Source of the DNA: a virus | IMG/VR virus record: IMGVR_UViG_3300033143_007503 | Location: 1 to 37,977 of that record | DNA length: 37,977 nt | Strand: one strand, 5' to 3' | In this document: one piece after another, positions 1 to 37,977 of the stretch | Numbering within the stretch: the stretch's first letter is position 1 | How the letters are laid out: each line of letters opens with the position of its first letter | The notes under the pieces: model-generated | What the model was told of the DNA's origin: nothing | What the model saw: only the letters and a program-made list of their open reading frames with translations | The model's database searches: none | Translations under genes and position numbers: made by a program

Positions 1-61
1 CCAGTCAAATCTAACGTAAGAACGATTAGGTTTCTACGCCATTTGTCTTAAGGGTTTTTAT

Positions 62-1084
62 ATGCCAACTTCTAAACGAAATCGTTCCGGAGAATATGAA
101 CGCCGAAAACAAAAATGTCTTCAATTTAATATTTGCTTCAAATGTTCGAAACCAAAAGGTAATAATAAATTAAAATGTGACGAGTGTTTAAAAATCAATC
201 GCCAAAAAAACCGAGAACAACGAGCACACCGTTCTCTTATTGGTCTTTGTGATTGCGGAAAACCAGCACTTCCAAATAAAAAACGATGTGATAAATGTAT
301 AAAAAAATATCGTCTTGCCCAAGCAGGTCAACGAATCAAACACAAAACCGTTGGCGGTTGTATCACTTGTGGAAAACCACCAGCTTCTGGATTGTCAACA
401 TGCAAAGAGTGCGCTATGAGAGCCACAAATGCTACTCTTCGCCGATATAATTCAAACAAAGAAAATAGTCTCTGCCCATTTTGTGGTGGAGAACTCAATG
501 ATAAGTTTCGATGCGAACCATGTCATAAGAACCATCTTCGGCATAACAGAACACGTTGGTACCAACAAAGATTAATTGTTTTAAAGCATTATGGCAATGC
601 TTGTATTTGTTGTGGTGAAACAACTTACGAATTCCTAGAAATAGATCACATTAATAATGATGGTATCAAACATCGAGATATCGTTGGTAGACATATTATA
701 GAAGATATAATAAAAAACAACTTTCCGACGGATTTACAAATTTTATGTGCTAATTGTAATCGCGGCAAGGGGAAATTTAAAATCTGTCCGCATAAACAAG
801 AACCAACACTACCAAAATCTAAGAGTGGTATAAACGCAAGGAAACGTCGCATTAAGTGTATTAATCATTATGGTGGAAAATGTATCTCTTGTGGGGAAAA
901 TAATTGGGCTTTTTTAGAATTTGATCATATCAATGATGATGGAAACAAACATCGAAAAATCATAAAAGGAAAATCAATTGTTTCTTGGCTTATCCACAAT
1001 AATTTCCCCGATATGATCCAACTGCTTTGTTGTAATTGTAATAAAACCAAAGGACTTTATACATCTACAGCAAGAGCCGAATGA
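62..1084 (+). CDS. tandem HNH endonuclease with zinc-ribbon N-terminus
   Basis: Probable DNA endonuclease, perhaps a free-standing homing enzyme. The N-terminal half carries four CxxC...CxxC zinc knuckles (about residues 25-40, 62-80, 99-117, 137-155). The C-terminal half has two similar HNH units: CxxC, then FLEIDHINNDG or FLEFDHINDDG, then CxNCN, at about residues 183-237 and 273-330. DHIN supplies the catalytic His, and the paired cysteines bind structural zinc. It lies on the plus strand and converges on the tail sheath gene, as expected for a mobile gene inserted in a structural operon. AAGGG lies upstream of the ATG. The HNH family is clear; homing activity is inferred. Confidence 0.85.
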   Translation: MPTSKRNRSGEYERRKQKCLQFNICFKCSKPKGNNKLKCDECLKINRQKNREQRAHRSLIGLCDCGKPALPNKKRCDKCIKKYRLAQAGQRIKHKTVGGCITCGKPPASGLSTCKECAMRATNATLRRYNSNKENSLCPFCGGELNDKFRCEPCHKNHLRHNRTRWYQQRLIVLKHYGNACICCGETTYEFLEIDHINNDGIKHRDIVGRHIIEDIIKNNFPTDLQILCANCNRGKGKFKICPHKQEPTLPKSKSGINARKRRIKCINHYGGKCISCGENNWAFLEFDHINDDGNKHRKIIKGKSIVSWLIHNNFPDMIQLLCCNCNKTKGLYTSTARAE

Positions 1085-1105
1085 AACCCATTCGGCTCTT
1101 GCTGT
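1067..1105. terminator. bidirectional terminator-like inverted repeat
   Basis: A perfect 17-bp inverted repeat (1067-1083 with 1089-1105) has a 5-nt loop. It overlaps the stop codon of the HNH gene and lies 17 nt from the stop of the convergent sheath gene. It probably ends both transcripts. A weak T-rich stretch follows on the plus strand. Confidence 0.65.
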
Positions 1106-1121
1106 ATCAAGATTTTTACAC

Positions 1122-3950
1122 TTATACAATACCGCCAGCAGCGAGAACTTCCTCAGCAGAGAAACTCGCACCGGTCCGCAACACAACTAAATTCAAAACA
1201 ACAAATTCAACCGTCTTTGTGGGCTGCAAGAAAATCGACACCCACAATTCATTACGATCAATTCGTTCTGGGGTATTATTTGTCTCGTCTACAACTACTT
1301 TATAAGCCGTCAAGCCACGTCTGCTTTGGACATCAGCCAAGTATGGCGAAATTGAATTATCAACCTGATCCCAAAGAGCACGATCATTTGGTTCGAAAAT
1401 GAAGTTCCGTAGAACTTGTGTCATATTCTTCTTGATGCCAATTAAAAGCATTCTGACATCGACACGATCTAAAGCAGTTTGTGTCCGTTGTAAAGTTCTC
1501 TGCCCCCAAATTGTGATCCCATCTTGCGGGAATTTCACAATCGGATTAACAGCATTTCCAGAACCATACAATAAATCTCGCTCACCCTGCGTTGGTGAAT
1601 ACTCAATATCGAGTGCTGTCAGCAAACGACCACGACGTAAACCAGCAGGAGCAAACCACGTTTCAGCCTCACGAGCAGTTCTGGAAAACACAGCAGAGAC
1701 ATGACCACTGGGTGGAATCCAAACTTCTTGTCTACTAAATTGATCGTATACCCGCAACCAGCTCCAGTACAAAGCACCATAGCTGCTATTAATAGCAGTT
1801 CGCAAATCAGACAATAACATACCATTATGCCAGTCAACAACTTGCTGTGGTCTTAGACCAAACGGAGCATCTACAATGTACAGAACATCACCACGACCTT
1901 CACAAACTTGCAAAGCCGTACCAATGACTGAACCAGTCGAAAATCCAGGAGTAAGAAGCAAATTGATATCAATCGCTTCCGGATTCTGGAAAGCATACAA
2001 ACCAGTCGAAAGTGCTGGATTTCCAATAACTGCAGCATCCAATTCACTGGAATATGCCGGGTCAGAAGGAATACCATCAGCTTGACCAGTATAAACTTTA
2101 TTGTTAAATTGGGAAGGCTGACGAACATCATACGTGTCCAAACTCGGATTATTATTCAGATATGCCGGACGCTCTTCCCAGTTTGCATAAGGATTACCAT
2201 TAGTGCCGCCGAGAGTCGACCCAGCATTTATAACATTCCCAATATAACGATCATCAATCTTATCAAAAGAAATATCTTGGACTTGCTCTAAAGATTCTCC
2301 CTGAGAACCTTTAATTAATAAAGTATATCGACCAGCAGCGTCAAGAGGACCAGTAGTAAACGCACTAAGATTAAGCGTTAAACCATCGACCCACGTACCT
2401 GCAGAGGGAGCAACCAACCAACCGACAATATTAGCAAAATAAGCGGTATCAGCCACACATTCATTGCTAAGAGGATCTGCTTCACACGATAATGGTTGGG
2501 AAACAGTGGTTTCACCAGAAGCTGGCAGCAATACTCGATTATCATTAAACCCACGATAAGCACGGGTATAAGGATAAGGAATGTTCAATTCTTCGGCGAA
2601 TCGCAATGTTTTGAGATTCGAAAAATCTGCAAGCATCAAAAGAGTATCAAACTGATGGGTCGAACCAACTACAATCACAACATGAGTTGAACCACCAGAG
2701 ACTTGCAGCTCGAAGGAATCCCATAAAATATCACCAGCTACAACACCAGCAGTATCAATCGATGCCGCTACAGAAGCAGTTGTCTGATTAAGACCAACTG
2801 GAACATTAAATTCAACATCTAATGTTTCGGTCTGACCAATAACATTAATTCTAACACGATTGTTTTGCGAAGTAATATTGTAAGGACCAGGATCAAGACC
2901 CAATAAGTATGATCGTGGGATGTCCCAAGCATATGCTTGACTACCGCATTCGAGAGCAAAAGCAACAGTGCCAGTCAATTGAATTCTATCACCAGCGATA
3001 GTCGATCGGACTTGCGGAATAACCGTTTCGCCATCATCCAGTGTATGCTCTGTAAAAATGTAATCTTCACCAGAAATCAAAGCATTAGCTGCATCTGTAA
3101 ATGTCGCAGCATCCGTATAAGTCGCGGCCAACATTGTATAAACAGTTGGAGACGTATCACCTTCAATCGCTATGGTAAAATTACGGTTATTTGGCACAAC
3201 CGTAAAGCTGAATGTATCATTTTCATCAAGAACGCCAGAAGTCACTTCAACTTGTATAGATAATCCATCTTCAACTGAGATGAATGAAGATTGTCCAGTG
3301 TCTCCCGGATCATCTAAGATTCCTTCGGATACGATTATACCATCGCTATTTCTGACAATTTGATATCCAGCACCTGATACTGGCGCATTGTCTGAAATAT
3401 TTGGTGCTGATGTGATGATCATAATGTATGAGTCATCAACCGAATCGGAATAGGTAACATTTAATGTAGCGGCTGTCGCTCCAAAAGTATTGGAAACTTC
3501 AACATCATTATAATCAATCGAACTTACCGACGCATCGTGGAATACTAATGGGCTGTCGGCTGTGACTTCGCGAAAATTGATATGACCGAAATCAATGCCT
3601 TTGAACAATGGGAGTCGTCCCCAACCTTGTCCTCTAACACCTGACGTGTCGATGCAAACATCATCCAATTCGGTTGGTTGACCTTCTGCGCATTCAACAG
3701 CAACTCGCATTACATAGCATTGGTTGCCTTCTTCAAGATACGCTAAAACTGCATATCCGAGGAAACTTTTGGTAAATGGATTCCCAAAAGTATCAATATA
3801 TTGTGTTGATGTTGTAATCAGTGTCGCTACATTCAGCGGACCTTTATTGGCAGTACCAACAAATGCTGGACGTAGCGGACCAACAGATGTTGGTAGGACA
3901 CTGAGATCGATTTCCCTTGGGAAAACGCCGGGACTAAGATATACTGCCAT
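1122..3950 (-). CDS. contractile tail sheath protein (gp18-like)
   Basis: Main subunit of the contractile tail sheath. The N-terminus (AVYLSPGVFPREIDLS) is the classic myovirus sheath start. The C-terminal 150 residues (NFIFEPNDRALWDQV, LTAYKVVVDETNN, LWVSIFLQPTKTVEFV) match the conserved sheath core that wraps the tube. ATG at 3950 is preferred over ATG at 3965 because GGAG lies 9 nt upstream. At 942 aa it is much longer than T4 gp18 (659 aa); the extra length is in the beta-rich middle (about residues 100-450), probably surface domains. It is the last of the minus-strand neck/tail genes and follows a gp15-like gene, as in T4. Confidence 0.93.
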   Translation of the reverse strand: MAVYLSPGVFPREIDLSVLPTSVGPLRPAFVGTANKGPLNVATLITTSTQYIDTFGNPFTKSFLGYAVLAYLEEGNQCYVMRVAVECAEGQPTELDDVCIDTSGVRGQGWGRLPLFKGIDFGHINFREVTADSPLVFHDASVSSIDYNDVEVSNTFGATAATLNVTYSDSVDDSYIMIITSAPNISDNAPVSGAGYQIVRNSDGIIVSEGILDDPGDTGQSSFISVEDGLSIQVEVTSGVLDENDTFSFTVVPNNRNFTIAIEGDTSPTVYTMLAATYTDAATFTDAANALISGEDYIFTEHTLDDGETVIPQVRSTIAGDRIQLTGTVAFALECGSQAYAWDIPRSYLLGLDPGPYNITSQNNRVRINVIGQTETLDVEFNVPVGLNQTTASVAASIDTAGVVAGDILWDSFELQVSGGSTHVVIVVGSTHQFDTLLMLADFSNLKTLRFAEELNIPYPYTRAYRGFNDNRVLLPASGETTVSQPLSCEADPLSNECVADTAYFANIVGWLVAPSAGTWVDGLTLNLSAFTTGPLDAAGRYTLLIKGSQGESLEQVQDISFDKIDDRYIGNVINAGSTLGGTNGNPYANWEERPAYLNNNPSLDTYDVRQPSQFNNKVYTGQADGIPSDPAYSSELDAAVIGNPALSTGLYAFQNPEAIDINLLLTPGFSTGSVIGTALQVCEGRGDVLYIVDAPFGLRPQQVVDWHNGMLLSDLRTAINSSYGALYWSWLRVYDQFSRQEVWIPPSGHVSAVFSRTAREAETWFAPAGLRRGRLLTALDIEYSPTQGERDLLYGSGNAVNPIVKFPQDGITIWGQRTLQRTQTALDRVDVRMLLIGIKKNMTQVLRNFIFEPNDRALWDQVDNSISPYLADVQSRRGLTAYKVVVDETNNTPERIDRNELWVSIFLQPTKTVEFVVLNLVVLRTGASFSAEEVLAAGGIV

Positions 3951-4009
3951 TGGTGTCCGCTCCATTCGTCAAAATTGACTTCTGTGGGTATTTTTGACGA
4001 AATAACTAT

Positions 4010-4261
4010 TTAAGGAGTAACTGTTGTATGTTCTTCAGAATCGAAGACAATTCTAATCATCTTCCGTTTTTGTAGATTATCAACTTGTTCTTGAATTAAA
4101 TGTGTCTTTGGTAATAAAGCATTTTTTCCAGGATCAATTCTTACCTGTTGCTCATTACGATAAAAATCACTCCCAGGTGGTCTAACCTGTAATTGAACCA
4201 ATTGGTTGGAACAATTATAAATCCTAATCGTCTCAGTTTTCTTAGCTTTGCCAATATCCAT
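4010..4261 (-). CDS. small conserved virion-type protein
   Basis: Unrecognised 83-aa protein between the sheath and gp15-like genes. The sequence alternates beta-type stretches (TIRIYNCSNQLVQLQV) with a basic segment, and looks like a small beta-sandwich. AGGAG lies 5 nt before the second of two adjacent ATGs (4261), so that start is preferred to 4264. Its position suggests a tail assembly or completion role, but no motif shows this. Confidence 0.6.
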   Translation of the reverse strand: MDIGKAKKTETIRIYNCSNQLVQLQVRPPGSDFYRNEQQVRIDPGKNALLPKTHLIQEQVDNLQKRKMIRIVFDSEEHTTVTP

Positions 4262-4273
4262 CAATAGCTCCTA

Positions 4274-5131
4274 TCAAATATCTTGAACAGGTTCATACGA
4301 AGTATTACTAGATTCAGAAACGTAAAGGATTTTCCCCGTCATTTCTTTAACTAAACTAATCTGGCCCAGAACAGTCTTAACGATCGTCTCCGGTAGTGGT
4401 AACCACGCTTCAGCAACCATGGTTACTTCATACCGTACTTTTGCATGTGTATCAAATCCAGCTTCCTTATCACTAGAATCAGTAGAACCACTATAACGAA
4501 TTTGAATATTTCCCTGGATTTTACCATCGAACATTTTAAATTCAGCAAGAGGATTAAATCTAGTGAGGACTTGATATAATATATACTCAATATCTCTTTT
4601 ATGCTCAGCCCAAATTGTAAAATTATAATCAACAAGCCAAGGCGTAGGACGATATACCTGAGCAGCCATATCACCACGAGTACTCAAATATCTATGATTC
4701 ATAGGATGATAAGCTGGGCTAAACTTTTCCGGGTTAAACTCAATACCCTCCCGACTAATGGCAGCAACCGGCAAACGAACACGACCTTCAACAAGATCAT
4801 CATTCCAAATCAGAACACTCTTATCACCACCAGCAATCTTAACTCTCATAAAACGATACGAATCTTTAGTAGGCACCCGTATACCAGTCCAATACTGCTT
4901 CATCGCCTGGTCCAAAGACCTAAAACCAGGAATCAAGAATTCCTCTAAATATGTCGGATATTCCTGAACACCACTAGATTGAATATGAGTACGGCCACCC
5001 TCAGCATGACTCAACTGAGCCATAGCAGGAGTAGAAGGTAATCCTAACGGCAATTCACTAGGCGGAACAGTACGCTGTTCCGGATTTACCGTAAAATCAG
5101 AGCTAAAATCGTAAAGCGGCACGTCATTCAA
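4274..5131 (-). CDS. tail sheath stabiliser / tail completion protein (T4 gp15-like)
   Basis: Probably caps the tail tube and sheath at the head-proximal end. The segment around residues 160-240 (YRPTPWLVDYNFTIWAEHKR, then a region ending FNPLAEF) matches the T4 gp15 pattern of a beta strand followed by a helix and a phrase like IVEQILPYFQPHF. The earlier RFMRVKIAG and VRLPVAAISREG stretches fit its N-terminal strands. At 285 aa it is near the T4 gp15 length (272 aa). Its ATG overlaps the stop of the preceding 98-aa gene in ATGA. Order with the sheath downstream and a gp14-like gene upstream supports the call. Similarity was judged by eye. Confidence 0.7.
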   Translation of the reverse strand: MNDVPLYDFSSDFTVNPEQRTVPPSELPLGLPSTPAMAQLSHAEGGRTHIQSSGVQEYPTYLEEFLIPGFRSLDQAMKQYWTGIRVPTKDSYRFMRVKIAGGDKSVLIWNDDLVEGRVRLPVAAISREGIEFNPEKFSPAYHPMNHRYLSTRGDMAAQVYRPTPWLVDYNFTIWAEHKRDIEYILYQVLTRFNPLAEFKMFDGKIQGNIQIRYSGSTDSSDKEAGFDTHAKVRYEVTMVAEAWLPLPETIVKTVLGQISLVKEMTGKILYVSESSNTSYEPVQDI

Positions 5132-5424
5132 CCATTAAAAAGACCAGAGTTTTTCAAACCATCAATAGTATGGCGAACTTTATCCTTAATATCTTTATAT
5201 TCATTTTCATTTGTCACCATCTTCGTACCAGAAAGAGAAATCGACCCACCGGTATCACTAATGGTTTTACCAATTTTCTTAATAACAAGCTCTGGAACCG
5301 CCTCATGCAATTTATCTATAATGCTTTCTGTAATATCATTAAAAATCATATGACTAATATTATCAAAATGTTTCGGTAATACTTTAACCTGATCCTTAAG
5401 ATCAGATGCTTTCTCTGTAAGCAT
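5128..5424 (-). CDS. hypothetical protein in neck/tail operon
   Basis: Unrecognised 98-aa, mostly helical protein. The N-terminal 45 residues are amphipathic, and a Ser/Gly-rich turn sits near residue 62. Its start lies inside the end of the gp14-like gene (23-nt overlap) with GAGGT upstream. Its stop overlaps the gp15-like start. This tight coupling marks it as a genuine member of the connector/tail assembly operon. It might be a tail completion factor or chaperone, but this is only positional. Confidence 0.6.
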   Translation of the reverse strand: MLTEKASDLKDQVKVLPKHFDNISHMIFNDITESIIDKLHEAVPELVIKKIGKTISDTGGSISLSGTKMVTNENEYKDIKDKVRHTIDGLKNSGLFNG

Positions 5425-6031
5425 CGCCAGACCTCACATGTTCTTCAATTGGCATATCTTCTCGCGGCCTAACAGTAATATCAGCAGTCAAAACTTCAAC
5501 CTGACAGGTAAAATAAAGCCAGATATACCTAAAATTACCACTAGGAGTCGCATTCGTAACCCTATAAGTTACAGGATTAATAGCAGCAGCATTATACGGG
5601 ATCCTGATTACATCCCCAGTCCGTAACATCCTGGCATCAAATTCAGAATAAAGCTGCCTATGGCTAAAAGTTATTTCTTCTCTATGGTTTTCAATATCCG
5701 CTCCCCATTTTTTCAATTCCAACTCCACAGGAGATGGTTTGAAAAAAGCCTTCATAGGAATTGGTTCCCAGTAAGTAACATCAGCATCTTCGTCAAAAAC
5801 ATCATCAGTATCATTATTATCAGTACGAAGATATAATTCTATCTCGGCACCTGAAACATTAATAACTTCATCGGCCAATTGTCTCGCTAGCTTAACATCA
5901 GCCGATCCTTCATCATGTAATGCTACCTGAGTATGCCTTTGGGCGACATCTGAACGCATACTTTCCCACACAGATGAGAACTTACCAGAACTCACTTGAC
6001 CTGTCTCTACTGCAAACCGATGGATTGTCAT
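5402..6031 (-). CDS. neck / head-closure protein (T4 gp14-like)
   Basis: Likely connector protein between portal and tail. Diagnostic stretches are IELYLRTDNND, the phrase IPMKAFFKPSPVELELKKWG, then ITFSHRQLYSEFDARMLRTG and DVIRIPYN. This follows the gp14-type pattern of a short beta core, an FxPxxxELxxxG segment and a GDVIxxP strand. At 209 aa it is slightly shorter than T4 gp14 (256 aa). It lies upstream of the gp15-like gene as in T4. No clear Shine-Dalgarno precedes the start at 6031, which is only 24 nt from the divergent gene at 6056. The assignment is from memory of family patterns. Confidence 0.5.
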   Translation of the reverse strand: MTIHRFAVETGQVSSGKFSSVWESMRSDVAQRHTQVALHDEGSADVKLARQLADEVINVSGAEIELYLRTDNNDTDDVFDEDADVTYWEPIPMKAFFKPSPVELELKKWGADIENHREEITFSHRQLYSEFDARMLRTGDVIRIPYNAAAINPVTYRVTNATPSGNFRYIWLYFTCQVEVLTADITVRPREDMPIEEHVRSGDAYRESI

Positions 6032-6055
6032 ACTTTATTTTTGTATTTGAAATAT

Positions 6056-6688
6056 ATGGAAAAAACACAAAGTAATCGTAATGATGTTTACGAATCAACT
6101 GTGGCCATCGACGGATGGGTCATAGAAAATATCAGCTTCTTCAGAAATAATTGGAATCAAAGAACCCAAGCAGGATCTTCCCTAATATCGGTGCATACCA
6201 GGCACGATGAACCAGATGTGATAGGCTACACCACAGAACCACATGTCACGTATGATGCCGATGATTGTCTTTTCTTTATTTATTATTATGATAATAGAAT
6301 CAACATCGGGATGACCAATAAAAGCATAATAGAATTAGATAATATAGCAGAACTCGATTTAGCTTCACCATTCTTTTTTGATCATTTAGAAGGCATTATA
6401 TGGAATATACGATTAATTGACTATATCCAAGCCGATCTCACAGCAATCCAAAAAAATTTAAATCATATTAGTCTCAAAATACTCGATAAACGAGATGATG
6501 CATTTAAAAGAATAGGACTCCTACGAAAACTCCATGAATTCACTGGTGAAGTTGGAGCGAAAACCAGAGAGTATACAGAAAGAATACTCAAAGACCCAAA
6601 AGAGGTTGCCTGGCCAATAGTGAATGGGCAGACAATAAAGCAACCCCATTCTCATTCATCAGATGAATGGGACGTAATCCCATTCTAA
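6056..6688 (+). CDS. hypothetical protein, plus-strand insert
   Basis: Unrecognised 210-aa protein. ATG at 6056 (MEKTQSN) is chosen because an upstream start at 5996 would run through the divergent gp14-like gene. There is no good Shine-Dalgarno. The N-terminal 100 residues look beta-rich, with aromatic segments such as CLFFIYYYDN. The rest is helical, with a coiled-coil-like stretch around 125-170. Codon usage is AT-rich like its neighbours. It is an orientation outlier inside the late operon and may be a small accessory (moron-type) gene. It ends tail to tail with the next gene at a hairpin. Confidence 0.55.
   Translation: MEKTQSNRNDVYESTVAIDGWVIENISFFRNNWNQRTQAGSSLISVHTRHDEPDVIGYTTEPHVTYDADDCLFFIYYYDNRINIGMTNKSIIELDNIAELDLASPFFFDHLEGIIWNIRLIDYIQADLTAIQKNLNHISLKILDKRDDAFKRIGLLRKLHEFTGEVGAKTREYTERILKDPKEVAWPIVNGQTIKQPHSHSSDEWDVIPF
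6665..6685. terminator. hairpin between convergent genes
   Basis: An 8-bp perfect stem, GAATGGGA/TCCCATTC with loop CGTAA, overlaps the 3' ends of the convergent genes ending at 6688 and 6685. It probably works as a terminator in both directions, although no strong U-run is present. Confidence 0.4.
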
Positions 6689-7512
6689 GTCCCAGATAAT
6701 CCCCAAGGCGGTATCGGAGGAAGAACACCAACACCAGCAGGGAAAGAACCCTCATCCTTATAAGGACTATTCGGAGGAGCGATAACTTCATCAAAATCAG
6801 GCGAAGGACAATAACCCATACCCATCGTATCGCAAGAATCAAATGATTCCTCGACCGGCAACTCCTCATTAGCCAAGTCCTTCAAAATAGCATAATAATC
6901 AGGATATTTATCACACGGACAATCAACATCAACCGCAGGAAGCACAAACCATGACTGACGCATATTACCCCTATTAAAATTCATCCCATATTTAATATAA
7001 GAACCAGGAATTGCTTCAAGAGCCGCAGAAACATTCACCAAAGCATTGCCACAACCACCTTCAGCTAACCAACTAGATAAAGCTGTAGATGAAAGAGCTG
7101 AAGTAGGCTCACAACCCGGAACAATAATTTTATTAGTTGCTAAAACTTCTAATTGCAAAGCAATTGTAATTTCAAGCCTAGTAGTAGCATGACTCAAAAT
7201 TGGTGTGATAGTATATGTAGCACTATACGCACTATCATCTAATAAAACAGTACCACTTATCACTAAATCAAAAGGCTCAGGAGCAGAAACCACTTCCCCA
7301 CTTTTCAACTTCAAAAGCCCATCAATAAAACCCAATAATGTCGAATTCGATCTAATCTCGAATCGTGGATCATTTATCGAAAGACTAGTCAAACCACGAA
7401 TACTAATCAAACCAATAGCTGACCCAGGAGCATTCTGATGTACCCTATCACTGTCTAAAACAATAGACGGTTGTGGATACTCTAAATTATTTTGAAGTAA
7501 TGGAGAAAGCAT
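6685..7512 (-). CDS. virion-type structural protein, unknown
   Basis: Unrecognised 275-aa protein. Residues 1-180 are beta-rich with Ser/Thr/Ile strands. The C-terminal 80 residues are Cys- and Pro-rich (DVDCPCDKYPDYYAILKDLA, then a CDTMGMGYC stretch) and end in a flexible Pro/Gly tail. The cysteine pairs could bind metal or form disulphides. Its start overlaps the stop of the preceding 293-aa gene by one base, so the two are probably translated together. Context suggests a baseplate, fibre or head decoration component. Confidence 0.6.
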   Translation of the reverse strand: MLSPLLQNNLEYPQPSIVLDSDRVHQNAPGSAIGLISIRGLTSLSINDPRFEIRSNSTLLGFIDGLLKLKSGEVVSAPEPFDLVISGTVLLDDSAYSATYTITPILSHATTRLEITIALQLEVLATNKIIVPGCEPTSALSSTALSSWLAEGGCGNALVNVSAALEAIPGSYIKYGMNFNRGNMRQSWFVLPAVDVDCPCDKYPDYYAILKDLANEELPVEESFDSCDTMGMGYCPSPDFDEVIAPPNSPYKDEGSFPAGVGVLPPIPPWGLSGT

Positions 7513-8393
7513 TAGTTACAAATCTCATATCCAGTAAAGACACCCTTTACAATTGCAGTACCAGTAGCAGTTATTTTAACTTTATTACCAGCCAATGCAG
7601 AAACAAATGGTGGACTAAAAATATGGCTGATAAATTCAGATTCCGCAACATTAACCTTCACACTAGCAGCAAAAATCCAGTTCTCAGATGAATCAGTCTC
7701 ATCGAAAATTGAAATCTCACCAGTTCCAGACATACTCAACTGATAACCGGTAATCACAAATGATTTAGAATGACTACCTTCAACAGACGGTGTATACAAT
7801 ACTTGGCCAGAAACTGGTGCGATGATATCAACACCAAATCGAAAAATCGGATGACCAATCTGATGTGGAGGATTACCATGTTCAATACCCTCCAAAGTAC
7901 TCACATCATGAATTACACGACCATGCAATGAACCAGGAACCGATCCCGCCTGAGAAACTCGTGCTCTAAACTTACGAATATTGCTTATAGACCCAATAAA
8001 ATTCTCATCAGAATGCGTATGATTCCTAAATCCATCTGCTCCGATTTGACGAAGAGTAATCGGCGTCCAACTAGTATCGTCAAATGATCCTTCAAAATTC
8101 ACCGTACCCCCAATAGGCACAACTAAACGAAAACCAATACTAGCAAATCCGCATGGATTATCGAATAAAAATTCATTATTAAGATTCTGACCAATAACAC
8201 CATCTATATCAACAAATCTTTGGTCAAGAACAGGAATACGATTGGTCTCAGAAGCCACCTGTAAACCACCAGCATCAAGCCCATATACTAATCGAACGTT
8301 CTGAGCTTTTACCTCACCATCAGTAGAAGTGGCCATTTTATCGCCACCTTCGCCACGATTAAGTTCAGAATAATCAGCTTGATTCAAAGTCAT
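7512..8393 (-). CDS. fibre- or decoration-like structural protein
   Basis: Unrecognised 293-aa protein, almost entirely predicted beta structure. The phrase GGTVNFEGSFDDTSWTPITL resembles the Ig/BppU-like strands of phage receptor-binding and decoration proteins. The C-terminus (GNKVKITATGTAIVKGVFTG) is another beta domain. GAGGTG lies 6 nt before ATG 8393, inside the end of the upstream gene, which supports this start. An alternative ATG at 8336 also has AAGGTGG upstream. Confidence 0.6.
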   Translation of the reverse strand: MTLNQADYSELNRGEGGDKMATSTDGEVKAQNVRLVYGLDAGGLQVASETNRIPVLDQRFVDIDGVIGQNLNNEFLFDNPCGFASIGFRLVVPIGGTVNFEGSFDDTSWTPITLRQIGADGFRNHTHSDENFIGSISNIRKFRARVSQAGSVPGSLHGRVIHDVSTLEGIEHGNPPHQIGHPIFRFGVDIIAPVSGQVLYTPSVEGSHSKSFVITGYQLSMSGTGEISIFDETDSSENWIFAASVKVNVAESEFISHIFSPPFVSALAGNKVKITATGTAIVKGVFTGYEICN

Positions 8394-8397
8394 TTAT

Positions 8398-8943
8398 TCA
8401 CCTCTCATATCGGATGTCACCAACATGACTCCATCCGATGTTTTCCACGGTATTTCTTACATCTATTGGTGTAATTTTGCTAGGTTCTTTATCCCAAGTA
8501 ACAAAACCACCCGCTTGCAAAATACGACCACATTCTTCAGAACAATGAATAGTTTCAGTTTCAAACAAGTAGTTAATACCCATACTATATTTAACGCCAA
8601 GCCAGCGTTCACCTTCAGCATGCATATCTTTCAATTGTTTCGGCGTAATTATCGGAGGTCGCCAAACTTCACAAAATAAATATTGGTCTCTTCGTCTCCG
8701 CCACCGCATTTTCTCCCCAGACCACTCATGCATTATCTCACGGTAATCCGCAACCGTTACCTTCTGTGATGCTGGAGGATAAGCTTCATAAACCATCAAC
8801 TTATCATTATCATCCAAAACTGTTGCACAATGGTCACAATTAACACCGCTAAATAACCTAATAAGAAGCGAAGCTATGATATGTGGATAGTTCCAGATAA
8901 GAAGAATATCCCCAGCTAACAATTTTACATCAGAAGGCATTAT
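8398..8943 (-). CDS. permuted NlpC/P60 (YiiX-type) papain-fold hydrolase
   Basis: Likely cysteine hydrolase of the circularly permuted NlpC/P60 group (YiiX/YaeF-like), which cleaves peptide or amide bonds. From ATG 8943 the 181-aa product has the typical early phrase LLAGDILLIW, the catalytic-type His in CDHCATVLDD (H37), and the late catalytic Cys in IHCSEECGRIL (C133). In this permuted family the Cys follows the His. GGGG lies 6 nt before ATG 8943; a longer frame begins only at a TTG (9000) without a ribosome site. A role in cell-wall entry, lysis or virion maturation is inferred. Confidence 0.7.
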   Translation of the reverse strand: MMPSDVKLLAGDILLIWNYPHIIASLLIRLFSGVNCDHCATVLDDNDKLMVYEAYPPASQKVTVADYREIMHEWSGEKMRWRRRRDQYLFCEVWRPPIITPKQLKDMHAEGERWLGVKYSMGINYLFETETIHCSEECGRILQAGGFVTWDKEPSKITPIDVRNTVENIGWSHVGDIRYER

Positions 8944-9026
8944 CATCCCCAATATCTTATTCAGATGGTTCAACTTCCCAAAACGAATAATGTGCCCCAA
9001 ATTATTTTTGGTGCGATACGACTAGA

Positions 9027-9809
9027 TTACCACAACCAAACCCCCATTGGCTCAGCAAGATTTATAGCTTTTTCGATTATTTCGTCCCTATCCTTTTGTC
9101 CTTCTTGCACCATATCAGACCCATCATAAGTAATTGACCCACCATCTGGCGTAGGCATTCCTTGGATCTTACGGCGAGCGCTCCCAACAGTGATTCTCGC
9201 TTCAGCCAACATCATATCATAACATAGCTGTCGCGATTGTGGACTTCTAAAATGGTTCACAACCGGCACATAAAGCACAACTACTGGAAATGCACCCTTC
9301 GGTGTCGGGTAAAGCCTAATCAATTGATCTTTAGCACTAAGAGAATCGCCCTCAACTGTGCTAGTGCCCTCATTGATTACTTCCCAATGCCCTTCAGTGC
9401 CTAAGATTTTCTGACTAAATTTTCTATAAGCTTGCAAAAGATGATAATCAGTGAGTATATTTTGGATACCACTAATATTACCAATGTTGAATAAAAATGA
9501 TTCCGCTCCAAAGACATCATCAATTCTAGTTGTTACTGGATCCCAATTTACTTGCTGTATCCAGTACGCATCCTCAGGTAATGGATACGTTGATTGAAGA
9601 GGACTTGTCCAAAAAAGTGCTAATTTTTGTTCTCTTGGAAAGTATCCGGCGATAAAGTCACCGGCTACTCTAAATATAGTTTCCCACTGGTCCTCAGTAA
9701 TTTCTACTTCGATTACAGGAAAACCTAATTTGGTCAACACATATTTCTTCATCGGTTCACTACGAACCTTAAGAACACTCGGCAGATCAGCAGGGGCTAA
9801 TATAGCCAT
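9027..9809 (-). CDS. neck protein (T4 gp13-like)
   Basis: Probable head-completion/neck protein. The central pattern (YPLPEDAYWIQQVNW, then DDVFGAESFLFNIGNISG, then a helix FSQKILG followed by LIRLYPTPKGAFPVVVLYV) matches the gp13-type arrangement seen in T4-like phages: strand, DxFG, helix pair and C-terminal strands. At 260 aa it is a little shorter than T4 gp13 (309 aa). It lies upstream of the gp14-, gp15- and sheath-like genes, which preserves T4 order with insertions. The start has only weak GGGAT upstream. Comparison was by eye. Confidence 0.5.
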   Translation of the reverse strand: MAILAPADLPSVLKVRSEPMKKYVLTKLGFPVIEVEITEDQWETIFRVAGDFIAGYFPREQKLALFWTSPLQSTYPLPEDAYWIQQVNWDPVTTRIDDVFGAESFLFNIGNISGIQNILTDYHLLQAYRKFSQKILGTEGHWEVINEGTSTVEGDSLSAKDQLIRLYPTPKGAFPVVVLYVPVVNHFRSPQSRQLCYDMMLAEARITVGSARRKIQGMPTPDGGSITYDGSDMVQEGQKDRDEIIEKAINLAEPMGVWLW

Positions 9810-9874
9810 ATTATAATCCCAACAAATGCTAGTAACAACTACAATATTTTCGATTAGAAATCATTAGGTGAACC

Positions 9875-10363
9875 ATGACAATCCACATCTTATTGTACAA
9901 AACTAAAGGATTAATTGGCAGCTTAATACGATGGCAAACTCGCTCACGATATAGTCATGCGGCATTATTATTTGATAAAACCATGGTCATAGAATCACAC
10001 TTCAAAACAGGAGTAATTTCAAGAAACGTCGAAGAATGTGATCTAAATGCTCATGCATGCACCTTCGAAGTATCAGAAGAAAATGCACTAAAAATCAAAG
10101 AATGGTCGATTAGAACAATAGGTTATAAATATGATTGGCAAGCTATTTTACGGTTTTTATCACGACGACGGATGACAAATGATTTCAAATGGTTCTGTTC
10201 CGAACATGTATTCGAAGCATTGCTACAAGGCAATGTTCGATTATTGATTAACACAGAAAGCTGGGAAGTAAGTCCGGGATTATTATCTAGGTCACCACTA
10301 CTACAACGACATGGACCGTTAAAAAATGTTAAGGAAAATGATACCCTCTATCACCATAAATAA
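9875..10363 (+). CDS. permuted NlpC/P60-like papain-fold hydrolase
   Basis: A second, divergent member of the permuted NlpC/P60 (YiiX/YebB-like) family. Residues RYSHAALLF hold the catalytic-type His (H28) and WFCSEHVFEAL holds the Cys (C108). The start phrase IHILLYKTKGLIGSLIRWQT is typical of these 160-aa proteins. AGGTG lies 4 nt before the ATG. It is on the plus strand within the minus-strand late operon, and its end overlaps the next gene tail to tail by 35 bp. It might modify host wall peptides or lipids; the substrate cannot be read from the sequence. Confidence 0.65.
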   Translation: MTIHILLYKTKGLIGSLIRWQTRSRYSHAALLFDKTMVIESHFKTGVISRNVEECDLNAHACTFEVSEENALKIKEWSIRTIGYKYDWQAILRFLSRRRMTNDFKWFCSEHVFEALLQGNVRLLINTESWEVSPGLLSRSPLLQRHGPLKNVKENDTLYHHK

Positions 10364-10871
10364 CCCCAGAATAATCTAAGCGAAATATCTCATACTCAAT
10401 CCCAACCGGAAGACCGGCTGCAATACCCGTTTCTAATGCTAATTTGCAAGCCGCAGCATCAGTATCAGTAGTGCTAGCAGGATTTTGTAACCACGGAGTG
10501 GCCCCAGGACCTTCCCAGATTTCCCCCGAGGAAATAACCATTTTTTCTGGATGTGGTTGAGTATTTGCAGCAGATGAATTAAAAAATCCTGTGATCATAG
10601 TCTGGGCCGGTGTTTCACCCAATTGAGGTTTTACAGCCATCCCAGGTGTCATACCACCCATCCCGCCGCCCCCAGAACCACCATTAGATGTTTGTTGGCC
10701 GCCCCCAGGTGATGCAATATTTAATAATGCTTCATCCTCAAGGCCCTCATACATAAGAACACCGATTTTTTGCATGTCCCGCCATGTTTCGAATCTTTTC
10801 GTTTTTAGCTCACCTGAGCCTCTAGCCGGTACGATTTTAACATGAGCTGTAAATGGAACCCATCTGGTCAT
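10329..10871 (-). CDS. structural protein with Gly-rich linker
   Basis: Unrecognised 180-aa protein. Residues 1-55 form one small domain. Residues 57-77 are a flexible Gly/Ser/Met-rich linker, and a second beta-type domain closes the chain (GIEYEIFRLDYSGVIYGDRG). The linked two-domain layout suggests a virion protein joining two surfaces. AAAGGAG is well spaced before the ATG at 10871. The last 35 bp overlap the convergent plus-strand gene. Confidence 0.6.
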   Translation of the reverse strand: MTRWVPFTAHVKIVPARGSGELKTKRFETWRDMQKIGVLMYEGLEDEALLNIASPGGGQQTSNGGSGGGGMGGMTPGMAVKPQLGETPAQTMITGFFNSSAANTQPHPEKMVISSGEIWEGPGATPWLQNPASTTDTDAAACKLALETGIAAGLPVGIEYEIFRLDYSGVIYGDRGYHFP

Positions 10872-10900
10872 AATTATTCTCCTTTATGATATCTTTGACC

Positions 10901-11581
10901 CTATATTTGGTTATCAAAGACAGAGTAGCGGAGGACATGAAGAATTATTGTTACTAAACCAATCCCAACCGCATCCTCTACATTATAATAAAGAACATCT
11001 CCACGATTCAAATCCAAAGTCCATCCGTCAAGTGGAACCTCGACTGTCTTCACATCATTGATGATAGCAGCTTTAGTTGTTCCAGAAATTGATGTCTTAA
11101 CAGGATAATCCTCAGCCGCACCCTTCAAAACATCAAACCTAATCGATCCAGTAGTATTAGCAAAAATATCAATCCTATCAATTATAGCATCATAACCAAC
11201 TTGAATACCAACCCCCTGATCACCAATTGACACCGTAGTATCAGATCCTATCGTAAACTGCAGAGTATCTCGTCTTAGATTGACAATACTATTAGTTAAC
11301 CAACTAAAGTATTTCTCAAGATTCGAACCCACAGTTACTTTTGTAAGCTTATTTAAAAGCTCTTCATCAATATCTAAATCTACTGTATCAGTCTCTTGAT
11401 TATACTTTGTCAAAAACTCAAGATTACTATCATCAGTGAAAGCAACACGACAAATAGCCGCATGGATAATAAGATCCCGAACATCTGACCAATCACCACT
11501 ATCTTGCGTAGAAATAGCCTGTGGCGCAATCGGATTAGATAAACCACGAGCAGATGGGACAGGGAAATTATATTTAGTCAT
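10901..11581 (-). CDS. fibre/baseplate-type structural protein
   Basis: Unrecognised 226-aa protein. The N-terminal 90 residues are helical (LEFLTKYNQETDTVDLDIDE, then LEKYFSWL). The C-terminal 130 residues look like a jelly-roll domain: IDRIDIFANTTGSIRFDVLK, then LDLNRGDVLYYNV, ending with strands. Such C-terminal domains are common in phage fibre and baseplate appendage proteins. Its start is fused to the preceding gene's stop as TAATG, with GAGG upstream. It could be a short tail fibre or a trimerising base. Confidence 0.6.
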   Translation of the reverse strand: MTKYNFPVPSARGLSNPIAPQAISTQDSGDWSDVRDLIIHAAICRVAFTDDSNLEFLTKYNQETDTVDLDIDEELLNKLTKVTVGSNLEKYFSWLTNSIVNLRRDTLQFTIGSDTTVSIGDQGVGIQVGYDAIIDRIDIFANTTGSIRFDVLKGAAEDYPVKTSISGTTKAAIINDVKTVEVPLDGWTLDLNRGDVLYYNVEDAVGIGLVTIILHVLRYSVFDNQI

Positions 11582-12081
11582 TAAATATCCTCTGTGATCA
11601 TCGACCCCATCAACCTGATCTGCTGCGATTCCTCCAAAAATGCTTCATCCCCACCATACAATCGAATCGGAGTACCATATAGAGCTATATCCTTAGTATA
11701 TGATTGATTATCGTCAGCAACTAATTGTGGTTCCCCAATATTCTCAGTAACGAACTGTTGGATCACTTCCATAGTCCTACTACTAATCTCTTCATCAAGT
11801 TTCGATTTTGAACCAACAAAAATATAATCCTTATTGATACTCTCTGTTCTAGGCTTTCCTGATTTTAGACAACAAAGTATACGTCGTCCGCCAACAGTTT
11901 CCTTAATAGCCATCCCAAGACGGTTAAAATCTTTATTCATTTGATGTAAAGATCGCCAATTATGACACATCTTCACACGTTTAACAACATCACCAACCCA
12001 ACCAGGAAGATTATTTTCTTCTTGCATTTGTTTAGATTGATTGCCCTCGCCGGGCAGATGGATGTGTATGTCATATTTCAT
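11581..12081 (-). CDS. hypothetical protein in structural operon
   Basis: Unrecognised 166-aa mixed alpha/beta protein. Positively charged patches (VVKRVKMCHNW, GGRRILCCLKSGKPR) lie in the first half, and an acidic tail in the second. The start MKYDIHIHLPGEG overlaps the stop of the upstream 54-aa ORF as ATGA; the end overlaps the next gene's start as TAATG. This places it firmly in the operon. Nothing indicates a specific function. Confidence 0.55.
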   Translation of the reverse strand: MKYDIHIHLPGEGNQSKQMQEENNLPGWVGDVVKRVKMCHNWRSLHQMNKDFNRLGMAIKETVGGRRILCCLKSGKPRTESINKDYIFVGSKSKLDEEISSRTMEVIQQFVTENIGEPQLVADDNQSYTKDIALYGTPIRLYGGDEAFLEESQQIRLMGSMITEDI

Positions 12082-12242
12082 GATGTACCTACCGCATAAT
12101 TGGCTCTCGAAACAAATCCTGCACCAGCAAAAGAAACAGAATAACCGACCGGCGACACTCCGCTAATATACCAACCAAATGTACTCACCGACAGGAGATT
12201 ATGATCTCCAAACCAACCAAAAGTTGATATTGCAGTAAGCAT
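12078..12242 (-). CDS. 54-aa Gly/aromatic small protein
   Basis: This short ORF fills the gap between two larger genes exactly. Its ATG (12242) shares bases with the preceding stop (TAATG), and its TGA shares bases with the next ATG (ATGA). The product is rich in Gly, Phe, Trp and Ser, with STFGW occurring twice (about residues 6-10 and 20-24) and a C-terminal GYSVSFAGAGFVSRANYA segment. It resembles a short beta-strand tip or whisker peptide of a virion fibre. Translational coupling is the main evidence. Confidence 0.6.
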   Translation of the reverse strand: MLTAISTFGWFGDHNLLSVSTFGWYISGVSPVGYSVSFAGAGFVSRANYAVGTS

Positions 12243-13876
12243 TATAATTGCGTTCTCTGGTTCCCAGACTTAACTAATACAAATCGCGGTGTAGAATTAT
12301 CTTGTTCGTAGAAAGTAAATGTCCCAGACGGATTCTCAACTATTCTACCTTTAGCCATAGCTATCAAATCCGCTAAAATATCTTCAAATTTCACCCCATC
12401 GTATGTTTGTGCATTAATTTCTGCTACAACATTTGATGGAATAGCATCAATTTTAGCATCAATTGATCCAACAATAGCAGCACCCGCCGACGGAGCAAGT
12501 TTCATAGAATCTCTGATCTCTTGCGTTGACAGAAAATCATTAGATTCCACCAATTCATCAATAATATTAGCGCCACCGGTATAAGTATCTCGATTAGTCC
12601 ATTTCCCAATACCGCGAAGCACAATAGTACCATTCGTCACAGTATTATCAATAATCACCTGACCACTCGCCATATCAATGCTTACTGATTCAGGCCCAGT
12701 TTTATTTATTAATTTAATACCACCATTATAATTCCGCACAGCTAAAGATTGACCAGAACCGTTCATATCAACTGTTGGCGTCATCACACCTGGAACCCCA
12801 GACCAACAATCTAAAATATGAGTAATTTTCCCATTACCTAAAGTGATTGTTCTATGCAAAATACATTGTTCAATAATCCCATCTACACCATCAAAATCAT
12901 CAATATGACATCCAAATAGATTACAACTACTGTCTATAGTTCCCTCAACAGTAGCATTTTTAACTATAGCTTGATCAATATTTGTTAAATGTGTAAACGT
13001 AATAGTTGATAATGTTGGGCTCTGCCCTATAATTATTATCGCTGAATGATGATCCGATGGAACGAAATCATAGGTCAAATCACCATTAACAAAAATAGTC
13101 GAAAATCCACGCTCAAGTGCGATTATATGAGCATAATACAAACTATTAACAGGTTGTCTAGGAGTCCCAGAAGGGTATATGTCACTAGCAACACCGTTTA
13201 TAACATCAACAGTCACCCCACCACCAAAACTTGAATATTGAATATCTTCAGACTGTTGGAAAGTAGCTGATGATGATGATGTACGAACAGCATATGTCCC
13301 AAAAGATGGAAATAATGCATTAATGCTACTACCATCAGCATCAATGGCTACTACATTGCCGCCAGATATAGAACATTCAACAACATAATAAACATTATAC
13401 GCTTCACCAACGTCAAAATCATCTTCAATGCCGCCCGTTGGAGATAGTATGCGCAATTCTGTCGGACTAATTATCTCTAATACTTCCCCAACTCCTTGAT
13501 CTGTTGTATTTGCTACAAAATCGCCGGGTTTTACTCCAGAACTTACAAAATCAGCCGCAGAATCTATTACTTGAATTATACTTCCGGGTGTGCTTGCGGT
13601 AGTAATCGTACCTTGGTTGAGAATTACGGTACGACGCTCGAACATGATTTGAGCGTTTAGAAGGGTTGCTGTAAGACCTACGCTAACCCCACCACCCAGG
13701 TTTTCTTTACCTGCGGTAGTGATAAGACTGGGATACTGCATAGCTCCAGGCTCATCTTCGATATTTTTCAGAGTATCATGGAGATCTTGTATAGTGATCT
13801 CCGCACTCGGAGAAGCAATTGCTATGAGGCGTGGGCTAAGATTCCATAAAACGGAAATGTCTGATCTTGTTGCCAT
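12242..13876 (-). CDS. large beta-rich tail fibre/appendage protein
   Basis: Probable fibre or baseplate appendage, 544 aa. The N-terminal 85 residues contain ITIQDLHDTLKNIEDEPGAM and ENLGGGVSVGLTATLLNAQI, an attachment-type module seen in phage minor structural proteins. The 828-aa neighbour has a related start (LYSYLQDVFDEPEQM). Residues 90-400 are beta-rich with parallel-helix-like spacing. The C-terminus (YDGVKFEDILADLIAMAKGR, then FTFYEQDNSTPRFVL) is a helix-plus-strand cap. AAGGA precedes the ATG. Receptor binding is an inference. Confidence 0.65.
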   Translation of the reverse strand: MATRSDISVLWNLSPRLIAIASPSAEITIQDLHDTLKNIEDEPGAMQYPSLITTAGKENLGGGVSVGLTATLLNAQIMFERRTVILNQGTITTASTPGSIIQVIDSAADFVSSGVKPGDFVANTTDQGVGEVLEIISPTELRILSPTGGIEDDFDVGEAYNVYYVVECSISGGNVVAIDADGSSINALFPSFGTYAVRTSSSSATFQQSEDIQYSSFGGGVTVDVINGVASDIYPSGTPRQPVNSLYYAHIIALERGFSTIFVNGDLTYDFVPSDHHSAIIIIGQSPTLSTITFTHLTNIDQAIVKNATVEGTIDSSCNLFGCHIDDFDGVDGIIEQCILHRTITLGNGKITHILDCWSGVPGVMTPTVDMNGSGQSLAVRNYNGGIKLINKTGPESVSIDMASGQVIIDNTVTNGTIVLRGIGKWTNRDTYTGGANIIDELVESNDFLSTQEIRDSMKLAPSAGAAIVGSIDAKIDAIPSNVVAEINAQTYDGVKFEDILADLIAMAKGRIVENPSGTFTFYEQDNSTPRFVLVKSGNQRTQL

Positions 13877-13889
13877 CTACACATTTCCT

Positions 13890-14114
13890 TTAGCCTCCGG
13901 CCTCTCTCGACTTATCTCTAGCACGGACTCTGACAAGAAGCGCTTCTAATTCGTCAGCCTTGTCTCGTTGAACTTGAGCTGCTTCCTGAAAACTTTTAGC
14001 ATCAATTTCTAAGGACTCGGCTTTCTTTTTATGGTCCATTATTTGCAGGGCCAAAGATCCCGCATCATATGTTTCCATAGGGTCCATTCTAGAAATTTTT
14101 AATTTTCTAGCCAT
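13890..14114 (-). CDS. small coiled-coil protein
   Basis: A 74-aa highly charged protein. Residues 15-70 are a continuous heptad-like helix (for example SLEIDAKSFQEAAQVQRDKA), likely a coiled coil. ATG 14114 is chosen because AGGAG lies 4 nt upstream; the longer frame from 14144 starts inside the upstream gene without a site. It sits between two fibre-like genes and could be a fibre chaperone, hinge or trimerisation peptide. Confidence 0.6.
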   Translation of the reverse strand: MARKLKISRMDPMETYDAGSLALQIMDHKKKAESLEIDAKSFQEAAQVQRDKADELEALLVRVRARDKSREAGG

Positions 14115-14124
14115 TTCTCTCCTC

Positions 14125-16611
14125 TTAAGATGCGATTGGATCATCAGTTCTAATTGCCGTTACAGTAAGATTAGAATTTTCGATTTTCTGACCTTTCTGT
14201 TCAAACGGCAAAATTCTATCAGCGCTAATATCAGGAGACGAAAAACGTGCTCTAACGATAATCTCAGTATCAGCAGCGTATTTAATGCTCTTCGAAATAG
14301 TTGAAGCAGCTGCGACATCATCAATGTACGGGAAGTAACAAGTATCAGCAGCATCCAGAAGGATCGGAAGAAGATTGAAGTCATAATTCTTCGACGCCCA
14401 CGTTGTCCCATTATTACTTACTTCAAGCGTATCATCATCAATCCTTCGGATGATTACAGAATATTCAGTATCATCAGTATTACGAATCAACATACCAATC
14501 TTAGGATAACCATCATCCCCAAAATTAGCAATAGGTGCAATACCAACATCTACAATCGTAGTTGTCGAACCACCAGCATCCGCCGTAGCACCAGGCTGAG
14601 TAACAGTCCTCAAAGTCACATTCGTAGTAGCATAAGAGGAATATTCCATCCTCCACTCAGTCCCATCGGTAGCTGAAGTATCTACAACTCGAATCCAGCC
14701 AACAGATGGAACATCCTGTTCAACATTCGCATCAAGAACAACCAAAGCTGCACCAACCGCACCAGATGCTACCCCTACTGTCGTCTTGACAATATCATCA
14801 CCACCAGAAGTTGCCACTTCAAAAATCGTAGCACGGTCACCAGATTCCAAACCAGCAAAAGTAATAGAAATCGTCGTCGGAGGCTGAAAAGCACCACCGG
14901 TGACATCACTCGTCTGCCAGTTGTTATTATCAGCTGCCGGAACATTAGTTAAAACAACACCACGAGCAACGAAAAATCGACCACCAGCAAAAGAACCAAA
15001 CGGAGCAGCGTTCACATCAACAAGATTACTTTGATTCGTACTTGCCGAAACAGACCCAGTTCCTTCATCTGTTATCGTATCAGCACTGGTAAATGATCCC
15101 TTAACATTAGTAACAATCAAATACCCAACAGCACCACTCCAATAATATGCTACAAGTTCAGCCTCTGCTGACGAACTACTACCAATAACCGTTTGGCCCT
15201 CAGTTAAAGCAACACCTTCAGCATTCGTCTCAATGTAGGCATCACCCGCACCACGATAAAACTGACCTTGTTCAGTCGTAGAACCAGGACCAGGAAGAAT
15301 CCCAGCAGTAGCCCCACGACGAGTCAAGTACATCACATGCTGATAAACATTCGCCAATGGTTGATTATTACAATCGATAGTGATTGCATAATGCTCATCA
15401 TTACCGTCTTCATCAATATCTACCGCATTTTCACCATATGTAACTGTCACACCACCAGCCACAGCACCATTAATATCAGTTGCCGCACCAGTAATCCGCG
15501 TGGCGGTTTGTGTTGAATCCTCACCAGTGATTAAATCAGTATCACCAAAATCAGCCTGATCAATACCAACCAGCACATAGTCAATCGTCGTTGAACTAAA
15601 TAAATTCGTAATTCTAGCTTTACCAGTTGTCGCACCGGTGATGATTTCACCAACTGTATAACCATTTCCATGATCAGTAGTCGTCATTCGATAAAAACCT
15701 TCCTGGTTAATATCAAAGCCCGTTGATGCAAACGGCACAACGAAGTTACCCACAGCACCCAAGAACTCGAAGTGAGAATAAACAGTATCACCCTGACGAG
15801 CAAATACCGCAAGACGACCAGAACTACCAGCATTCAGGTCATCGATCCACACCCCACCTTCTTTAGTAGCAATCAACACGTCAAAATGCCCAGATGAAAC
15901 ACCAAGAGTAGACGCAGTAAAATCAGTGTCAGAATCCCACCAAGAAACAATCTGAGTCAATTTAGGAATCGTTGTGCCACCTAAATAATCATCTTCTTGA
16001 CCAACATAAATCTCAGTATCTGCCTGAACAGTACCAACCGAGTAAACATTAGACCAAACAGCTTCACCACTATTAACAGAACCTGCACCATCAGGATCAA
16101 AGTCAGTAGTTGTTGAAGTAATATTATTAGAAGTATCAAATTGAGTCGTTGAAGTATTTCGAATCCAAACTACACCGCCACCACCGCCAGCAGTTCTAGT
16201 CGCATCCACTTTCAAGATTACACCAGTAGCACCAGACGTAGCCTGAGTGCATACTTCACCAATCTCAGTATCCGTAGGAGCAGTAGTCGAACCACTAGCC
16301 CAATAGATTAATGTAATACCATTAGTTGAAGCATGTGACCAATCAGACGACTGAAGAGACCCAGAATACAAAGCTTTCAAACTTTTGTAATCAATAAACC
16401 ACGGATATAATATGGTATACTGGGTTGGAGTCTGAGCCGACATAGGAATAGGATCATCCATCTGTTCCGGCTCATCAAACACATCCTGAAGATATGAATA
16501 TAATTCATTAACTGTATAACGCGATGGAGCAATACCAGCACCTGTGAATGTACCAGTATAAGAGATTCTTTTATTGACATAATCAATCGCAATGTCGTCA
16601 GCAATAGCCAT
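14125..16611 (-). CDS. very large beta-rich fibre-like protein
   Basis: An 828-aa probable tail fibre or virion appendage. The N-terminal module (NELYSYLQDVFDEPEQMDDP) is related to that of the 544-aa neighbour. The body alternates short beta domains with Gly/Ser/Thr-rich links. Two segments recur in the form GxxVGEI(I/C)TxxTxGxxGxI (about residues 120-135 and 320-335), as in repeat-based phage fibres. The C-terminal 90 residues (ADTEIIVRARFSSPD, ENSNLTVTAIRTDD) may be a tip. AGGAG is well placed before the ATG. Confidence 0.65.
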   Translation of the reverse strand: MAIADDIAIDYVNKRISYTGTFTGAGIAPSRYTVNELYSYLQDVFDEPEQMDDPIPMSAQTPTQYTILYPWFIDYKSLKALYSGSLQSSDWSHASTNGITLIYWASGSTTAPTDTEIGEVCTQATSGATGVILKVDATRTAGGGGGVVWIRNTSTTQFDTSNNITSTTTDFDPDGAGSVNSGEAVWSNVYSVGTVQADTEIYVGQEDDYLGGTTIPKLTQIVSWWDSDTDFTASTLGVSSGHFDVLIATKEGGVWIDDLNAGSSGRLAVFARQGDTVYSHFEFLGAVGNFVVPFASTGFDINQEGFYRMTTTDHGNGYTVGEIITGATTGKARITNLFSSTTIDYVLVGIDQADFGDTDLITGEDSTQTATRITGAATDINGAVAGGVTVTYGENAVDIDEDGNDEHYAITIDCNNQPLANVYQHVMYLTRRGATAGILPGPGSTTEQGQFYRGAGDAYIETNAEGVALTEGQTVIGSSSSAEAELVAYYWSGAVGYLIVTNVKGSFTSADTITDEGTGSVSASTNQSNLVDVNAAPFGSFAGGRFFVARGVVLTNVPAADNNNWQTSDVTGGAFQPPTTISITFAGLESGDRATIFEVATSGGDDIVKTTVGVASGAVGAALVVLDANVEQDVPSVGWIRVVDTSATDGTEWRMEYSSYATTNVTLRTVTQPGATADAGGSTTTIVDVGIAPIANFGDDGYPKIGMLIRNTDDTEYSVIIRRIDDDTLEVSNNGTTWASKNYDFNLLPILLDAADTCYFPYIDDVAAASTISKSIKYAADTEIIVRARFSSPDISADRILPFEQKGQKIENSNLTVTAIRTDDPIAS

Positions 16612-16664
16612 TTATTTAACTCCTGAAAAATTTTTATGCTAAGTTATTTTTGAATGATTTGGGT

Positions 16665-18977
16665 CTAATTCTTCAAAAATGCAGCCCCACCAGCTACCCA
16701 AGTTTTAGAATTAGCACCATAATCAGCACCAAGAGAATGTGATCCAGTAGTAGTCCGATCAGTCACCAAAATCGCCATCATCTTTAATTCATCCACAACC
16801 AAATTCGAACGGCGAATACTAGCCACACCAGTAGCAGAAGGCGAATCGATATCATCCACCATTAAGAAAACAACACTCCACGCAGCAGCGGAATTATTTA
16901 AAGTGACTGATGGATTAGTTGTTACTTGGTCTCCAGTGTTGCTGGAAGCACTATTAGCACCCCCAGAAGCTACATCATCAATAACAGCAAAAGCTATACC
17001 TTTAATAGCGATATTAGAACTATAAGTAACAGAGATAGTTTTCCTGCCGGAATCACTATCTGAAATATCATACCTATAAAAGAAAACTTCGTGCCAATTC
17101 CCTGCACCTTCTTGCTCCGAAATTGAGGCCAGTGCCTCTAGATTCATTGCATTCCCATCATACGTTATAGTAATAGCTGTCAAACCAGAGGCACTGTCCC
17201 AATAAAAACCACCTATAACCAATTTCCGATTTGTCCCAGCCGGAAGATCTATGTCCGAAGTAATTACCGCATTTCCGGATTCATCTTCAGAAGTAACCCC
17301 ATGCCGCAAAATCCCGGTAGATGGGACTAAACCAGCCGACGAATCTAATGTCATAGCAACAGTAATAATTAGGCCAGTGCTACCAATAGTTGCCGGTTGT
17401 TTAGCTGGCAAATATCGCAATTCACCCGGTGAATTCTTCCTCACTATAATATTAACATCTTCATCACCAGTATAATTATAACTAGAATAGGTAAACACAC
17501 CCAGATTATTAGCAATTCCATCAGTTATCAAGGTCTGTGTGCTAGAATTCTCAATCCGAACTTTAGCATAAGGAATCGCTATAGCATTAGAGTCTTTAAC
17601 GTTAACCGTTAAAGTTTTGGTATTAATAATAGTGGTGGTAGCACTAGTCCCATTATAATAAGTCGGGGAATCACCACCATTAATCTGAAGAGTGACCGCA
17701 CCACCAGAATTATTATAAACCGCAGCATCGGTGGTACCTGTAGAACCGTAGTCGCTATAGGAAAAACCACTTAATGTATACGTCCCAGTAGCACCAGATG
17801 GGATATAAATCGCGTGACCTGTACCACCAGAAATGAAAGAAAGATTGGAAAGGTTGGAAGTACCTTGAGCATCAGCATCGAGGAGAAGACCACCAGTCGT
17901 AGATGCAGACGTACTTGAAATAAGATTATTACTAAAATCAACATCACCCGGATCAATCTGACCACAATTCACGAAACTACACTGATCTACTTCATGACCC
18001 GATGCGTCAGCTAAATTTGAAAACGTAATAGAATTTACTAAATCCTGAAAAAGAACACTAGTCAAGGTTAAAGTATTGACATTACCCCCAGCAAAATTGC
18101 AGGTTACATAGGGTCCCGCAGACTTAATTGTGCTATTAGCAAGCACAAAATTATTCGTATAAGCAGAAGCCCCCTCTACATCAATTTTATATTTATCATT
18201 TCCTATTTCACGGGCTTCAAAAACTACAACCGCTCCATTGTCCTCAAAATAAACGTCTGCAGTCTCCGCCGAATCTCCAAATTGAAGAGGTCCTTGGACT
18301 CCATATAGGCCAGAAGACAACTCTCGAATGATCCCATAAGCTTTCCCAGTGGTTGCAGCATCAGCATCATCTGCTGCGATTTCCGAGAATTTACCTTCAG
18401 TACCTGAACCTCCTGCGGTTATCGTGAGACCCCCGTTGCCAACCCTAACCGCATCGGTGAAGCAATTCGCCACACCACCAACAGCCTTAGCAGTACCAAC
18501 ATCCCACTCACTACCAAAATCAGTAAGAGTAGTCATGACTAAGGTGTCAGTACCCACCCAAATTTTCTTATTAGTAAACGCCGCGAGTTTACTTGTATCA
18601 ATCAAAAGGCATTGATAATAAGGCTGTCCCACGTTATGTCGAAATCCAGCTTCATCACCACCAGCAAGATGATAACCAATCAAATCAGCACCATCACCAA
18701 TAACTATTCCTATCCCGCCACTGGCTGTAGGTAATGGTGAACCTTTAGATAATACCCAAACATATACTAAAATACCAGTACCTGAACCATCGATATTGCT
18801 TCCATGAGTATGATATAACCAACCTGATGTTTTACTAATGACTTGGCCTAAATGCGTGTCAAATTCGACAGGACTAGGTTCAGATGTAAATGGCGATGGG
18901 GAAACTGAACCGGTCCACCCAGTCGTTAGATCAGCTTCGTCGATTAATGTCCGATTATCAGTTACTGTAACAGCCAT
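16665..18977 (-). CDS. large fibre-like protein with beta-helix body
   Basis: A 770-aa probable receptor-binding or appendage protein. Residues 200-420 carry regularly spaced short strands with Asn and Ser turns (FSNNLISSTSAS, LDADAQGTSNLSNLSF), as in right-handed beta-helix folds. The C-terminal 220 residues (from VPSTGILRHGVTSED) form a separate lectin-like beta domain: KLVIGGFYWDSASG, ITITYDGNAM, TWVAGGAAFLKN. This is a common architecture of phage fibres and extracellular adhesins. Only a weak AGGT site lies upstream of the ATG. It follows the SPOUT-like gene by 8 bp. Confidence 0.65.
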   Translation of the reverse strand: MAVTVTDNRTLIDEADLTTGWTGSVSPSPFTSEPSPVEFDTHLGQVISKTSGWLYHTHGSNIDGSGTGILVYVWVLSKGSPLPTASGGIGIVIGDGADLIGYHLAGGDEAGFRHNVGQPYYQCLLIDTSKLAAFTNKKIWVGTDTLVMTTLTDFGSEWDVGTAKAVGGVANCFTDAVRVGNGGLTITAGGSGTEGKFSEIAADDADAATTGKAYGIIRELSSGLYGVQGPLQFGDSAETADVYFEDNGAVVVFEAREIGNDKYKIDVEGASAYTNNFVLANSTIKSAGPYVTCNFAGGNVNTLTLTSVLFQDLVNSITFSNLADASGHEVDQCSFVNCGQIDPGDVDFSNNLISSTSASTTGGLLLDADAQGTSNLSNLSFISGGTGHAIYIPSGATGTYTLSGFSYSDYGSTGTTDAAVYNNSGGAVTLQINGGDSPTYYNGTSATTTIINTKTLTVNVKDSNAIAIPYAKVRIENSSTQTLITDGIANNLGVFTYSSYNYTGDEDVNIIVRKNSPGELRYLPAKQPATIGSTGLIITVAMTLDSSAGLVPSTGILRHGVTSEDESGNAVITSDIDLPAGTNRKLVIGGFYWDSASGLTAITITYDGNAMNLEALASISEQEGAGNWHEVFFYRYDISDSDSGRKTISVTYSSNIAIKGIAFAVIDDVASGGANSASSNTGDQVTTNPSVTLNNSAAAWSVVFLMVDDIDSPSATGVASIRRSNLVVDELKMMAILVTDRTTTGSHSLGADYGANSKTWVAGGAAFLKN

Positions 18978-18985
18978 TTGCTTAC

Positions 18986-19417
18986 CTAGCTCAGCAGTTG
19001 TCTTTGTTTCATCATCCGATCATAAAGAATCAAACCAAGAGCTTGATGCCCCCACATACCACCTTCTTGGTTCGGAGTCTCTATGACGACAGAAACACGA
19101 CCTTCTTTTTTATGAGTAATTGAGGGATCGCTCTGAGAAGTCAAGCCCGTCACATATAGCACATTCTCTGGATGTTCAAAGTCTGCTAAAGGTGTCGCAC
19201 CTTTATCGGATACAAACACAACAGTTAATTCCGAATTTTCTTCAAAGACCGTATCCAGATCGGGACGTTCTGTAACTCTATTATTGTCAATTCCTGATAT
19301 AGGGACCATGATGATTTCATCTGTCCCAAAATCTTCAAGCAAGTATTGATAGAGATCGACCTCTTTGATAGGGGTCATCCAGAATCTTTCCCAATAACTT
19401 ACAGTTTTCACAGTCAT
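18986..19417 (-). CDS. possible SPOUT/TrmH-like methyltransferase
   Basis: A 143-aa protein whose second half resembles the SPOUT RNA methyltransferase core. The phrase LADFEHPENVLYVTG matches the common FxHPENAxYxxG segment. The near-C-terminal GHQALGLILYDRMMK matches the knot-closing LNLAxAxxIVLYDR. It is shorter than usual (about 180-230 aa), and the N-terminal sequence is divergent, so activity is uncertain. The start is placed at the second ATG (19417) because AGGAG lies 7 nt upstream. It precedes the 770-aa fibre gene in the operon. An RNA target is inferred only from the family. Confidence 0.4.
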   Translation of the reverse strand: MTVKTVSYWERFWMTPIKEVDLYQYLLEDFGTDEIIMVPISGIDNNRVTERPDLDTVFEENSELTVVFVSDKGATPLADFEHPENVLYVTGLTSQSDPSITHKKEGRVSVVIETPNQEGGMWGHQALGLILYDRMMKQRQLLS

Positions 19418-19451
19418 ATTCATTCTCCTATGATAAGTTTGATGTTGAGAA

Positions 19452-19459
19452 TATTTATA
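19452..19459 (-). promoter_or_regulatory. TATAAATA late-promoter-like box
   Basis: The minus strand reads TATAAATA about 35 nt upstream of the gene starting at 19417. This equals the T4 late promoter core. It overlaps the 3' end of the preceding gene. It is the only exact copy I noticed upstream of a gene in this window, so chance is possible. Confidence 0.25.
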
Positions 19460-20099
19460 TGATTGGGACTAGATCTGATTCATGCCATACTATGGGATGT
19501 CGCCATTCCTTGGGATGAACAGCTCTCGATGGGTGGTGGAATCCACCAGCTTCTATATGCAGATCACTCTCATAAACAAATAATACTGATATTGAATCTT
19601 GATTCCCATCCGTAGCCCGACGCCATCCGAATATATGAATTATTTCAACAATATCCTGTCCGGGTCGCATAGCAGTTCTTTTACGGTAAAAGAACATCTG
19701 TCCAGGCACAAGATCTTGTGAGCATAATATTTTACTGGTTGAATCAACCATAGAAAATCGTCTTAAATTCTCTCTTGATAATTTATCAACAGTTTGTTCT
19801 TCACCACTATCAAATTGGGTGATTATTGAACCATCTGCGTATTGAGCAACCCAACATAATTTATTAGTATGAAAATAATTAGATGCTGCTGGGTTTGCGT
19901 CTGGTGTTAATGTGACAGGATTTGCTCCATCTATCCCATCTATATTCGCTATGATAGGATGATACCCATCTTTAGATGACATCACAGGAGACTTAATTTC
20001 TGTGATGTGCACATTACCATCGTCGTCAACAACAACATTTGGTGGTATTACGGATGGGTCTACAGGAGCAGACCATTTACGAATCGAGATTTTTGACAT
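19455..20099 (-). CDS. hypothetical structural-block protein
   Basis: Unrecognised 214-aa protein. The N-terminal 40 residues (KWSAPVDPSVIPPNVVVDDD) look like an extended arm. The rest is beta-rich and ends in a His-rich segment (EAGGFHHPSRAVHPKEWRHP). Four His and two Trp in the last 35 residues could form a metal-binding site. GGAGG lies 6 nt before ATG. No family is recognised. Confidence 0.55.
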   Translation of the reverse strand: MSKISIRKWSAPVDPSVIPPNVVVDDDGNVHITEIKSPVMSSKDGYHPIIANIDGIDGANPVTLTPDANPAASNYFHTNKLCWVAQYADGSIITQFDSGEEQTVDKLSRENLRRFSMVDSTSKILCSQDLVPGQMFFYRKRTAMRPGQDIVEIIHIFGWRRATDGNQDSISVLFVYESDLHIEAGGFHHPSRAVHPKEWRHPIVWHESDLVPII

Positions 20100-20131
20100 T
20101 GATTCCTCCGAGATTATATACTCTCGAAGGA

Positions 20132-20455
20132 TTATACTTCAACTTCAAATTCTTCTACTTCTACGCCATCTCGTTCTAAGATATCTTTCTTCAACCTAGT
20201 GGCGTCTTCTTTTAACTTTTCAGCCATATTATCGGTAGCGAGATCTGATACAGATACCCAAAGACATTTCCCGTTTTCGCCACGTCCATCACAAGTATGG
20301 CCGCCAATGTCTTCAGCAAATTCTAGCCCAACTTGCTTGCTGGTTCCAGTGGATAAAACAATTATCTTACCTTTAAGTGGTGGATTTCCGCCACGGATCA
20401 CACGTGGATGGATACACCAATATTCATCGCCTTTTTTGATTTTTAATGATGTCAT
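20132..20455 (-). CDS. small SH3-like domain protein
   Basis: A 107-aa protein. Residues 28-68 (GKIIVLSTGTSKQVGLEFAE, then GGHTCDGRGENGKCLWVSVS) resemble a small SH3-like/CAP-Gly-type barrel found in phage hypotheticals, with the pattern GxV, GVEF, GH-C-G, WV. A charged helix (residues 77-100) follows. AAGGA precedes the ATG. Two Cys might bind metal. The domain call is tentative. Confidence 0.5.
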   Translation of the reverse strand: MTSLKIKKGDEYWCIHPRVIRGGNPPLKGKIIVLSTGTSKQVGLEFAEDIGGHTCDGRGENGKCLWVSVSDLATDNMAEKLKEDATRLKKDILERDGVEVEEFEVEV

Positions 20456-20464
20456 AGCACTTCC

Positions 20465-21013
20465 TTATGTTTCGTCGTATAACCAAGTAAAGGTCTCTTG
20501 GGCAGTGTTTCCAGCATTAGCGGTGGTTCCGATAGTTAACTGATAAACGACGAAATGCCCGAGGTCTCCAGTAGTTGTTATAGAACCAGTAACAGCCATG
20601 GGGGAACCAGATGTGCGTGTGAAAGCATCGGCGAGCAATGTGGTATTAATTTGGGTGAAATTAGTAACATTTAGAGTATCGCCGGTAGAACCTGGAGTCC
20701 CAGCTGCTTGTGTGTAAGCAGAAGCAGTTGTTGCTTTAGCCGCAACACCAGTACCAAAATTATTTGCACCATCGGTATGCCAACGAACATTGTCAATAGT
20801 CCCAGATGGAGCTAGATCAACAGACAATCTAGTACATACCCAATACGAATAATTATTACCAGCCCCAGGAATTTTAATAGGATTGGAACTAGTACCAACG
20901 GTAGCTTCATGAACATCCTGTGCGTTAGCCACAGTGTTGATAGAAGTAATATCAGTCTTTGTTTCAGAACCAGAAGATCCGGTCCAACGTCTAATCGTAA
21001 CTGTTGCGGCCAT
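20465..21013 (-). CDS. beta-rich virion protein
   Basis: A 182-aa Thr/Ser/Ala-rich beta protein. The start ATVTIRRWTGSSGSETKTDI and the middle phrase SYWVCTRLSVDLAPSGTIDN are typical of phage capsid-decoration or minor structural proteins. There is no signal peptide. GGAG lies 7 nt before ATG 21013. It is separated from the upstream gene by a strong hairpin terminator, so it probably heads its own transcription unit. Confidence 0.6.
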   Translation of the reverse strand: MAATVTIRRWTGSSGSETKTDITSINTVANAQDVHEATVGTSSNPIKIPGAGNNYSYWVCTRLSVDLAPSGTIDNVRWHTDGANNFGTGVAAKATTASAYTQAAGTPGSTGDTLNVTNFTQINTTLLADAFTRTSGSPMAVTGSITTTGDLGHFVVYQLTIGTTANAGNTAQETFTWLYDET

Positions 21014-21115
21014 TTATATGCTCCATTAAGTATTCTAATGTAGCTTTGACAAAAACTAATTATAAAACATAAAACATGTCTGGTTAGAATAACTAATACT
21101 ATCGCTAATATATAT

Positions 21116-21150
21116 AAAAACAGCCTGGATATTATACCCAGGCTGTTTTT
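21116..21150. terminator. bidirectional Rho-independent terminator
   Basis: The 8-bp GC-rich stem CAGCCTGG/CCAGGCTG is flanked by AAAAA on the left and TTTTT on the right, so it can terminate on either strand. It lies just after the minus-strand gene ending at 21165 and separates it from the next gene. Confidence 0.8.
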
Positions 21151-21164
21151 AACTAACAGCAATT

Positions 21165-21566
21165 TTAATTGTTAACTGCTGACAAATCTCGAGCATCCTG
21201 ATGAAGATCTCCACTGAGACCGACAACAGTATTATTCAAGAACATGTCATGCCCAATTTGGAATGCAAAGTCAACATCAGGAACATTGCCCTGAGCATTC
21301 GCAAAACTAATCTGATCAGCAAGACCGATAACAATCGGGAAGCCTCGATCAGAATCAAATCGTGCTTGTCCCATGTATGGGCTGAAATCGGCAACACTCG
21401 TGTCACGCGATTTCACCTCAACTAGGATTTCCTCCGCAGGAATGCTCATGATAAGCGGGCGAAGTCGCTTAATCAAAGCCGCCACAGATTCATGGCGATG
21501 CATTTGACGAAAACTTCGAATCCTACGAAAGACTGTGATGTCTGTATTGGCAGGTTGTGCAGCCAT
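21165..21566 (-). CDS. hypothetical protein with own terminator
   Basis: Unrecognised 133-aa protein. The N-terminus (FRRIRSFRQMHRHESVAALI) is strongly basic and helical; the second half is acidic to neutral with the phrase DFSPYMGQARFDSDRGFPIV. GGGAG precedes ATG, and a terminator follows immediately, suggesting a single-gene late unit, possibly strongly expressed. It may be a small capsid or head protein, but nothing fixes this. Confidence 0.55.
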   Translation of the reverse strand: MAAQPANTDITVFRRIRSFRQMHRHESVAALIKRLRPLIMSIPAEEILVEVKSRDTSVADFSPYMGQARFDSDRGFPIVIGLADQISFANAQGNVPDVDFAFQIGHDMFLNNTVVGLSGDLHQDARDLSAVNN

Positions 21567-21672
21567 GTTTCAAACTCCCGCAAAAGTAAAATAAAACGTG
21601 TCGCTTTTCAAATTTCTATAACTATATTTGACTCAATATAAAGGAGTGAATTGTGCTAATTGCTAATTAGAA

Positions 21673-22443
21673 TTACAACATCTTAAGGGTATGTTGGAGT
21701 TTTTGTTCAAACCATTGATGCATAGATGCGGCTTCTGGCTCTGGTTTCCATCGTTCTTCTAATTCTTCATCTTCTTCATATCTTTTTTCGAGTTCATCTA
21801 TATATTCTTCATCTCCCTCTCTAAATTCTAGATCAAACTCATCCATCATATCTATAGCCGCACCGTCTAAAGATTCATTACCGTACGTCCCATAATTTTC
21901 CCACCACGTCTTTATAGGTGTAACCTGATTAGGATCTACAGGACTTGTATAATTGGCAATATATGATGGTAATTCGCCCTTGAAAATATGAGCATAATTA
22001 TTATCTGAACCAAACAGTTCAAGATAATCACCATCATCTATGACCTCCATCATAGACCCGCCTATTTTTACCGGTGTGCCATCGACAGCAGCTTTTTGGA
22101 GTTTTATAAATAAATTGGGGTGCATTTGACCAGTAAAATAAGCATCCTCCTCTGACCCAAATCCTTCCAATCTGCCGAGAGATTTAGTTAATCCAGCAGC
22201 TTTGCTGACCTTTTTAAATTGTGATATTAATTCTGGGACACCACCCGTGCCATAATGCGTACCAGTCGCAACAGTATATTGGATAGGCATAGAACCAGAC
22301 GCTATTTTTTGAGCAACTTCTGATGTTACACCACTAGCAGTGAGGAATTTAACTAATGGAGATACTGATGCGGCAACACTTGCCGATTGTTTTAAAAAGT
22401 CTCGCCGTGAAATATCATTTTCAACAATTGATTGCAATTTCAT
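21673..22443 (-). CDS. protein with Tat-like motif and [I]xE leader
   Basis: A 256-aa protein of unknown function. ATG 22443 (MKLQSIVE) is chosen because GGAG lies 7 nt upstream; the longer frame from 22506 runs into the tRNA-like element. Residues 12-18 are SRRDFLK, a textbook twin-arginine export motif, followed by an Ala/Ser/Val stretch. The first eight residues also resemble the MKLxxIxE leaders of the putative internal proteins at 24106 and 25206. The two readings compete: Tat export, or a capsid-targeting leader cut after IVE. The C-terminal 60 residues are very acidic (EFREGDEEYIDELEKRYEED). Confidence 0.6.
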   Translation of the reverse strand: MKLQSIVENDISRRDFLKQSASVAASVSPLVKFLTASGVTSEVAQKIASGSMPIQYTVATGTHYGTGGVPELISQFKKVSKAAGLTKSLGRLEGFGSEEDAYFTGQMHPNLFIKLQKAAVDGTPVKIGGSMMEVIDDGDYLELFGSDNNYAHIFKGELPSYIANYTSPVDPNQVTPIKTWWENYGTYGNESLDGAAIDMMDEFDLEFREGDEEYIDELEKRYEEDEELEERWKPEPEAASMHQWFEQKLQHTLKML

Positions 22444-22479
22444 ATTTATTCTCCACCATATTTTTGAGGTAAAGAATAA

Positions 22480-22616
22480 TGGTCCTGGCAGGAATCGAAC
22501 CTGCAATGCTGTTAATTCTCCGTGACTTACAGAATACTACCGCACGGATGGGATTATCTCGGCGGCTCTTAAACAGCGGAGAGCAACTCCCGCGTATACC
22601 ACTTCGCCACAGGACC
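22480..22616 (-). tRNA. aberrant 137-nt tRNA-like element
   Basis: Minus-strand ends pair as a perfect 7-bp acceptor (GGTCCTG/CAGGACC, then A). A Leu/Ser-type D-arm (GCG, loop AAGTGGTATA, CGC) and a canonical T-arm (GCAGG, TTCGATT, CCTGC) are present. Between them lie 87 nt instead of about 33. One reading: a cramped anticodon arm GGAG-TTGCT-CTCC (GCT would be Ser) followed by a giant variable arm. That arm would be closed by GCTGTT(T)AA/TTAACAGC and contain hairpin TCCGTG/CACGGA. No normal 7-nt anticodon loop can be drawn. It could be a damaged tRNA or a tRNA-mimicking RNA. Confidence 0.55.
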
Positions 22617-22622
22617 ATACGC

Positions 22623-22656
22623 AATAACCCCTGCCCAATAATGGACAAGGGTTATT
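22623..22656. terminator. imperfect hairpin upstream of tRNA-like element
   Basis: A stem of 13 pairs with two mismatches (AATAACCC/GGGTTATT plus an inner CCA/TGG part, loop ATAA) lies between the Cys-repeat gene and the tRNA-like element. It may terminate the former or mark RNA processing. Confidence 0.45.
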
Positions 22657-22678
22657 ATAAATGATTACAGCAATATGT

Positions 22679-23059
22679 TTAATTGCAGCAACCACGAACC
22701 AAACCGCGACGAACCAAACCACGACGAGCCAAACCGCGAACCCTAACTCTAGGGAACAAAACGGGTCGTTCTCTGACAATGAGTGTTTCACGAGCACAAC
22801 AAGCACCCAAAGGACGAATCCTAAGTACTCTAGTTCTTGTCAAAATGGCACAATCACCCTTTTGGACACAATCGCCCTTTTGGACACAATCGCCCTTTTG
22901 GACACAATCGCCCTTCTGGACACAATCGGCCTTCTGGACACAATCGGCCTTCTGGACAGCACACCCGCTCTTTTGAACAGGACAACACTCACCAGCGACA
23001 CTCAGACACGGCAGAAGCAATAACATTGTAACTGCCAACGCAAAAACCAATCCCTTCAT
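22679..23059 (-). CDS. secreted Cys-rich hexapeptide-repeat protein
   Basis: A 126-aa protein with a clear Sec signal peptide: MKG, then hydrophobic LVFALAVTMLLLLPCLSVA, with probable cleavage before GECC. The mature part holds six to seven tandem hexapeptides of the form C-V-Q-K-G/A-D (about residues 31-70), encoded by an 18-bp DNA repeat. A basic tail with VRGLARRGLVRRGLVRG ends in CCN. CC pairs at both ends and one Cys per repeat suggest a disulphide-rich or metal-binding surface protein. AGGAG lies upstream. Opposite-strand ORFs here are shadows of the repeat. The role is unknown. Confidence 0.65.
   Translation of the reverse strand: MKGLVFALAVTMLLLLPCLSVAGECCPVQKSGCAVQKADCVQKADCVQKGDCVQKGDCVQKGDCVQKGDCAILTRTRVLRIRPLGACCARETLIVRERPVLFPRVRVRGLARRGLVRRGLVRGCCN
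22847..22971. repeat. 18-bp tandem repeat within the Cys-repeat gene
   Basis: About seven head-to-tail copies of GGACACAATCGCCCTTTT and variants (C for T, G for C), starting near 22847, 22864, 22882, 22900, 22918, 22936 and 22954. It is in frame with the coding sequence (six residues per unit), so it is a coding minisatellite and not a CRISPR. Copy number may vary by slippage. Confidence 0.85.
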
Positions 23060-23195
23060 AACTCTCTTCTCCTAATCAAACAAATTGAACTTGACAAAGC
23101 ATCCGTTTATTTACTTTTGACTAACTATTTGATAGCCGACCTATTTCAAAAATACATCATAAAATCAGATCCAATACAGTATAGAGGAATTATTC

Positions 23196-24083
23196 ATGAA
23201 AAAAGTTATTGTAACCGGTGGGTGTGGCTTCATCGGGACCCATCTAGTCCGTGAACTCGCACGACTCGGCCATCAGGTCATCGTGATCGACGACCAATCC
23301 TCCGGACGTACAACAATTGAAGAAGTCGGCTATCATATTTGTAGTATTTGTGACAACATAGAATGGATATTCAAAGATGTCGATTGCGTTTTTCATTTGG
23401 CTGCAGCAGCACGAATCCAAGAATCAATCGAAAACCCAAAACATGCAACTAAAATCAACGTGCTGGGTACCGTCAATGTGCTTGAAGCATGTAGACTCCA
23501 CAATGTACCACGATTCATCAACTCAGCCTCGTCCTCAGTCTACGGATCAACGGATCAATTCCCGACTCACGAAAACGTCAAAACAAATTGTCTCAGCCCA
23601 TATGCTGCCTCAAAGTTAGCAGCAGAAGAAATGATTCATTGCTATGCCAAAGTATATGGTATCGAAGCATTTAATCTCCGATATTTCAATGTTTTTGGAG
23701 AAAATAGCACAGTCAATGGCCCGAATTCATTAGTAGTCGGTCTTTTCTTAGACCAATTCAAAAATGGCGAAGCACTGACAGTAATCGGAGACGGTAATAG
23801 CCGCCGTGATTACATTTATGTCGGCGATGTGGTGGATGCTAACATAAGGGCGATGGATGCAAAACCAGTAGTATTAAGTGATGTTATAAATATCGGCTCC
23901 GAACAACACGTCTCCGCCTTAGAGATCGCACAATCTATCTCCACCAATCTCGTTTTTATTCCCCCCAGAATCAATGAAGCAAAACAGACACTTGCCGACG
24001 CAACACGAGCAAAACAAATCCTCGGATGGGAAACAAAGACACTGGTCCTAGATTGGATCCAATCATACCTTCGCACGCACTAG
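23196..24083 (+). CDS. NAD-dependent sugar-nucleotide epimerase/dehydratase
   Basis: Extended short-chain dehydrogenase, GalE-like, which remodels UDP- or other nucleotide sugars. Residues 7-14 TGGCGFIG form the NAD Rossmann glycine motif. Catalytic Ser lies in NSASSSVYG (about residues 109-117), and Tyr/Lys in YAASK (136-140). At 295 aa it is slightly short for GalE (about 330). GAGGA precedes the ATG. It is the first gene of a plus-strand run with two possible internal-protein genes. It may provide sugars for virion, host-surface or DNA modification; the exact substrate cannot be read. Confidence 0.9.
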   Translation: MKKVIVTGGCGFIGTHLVRELARLGHQVIVIDDQSSGRTTIEEVGYHICSICDNIEWIFKDVDCVFHLAAAARIQESIENPKHATKINVLGTVNVLEACRLHNVPRFINSASSSVYGSTDQFPTHENVKTNCLSPYAASKLAAEEMIHCYAKVYGIEAFNLRYFNVFGENSTVNGPNSLVVGLFLDQFKNGEALTVIGDGNSRRDYIYVGDVVDANIRAMDAKPVVLSDVINIGSEQHVSALEIAQSISTNLVFIPPRINEAKQTLADATRAKQILGWETKTLVLDWIQSYLRTH

Positions 24084-24105
24084 GGTATTTCAAAAATACT
24101 ATATC

Positions 24106-25209
24106 ATGAAATTATATCAAATCCATGAAAGTCCATATGATGATCTAGATGATACCGATCAATTCGGTGTCCCGATAGAACTCGCTGCACTAACAAAATT
24201 CAAAAACTGGCTAAATAGTAATTATTTACAAAAATCTTGGGAAGCAGGAATAAAATTTTCATCAAACGATTTTGATGGTATTATACCTGCAGTGTCAACA
24301 CAATTAGAAAGAATCTTAATAGAAATATTCGGTTATGAAATATGCGATGAAGCATATTGGTCCATTAATACAGACGGATTAAACCACGAAGATCTAAATG
24401 CGATTAATGCTGCAATAAATCAACACCAAGAACTAAAAGATTGGTGGGAAGATCTAGCAATAAAACCAGAAAGACTACAACCATCATATGGAAAACTAAA
24501 CGAATCTAGTCCTTACGATGAATTAGATGATCAAGACCATTTCAAAAACACCAACGAATATTCAATAGCTGGTCGATTCACAATAGAACCACATAATTTC
24601 ACAGTTTGGGAAACATATGATCGTGTGGGACGAATAATAAATAGAGATATTGCGATAGATCAATGGGATGACTTATATGATATCCCAAAACCACTCAGAC
24701 TAAAATTGTGTAAAAAATTCACAAAATTATTACCACAGCAGCTCCAACAACGAATAAAACAACCACCAGCCACCTTAGCATGGCTAAGCGCAGCGATGAT
24801 GCTTTACTGGGACCAAATGTTGGATAATGGACAACTAAAAGAATCTAGTCCCTATGAAAAATTAGATGATGCTGATCACTTTGAAGAAACTGTTCCACAT
24901 AGCTATGAAATAATTGGTCAATTTATGATGCCACATGATGACGGGGACAACCCACCCCATGAATTTATGATCTGGGAATGGTATGAAAATGATACACCAC
25001 ACGAAGAAGTATCGATAGACCATTGGGACATAGGCCACCAAAATATTAATAATATACCAGATAAGACCAGAACCGAATTAAGCTCTTTATTTTTAAAAGA
25101 ATTTCGCCGCAAATCAAAAGACCTATTGCTCAGAATAGAGCACATTCCATTCGCTTCCAAAGAGTGGCTTAAACAAGCAATAATCCTATATAACGATTAT
25201 GTAATATGA
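24106..25209 (+). CDS. three-module ESSPYD polyprotein (putative internal protein)
   Basis: A 367-aa protein of no known family, built from three modules of about 110-125 residues. Each begins SPY(D/E)xLDDxDxF: residues 9, 134 and 247. Each start directly follows an (I/L)xE tripeptide: MKLYQIHE, KLNE, QLKE. In T4, capsid-internal proteins start with a short leader (MKTYQEFIAE type) and the prohead protease cuts after (L/I)xE. Modules 2 and 3 share an aligned body (FTVWETYDRVG with FMIWEWYENDT, then ISIDxWD-type lines), showing duplication. Its ATG has no clear Shine-Dalgarno, 22 nt after the epimerase. Packaging in the capsid is inferred. Confidence 0.7.
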   Translation: MKLYQIHESPYDDLDDTDQFGVPIELAALTKFKNWLNSNYLQKSWEAGIKFSSNDFDGIIPAVSTQLERILIEIFGYEICDEAYWSINTDGLNHEDLNAINAAINQHQELKDWWEDLAIKPERLQPSYGKLNESSPYDELDDQDHFKNTNEYSIAGRFTIEPHNFTVWETYDRVGRIINRDIAIDQWDDLYDIPKPLRLKLCKKFTKLLPQQLQQRIKQPPATLAWLSAAMMLYWDQMLDNGQLKESSPYEKLDDADHFEETVPHSYEIIGQFMMPHDDGDNPPHEFMIWEWYENDTPHEEVSIDHWDIGHQNINNIPDKTRTELSSLFLKEFRRKSKDLLLRIEHIPFASKEWLKQAIILYNDYVI

Positions 25210-25754
25210 AACTCAAACAAATTACTGAAGAAGCACGGCCAAGCGAAACAATTCGCCATACAGCAGAATCACTTGGCGATATGTTCGACTTCATATACAA
25301 ATTAGACCCAAAAAATAAAGAACGACAAGCAGTAAACCAATTTCTAGAAGATCCCACATCACAAACATGGGAAAGAGCAAAATGGGTCGTTAATAGCCTC
25401 ATCAGACAAGTTGTCACAAACCCAGAACTTAAAGCAAGAGCCGAAAAATGGGCATCAATCAATAACGTAACATCACCAATCGTCGCATCATCAATCTATG
25501 ATATAGACCCAAAATATACAAAAGGCACACCAATAGACAATATATCAATGAGCCGAAATAAAAGGGATGATATGAAGAAAACCCTTGGCCCAGCAGGATA
25601 CGTAAGTTCGCTGGCAGGAATTGGCGGAGAAGTAGAAAATCACGATATTAAGAAATATCTAAAGAAAACCGCCAGAGATGGGGAGGGACTAACCACAGCC
25701 GCAGAGAAAGATATGCCAGATATCGTCAGAAAAAAACAAATCAGGCATTTTTAG
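25206..25754 (+). CDS. putative internal/head protein with cleavable leader
   Basis: A 182-aa protein overlapping the previous stop as ATGA, so it is translationally coupled. Its start MKLKQITE is again a short basic/hydrophobic leader ending in IxE, like its neighbour and like T4 internal-protein leaders. The body is helical and basic (LKARAEKWASINNV, KKYLKKTARDG, ending VRKKQIRHF), as expected of a DNA-packing or injected protein. No family is recognised. An alternative is an ordinary cytoplasmic protein. Confidence 0.6.
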   Translation: MKLKQITEEARPSETIRHTAESLGDMFDFIYKLDPKNKERQAVNQFLEDPTSQTWERAKWVVNSLIRQVVTNPELKARAEKWASINNVTSPIVASSIYDIDPKYTKGTPIDNISMSRNKRDDMKKTLGPAGYVSSLAGIGGEVENHDIKKYLKKTARDGEGLTTAAEKDMPDIVRKKQIRHF

Positions 25755-25766
25755 TTTAAGAAAATT

Positions 25767-25813
25767 GTGGAGCTGCAGACTGGCCCTTTCCCGAGATTCA
25801 ATCCACAACTCCA
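25767..25813. terminator. weak inverted repeat between convergent genes
   Basis: TGTGGAG near 25767 can pair with CTCCACA near 25807 over a 33-nt loop, and TTGTGGA can alternatively pair with TCCACAA. It lies between the convergent ends at 25754 and 25824. Any terminator function is weakly supported. Confidence 0.3.
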
Positions 25814-25823
25814 CACAGATCGA

Positions 25824-26372
25824 TCATTCCTTTGGTAGTAAAACTACTTCACCATCAATCAATCGCTTCAAATACGCAACAGATATGATCTGCACCCCAT
25901 ATTTCTCAGCTTTCAATGTCTTATTGGATGAAGAAGTCGCATCCTTCTGAACTAAAATATCTAATTTCTTTGAAATCCCACTCTTGATGATACCACCCAA
26001 TTCCTCAGTTTCAGTTAAATGGGTACGTGTACCAGTGAAACAAAAGGATATCCCATCAAATAGCTTTTTCTTGCTTTCTTCCGCATTTTCATCAGCAGAA
26101 GGCTCCGAATCCGGATAATCAATCGTAACGCCCACGGAAGCCAGTTTCTGGATCAAGGGGATACAATCATCGATACCATTAATAACCGCAGTCCTGATTG
26201 AATCACCAAAACCGACAATGTCGATCGAATGCAGTTTTTTGAAATCAAGCCAATCACTCAACTTATCCAATTCGCCGCCAGCATTTTCTCGCAAAATCTG
26301 GACTCGACGACGCCCAAGGAGATATCTTAATAGCTCTCGATTCGCCGATCCGCCCACCACCATCAAGTTCAA
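25824..26372 (-). pseudogene. ligA: C-terminal part of NAD-dependent DNA ligase (BRCT), out of frame
   Basis: This frame carries the end of LigA: YLLGRRRVQILRENAGGELD (helix-hairpin-helix region), LSDWLDFKKLHS, IDIVGFGDSIRTAVINGI, then a BRCT domain (LFDGISFCFTGTRTHLTETE; LKAEKYGVQIISVAYLKRLI). It is in the +1 frame relative to the upstream ligase reading frame and overlaps its last 110 nt. The only in-frame starts are TTG/GTG-type or an internal ATG without a good ribosome site. It may be a frameshifted remnant, an independently started fragment, or expressed by +1 frameshifting. Confidence 0.7.
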
Positions 26373-27846
26373 TATCTTTCAATTGATCGACAGTAAGCGT
26401 GTACAAATCAGCAGCATCTTCAATCAATTTGTGATCCCATATAGCTTTAAGAATCGTATCGCCAATTTCCATAATCCCAGTGCCCTTTTTGGATGTCCCA
26501 ATCCAATGATTGATTTTACCAAGCATCGCAGCAGGACAAGCATGTGGTTGAGAACAATAGGTAACTGCACCATTCTTACCACGATAATTACGTGATGTTG
26601 GTTCACCACATACTGGACAACGTTTCGGCTCGTCAATCGACACACGATTTTTGTCTTTTGTAACAACACGAATAACTTTTGGGATAATGTCACCAGCCAA
26701 AATAACTTCAACTTCATCACCAATAGCAACATCAAGTCGCTCAATTTCATCCCAATTATTCAAAAGAGCATGTGTTACATTAACGCCACCAATCCTAACT
26801 TCTCTTAGAACACCAGTCGGGACCACAGAACCAGTGTGACCAACACTAAACAGTACACTCTCAAGTCTAGTAATACCAGACTTATGAGGAAATTTTATTG
26901 CTTTCGCATATTTGGGGAGAAGCCGTGTTCTGATGTCTTTAGTAACAAAATGGTCTTGTTGTTCTATCGAATTTAAACAAACAACAAGACCATCGATTTC
27001 ATATTTCAAGAGATCACGAGCTTGCAAAGTGGTATCATAAAAATCCTCTAAATCCTTAATACTTTTGCAAATGATGTGAGGAACCACCGAAAAGCCTAAG
27101 GTCGTAAGATCATTAAACTTTTCTTCTTCGGTGTTATTATCAACACCAGCACCAGCACTATTGAAGGCGATAAAACGCATTTTATCAGCGTCTTTACCAC
27201 TATCACGACTAAAAACGCCGTTTCCAATGTTCCGAGGATTACTTTGTTCTGATTCTGGGATTTCATTAAAAGGCATCCCGGAATCACGAGACTGGACATT
27301 TTTGAAGTCCTCGATTTGCATAATTGCTTCACCGCGAACATTAATCGTTACGGGAAATGGCAAAACCGATGGTAGATCGCGGAACAGAGCACCGTTTACT
27401 GTGATGTTTTCGCCGACTTCACCATTACCACGTGTAACAACTTCAATCAGCTTACCCTCAACATATCTCGCCCGGATGGAACCGCCATCAATTTTCAAGG
27501 ATGCCATGACCACAACCGACTCAACACCCAATTTATCGCATGTTTTATCGTACCAAGAGCTATATCCCGCGATACCATCGTCTGTGTTATCAAGAGATCC
27601 CATTGGGATTGTATGAGGGGTTTTGCTGCGAAGTTCTGATACATCATATGGGCAGCCGACACGGGTCACACGAATATCGTGTGGGTCTAACTTTTTCAAT
27701 TCTGGGCGAAGTAGATCATATTCAGCATCGGTCATGATCTGAGCACAACCGGGACGGTAATAAGCAAGATCAGCTCTATCAATCAACTTCTGAAGTTCAA
27801 AAAGCCTTTTGGTGAAATAATCTGTCGCTGCATCAAGTTTCGCCAT
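26263..27846 (-). CDS. ligA: NAD-dependent DNA ligase, N-terminal and catalytic part
   Basis: Seals nicks in DNA using NAD. The Ia domain is seen as DLAYYRPG and YDLLRPEL (residues 27-50). The adenylated Lys is in LKIDGG (K118). RGNGEVGENIT, EIDGLVV and the later AIKFPHK are further nucleotidyl-transfer motifs. An OB-fold follows, then a four-Cys zinc finger (CPVCGE...YCSQPHACP, about 425-450) and the first helix-hairpin-helix part (DIELDGGGRIGESRA). After that the frame ends in an unrelated tail (KISPWASSSPDFARK), because the remaining HhH and BRCT lie in another frame. About 20 expected residues between the two also seem missing. AAGGAC precedes ATG. Confidence 0.92.
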   Translation of the reverse strand: MAKLDAATDYFTKRLFELQKLIDRADLAYYRPGCAQIMTDAEYDLLRPELKKLDPHDIRVTRVGCPYDVSELRSKTPHTIPMGSLDNTDDGIAGYSSWYDKTCDKLGVESVVVMASLKIDGGSIRARYVEGKLIEVVTRGNGEVGENITVNGALFRDLPSVLPFPVTINVRGEAIMQIEDFKNVQSRDSGMPFNEIPESEQSNPRNIGNGVFSRDSGKDADKMRFIAFNSAGAGVDNNTEEEKFNDLTTLGFSVVPHIICKSIKDLEDFYDTTLQARDLLKYEIDGLVVCLNSIEQQDHFVTKDIRTRLLPKYAKAIKFPHKSGITRLESVLFSVGHTGSVVPTGVLREVRIGGVNVTHALLNNWDEIERLDVAIGDEVEVILAGDIIPKVIRVVTKDKNRVSIDEPKRCPVCGEPTSRNYRGKNGAVTYCSQPHACPAAMLGKINHWIGTSKKGTGIMEIGDTILKAIWDHKLIEDAADLYTLTVDQLKDIELDGGGRIGESRAIKISPWASSSPDFARKCWRRIG

Positions 27847-27929
27847 CGTTTTGTCCTTGGAATAATGTTACTTTTGTCAAATACGTCTGATATTATATTG
27901 TTGCAGTCCGTTTTAATAGGTTAATACAG

Positions 27930-27960
27930 TAATGCCCCAATAGTGAATATTGGGGCATTA
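27930..27960. terminator. 13-bp perfect hairpin
   Basis: TAATGCCCCAATA pairs perfectly with TATTGGGGCATTA over a GTGAA loop. It separates the ligase gene from the tRNA-like RNA region. No U-run follows, so it may be a processing or stability element, or a terminator working with the hairpin at 27970-27985. Confidence 0.6.
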
Positions 27961-27966
27961 CTTATT

Positions 27967-27985
27967 AAAAAGACAAAATTGTCTT
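27967..27985 (-). terminator. terminator-like hairpin with U-run
   Basis: On the minus strand AAGACA-ATTT-TGTCTT is followed directly by a T-run. It likely ends the minus-strand RNA that carries the tRNA-like elements at 28.1-28.3 kb. Confidence 0.5.
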
Positions 27986-28107
27986 AAATTCTAAACGCTC
28001 CGACCCATTACCCTATGGGCCGGAGCTGGGTATTCATACTATTGAATGTATGAGCGTAGCTCCACACCTAACTAGTTCCGTTTAATTTCTCAACTCAGTC
28101 ATTAAGC
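27986..28107 (-). ncRNA. structured RNA downstream of tRNA-like halves
   Basis: No ORF covers this stretch. On the minus strand it forms strong stems: CTCCGGCCCAT with ATGGGTCGGAG (11 pairs, one G-U, loop AGGGTA), and an alternative GGAGCT/AGCTCC enclosing the hairpin CATAC/GTATG with an ATTCAATA loop. The two share GCTCC bases and may be mutually exclusive. It lies between the 5' half of tRNA-like element B and a terminator hairpin, so it is probably part of the same transcript. No known RNA family is recognised. Confidence 0.4.
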
Positions 28108-28190
28108 CAGTATGTCTTACCATTAGACGATCTCCCCTAATTACTCTAACTCAAGAGGGGGGAGACGGACTCGAACCGTCATGTACTTAG
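28108..28190 (-). tRNA. rearranged tRNA-like element B (3' half upstream of 5' half)
   Basis: Along the minus strand a T-arm comes first (GACGG, TTCGAGT, CCGTC; 28164-28180), then TCCCCCC (28157-28163), an 18-nt spacer, then GGGGAGA (28131-28137) and a canonical D-arm (TC, GTCT, AATGGTA, AGAC). TCCCCCC and GGGGAGA pair with one A-C mismatch. The two tRNA halves are therefore in inverted order, as in circularly permuted tRNA genes. An anticodon arm is not clear: TACT after the D-arm can pair with AGTA before the T-arm, only 4 bp. Confidence 0.45.
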
Positions 28191-28263
28191 CATTGGTTGA
28201 GAAAACTCGATTTAGGTGATGACCACATTTATGAGCCTAGGGTGATAGTCTGAAATTCATTTA

Positions 28264-28342
28264 TGCTTTGCCTCTGCCAATTGGGCTACCCCCGCAGAGA
28301 AAACAAGTACGGGGGGCAGGAATCGAACCTGCATATTTAGCA
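28264..28342 (-). tRNA. rearranged tRNA-like element A (candidate permuted tRNA)
   Basis: The minus strand reads T-arm GCAGG-TTCGATT-CCTGC (28316-28332), CCCCCGT then A (28308-28315), a 12-nt spacer, GCGGGGG (28289-28295), TA, and a canonical D-arm (GCC, CAATTGGCAGA, GGC). GCGGGGG and CCCCCGT pair over 7 bp, with G1-U72 exactly as in the three normal Leu tRNAs of this phage. The trailer ACTTG also resembles theirs. The 3' half precedes the 5' half. The anticodon stem is weak (AGCA with TGCT), and U33 is missing. An alternative pairing joins the 5' half to the T-arm of element B. Confidence 0.5.
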
Positions 28343-28394
28343 ATTTTGTGAATCTAAACCTAAACCTAAGACTTTAACGACACATTAGTGTCGA

Positions 28395-29126
28395 TTACCC
28401 TCCAAACAAATACTTGAAAATGGATTTCGCTACTGTTTGCTTTTTCGCTACTGTACCATTAGCACATTCACGAGCACTCTTCACAGCATCCAGCAGCTTA
28501 TCTACACGAACGATGATCTCATTTTTCTCGGCTTGCGGGATCGCACCGCTAAAAGCAACAGTTTCCCACGTACCGATGATCACATCCTCAGAATAGGTCT
28601 CGACTTGTGCAGGATGTTCTTTCGTCGCTTCATATTTGATGTGGTTCTTAAGAACCTTTTTTGTCTTTGTCGTTTCATGAGGATCCGTAGCATAAGCATT
28701 AGCTTCCTCACTCCATGTCCATGTTTCAGCCGGATCGAGAATAGGCAACTTCGCAACTTGTGTGCGGATATCCTTCAATTCCTTATCTAGGAAAAGCAGA
28801 TATGTAACAGGGATCTTTTCGATGATCACATCGCCATCAACAACCACACTAGCTGTTGCTTCGCAATTTGCAACATCTAATGTAGCCACCATATCAAACA
28901 AGCTAGTCAAAGCTTCCTGTGTGTCAGCTAAACCAGTTTTCACCGTATACTGCACACGTTTTCGTTCTGGTGGGAACACATCGCCATCATCATCCTTAGG
29001 ACGATATGTACGACTGATTCCCGTAAGCAAAGCTTCTTTCTGCAACTTTTGATAAGCCGTAGTCTGTCGCCTTTTCGATCGTTCTTTCAATCCATTTGTC
29101 AAAGCAATAACTTGATTCAGTAGCAT
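28395..29126 (-). CDS. DUF7873-like conserved protein
   Basis: A 243-aa protein matching a family of unknown function known from actinobacteria and phages. The hallmark stretches are MLLNQVIALTNGLKERS, GISRTYRPKDDDGD, LPPExxRVQ-type (here FPPERKRVQYTVK), and VVVDGDVIIEKIPVTYLLFL followed by DLxTxVxKLPxLDPAE. ATG 29126 is chosen because GGAG lies 8 nt upstream; the longer frame from 29180 begins with an unlikely hydrophobic tail. Family members have no established function. The gene is followed by the tRNA-like RNA region. Confidence 0.75.
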   Translation of the reverse strand: MLLNQVIALTNGLKERSKRRQTTAYQKLQKEALLTGISRTYRPKDDDGDVFPPERKRVQYTVKTGLADTQEALTSLFDMVATLDVANCEATASVVVDGDVIIEKIPVTYLLFLDKELKDIRTQVAKLPILDPAETWTWSEEANAYATDPHETTKTKKVLKNHIKYEATKEHPAQVETYSEDVIIGTWETVAFSGAIPQAEKNEIIVRVDKLLDAVKSARECANGTVAKKQTVAKSIFKYLFGG

Positions 29127-29188
29127 CTCTTTTTCTCCGGTTTTAACAATAATTATCAGTCTTATAATATTAAAATACACTCACAACA

Positions 29189-30247
29189 TCATTGAATATT
29201 ATTCCCGATGTTAAGATCTTTCATAAAACCCTTCCCACCAGCCGTCAAATCCTTAACACCAATACCCATAATTTTTTCGAAATTATCCATAAGACAATAA
29301 TTCCCATAAATAATTCCAGCAGGTTCATCTTGGTAAAAATCAAGAGCTTCTGGGTCAGGATATGATAATTCCTGAGCAATTTCAGCACCGGCTGCGATTT
29401 CTACCTTTGCTACTTCTACATTCATCGCTTGCCGTGAACGCATCTTTGGTACAGAATCCATACCACAGGTTTTCGTCTCACCAGATATAGAATTCCGGGG
29501 AGCACCATCTTGTGAGAGCCATTGTTGCTTACCTACCTGATAATCTGGCGACACAGAATCCGCAAAAGACATATCGGCTGACATACTCGACATACCCATA
29601 CCTGATATACCCATACTCGACATAGCACGTAATGGCGAAGAAGAAGCGGGTTTCTCTTTCTTTGACAAATAAAAAGCAATACCAATCGCCCAAACTCGAT
29701 CTTCACCGATCATCTGGGCAGCAATTCCCTTTGTCACTTCTTCAGTTATCAAGAAACCGCGAACATTTTTACCAGATCGAAACCCATCAATCCAAAATAG
29801 ACCACGTGGGCAACTAGTTGTGGTCATATAATTCTGAGCTGGCCATTTGTCATCACATTTTTCACAAAAACGATCTTGCTTAAAATCAATATCATGTTTT
29901 GGACATTTATCATGATACTGTTCCAACCGCAGGATCTTCGACGGAAGACCAGTGATGGGATTAATGCCTTGAATACTCAACACAATAGCAATATGGTGAG
30001 TATGATTAATATTCATATTAAAATCCAACCACATATGCTTCCCAACTTCAATTGGGAAGAAATATGACGATGCTTTGCTGCTCCCATTCATCCAATCAGT
30101 GGGACAACCTGGAAATTCATCAACTTTATAAGTGTTAATAGGATGCCCTGGGGGTAGCCGATGCGTCCCACCACCTTTCGGGGCATTTGGCAAATTAACT
30201 ATACATGAAAGACCGTTGACTATCATCGTTTGATTAGCTGTAACCAT
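29189..30247 (-). CDS. conserved large-phage protein with zinc-type Cys cluster
   Basis: A 352-aa protein of a type I recall from large phages without assigned function. Conserved-looking phrases are GTHRLPPGHPINTY, GKHMWLDFNMNINHTHHIAI and a CPKHD...FCEKCDDKWPAQN zinc-binding motif (about residues 115-140), then ITEEVTKGIAAQMIGEDRVW and AIGIAFYLSKK. A Met/Ser-rich low-complexity linker (about 208-235) precedes a C-terminal acidic domain. AGGAG lies 7 nt before ATG. A structural or replication role cannot be decided. Confidence 0.65.
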   Translation of the reverse strand: MVTANQTMIVNGLSCIVNLPNAPKGGGTHRLPPGHPINTYKVDEFPGCPTDWMNGSSKASSYFFPIEVGKHMWLDFNMNINHTHHIAIVLSIQGINPITGLPSKILRLEQYHDKCPKHDIDFKQDRFCEKCDDKWPAQNYMTTTSCPRGLFWIDGFRSGKNVRGFLITEEVTKGIAAQMIGEDRVWAIGIAFYLSKKEKPASSSPLRAMSSMGISGMGMSSMSADMSFADSVSPDYQVGKQQWLSQDGAPRNSISGETKTCGMDSVPKMRSRQAMNVEVAKVEIAAGAEIAQELSYPDPEALDFYQDEPAGIIYGNYCLMDNFEKIMGIGVKDLTAGGKGFMKDLNIGNNIQ

Positions 30248-30261
30248 TTCGATCTCCTGTG

Positions 30262-30286
30262 AAAAAGCGGGGCCATATGACCCCGC
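30262..30286 (-). terminator. Rho-independent terminator
   Basis: On the minus strand the near-perfect palindrome GCGGGGTCATATGGCCCCGC is followed by TTTTT. It lies 14 nt after the stop of the gene at 30301 and before the start at 30247. Confidence 0.85.
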
Positions 30287-30300
30287 CTAGAATAAAAGAA

Positions 30301-31170
30301 TCACGTGCTAACATGCTTACCAATATTAAAAGGATTATTATCCTTTCTGCGCCCATCTTTAGGTACACGCAATTTTGGTTCTTCACCAATCAATTTCAAT
30401 TCTTGGAGCAAAACAGCGGCACGACTATATCTTGCCTGAGCTTTGCTCACTGCATTTTGTTCTAATATATCCAATACGCGGTGAGCATCTTCAACATCAT
30501 TTGTTTTCAATTCACCAGTATTGGTAATAGCAAGATACACAATCTGACGAGCTTCAAATGGAATCTTAGCCACACTACGATTGGTATTAGTGCACACACC
30601 ATCACGAAGCATTTGGCCAGGATAAAGAAAATTCTCTTCAGGAGCATCTATCATAGGGCGATCACCAATTTTATAAACACGGCATGGTTGTCCATTGAAA
30701 TTGATAATATCCTGATCAGGTAGACCATCCTTAATATCACGGAGAATTCGCACACTTTCACTAATGAGGACTGTCCGTTGATCTTTAGGATCAAATACAA
30801 CACAGCGTAAACCATTAGATTCTATTAATAAACGATCGCGAACTGCTGGATGGGTTTCACCAGTTGGATCATATCTTTTAAACAATTCAACAAAAGAGAG
30901 TGCCGCAACACGATTTGCAGTAAGCGGTTTTTCTTTTTTGGATTTTTTCACTTCATCGCGAAATATTTCCTCACAGGAAACTTCAGCTAACATTCTGGGT
31001 ACGCCGATTCCTGTAATATGTTCATATTTTGCTTTGCGAAGACCACGATCGGTGGTGCCACCGATTTTCTTGAGAGCAATAATTATTGCTTCAATATCAA
31101 GTTGATCTTCTTTGGAGCACTCACCGTTGTGGAATTCATCGATTTTACGGGCATACGAAGATTGAGACAT
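30301..31170 (-). CDS. hypothetical phage protein
   Basis: Unrecognised 289-aa, charged, mostly soluble protein. The N-terminal third is helical (residues 1-95). A middle alpha/beta part carries LRCVVFDPKDQRTVLISESV and INFNGQPCRVYKIGDRPMID. The C-terminal helices (RVLDILEQNAVSKAQARYSR) are followed by a basic tail. It has its own terminator, and an unusual leader upstream (start-stop codon pair and hairpin at 31203-31259). AAGGA precedes the ATG. No function can be assigned. Confidence 0.6.
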   Translation of the reverse strand: MSQSSYARKIDEFHNGECSKEDQLDIEAIIIALKKIGGTTDRGLRKAKYEHITGIGVPRMLAEVSCEEIFRDEVKKSKKEKPLTANRVAALSFVELFKRYDPTGETHPAVRDRLLIESNGLRCVVFDPKDQRTVLISESVRILRDIKDGLPDQDIINFNGQPCRVYKIGDRPMIDAPEENFLYPGQMLRDGVCTNTNRSVAKIPFEARQIVYLAITNTGELKTNDVEDAHRVLDILEQNAVSKAQARYSRAAVLLQELKLIGEEPKLRVPKDGRRKDNNPFNIGKHVST

Positions 31171-31202
31171 TTCTTTTCCTTCTTGCTTACTATTTTCTTA
31201 CT

Positions 31203-31259
31203 AAAAACGAGCGTGGCCCCAACTAGGGGCATATTTGCATCACATGACACACCTCCTTT
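31203..31259 (-). promoter_or_regulatory. leader with perfect SD, start-stop pair and hairpin
   Basis: The minus strand has AAAGGAGGTG (31250-31259), a perfect Shine-Dalgarno, then GTC and ATGTGA (start followed at once by stop, 31240-31245). A second tiny frame ATG-CAA-ATA-TGC-CCC-TAG overlaps the hairpin GCCCC-TAGTT-GGGGC (31216-31230). A T-run follows 8 nt later (31203-31207). A terminator controlled by ribosome occupancy ahead of the 30301-31170 gene is possible. Confidence 0.4.
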
Positions 31260-31336
31260 GGTCTATTTATTAAGAGGATCAGCGAAATGGCAACATTTTA
31301 AATACATTTTCAAATTATTTTCGCGTGACAATATAT

Positions 31337-32551
31337 TCAAGAAGCAGGTGAAATCTCTATTTCAACATCATGCCCTTCAAAGGTTTTACCTTGCCCAATA
31401 TTAAGACCATTCACTTCCATATATCCCACAAGCCGATTATAAAATGCACCATTTTCGTTTCGTTGACCTATTTCAAAATTACCAATACTATACCCAGCAT
31501 CTAATAATACTTCACCAGCATTAGCAATGAGATCATCACAACTCATGTTTGGTTTAACTGCGGATATTAACATCCAAATAAAATCATAATCATCATTAAC
31601 AAATTCATCAGCATCATCTAATTCATCATAAGGACTTGATTCTCGTAATGGTGGAACTCTATATTGGGAAACTGCTTCTTTCATACCAGGTAATCTATCC
31701 AACACTTCATCAGGAATTTCATCAATTTGTTGTTGACCAGCTTTCGTATCAACTAGCATTTCTGTATAATCACCATCGCTAGGATCAAAATATCCAGCAT
31801 TTAAATCTTCATCACATGCCATATCGTCAGAAATATAAAGCAAACTATTGCCAGTACCATCTGGCCAATCTACATCTAAAATGGCATTATTATCATCAAT
31901 ACGATAAATCTTAGTCACACGATAAAACGCTTGATTTTGACCTTCATCGCTAAATTCATCAGTATCGTCTAATTTATCATAAGGACTTGATTCATGAAAA
32001 AGGCCAGTTGATCCATAATGCGATGGATGGATCTCGTCAATATACGCATGAATAAGATCTTCCCATGTCCAACCGCCTAATTCTGGAAACGCTACTGGGT
32101 CACTAATTTTACCGATTTTTTGTGTGGTGCCGCGTGATTGTTCTTCAACAATACCATCTCTTATCCAAAAAGTAAGGAGTCCTATAGTATCATGATTACG
32201 TGTTATGCAGTACATACTACCGTATCGTCTAAATTGTAAAACATTATTTAAAAAATCATCAACAACATCATCATAAAATTCATCAGTATCATCTAATTTA
32301 TCGTAAGGACTTGATTCAGTAATATCATATTCTTTTAAACAAGCGTCGCAATAATCAACACCATTAATTTCTTGTATACAATCAGAACAAACGTATCTTC
32401 GGCATTGTTCACATTTAATATTATATGCTTCGTATTCTACTCCATCAGAAGTAACCGGTGAATGACAGATAGGACAAACAAATTCATCTTCAAATTCATC
32501 AACATCGTCTAAATAGTCATAAGGACTAGATTCATAAAGATTGAATAACAT
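31337..32551 (-). CDS. four-module ESSPYD polyprotein (putative internal protein)
   Basis: A 404-aa protein with four modules, each starting SSPYDxLDDxDEF at residues 8, 80, 188 and 305. They follow NLYE, DITE, LFHE and PLRE, so three of four have (L/I)xE directly before the Ser. Module 1 (72 aa) is a zinc-binding domain with four CxxC pairs (CPICHSPV, CEQCRRYVCSDC, CDAC). The other modules are about 100-117 aa, acidic and unrelated in body sequence. This suggests a shuffled set of cargo domains joined by a shared start peptide and released by a prohead-type protease. The start is coupled to the upstream stop as TAATG. Confidence 0.7.
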   Translation of the reverse strand: MLFNLYESSPYDYLDDVDEFEDEFVCPICHSPVTSDGVEYEAYNIKCEQCRRYVCSDCIQEINGVDYCDACLKEYDITESSPYDKLDDTDEFYDDVVDDFLNNVLQFRRYGSMYCITRNHDTIGLLTFWIRDGIVEEQSRGTTQKIGKISDPVAFPELGGWTWEDLIHAYIDEIHPSHYGSTGLFHESSPYDKLDDTDEFSDEGQNQAFYRVTKIYRIDDNNAILDVDWPDGTGNSLLYISDDMACDEDLNAGYFDPSDGDYTEMLVDTKAGQQQIDEIPDEVLDRLPGMKEAVSQYRVPPLRESSPYDELDDADEFVNDDYDFIWMLISAVKPNMSCDDLIANAGEVLLDAGYSIGNFEIGQRNENGAFYNRLVGYMEVNGLNIGQGKTFEGHDVEIEISPAS

Positions 32552-33915
32552 TAAAATTGCCCGTAGTCAAGACCCCAATCCTCTTCGCTATCAGGATTAT
32601 CTGGGTCATCGTAGCCACCTTGCTCATCGTCATAATCATCAGCATCAAAATCATCAACATCGTCATCCAATTGTTGCATCAATTGCATTAATGCTTCTTT
32701 AGGACCGATGGGATCTTCGCCGCTTTTTAATGATTCAATAGTATCGGAGAGAAGTTTATGAATATATTCTGGAGATTGTGCTGCGAGTGCTGATACAATA
32801 TCAACTAATTTGTGGTCTTTTGGGACAATTTGCAAAAAGGATCTCCAAAGTTGTGGGCCAACTTGAATCAACCATGGCTCATCTTCTAAAGCATCTGCTT
32901 CTTGATATATTGATGCTAATTGTGTTTTGCTTAATCCTTCTAAACCATGCATGGATAATACTTCCATGACTCCTTTAATTGTTTCTTGAATCAAAACTGG
33001 GAAATTAATAGCACGAGCAATTACTCTTACTTGTGGTTTTGATGGTTCATATTCTTCATCTGCTTCTGGATTATATTCTTGTTCTTCTGGATTATATTCT
33101 TGTTCTTCTTGTCCTTCTATATCATATTCTTGTTCTTCTTCTGGGTCTTGGTCTTCGCCAAAATCAACTTTTGATGTACCAACTGAAGCATTCTTGAGCA
33201 TGTCTCTCGACATATTAGCAAAATCCATAATCCAATATATATGGGTTGATCCTGATGCCAATTGGCTATACATTTGTATTAATCGTGGATCGATTTGATT
33301 AATCTGATCTACCGCAGCATGATGGATAGTACCCATATTATGAACAGAAGCACCTTGCGTTAAGGCATTCATGGTGATTCTTTTATTCACTTGTTCTCTG
33401 TCGATAGGTACCTGCTGCATTTCTGGTTCTTCTGGTTCTTCTGGTTCTTCCTCTGGTTCATCTAATTCTTGGGCAATTCCTCGCATCTCTCTAGGATCAA
33501 CTAATTTGACATCAAGTATATCTTCTGGAACACCCCATATACTGCTTACCAATTGAACAACAAGATGTTCTAATTCTTCACGATGTGGTTTCTCAGCTGC
33601 ACCAATTTGTTGAAAAACTCGACCAGCTAATTGTGGGAGCATCTGCATAATTTGTCGCGGCTGAGCATTTTGAAGTTGTGGAAATGCTTTTTGGATTGAC
33701 TTAAGAGTATGATCGTAAGATTGCTGGGCAGATTCATCCCCGTACATTGCTAATAAAGGATGTGCAGAAAATGGGTGATTAGATTGGCGAATATTACGCC
33801 AAAAATCTATTGTATTAGGATTAGTACCTCGCTCATACTCCTCAAAAATAAGACCAAAATTATTTGGATCTTCAGTAAGAAGCAATGCAATTTGATTGGG
33901 GGATATAATGCTCAT
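32551..33915 (-). CDS. large acidic phage protein, unknown
   Basis: Unrecognised 454-aa protein. It has a helical N-terminal domain (residues 1-150). An acidic Glu/Pro linker with repeated EEPEEPEEPE follows, then a helical middle (160-250). A second acidic region has EEQEYNPE-type repeats (about 260-300), and a helical domain (305-420) ends in an Asp-rich tail. Long acidic, repeat-rich, helical proteins next to head genes can be scaffolds or portal-associated factors, but this is only a possibility. Its end is coupled to the ESSPYD polyprotein start. AGGTT lies before ATG. Confidence 0.6.
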   Translation of the reverse strand: MSIISPNQIALLLTEDPNNFGLIFEEYERGTNPNTIDFWRNIRQSNHPFSAHPLLAMYGDESAQQSYDHTLKSIQKAFPQLQNAQPRQIMQMLPQLAGRVFQQIGAAEKPHREELEHLVVQLVSSIWGVPEDILDVKLVDPREMRGIAQELDEPEEEPEEPEEPEMQQVPIDREQVNKRITMNALTQGASVHNMGTIHHAAVDQINQIDPRLIQMYSQLASGSTHIYWIMDFANMSRDMLKNASVGTSKVDFGEDQDPEEEQEYDIEGQEEQEYNPEEQEYNPEADEEYEPSKPQVRVIARAINFPVLIQETIKGVMEVLSMHGLEGLSKTQLASIYQEADALEDEPWLIQVGPQLWRSFLQIVPKDHKLVDIVSALAAQSPEYIHKLLSDTIESLKSGEDPIGPKEALMQLMQQLDDDVDDFDADDYDDEQGGYDDPDNPDSEEDWGLDYGQF

Positions 33916-33944
33916 AACCTATATTTGCGGTAAGAGCAAAAATG

Positions 33945-34060
33945 TGGCCGATGACTAGGATTTGCACCCGTGACCTCCGTCAATTAAGACGTTACTCTGG
34001 ACTACCTCTGTAGAGTAATACTCTACAGTTGGCTCCTCAAAGAGGCTGAGCTACATCGGA
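33945..34060 (-). tRNA. tRNA-like element with inserted hairpins
   Basis: Minus-strand ends give CCGATG/CATCGG, TA, then GCTC of a D-arm. The 3' side has a var loop and T-arm start (AGGTC, ACGGG, TGCAAAT), but the T-stem 3' strand is degenerate (CCTAG for expected CCCGT). Inside, CGTC-TTAATT-GACG could be a shrunken anticodon arm. An extra segment of about 38 nt with hairpins CCTC/GAGG and CTGTAGAG/CTCTACAG interrupts the D-loop. Total length is 116 nt. It is probably a decayed or remodelled tRNA. Confidence 0.45.
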
Positions 34061-34100
34061 TGATTATTGGGATAATCACACTTCCACATAATATATTCGC

Positions 34101-34439
34101 CTAAACATTAGGCTTAATTCGAACTGATGCTTTAGCAGGTGGTGTCTTCTTAATTTCCTCTTTCGCGACACCCTTCTTAACGAGCATATCCTTAAGCCCA
34201 TCAACTTCTAAAACTCTTTTTTCATCGATTGTAAGTATAGTCTTCTCACTACCTGCACGAGGCTCAGTAACATCAATTTTACCAAGCCCCTCGATAATAA
34301 TATTTAATTTTTTACCATTAGCAAATTCACGAAGTTCTTCCTTCTTCACATCTAATTCTATTTGCAACCCAGCAACCTGAACTTGTAATGATAACGCAGC
34401 TTTCGCTAATTCCTGCCCAACAGTTTGTACTGCACTCAT
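34101..34439 (-). CDS. small conserved phage protein
   Basis: A 112-aa protein. The N-terminal 45 residues are helical (ELAKAALSLQVQVAGLQIEL). The second half reads IEGLGKIDVTEPRAGSEKTI, then VLEVDGLKDMLVKKGVAKEE, with a basic Lys/Pro tail. Small proteins with a similar plan (helix, GxGxVxVxxP strand, helix) occur in many T4-like phages without known function. GGAG lies 6 nt before ATG. It is divergent from the next plus-strand gene with a 21-bp gap. Confidence 0.6.
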   Translation of the reverse strand: MSAVQTVGQELAKAALSLQVQVAGLQIELDVKKEELREFANGKKLNIIIEGLGKIDVTEPRAGSEKTILTIDEKRVLEVDGLKDMLVKKGVAKEEIKKTPPAKASVRIKPNV

Positions 34440-34460
34440 CAGATTCTCCGTAGATATAAT

Positions 34461-34772
34461 ATGAAAAAATTAACCATAACAAGGCGAATTACTTCACCAC
34501 TCCTGCAAGCGATCCCACAACAAATCAAGCATTTTGATGCTTATATGTACATTGTAGTACCAAGGAAAAAGAATAAAAATGTCCCAAACCATAGGTGGGG
34601 AAGGAATGTGCGACTAGAACCGGTCACACTGAATTGGGATCAGATGAGTATCACTATAGTAATGCCACTAAGTATTAATTATGGTATCAGAGGTTTTGAT
34701 GATCTTGATCCGAATTTTTTTGAAGCTATAGAGGCAGCTTTCTTATCATTGATGCAATCATTCTTGACCTGA
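34461..34772 (+). CDS. hypothetical small protein
   Basis: A 103-aa basic-then-acidic protein from ATG 34461 (MKKLTITRRI). The upstream frame from 34425 would overlap the divergent gene, so the shorter start is preferred. There is no clear Shine-Dalgarno. It shows strands (FDAYMYIVVPRKK, VTLNWDQMSITIVMPLSI) and a C-terminal helix. No family is recognised. It ends 2 bp before the convergent 75-aa gene. Confidence 0.45.
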   Translation: MKKLTITRRITSPLLQAIPQQIKHFDAYMYIVVPRKKNKNVPNHRWGRNVRLEPVTLNWDQMSITIVMPLSINYGIRGFDDLDPNFFEAIEAAFLSLMQSFLT

Positions 34773-34774
34773 TA

Positions 34775-35002
34775 TTATTCCTCATCCTCAGGCGGTTGTG
34801 GTAATCCATGCGGTGGTTGCATTCCATTTTGATTATTAACAGACATAATATATGTCTGTGTTAATTTAAATGCTTCATCTGGTGTAAAACCTTGGCGAAC
34901 ACAACCGAGATAAATCTGCCTCCAAAGACGTGGTATGAGATCTCTAGCACTAGCAAGTGATTGTTCAAGTTGTTGACTACGTTTCGCTTCTTCTGGTGAC
35001 AT
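34775..35002 (-). CDS. small helical protein
   Basis: A 75-aa protein: two helices (KRSQQLEQSLASARDLIPRL, then QGFTPDEAFKLTQTYIMS) with a Pro-rich acidic tail. The phrase GFTPDEAFKLT resembles short phage/bacterial helix motifs of unknown role. Only a weak ribosome site is visible. It is separated from the methyltransferase gene by 37 bp. Confidence 0.5.
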   Translation of the reverse strand: MSPEEAKRSQQLEQSLASARDLIPRLWRQIYLGCVRQGFTPDEAFKLTQTYIMSVNNQNGMQPPHGLPQPPEDEE

Positions 35003-35039
35003 ACCATCTTCTTATAGAGAGAGGAATATTATACCCTAA

Positions 35040-35723
35040 TCAATAAACATATGGGACAATCCAGACATAAAAAATATACTCCTTAGCCCCAACTTTCACT
35101 ATTTTCTTCTCAGTATCAGCATTCGGAATATCATGACTATATGATACTACTCTCGTACCACCAGGAATCCGATAACGAACAGCATCCATCAACTTAGGAA
35201 ACAAATACATCGTAATAACATCAGCTTTACATAAATGATAATCCCTAATATCACCTTCAATAATCAATATCCTATCACCAACTCCTGATTCATCCACTTT
35301 CTTCTGAGCTAACTTAACAGTCTCAGGATTTAATTCAATCCCGACAGCTTTACAACCATATTTCTTCACCGCTTCGATAAGAATCCTAGCATCACCACAT
35401 CCCAAATCATAAAGCACTTCATCCGGTTTTGGATTCACCAATTCCAACATTGCAGGAATTGCTTCATATGGGGTCGGTTCAAAAACAGGTTTCTGAATAG
35501 CTATTTGGGCGGGTATTTGAACAGGTACTATAGGAACTGGTGCGGGTGAGGATCGTGGAGCATATTGAATTTTTGATACTCTACCATTAACGATTTGATA
35601 TCCCGACATTACGCCGAAAATCCGATTGCACATAGCACAATAAGGATTATTACAATATCGTGCTTGGGCTTCTACGCTGAATAATAGAACCAACAAAAAC
35701 ACAAACGTGCGAAAAGCGAACAT
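35040..35723 (-). CDS. exported SAM-dependent methyltransferase
   Basis: A class I methyltransferase with a signal peptide. From ATG 35723 (AGGTG 5 nt upstream), residues 1-21 are MFAFRTFVFLLVLLFSVEAQ plus A, a Sec signal with probable cleavage before RYC. Next is a Cys-rich segment (CNNPYCAMCN), a Pro-rich linker, and the catalytic domain: motif I VLYDLGCGDARIL (about residues 113-125), acidic strand 2 end AVGIELNP, and motif-like EGDIRDY. A C-terminal strand-rich end follows. An exported methyltransferase is unusual for a phage. The substrate is unknown. An alternative longer start (35762) lacks a good site. Confidence 0.75.
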   Translation of the reverse strand: MFAFRTFVFLLVLLFSVEAQARYCNNPYCAMCNRIFGVMSGYQIVNGRVSKIQYAPRSSPAPVPIVPVQIPAQIAIQKPVFEPTPYEAIPAMLELVNPKPDEVLYDLGCGDARILIEAVKKYGCKAVGIELNPETVKLAQKKVDESGVGDRILIIEGDIRDYHLCKADVITMYLFPKLMDAVRYRIPGGTRVVSYSHDIPNADTEKKIVKVGAKEYIFYVWIVPYVY

Positions 35724-35793
35724 ATCATCACCTATATCTAAAGAGATCAAAACAAAGATCAACCTACTTTAGGTTCGCCCGAAGATGATTATA

Positions 35794-35934
35794 TCACACT
35801 TTCCCAAGCACTTTTGGATATGTTAATTTATCATAAGCCACGGTTTTAGCATGTCGAACTGTCGAAGCTTCTACTATGATGGTTCTTTTTTCGCCGGTTG
35901 TTTTATCGTATCCTTGGACTTCATATTTTGGCAT
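35794..35934 (-). CDS. 46-aa small protein
   Basis: A short frame starting MPKYEVQGYDKTTGEKRTII and ending in a TGA at 35794-35796. The pattern (KYEVxGYDxxTGEKRTxxVEA, then an Ala/Lys-rich helix) resembles small beta-beta-alpha phage or bacterial proteins. GAGTG lies upstream. Its first 61 nt overlap the 3' end of the preceding gene in another frame. Overlap and size make it less certain than its neighbours. Confidence 0.5.
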   Translation of the reverse strand: MPKYEVQGYDKTTGEKRTIIVEASTVRHAKTVAYDKLTYPKVLGKV

Positions 35935-36296
35935 TTTTTCACTCTATCTAAAATAAAATTGATAGAATTTGGATCTGATAAATCATAAGCACAAACATTA
36001 TCCGCACATTTTGTGATGACCGCACTAAAACCCACATGTTGAAGATTCTGCACAATTCCAGAATAATGCGGATCGTCATCATTTGATTCTGTAAATGTTA
36101 TAGTATCTGATCTTACAGTAATAGTGAATCCTGAACATACTATTGTATAAGCATTAATAAGTTTATCATCAATCCCCGCTGTTGTATCATGCTCATGCTT
36201 ATTTGCAGAATAATAAAGAGTTGGAACAGCACATGCACGTATATCAAAACGTTCTCTGATTTCTTTTGCTAATTCTTTAGCAATTATGATTATCAT
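35874..36296 (-). CDS. hypothetical protein next to tRNA-Ser
   Basis: A 140-aa protein from ATG 36296 (MIIIIAKELAKEI). The frame extends upstream to 36392 but that part is the tRNA-Ser gene, so the shorter start is chosen although it lacks a clear ribosome site. The beta-rich middle is YTIVCSGFTITVRSDTITF, and a helix and Lys-rich tail close it. Three Cys lie in the last third. No family is recognised. Confidence 0.5.
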   Translation of the reverse strand: MIIIIAKELAKEIRERFDIRACAVPTLYYSANKHEHDTTAGIDDKLINAYTIVCSGFTITVRSDTITFTESNDDDPHYSGIVQNLQHVGFSAVITKCADNVCAYDLSDPNSINFILDRVKKCQNMKSKDTIKQPAKKEPS

Positions 36297-36310
36297 ATTC
36301 GCATCACAAG

Positions 36311-36390
36311 CGGAGGACACGGGATTCGAACCCGCAACCGTTTCCGGCGATCGCTTTCCAAGCGGCCCGCTAACCATTCGCTTATCCTCC
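36311..36390 (-). tRNA. tRNA-Ser (GGA)
   Basis: Class II tRNA. Acceptor GGAGGAT/GTCCTCC with G73, loop TTGGAAA with anticodon GGA, long variable arm (GCCGGAAACGG), and T-arm GCGGG-TTCGAAT-CCCGT. CCA is not encoded. It decodes UCC/UCU. It is the last tRNA of the cluster in transcript order. Confidence 0.92.
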
Positions 36391-36403
36391 AAAGGGTATC
36401 TAG

Positions 36404-36486
36404 TACGGTCGGCGGGATTCGAACCCGCATGGCTGAGAGCCAGTGCGTTTTAAGCACACTGAGTATACCAATTCCTCCACGACCGC
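36404..36486 (-). tRNA. tRNA-Leu (UAA)
   Basis: Class II tRNA. Acceptor GCGGTCG/CGACCGT (G1-U72), A73, D-arm GAG-GAATTGGTATA-CTC, anticodon loop CTTAAAA (TAA), variable arm TGGCTCTCAGCCA and T-arm GCGGG-TTCGAAT-CCCGC. CCA is not encoded. It decodes UUA/UUG. Confidence 0.93.
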
Positions 36487-36823
36487 AAGCTCTCTTGGTG
36501 TGCTGTTACGCCAAAGGGCACAGAGTTAATTCTCTTCGATCCGGGTCTTGCTTGGGCTGATTTTCCAGTTTTCCCAAGTCACCGTCCTATCGCGGTTCTG
36601 GCTAGTTGGATAGGTCACACCGAAGATCTTCATTGCCAGATTGATCTTACAGACCAGACACGAGGACCACTTCGCCCACGCTTAGACGACCTAAATGGGA
36701 CAGAAACACGATTTCTGCATAGGATTTTAACGCCTCTGATCACGGCTGAAACCGCCCCCAACCTTATCGCGGCCCACTCCTTAGATGATGACTGCTCTTA
36801 AGCCAACATTCCAAAAGAAACAG
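36487..36823 (-). ncRNA. structured RNA with 23S GTPase-centre-like segment
   Basis: A 337-nt stretch without a credible ORF lies between tRNA-Leu(UAA) and tRNA-Leu(UAG) and is probably co-transcribed with them. The minus strand shows many stems: CAGAAA/TTTCTG, CCCA-TTAG/CTAA-TGGG, CCTATC/GATAGG, CTTGGG/CCCAAG with inner CTGG/TCAG, and GCC-CTTT-GGC. At its start (36775-36812) the sequence matches the 23S rRNA GTPase-associated centre (E. coli 1055-1091) at about four of five positions. I do not see RNase P, tmRNA or group I intron cores. Function is unknown. Confidence 0.7.
36775..36812 (-). ncRNA. 23S rRNA GTPase-associated-centre-like motif
   Basis: Compared from memory with bacterial 23S rRNA helices 43-44, 31 of 38 positions agree. 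ATGTTGGCTTA, AGCAG, CATCAT and GAGTG are kept. Changes include C to T at position 1075, which keeps a G-U pair, and swapped AG/GA at 1068-1069. The thiostrepton and EF-G contact base A1067 is kept. A further GCGATAAG follows, similar to the rRNA GCGTAATAG, after a short insert. Confidence 0.65.
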
Positions 36824-36906
36824 TACGGATGAAAGGACTCGAACCTTCACGAGCCGAAGCTCACAACTTCCTAAGAGTTGCGTGTCTACCATTCCACCAC
36901 ATCCGC
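36824..36906 (-). tRNA. tRNA-Leu (UAG)
   Basis: Class II tRNA. Acceptor GCGGATG/CATCCGT (G1-U72), A73, D-arm GTG-GAATGGTAGA-CAC, anticodon loop CTTAGGA (TAG), variable arm GAGCTTCGGCTC and T-arm GAAGG-TTCGAGT-CCTTT. CCA is not encoded. It decodes CUA and other CUN codons. Confidence 0.93.
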
Positions 36907-36911
36907 ATCAG

Positions 36912-36996
36912 TACGGTCGAGAGGATTCGAACCTCCACGGACAATAATGCCCTCTAGGCCCTCAACCTAGCGTGTCTACCATTCCACCACGACCGC
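36912..36996 (-). tRNA. tRNA-Leu (GAG)
   Basis: Class II tRNA. Acceptor GCGGTCG/CGACCGT (G1-U72), A73, anticodon stem CTAGG/CCTAG with loop TTGAGGG (GAG), long variable arm and T-arm GGAGG-TTCGAAT-CCTCT. It lies 5 nt before tRNA-Leu(UAG), so both come from one precursor. It decodes CUC/CUU. Confidence 0.92.
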
Positions 36997-37027
36997 AAAT
37001 CAAATTGTTACAAACGACCCAGCCCAA

Positions 37028-37977
37028 TTAACTCATAACTCTAATACTATCCCACCCACGTCCATCTGTATTAGCCGAATAATTATCATATTGCATAAAC
37101 TTGATCCGGAAATCCAACGTATAGCTAATACCAACCGCAGTAATCGCCGCATCCAAATCAATATCAAACAACCCCGTCATACCCTTATCAAACGTTAAAG
37201 TATACCATGTGCCCCCATCAGCACTAATCGCAATCCCATCGCCAGAATGCGATTCATCATCGATATTCCAATGATAACCGCTCAATCGTAACCCACTCTG
37301 ACCAGCCATATTCAAATGCAAAATTGCCTCATTTTGCGAAAACGCAGCATCTTTCAAACTATCCATTTTAAGTCGACCGCTGACTGCCGTAATTAAACCA
37401 TTATTTGTCGAAGCATACTCCCAACCTTCAAGATTATTTGGCAAAGTCGTGAAATCTTGGAAATAAGGAGTAGTTTGTGGTACCGGAGTATCAGAAAAAG
37501 GTACCACTGAACCACCATCCGTAGCGGTCAGAGTATATGCTACACCATTTAAAACTTCATGATTCCCATAAGCCGACACGTGATACGTTCCCGCTTGTGG
37601 GTTATTAATTTGAATACGCTCGCTAAGACTACCCGCTCGAATCGACTTATACAGATAAGATTGGCTATTCGCCATTGAATCATATTGAACATATAAATCA
37701 ACATTCCCGCCAAGTCCATCCAAAGAGATATCCAAAACAGCAGTGTCCTCCGAAACCTCTACAGTCCATCGGTGATATTGCTGATCACCAAGTTTTTCTT
37801 CAGTACCGCCCATTGTCACAAACTCATTAGTTATCAAAGCACCCTTCAAATCTGGGATCCCAGTCCCCTCCATAGCATAAGTCACCATCGCTGCCATAAG
37901 ATATAATTGTGACCCACTCTTTTTAAACTCTGGATGAGATGGTTGTGTGATAGCCCGACCAGTATCCTCACTACCCT
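37028..37977 (-). CDS. secreted-type protein with PPC-like domain (5' end outside window)
   Basis: The frame stays open to the window edge (SEDTGRAITQPSHPEFKKSG precedes the first ATG), so the start at 37897 is not the true one and the gene is partial. The visible 316 residues contain a pre-peptidase C-terminal-type beta domain (about residues 65-155: YHRWTVEVSEDTAVLDISL, GNVDLYVQYD, AGTYHVSAYG). A concanavalin/jelly-roll-like domain follows (FQDFTTLPNNLEGWEY onward). These domains usually sit behind secreted proteases or adhesins. The missing N-terminus may hold a protease. It precedes the tRNA cluster on the same strand. Confidence 0.65.
   Translation of the reverse strand, partial: GSEDTGRAITQPSHPEFKKSGSQLYLMAAMVTYAMEGTGIPDLKGALITNEFVTMGGTEEKLGDQQYHRWTVEVSEDTAVLDISLDGLGGNVDLYVQYDSMANSQSYLYKSIRAGSLSERIQINNPQAGTYHVSAYGNHEVLNGVAYTLTATDGGSVVPFSDTPVPQTTPYFQDFTTLPNNLEGWEYASTNNGLITAVSGRLKMDSLKDAAFSQNEAILHLNMAGQSGLRLSGYHWNIDDESHSGDGIAISADGGTWYTLTFDKGMTGLFDIDLDAAITAVGISYTLDFRIKFMQYDNYSANTDGRGWDSIRVMS

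Follow-up and report, generated by a model that had tools for sequence, protein, structure and literature searches.

Acidic tags behind hydrophobic-x-Glu sites mark candidate cargo precursors in a giant T4-like phage

The stretch of viral DNA analysed here, hereafter the window, is 37,977 nucleotides long (IMG/VR record IMGVR_UViG_3300033143_007503) and carries two genes, A and B, in which one short acidic peptide recurs along the chain, each time directly behind a triplet ending in glutamate. What are such proteins for, and are they meant to stay in one piece? In phage T4 the prohead protease gp21 recognises (L/I)xE and cuts behind it, and the ten N-terminal residues of the internal protein IPIII suffice for packaging (PMC9026906). 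A sequence-only reading of the window had proposed that A and B are polyproteins of the same logic, that is, precursors of cargo proteins carrying a shared start tag and released in the capsid. We examined the tags, the leaders, the relatives and the head genes on which this proposal depends.

Tagged genes and their modules

Both genes are open reading frames and hold the seven tags claimed for them, three in A and four in B, each recognised as a copy of the motif.

24106-25209, plus strand: gene A, 367 amino acids, leader MKLYQIHE and three tagged modules
24106-24129, plus strand: leader of A, MKLYQIHE, predicted cut after Glu8, fitting the lineage leader MKLxxIxE
24130-24165, plus strand: tag A1, SPYDDLDDTDQF, behind IHE
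24505-24543, plus strand: tag A2, SSPYDELDDQDHF, behind LNE
24844-24882, plus strand: tag A3, SSPYEKLDDADHF, behind LKE
31337-32551, minus strand: gene B, 404 amino acids, leader MLFNLYE and four tagged modules
32492-32530, minus strand: tag B1, SSPYDYLDDVDEF, behind LYE
32276-32314, minus strand: tag B2, SSPYDKLDDTDEF, behind ITE
31952-31990, minus strand: tag B3, SSPYDKLDDTDEF, behind FHE
31601-31639, minus strand: tag B4, SSPYDELDDADEF, behind LRE

Across the seven copies the consensus is (E)SSPY(D/E)xLDDxDxF. The spelling ESSPYDxLDDxDxF given earlier thus holds as a general form, but A1 reads ESPYD with a single Ser and A3 has PYE instead of PYD. The tag Glu occupies residues 8, 133 and 246 of A and residues 7, 79, 187 and 304 of B, and the triplets that end in it are those originally listed, six of the (I/L)xE type and one FHE. 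A six-frame search of the window found no further copy. In both proteins the first tag adjoins the leader Glu directly, so that the tag forms the predicted mature N-terminus, and the same junction is then repeated within the chain.

Isoleucine or leucine stands two residues before the tag Glu in six of seven copies, the seventh having Phe, as against 64 of 410 glutamates (15.6%) in the other genes of the window (P=8.8e-5). Silent differences predominate among the codons of the tag copies (pN/pS 0.21, with DNA identity among copies of 71-95%), which indicates that the peptide is under selection, beyond what mere recent copying would leave. Three features of the two genes count against a role as cargo precursors: (I/L)xE is also present inside the bodies of A and B, with no depletion, the FHE of B3 falls outside the strict (I/L)xE rule, and the leader of B lacks MKL.

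That different bodies stand behind one tag is borne out by a comparison of the modules, which have little in common beyond the tag, A2 and A3 excepted, these two being homologous along their length. The bodies had also been called shuffled; they do differ, but with A2 and A3 being duplicates of each other and no detectable relatives for the rest, the shuffling itself is something that we infer. A zinc domain had been suggested for one body, and B1 indeed contains eight Cys in a zinc-finger-like pattern, although its matches to IBR, RING and B-box domains are weak. Protein A has no Pfam or PHROG match, the bodies of both proteins remained unassigned after searches of Pfam and PHROGs and a tblastn comparison with annotated phages, and neither A nor B contains a peptidase family according to Pfam and PHROGs. 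All modules are acidic (pI 4.1-5.3). Structure prediction of A and B with AlphaFold gave models too poor to use (mean pLDDT 31-33).

Distribution of the tag

The pattern PY(D/E)xLDDx(D/E)xF was scanned over 2.9 million IMG/VR contigs and returned four stretches: a near-identical strain, contig G002, which has two true copies, and a further pair of stretches that appear accidental. In the aligned part of A, the near-identical strain (L001/L002) differs from the window by one substitution and two in-frame deletions of 111 and 6 bases, which fall in the module bodies and leave the tags untouched. In G002 (L004/L030), the tag stands in two genes arranged in tandem, with the readings ...TISE-ANPYDKLDDTEEF and ...TIFE-ANPYDKLDDTEEF. 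A looser pattern scan yielded no additional true copy. Matches in L003, L005 and L290 and 22 stretches in bacterial genomes were judged to be due to chance, while L291 and L292 gave no matching peptide on script follow-up.

Multi-tag proteins resembling A and B were found in none of eight relatives, which have other repeats or paralogues instead, such as WPEAEP repeats in a family of record G059 and ITHTTD repeats in a G010/G070 protein. This counts against the cargo-precursor model, and the plan therefore seems restricted to this phage type. In record G059 (L251, L252, L255), at least six paralogues additionally start with a longer leader, MKLCQILT(R/K)TLTE, and carry variable numbers of a repeat some 30 residues long (RWPEAEPIIMKDP).

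A leader common to the lineage

Both A (MKLYQIHE) and B (MLFNLYE) begin with a short N-terminal leader ending in (L/I)xE, and the T4-like leader claimed for them turns out to extend far beyond these two genes, MKLxxIxE running through the whole lineage. Statistics were drawn from eight related records together with the window and G002. Genes of the relatives are plain ORF calls, some of them made on pieces that overlap in part, and clusters were defined by BLAST at 1e-3. Among 101 called proteins starting with MK(L/I), (I/L)xE ends at residue 8 in 25 and at any other position in 0 to 10, whereas the other 2857 starts show no peak, with 34 at residue 8 (Fisher 1e-22; several of the P values given here take related proteins as independent). 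Over all loci, MKLxx(I/L)xE heads 61 distinct proteins that fall into 49 unrelated clusters once the leader is removed, and their alignment has M1, K2 and E8 as invariant columns. The bodies behind it include matches to ADP-ribosyltransferase, NUDIX, GNAT and 2'-5' RNA ligase domains. Serine follows the leader Glu in 16 of the 49 clusters against 7.3% behind internal (I/L)xE (P=2e-7), as it does in the tags, and Ser is likewise favoured after the cut made by gp245 of phage SPN3US (PMC10052503). Inside leader proteins generally, (I/L)xES shows no enrichment, which counts against cutting within the chain as proposed for A and B.

A second recurrent start, roughly IAxxI(T/S)(E/D)DPD(V/I)(F/L)xE, was recognised by pattern alone, without statistics, on many different giant-phage proteins (e.g., L274, L279, L280, L284, L054) and may be a second head-targeting leader. 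On one of these proteins it ends in FHE, the exceptional triplet of B.

The window itself holds three MKLxx(I/L)xE proteins, A, C and E, and both tagged genes overlap a neighbour.

25206-25754, plus strand: gene C, start MKLKQITE, a single leader protein without tag, overlapping the end of A by 4 bases
32551-33915, minus strand: gene D, 454 amino acids, acidic, with a degenerate second-type start, QIALLLTEDPNNF, overlapping the start of B by 1 base
21673-22443, minus strand: gene E, an open reading frame with the leader match MKLQSIVE followed by twin-arginine-like SRRDFLK

Homologues of C occur in L117, L158, L164 and L235, with the leader kept in those listed, and in L063 and L104 homologues of D lie near leader proteins and the capsid gene. 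Gene E has a homologue at L236:16445-17299 (minus strand), and a similar start is found at L133:10056-10757 (plus strand). The twin-arginine-like motifs seen behind MKLxxIxE leaders read SRRDFLK, TRRNFLK and TRRDALK; a cut after the leader of such proteins would bare a Tat-type signal, as if for export after injection.

Prohead protease and capsid protein

The gp21-like protease that the proposed cutting calls for is present in the lineage and in the tag-carrying G002 (Peptidase_S77 at L030:4748-5533, E=4.6e-21), but the 38-kb window fragment has no S77 match. Peptidase_S77 was detected in nine of ten records tested, G002 among them, and the positions of T4 His85 and Ser140 are conserved in these proteases. 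Most of those compared have IxES or LxES near the C-terminus, where T4 gp21 has ITESQ, and (I/L)xE occupies the T4 gp23 cut column in all relatives' capsid proteins displayed. Gene order in G002 is as in T4: portal, a large acidic protein, Peptidase_S77, a scaffold-like gene and the gp23-like capsid protein (phrog_138). At L029:1706-2797 (plus strand), an intein-like insert that carries an HNH-type endonuclease apparently interrupts the portal gene.

The window fragment is devoid of head genes, which counts against the model. Its tail sheath and the capsid protein of G002 (phrog_138) nevertheless point to one group of records of giant T4-like type; one example, 408 kb long and the source of L037 and L136, has both a tail sheath and a capsid protein, whose best segments are 88% and 71% identical, respectively. 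By tetranucleotide use, the G002 head contig ranks second to L113 among contigs not overlapping the window. These joint relatives and the tetranucleotide use suggest one kind of phage as the source of both the window and G002.

Other features of the window

On the minus strand, positions 22480-22616 gave an Rfam tRNA match (38.3 bits, 137 bases) with a large insertion between the anticodon and T arms, for which ARAGORN made no report. Another tRNA-like stretch, seen by eye between two genes at about 33940-34060 on the same strand (CCGATGTAGCTCAGC...ATCGGCCACA), has no Rfam tRNA match. A small Cys-rich protein with VQK(A/G)DC repeats is encoded at 22679-23059 (minus strand) and at L001:4610-4954 (minus strand), and its repeat number differs between these near-identical strains (126 versus 114 amino acids). 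A DNA-ligase-like gene is, by eye, apparently split into two overlapping frames on the minus strand (25824-26372 and 26263-27846), which seems to be a frameshift or an assembly error. Scans for promoters and terminators gave numbers no different from those in shuffled sequence.

Discussion

The tags and the sites before them, the mostly unrelated bodies, the leader that recurs throughout the lineage, and the protease and capsid cut site of the relatives can all be read from the genes themselves. Taken together, the tags, sites, leader, protease and capsid cut make A and B most likely prohead-targeted cargo precursors; the reading in which a giant T4-like myophage makes them as precursors of its internal head proteins, with cuts at leader and junctions, has in our estimate a probability of roughly 0.6. 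That the proteins are packaged, cut, set free as separate pieces and injected into the host is what we infer beyond this, and so is any role of the tag. The leader, MKLYQIHE in A and MLFNLYE in B, would bring the precursor into the prohead core, where a gp21-type protease would then cut after hydrophobic-x-Glu, once to take off the leader and again ahead of every internal tag. The predicted products are three small proteins from A and four from B, each starting with (S)SPYDxLDD and keeping its acidic tag, for which docking, solubility and keeping the cut site exposed are candidate roles. The full scheme, a cargo polyprotein in which a single head-targeting leader serves several unrelated modules that the prohead protease separates at tag-marked junctions, appears to us, as judged from sequence, to have slightly better than even odds.

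Proteins A and B could also be packaged and lose their leader while the internal tags stay uncut, the tags being repeated docking motifs for a scaffold, capsid or host partner on a chain that remains whole, like beads on a string. The conserved SPYDxLDDxDxF lies mainly downstream of the putative cut and exceeds what a protease site needs, and internal tagged sites are absent in the other relatives examined, which speaks for this reading. Yet docking explains neither the hydrophobic residue at -2 and the free position at -1, exactly as in the leaders, nor the constant contact between first tag and leader Glu, and we regard it as unlikely, if a serious competitor. It is also conceivable that LxE-SSPYD leader proteins were joined head to tail by duplication and fusion, leaving the tags as relics that now act as recombination seams, with no internal processing. 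The homology of A2 and A3, the 71-95% identity of the tag DNA and the within-module deletions that distinguish strain L001 all agree with such a history, but the pN/pS of 0.21 among copies indicates a constrained peptide and Glu is retained at every internal junction, which makes this account rather improbable.

That A and B are intracellular phage proteins absent from the virion, their (I/L)xE matches being coincidental, seems to us very improbable. According to Pfam and PHROGs neither has a homologue of known function, and (I/L)xE is common, 15.6% of the glutamates in other window genes standing at the end of such a triplet; against coincidence stand the triplet at the tags (P=9e-5), the start of A, which matches the lineage leader exactly, and the junctions of A to C and of B to D, the relatives of C and D having leader-type starts or lying near the capsid gene.

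Cutting of A and B into cargo proteins would resemble several known systems and differ from each. The T4 internal proteins IPI-IPIII and Alt, which have a capsid targeting sequence and are cut by gp21, likewise start with a short leader that ends in (I/L)xE while having little else in common, and the lineage of A and B shares with T4 an S77 prohead protease and a gp23-like capsid protein (PMC9026906). The T4 internal proteins, however, are basic single cargoes with one leader, whereas A and B consist of three or four acidic modules, with several predicted cuts and a common tag that would remain after cutting; this acidity counts against the cargo-precursor model, and comparison with phage records, Pfam and PHROGs gave no significant match of A or B to IPI-IPIII or Alt. 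Head and ejection proteins of SPN3US and phiKZ also undergo several prohead-protease cuts per precursor at a short Glu-ending motif, and in SPN3US Ser is preferred after the cut, but those cuts, at AxE, fall within a propeptide and leave one mature chain, while in A and B each piece is predicted to be a mature product of cutting at (I/L)xE (PMC10052503). The nearest multi-domain injected proteins are the polyvalent proteins of phages and plasmids, which combine disparate domains in one chain, are predicted to be injected and have been suggested to undergo proteolytic processing (PMC5512222). Polyvalent proteins are large, with recognised domains and often, though not universally, a built-in peptidase (PMC5512222), whereas the modules of A and B are small, have no recognised effector or peptidase domain, and meet at junctions marked for a separate protease. 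Leader and protease follow the logic of the T4 internal proteins. For the variant proposed here, one precursor holding several tagged cargo modules, we found no earlier description; no cargo polyprotein cut by a prohead protease was found in the literature covered, which leaves out most subscription papers.

Polyprotein strategies are familiar from RNA viruses. If the interpretation of A and B as cargo precursors is true, a phage would use such a strategy to load several small head proteins on one targeting signal, which could then act as a shared entry ticket to the virus particle for several different proteins. The leader and the tag would also provide a sequence handle for listing those proteins, mostly of no known function, that giant T4-like phages are likely to package and inject.

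What the first reader, a model, noticed from the sequence alone, without database searches (positions are those of the whole stretch)
28108..28342. Two tRNA-like elements with 3' half upstream of 5' half (candidate permuted tRNAs)
Two T-arm/acceptor-3' segments each precede, by 12 and 18 nt, an acceptor-5'/D-arm segment. Element A pairs GCGGGGG with CCCCCGT, including the G1-U72 and ACTxG trailer found in the three ordinary Leu tRNAs. Element B pairs with one A-C mismatch. Permutation uses all four halves, whereas normal order leaves two orphans. Permuted tRNA genes are known from some algae and archaea; I know of no clear phage case. A weak anticodon arm and missing U33 are against normal decoding.
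Basis: partly seen in the sequence, partly recalled or inferred. Interest (0 to 1): 0.75.

Follow-up and report, generated by a model that had tools for sequence, protein, structure and literature searches.

The report
Two-headed permuted tRNA-like RNA
Next to a gene of unknown function, this phage carries a structured RNA with two transfer-RNA-like heads whose halves are encoded in swapped order; the same gene-plus-RNA unit recurs in many other phages and bacteria, so it looks like a real, unexplained molecular device rather than broken tRNA genes.

Summary
On the minus strand, 28332-28114, two tRNA-like heads (A, B) have T-arm plus acceptor 3' strand before acceptor 5' strand plus D-arm. They lie just 3' of a DUF7873 gene (28395-29180). 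The layout recurs downstream of DUF7873 in diverse phages and bacteria: in an unselected test 181 of 215 T-arms pair 7/7 with the next D-arm's acceptor strand (2% for shuffled partners), and all seven acceptor pairs covary. So it is not decay or chance. Ordinary decoding is unlikely: U33 is not conserved and, in place of a free anticodon arm, long flank helices lead into a conserved core. Encoded NCCA is enriched at both heads; head A favours A73, head B U/G73. A hexamer array NYUNAR precedes head A. No Rfam 15 family covers the element at gathering score; DUF7873 has no convincing fold match. Best reading: a non-decoding, two-headed permuted tRNA-mimic RNA, probably nicked at both acceptor ends by host tRNA-processing enzymes and partnered by DUF7873. 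It resembles two-piece tmRNA and YrlA Y RNA, but fails a tested feature of each. Processing, binding and function are untested.

The parts
28395..29180 (-). DUF7873 gene (PF25283), immediately upstream of the RNA; linked partner
   Evidence: Pfam E 1.1e-97; AF2 model pLDDT 94.1; no Foldseek match at E<=0.001. Of the window and 40 sheath relatives only the window, G020 and G040 have it, and the same three have clear double permuted heads.
28354..28371 (-). hexamer array NYUNAR x3 (TCTTAGGTTTAGGTTTAG) before head A
   Evidence: 62 of 83 loci have >=2 consecutive hexamers here, 2.3 expected after shuffling; 105 spacings of exactly 6 nt against 1.4
28369..28373 (-). AGTCT, proposed 5' strand of a flank helix of arm A (partner 28247-28251)
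   Evidence: window AGTCT/AGACT, G040 AACTT/AAGTT; over all loci this inner helix did not exceed shuffled partners, so weak
28338..28342 (-). 3' strand of the stem at the anticodon position, head A (TGCTA)
   Evidence: 4 of 5 pairs in the window; >=4 bp in 62 of 83 loci
28316..28332 (-). T-arm of head A
   Evidence: GCAGG TTCGATT CCTGC
28309..28315 (-). acceptor 3' strand of head A (CCCCCGT)
   Evidence: pairs 7/7 with 28289-28295; all 7 acceptor pairs covary among 64 A heads
28296..28308 (-). A73 (28308) and 12-nt spacer closing acceptor A
   Evidence: spacer free in length (4-98 nt incl. N73) and sequence; NCCA in 15 of 83 A heads
28289..28295 (-). acceptor 5' strand of head A (GCGGGGG)
28270..28288 (-). 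positions 8-9 and D-arm of head A
   Evidence: D-stem pairs covary (helix 3)
28264..28268 (-). 5' strand of the stem at the anticodon position, head A (AAGCA)
28247..28251 (-). AGACT, proposed 3' strand of a flank helix of arm A
   Evidence: weak overall
28197..28218 (-). core of seg2: helix C 5' strand CACCTAA (28218-28212), AATCGA (28212-28207), helix B 5' strand TTCTCAA (28203-28197)
   Evidence: helix B >=6 bp in 42 of 56 loci vs 8.2 expected, helix C 45 of 56 vs 23.8; AATCRA in 29 of 83 vs 2.7
28184..28188 (-). 3' strand of the stem at the anticodon position, head B (AAGTA)
   Evidence: 4 of 5 pairs in the window; >=4 bp in 66 of 83 loci
28164..28180 (-). T-arm of head B
   Evidence: GACGG TTCGAGT CCGTC
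28157..28163 (-). acceptor 3' strand of head B (TCCCCCC)
   Evidence: 6/7 in the window, 7/7 in G020 and G040
28138..28156 (-). U73 (28156) and 18-nt spacer closing acceptor B
   Evidence: spacer 7-108 nt incl. N73 in relatives; NCCA in 26 of 83 B heads
28131..28137 (-). acceptor 5' strand of head B (GGGGAGA)
28114..28130 (-). positions 8-9 and D-arm of head B
   Evidence: TC GTC...GAC
28108..28112 (-). 5' strand of the stem at the anticodon position, head B (TACTG)
28078..28093 (-). helix B 3' strand TTGAGAA (28093-28087) and conserved ATTAAACGG
   Evidence: TTAAA[CT]G in 51 of 83 loci vs 0.4 expected
28065..28071 (-). helix C 3' strand TTAGGTG
27997..28026 (-). GC-rich 12-bp hairpin at the 3' end of the element (no U-run directly after it in the window)
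   Evidence: the terminator scan found no terminator-like site on this strand

Best explanation
The element is a conserved non-coding RNA with two circularly permuted tRNA-like heads, encoded with DUF7873 as a two-part cassette. Each head forms the acceptor/T-arm/D-arm part of a tRNA; where an ordinary tRNA has a free anticodon arm, a long imperfect helix joins the head to a shared core. SHOWN by sequence comparison: the permuted topology, its covariation, its linkage to DUF7873, a length-free spacer between the acceptor strands, enrichment of encoded NCCA at that junction, different N73 preference of heads A and B, lack of conserved U33, supported helices B and C. INFERRED: the host's RNase P and tRNase Z (or CCA-adding enzyme) cut the spacers out, leaving a three-piece RNA held together by pairing with two CCA ends, as in two-piece tmRNA; DUF7873 binds it, perhaps along the hexamer array; the heads dock on tRNA-binding machinery (synthetase, EF-Tu or ribosome), possibly after aminoacylation. 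My confidence is about 0.6 for a non-decoding tRNA-mimic RNA/protein unit, about 0.5 for cut spacers, about 0.3 for docking on the translation apparatus.
For: Unselected pairing test 181/215 at 7/7 vs 2.1% for shuffled partners. 64 A heads: 99.3% of cells paired, covariation score 0.675 vs 0.171 shuffled, 0/500 shuffles. At least one permuted 7/7 head downstream of DUF7873 in 69 of 82 phage and 54 of 79 bacterial loci; elsewhere in the same loci 8 of 102 T-arm/D-arm neighbours reach 7/7. Only G020 and G040 of 40 sheath relatives carry DUF7873, and besides the window only these two have the double heads. Neighbouring genes of DUF7873 in six bacterial loci are unrelated to each other (ten proteins), so gene plus RNA look like a self-contained unit. 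NCCA 15/83 and 26/83 where about 1.3 each would be expected; N73 A-head A 70/83, B-head U 57 and G 19 of 83. U33 not conserved. Conserved core motifs and helices.
Against: No expression, processing or binding data. NCCA is absent in most loci and does not track the CCA habit of neighbouring tRNAs in the few loci where that could be counted. U at -1 is enriched at B (47/83) but hardly at A (31/83). The inner arm-A helix was no better than shuffled partners. 13 of 82 phage and 25 of 79 bacterial loci lacked a 7/7 head by the strict finder. The window's own B head has a mismatch. DUF7873 has no fold match that suggests RNA binding.
Confidence: 0.6

Rival explanations
1. True permuted tRNA genes: the flanks are removed and the two halves ligated at the anticodon (circular intermediate), giving two decoding tRNAs, as in red algae and some archaea.
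For: Same gene order, free spacer and encoded CCA in some, as described for algae and T. pendens (PMC3978253, passages). A stem at the anticodon position of >=4 of 5 bp in 62/83 A and 66/83 B heads. RtcB ligase in 4 of 18 phage records.
Against: U33 not conserved; the B-loop motif (NCUUAARAUURA-like) is fixed while acceptors vary freely; 14 of 18 phage records show no RtcB match; conserved core and flank helices would be discarded; the break falls at different places in different A heads.
Confidence: 0.13
2. A distant member of the YrlA class of bacterial Y RNAs, working with Ro60/Rsr (TROVE) proteins.
For: YrlA is itself a circularly permuted tRNA mimic (PMC11472068 and PMC8394870, passages). 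Sub-threshold RF02553 matches on B heads: 37.8, 37.1 and 32.4 bits. TROVE in 10 of 16 DUF7873-bearing bacterial genomes.
Against: Scores far below the gathering 69; TROVE in only 4 of 33 phage records; within one order TROVE is in 6 of 19 DUF7873 genomes and 16 of 81 others, no clear link; two heads, encoded CCA and DUF7873 instead of Rsr.
Confidence: 0.12
3. A 3'-UTR device of the DUF7873 mRNA: the heads are RNase P/Z sites that trim or stabilise the message or autoregulate DUF7873.
For: Same strand, directly downstream of the gene; core motifs and a 3' hairpin.
Against: Two heads with different conserved N73, NCCA and a large conserved core are more than a cleavage signal needs.
Confidence: 0.1
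4. A natural permuted group I or II intron (permuted intron-exon) that circularises tRNA exons.
For: Superficial group-I-like motifs (CAGACTA, TTAAACGG) that I recalled when first reading the sequence.
Against: No intron family at E<=10 in the window region or at gathering in the 20 loci and the 20 (one of the latter also read at E<=0.01); flanks fold as simple arms.
Confidence: 0.02
5. Decayed or rearranged ordinary tRNA genes, or chance pairing.
For: The window B head has one mismatch and neither head is called by tRNA finders.
Against: Conservation with covariation across phages and several bacterial phyla.
Confidence: 0.01

Closest known systems
Circularly permuted tRNA genes (red/green algae, crenarchaea)
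   Same: 3' half upstream of 5' half, free intervening sequence at the acceptor, encoded CCA in some
   Different: No conserved U33 or varied anticodons; heads in pairs; conserved core; companion gene; bacteria and phages
Two-piece (permuted) tmRNA, alphaproteobacteria and others
   Same: tRNA-like head with permuted acceptor strands and a long helix in place of the anticodon arm
   Different: Two heads; not matched by RF00023; ordinary tmRNA genes lie elsewhere in three of the scanned loci (L154, L189, L232); G3-U70 rare (3 and 7 of 83)
YrlA, Y RNA-like (Rfam RF02553; PDB 6CU1)
   Same: T-arm, acceptor, D-arm order on a basal stem
   Different: Two heads, encoded CCA, long spacers, DUF7873 instead of Rsr, below the Rfam score
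Large phage/bacterial structured RNAs such as GOLLD, ROOL, OLE (recalled)
   Same: Structured RNA, in phages often near tRNAs
   Different: No Rfam match at gathering; built around two permuted tRNA heads

Membership tests
Permuted tRNA gene | 3' half before 5' half with acceptor complementarity across a spacer | tested here: met
Permuted tRNA gene | Anticodon in proper position (U33, varied anticodon) | tested here: not met
   U33 in 18/62 and 16/66
Permuted tRNA gene | Halves re-ligated to a continuous tRNA | not testable with these tools
   needs RNA data
Permuted tRNA gene | BHB motif at the junction | tested here: inconclusive
   single-sequence folds show asymmetric internal loops; no BHB model was run
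tmRNA (two-piece) | Match to RF00023 | tested here: not met
   no match on the element, although tmRNA is found elsewhere in L154, L189, L232
tmRNA (two-piece) | Ala identity G3-U70 | tested here: not met
   3/83 A and 7/83 B heads
tmRNA (two-piece) | Tag-coding frame and pseudoknots | not tested
   -
YrlA Y RNA | Permuted T-arm/acceptor/D-arm mimic | tested here: met
YrlA Y RNA | Rfam RF02553 gathering score 69 | tested here: not met
   at most 37.8 bits
YrlA Y RNA | Association with Ro60/Rsr (TROVE) | tested here: not met
   4 of 33 phages; 6/19 vs 16/81 in one order
Group I/II intron | Match to an Rfam intron family | tested here: not met
Ordinary tRNA | 5' half before 3' half, called by tRNA finders | tested here: not met

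The most novel reading that the evidence does not exclude
A new class of RNA machine: two separately charged tRNA-like heads (A73 type and U/G73 type) on one scaffold, organised by DUF7873 along a six-nucleotide-periodic array, that occupies two ribosomal tRNA sites at once or presents two aminoacyl ends for a dedicated reaction, carried as a mobile two-part cassette by phages and bacteria.
Probability: 0.15. Interest if true: 0.96.

Novelty: categorically new. Interest (0 to 1): 0.87.

Why it matters
It adds an RNA with two permuted tRNA-like heads and its own protein partner that tRNA finders miss and Rfam 15 does not cover at gathering score, present in cultured phages (Gordonia, Rhodococcus, Arthrobacter, Klebsiella and other hosts) and in bacteria including Planctomycetes, Actinomycetes, Cyanobacteria and Myxococcota. 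It extends permuted tRNA architecture to phages and bacteria beyond tmRNA and YrlA, gives a function-bearing context to DUF7873, and makes testable how tRNA end-processing enzymes are used to build multi-piece RNAs.

Tried and rejected
Group I permuted intron-exon: attractive from CAGACTA and TTAAACGG, dropped because no intron model matched and the flanks form arms. Ro/TROVE link: 10 of 16 genomes looked suggestive but a same-order comparison showed none. RtcB ligase partner: 4 of 18 phage records. DUF7873 fold: Foldseek nothing at E<=0.001; VIA-align's best was 3kdq_A, Z 8.8, rmsd 8.6, not convincing; PDB sequence search gave only E 0.15; PADLOC none, NCBIfam nothing near cut-off. DUF7873 and ligase single-sequence scans found no relatives. 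Phage DNA search of the region: none. L111 was a chance match in a coding gene. The inner arm-A helix did not beat shuffling; partners of hexamers 2-4 stayed unresolved. CCA habit of neighbouring tRNAs was too sparse to test.

Selection told: the 83 loci (44 phage, 39 bacterial) were hand-picked as having both heads at >=6/7 (G040 head A and a few others placed by hand), so per-pair percentages there are biased; one search is the unselected test (161 regions, 141 usable). Exact duplicate loci were left out, near-duplicates remain (e.g. L164/L170, L179/L182, L237/L241, L249/L251, L296/L297). One search used 64 A heads: 66 of 83 had spacers of at most 16 nt, L281 and L291 were dropped. Microcoleus L242 has DUF7873 but no R1 match just downstream and was not in the 161.

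Full report
What is there. The window is an unnamed 37,977-base virus record from a divergent tailed phage (tail sheath). On the minus strand, between a DUF7873 gene (28395-29180) and an NAD-dependent DNA ligase gene (26263-27846), lie two tRNA-like heads in permuted order; exact coordinates were checked. ARAGORN and Rfam at gathering score find no tRNA there.

It is conserved. A DNA search of 40 records behind tail-sheath relatives found a homologous region in G020 (72-75% identity in two blocks) and led to a third copy in G040. Both keep two permuted heads, with compensatory acceptor changes. All three lie directly downstream of the same gene, which is PF25283, DUF7873. Of the 40 sheath relatives only G020 and G040 have DUF7873, and besides the window only these two have clear double heads by model R1.

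It is widespread. Scans with a DUF7873 alignment gave 80 viral loci and 80 bacterial loci from Planctomycetes, Actinomycetes, Cyanobacteria, Myxococcota and others. R1 matches sit just downstream of the gene in most. Among cultured and other deposited phages DUF7873 occurs in 73 of 50,697 records. I read 12 regions: the bases just after the gene are mostly unannotated (one search shows a 'tRNA-OTHER, Sup-TTA' there in one Klebsiella phage), and both heads score in Gordonia phages Phendrix and Ziko, Rhodococcus NiceHouse, Arthrobacter Mimi and two Klebsiella jumbo phages, one head in others, none just downstream in Microcoleus.

The permutation is real. An unselected test took every T-arm and D-arm in 161 regions, 141 of them usable: 181 of 215 T-arms pair 7/7 with the first downstream D-arm's acceptor strand, 10 pair 6/7; shuffled partners reach 7/7 in 2.1%; the nearest upstream D-arm (normal order, ordinary tRNAs included) in 19 of 101. 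At least one permuted 7/7 head occurs in 69 of 82 phage and 54 of 79 bacterial regions; elsewhere in the same loci 8 of 102 reach 7/7. On 64 aligned A heads 99.3% of cells pair, the covariation score is 0.675 against 0.171 in shuffles (0/500) and at most 0.157 for slid partners, and all seven acceptor pairs change on both sides.

What kind of tRNA part. In 83 loci with both heads (selected, see Tried and rejected), N73 is A in 70 A heads, and U in 57 or G in 19 B heads; encoded NCCA follows the acceptor in 15 A and 26 B heads, about 1.3 each being expected by chance; spacers run from 4 to 98 nt (A) and 7 to 108 nt (B) including N73. A stem of at least 4 of 5 pairs exists at the anticodon position in 62 and 66 of 83, but U33 is present in only 18 of 62 and 16 of 66, and B heads share a fixed UUAAR-type motif there. 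In A heads with class II type D-arms the break lies in the variable arm (read by eye). This speaks for tRNA mimicry, not decoding.

Flanks and core. Folding the flanks with an artificial hairpin in place of each head gives long arms. Helix B (before TTAAA) is at least 6 bp in 42 of 56 loci against 8.2 expected, helix C in 45 of 56 against 23.8, the outer arm-A helix in 38 of 54 against 24.1; the inner arm-A helix is not distinguishable from shuffled partners. TTAAA[CT]G occurs in 51 of 83 against 0.4, AATCRA in 29 of 83 against 2.7. Before head A, 62 of 83 loci hold at least two consecutive NYUNAR hexamers against 2.3 expected; 105 spacings are exactly six against 1.4. The unit YUNAR is its own reverse complement; only the first hexamer has a clear partner. 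I cannot explain this array.

The protein. DUF7873 is predicted with confidence (mean pLDDT 94.1, pTM 0.71). Foldseek has nothing at E<=0.001; a second look gives 3kdq_A, Z 8.8 at rmsd 8.6, which I do not trust. No held paper contains 'DUF7873'. Neighbouring genes in six bacterial loci (ten proteins) are unrelated to each other, and in one cyanobacterial order 19 of 100 genomes carry DUF7873, two of them as broken or short matches, so the cassette looks self-contained and sporadic.

Comparison with the known. Permuted tRNA genes are re-ligated with the anticodon in place, while permuted tmRNAs stay in two pieces (PMC3978253, passages). YrlA is a circularly permuted tRNA mimic (PMC11472068, PMC8394870, passages). 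Rfam finds no family on the element at gathering score in the window or in the 20 loci and the 20 (for the window); YrlA scores 22 to 38 bits against 69. TROVE is not linked. Paper searches on permuted tRNA with phage, bacteria, Y RNA and related terms listed nothing that, by title and start of abstract, describes this element; preprints and most subscription papers were not searchable.

Judgement. The topology, conservation, covariation and gene linkage are shown. Removal of the spacers, binding by DUF7873 and docking on the translation machinery are inference. I call it categorically new because it shares the permuted layout with three known kinds but fails a tested defining feature of each, and it has two heads, its own gene and an unexplained hexamer array.

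Noticed in passing
window 22480-22616 (-): Rfam tRNA match of 38.3 bits over 137 bases in normal order, with a long extra structured stretch inside a GCTGTT/AACAGC helix; ARAGORN does not call it. The same sequence is in near-identical record G002 (L086, L127).
   Followed up: partly
G021, L108 1466-1520 (-): A permuted-looking 7/7 T-arm/D-arm junction (GCGGGGG/CCCCCGC) without DUF7873 in the record, among partial tRNA pieces; could be decay or another element.
   Followed up: partly
G038, L117 (G038:C1:232928-232981, -): Another permuted-looking 7/7 junction (GGCGAAA/TTTCGCC) without DUF7873 in the record.
   Followed up: no
L106 about 4345-4395: An orphan Leu-type 5' tRNA half (acceptor 5' strand and D-arm) directly before an ordinary tRNA-Leu(gag).
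   Followed up: no
L106 1447-1612 and L107 1962-2035: Phage tRNAs called as Leu but only 74-77 nt long, with the D-arm type seen in head A.
   Followed up: no
L154 1482-1882, L189 2398-2773, L232 566-1094: Ordinary tmRNA genes in the same phage loci as the element.
   Followed up: no
genomes G177 and G119: DUF7873 copy with in-frame stops (G177) and a short partial match (G119), suggesting gain and loss of the cassette.
   Followed up: no
window 62-1084 (+): HNH-endonuclease-like gene next to the tail sheath gene.
   Followed up: no

Follow-up and report, generated by a model that had tools for sequence, protein, structure and literature searches.

Phage RNAs with the fold of the 23S rRNA GTPase-associated centre encoded within tRNA arrays of bacterial viruses

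The GTPase-associated centre (GAC) of 23S rRNA, comprising helices H42 to H44, is the site of uL11, the translational GTPases and RelA activation (PMC4463622; PMC4409310), and the GAC can bind L11 in vitro as an isolated RNA (PMC10161774; PMC4409310). RNA imitation of a ribosomal-protein-binding site is exemplified by the L1, S15 and L10 leader RNAs, which act in cis on the mRNAs of ribosomal proteins. Phages, for their part, encode the large structured RNAs GOLLD and ROOL, often near tRNA genes, and in huge phages, genes for ribosomal proteins and translation factors point to interference with host translation (PMC7162821, PMC13157829); in the passages of these two papers that were searched, the elements described are proteins, with no rRNA-like RNA among them. 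The phage RNA described here shares with the 23S GAC (the uL11/thiostrepton site) the H43 and H44 hairpins, the three-way junction, the lone pair 1082:1086, U1060/A1088, the hexaloop GUAAYA and most letters, but it is free-standing and phage-encoded, accommodates 28-444 nt between positions 1090 and 1091, and possesses a U1090-A1101 pair, a UUUG linker and an outer stem of unrelated sequence. Unlike the cis-acting leaders, it lies mostly in tRNA arrays and a uL11 gene is found in 0 of 50 carriers, which rules out a ribosomal-protein leader. It also differs from GOLLD and ROOL, which have another size and core and no known GAC element; neither these nor any other curated Rfam model was reached by the RNA at the gathering score. 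We found no prior description of such an RNA in an open-licence library with few papers from subscription journals and without the bioRxiv collection.

The window analysed here is the complete IMG/VR virus record IMGVR_UViG_3300033143_007503, a stretch of 37,977 bases whose genes include those for a phage tail sheath, a sheath stabiliser and a DNA ligase among other phage genes. Four tRNA genes share the minus strand between 36310 and 36996, and a gap of 336 nt, in which a check found no ORF of 50 aa or more, separates tRNA-Leu(tag) from tRNA-Leu(taa). A few bases into this gap on the minus strand is UUCUUUUGGAAUGUUGGCUUAAGAGCAGUCAUCAUCUAAGGAGUG, the stretch that aligns to E. coli 23S 1057-1094, and the gap ends in CUUUGGCGUAACAGCACACCAAGAGAG, which holds the other GAC half (1091-1104) followed by a strand that forms a stem with the beginning of the RNA. 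The resulting outer stem, of 9-11 bp, begins 1 nt from either flanking tRNA, so that the gap is a closed module (Table 1). Elsewhere in the window, the minus strand of 22480-22616 scores 38 bits against the Rfam tRNA model over a 137-nt span and is not called by ARAGORN; it is possibly an interrupted or decayed tRNA.

Table 1. Features of the GAC RNA and its flanking tRNA genes in the window, with 23S positions in E. coli numbering.
Feature	Coordinates	Strand	Remarks
Upstream flanking tRNA-Leu(tag)	36823..36906	-	3' end adjoins the outer stem of the RNA
Whole RNA, 330 nt, outer stem to outer stem	36490..36819	-	between tRNA-Leu(tag) and tRNA-Leu(taa)
Outer stem 5' strand UUCUUUUGG	36811..36819	-	at 23S H42 position, 1047-1055; pairs with 36490-36498
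H43-like hairpin AUGUUGGCUUAAGAGCAGUCAUCAU, including A1067	36785..36809	-	1057-1081
Lone pair C1082-G1086, closes UAA turn	36780..36784	-	covaries U-A / C-G / A-U in family
H44 proximal 5' strand G1087 A1088 G1089 U1090	36776..36779	-	U1090 pairs with A1101
Inserted domain, 263 nt, between 1090 and 1091	36513..36775	-	closed by GGGC (36775-36772) / GCCC (36519-36516)
UUUG linker ahead of G1091	36512..36515	-	almost invariant across family
H44 distal hairpin GC-GUAACA-GC (1091-1100), including A1095	36502..36511	-	pairs invariant
Outer stem 3' strand CCAAGAGAG	36490..36498	-	1104-1112
Downstream flanking tRNA-Leu(taa)	36403..36486	-	directly 3' of the RNA

The initial annotation of this DNA, which gave no strand, had proposed a 38-nt segment identical to 23S rRNA at 31 positions. 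The best ungapped 38-nt stretch (36809-36772) lies on the minus strand, and is identical at 29/38 positions to E. coli rrlB (1057-1094) and, compared letter by letter, at 31/38 to a Paenibacillus-type 23S (locus L003). It includes A1067, and the change of C1075 to U preserves a G-U pair with G1063, both as originally described. The proposed comparison with shuffled sequence gave a local score of 39, where the highest of 300 shuffles reached 33; the remainder of the window RNA scored 21, at shuffle level; taken alone, the match is a good one, not an overwhelming one. Two further readings had to be corrected. The 3' end of the RNA (36502-36515), previously overlooked in the belief that the rest of the molecule does not resemble 23S, is the second half of the GAC (H44). 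Likewise, GCGATAAG in the region of 36763-36770 had been taken for an echo of GCGTAATAG; the true counterpart is GGCGTAACAGCACACC, which lies at the far 3' end (36512-36497) and is conserved in the family.

The window RNA is thus a complete GAC in which 263 nt have been inserted into helix 44, and which is closed by an H42-like outer stem, rather than a continuous 58-nt core embedded in 23S sequence. The GAC core and the insert-closing stem together have 24 pairs, and all of them can form, among them every H43 pair (1057-1059:1079-1081 and 1062-1065:1073-1076; 98.2% of family cells paired) and all nine of the outer stem, each of which shows changes on both sides across the family. The lone pair is present as C-G, together with the tertiary letters U1060 and A1088, the H44 hairpin with its GUAAYA loop closes the three-way junction on the H42-like stem, and the U1090-A1101 pair replaces the A1090-U1101 of E. 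coli. Of the thiostrepton contacts, A1067 and A1095 both occur in the window RNA, A1067 being variable across the family. Single-sequence folding of the window RNA was unremarkable (z +0.49; H43 probability ~3%), which is what one would expect of a fold that depends on tertiary contacts, and the assignment of the fold therefore rests on comparison.

We searched for relatives using patterns for either half of the GAC. A degenerate 5'-half pattern matched 88 IMG/VR contigs, almost all of which carry the same RNA, with a variable insert followed by the 3' half, and not 23S; a single contig, L090, holds ordinary 23S. When only the 3' half served as the pattern, matches were obtained in 47 and in more than 119 viral contigs, and at 16 sites in bacterial assemblies. 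Counting only matches with enough upstream sequence, the 5' half was found upstream on the same strand in 42/45, 55/61 and 12/16 cases, respectively, as compared with 0/45, 1/61 and 0/16 in reversed-sequence controls. The exact pattern GTTGGCTTAAGAGCAG was set aside, since none of its 11 matches in viral contigs came with the rest of the RNA and all were apparently chance occurrences in coding sequence. In total, we collected 207 loci with 176 non-redundant inserts from IMG/VR contigs, phage isolates, one megaplasmid and a few bacterial assemblies.

Among the carriers are 18 named phage isolates, including the Pseudomonas phages pf16, Milchi, Astolliot and UNO-G1W1, Aeromonas phage 4_4572, Cronobacter phage GAP32, Pectobacterium phage CBB, Serratia phage BF, the Xanthomonas phages XacN1, XbC2 and XaC1, Erwinia phage Kaldavass and the pEa_SNUABM group. 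In the carrier records inspected, the RNA is unannotated or overlapped by small predicted ORFs. It also lies within a stretch of 12 tRNAs in 6 kb on the 909-kb plasmid of Pseudomonas sp. FeN3W (CP136011.1 757210, L252), which may itself be phage-like. By blastn, the window RNA matched only true 23S contamination among the named phages. We note that true bacterial 23S is present in phage-deposited records such as MZ092003.1 (83976; L003), OR845016, OR850018 and similar entries, apparently through contamination or misassembly.

The comparison of family members supports the fold at each of its elements. In 48 diverse cores, 90.9% of cells were paired as against 66.7% after shuffling, with 335 double changes as against 113, and the covariation score of 0.605 (0.149 for shuffled cores) was reached in 0 of 500 shuffles, while slid structures gave 0.10-0.17. 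Across 126 non-redundant cores, compensated variation was seen in 1058:1080, 1057:1081 and 1082:1086, in the outer stem and in the insert-closing stem, the first pair of which is standard in all 126; in addition, position 1056 covaries with the lone pair. The U1060-A1088 combination is present in 126/126 cores and the H44 hairpin pairs are invariant, although the search patterns and the row filter account for some of this invariance. In sets found by the other half only, U1060 and A1088 are each retained in 76/76 and A1095 in 63/65; A1084, A1085 and G1087 are also invariant, but the rows had been filtered on these three. Position 1067 is less constrained (A in 55, G in 17, C in 3 and U in 1 of 76). 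Position 1061, where the U1061A substitution stabilises the GAC fold, is A in 24/76. U1061A is the variant used in the laboratory for isolated GAC RNA (PMC10161774). When run in permissive mode, Rfam LSU models recognised the core in two members (L033, 26.1 bits; L144, 20.2 bits). Homologues with a preserved GAC fold thus exist in number, and the common architecture and covariation of ~176 non-redundant loci strongly support the original proposal of a phage RNA carrying a GAC mimic; it is this family evidence, and not the window alignment alone, that settles the observation. On these comparative grounds, we consider the GAC fold near certain. A second, optional insertion, often a hairpin, occurs near 1078 in the H43 3' strand of some members (L108, L110, L114, L119, L122, L124, L125, L139, L191, L205, L211 and L234).

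Across the family, tRNA genes lie within 2.5 kb of the RNA at 106 of 168 different loci, and all 620 of these tRNAs are on the strand of the RNA, with none antisense; the other 62 loci have no tRNA within this distance, and the RNA is far from tRNAs in GAP32, CBB and XacN1. Spacing is tight: among 65 upstream tRNAs, 35 have their end no more than 9 nt from the outer stem, and among 70 downstream ones, 32 have their start no more than 11 nt from it. This suggests that the RNA is released by tRNA-processing enzymes. An L7/L12-like domain scored above the cut-off in 4 of 50 carriers. We also observed tmRNA genes in six phages with the RNA (L027, L032, L085, L183, L187 and L216), the copy in L032 lying ~200 nt downstream of it, and a weak Rfam tmRNA match close to the RNA in L033 (4144-4232). 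In two Firmicutes assemblies, a DUF6273 protein is encoded next to the RNA, in L164 along with an Rnl1-PNK-phosphatase protein (2522-4714 and 1641-2423) and in L155 on its own (522-1304).

The inserted domain is variable. The shortest insert, of 28 nt, is found in L080, and that of the window is largely unique, with one 44-nt match, to L123. A group of 39 inserts is linked by similarity, most of them with a type I tail (RGCACCCCGKAAAYGGUAAGGCYGAA), and another shares a type II motif (AGACCCUYAGAG); the window insert has neither. An apparent likeness of the type I GGUAAGG to RNase P or H69 had no Rfam support and was dropped. Consensus folding of whole inserts yielded little. Compared by blastn with E. 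coli 23S, the inserts gave 72 weak matches, as against 42 for shuffles, and only the sarcin-ricin loop was prominent. A subfamily carries in the insert a hairpin of the sarcin-ricin loop, which makes up the other half of the ribosomal GTPase site: five members pass the stem test where 0.02 would be expected in shuffles, and a sixth, L039, was recognised by eye. Besides L039, the subfamily comprises L033, L085, L128 and L238, with a diverged form in L118, and in four of the hairpins the offsets, of one base and of two bases, agree with those read in E. coli. The sarcin-ricin sequence AGUACGAGAGGA in a hairpin is absent from the window RNA and from most members. In L085, L128, L118 and L033, an upstream CGUACUA-type stretch is a perfect 8-11 nt complement of the sarcin-ricin-like sequence, and by virtue of this complementarity the two may also form a pseudoknot in these four members. 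The upstream stretch in L118 and L128 also resembles the 23S 3' end (GUACUAAUGAA match).

How might such an RNA act? That a free RNA keeps the GAC fold, while none of the 50 carriers encodes uL11, points to host uL11 or the host proteins that recognise this site as its targets. We propose that the GAC RNA would share a transcript with the tRNA cluster, from which tRNA-processing enzymes would probably excise it; in the window, RNase P maturation of the 5' end of tRNA-Leu(taa) would free its 3' end. The released RNA would then fold as an isolated GAC, with an H42-H43-H44 three-way junction and an extra variable domain in H44, would most likely bind host uL11 and could present a factor-docking surface off the ribosome, so as to titrate or capture uL11 itself, translational GTPases or RelA during infection. 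Judged from sequence comparison, we put the probability that the RNA is such a free-standing, trans-acting decoy or capture device for host uL11 and/or translational GTPases or RelA at roughly 45%. In a broader wording, held just as tentatively, an off-ribosome copy of the whole GTPase docking site (the GAC always, and the sarcin-ricin loop in some members) may capture uL11, GTPases, RelA or defence effectors that act there. In view of the thousands of ribosomes in a cell, titration of free uL11 or of a scarce factor is more plausible than that of EF-Tu or EF-G. Since the family tolerates other bases at 1067, it is doubtful that thiostrepton binding is a property under selection, and contact with A1067 itself cannot be the sole selected function.

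Two other functional readings seem unlikely to us, if still worth weighing. The RNA could be a counter-defence decoy that lures a nuclease, modifying enzyme or other effector attacking the GAC or the sarcin-ricin loop, in the manner proposed for phage tRNAs and RNA ligases that counter tRNA-cleaving defences. Its place in tRNA arrays would fit, as would the neighbouring RNA-repair genes: an Rnl1-PNK-phosphatase protein is encoded 1.2 kb away in the Firmicutes (Flintibacter) assembly L164, a 2'-5' RNA ligase adjoins it in XacN1, and Rnl1 is encoded by 16 of 50 carriers, a count made among carriers only. The loop letters 1071-1072 and 1093-1095 are, moreover, almost fixed while the outer stem varies freely. 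However, we know of no bacterial effector that targets the GAC. Similarly improbable is a protein-binding handle within a phage ribonucleoprotein, in which the GAC would only recruit uL11 or stabilise the RNA and the insert would do the real work, in regulation or assembly. The large size and diversity of the inserts and their sub-conserved type I and type II motifs are in line with this possibility, but no part other than the GAC is shared by every member and an insert can be as short as in L080, so that the core seems to be the function.

A role as a tRNA partner, with the GAC contact to the tRNA elbow serving to chaperone, sort or mature the co-transcribed phage tRNAs, is harder still to sustain. 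A1067, which we take to be the base that stacks on the elbow, varies in the family, and the loci without nearby tRNAs, including those of GAP32, CBB and XacN1, speak against it, even though the RNA elsewhere sits flush among tRNAs and the ribosomal GAC does touch the tRNA elbow (PMC4463622). Finally, the notion of no functional RNA at all, whether 23S contamination, the decayed remnant of an rRNA gene, or an integration (att) or homing site copied from 23S and acting at the DNA level, draws on the true 23S contamination in some phage records and is for practical purposes ruled out by the coupling of the 5' and 3' halves, by stems that covary to letters absent from rRNA, by the split of every member's GAC at one fixed position and by the presence of the RNA in many complete phage isolates, flanked by phage genes.

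If the reading of the RNA as a decoy or capture device for host uL11, GTPases or RelA is true, this would be the first case known to us in nature of a trans-acting RNA modelled on a functional centre of the ribosome, and a new kind of trans-acting viral RNA, working by mimicry of that rRNA centre. The family amounts to a collection of hundreds of natural variants of a classic RNA fold; it is widespread and unannotated, and its presence in cultured phages makes it directly testable. The data suggest that many large bacterial viruses make decoy pieces of the ribosome to manipulate or protect protein synthesis, and the GAC RNA could thus reveal a new viral way of taking over or shielding translation.
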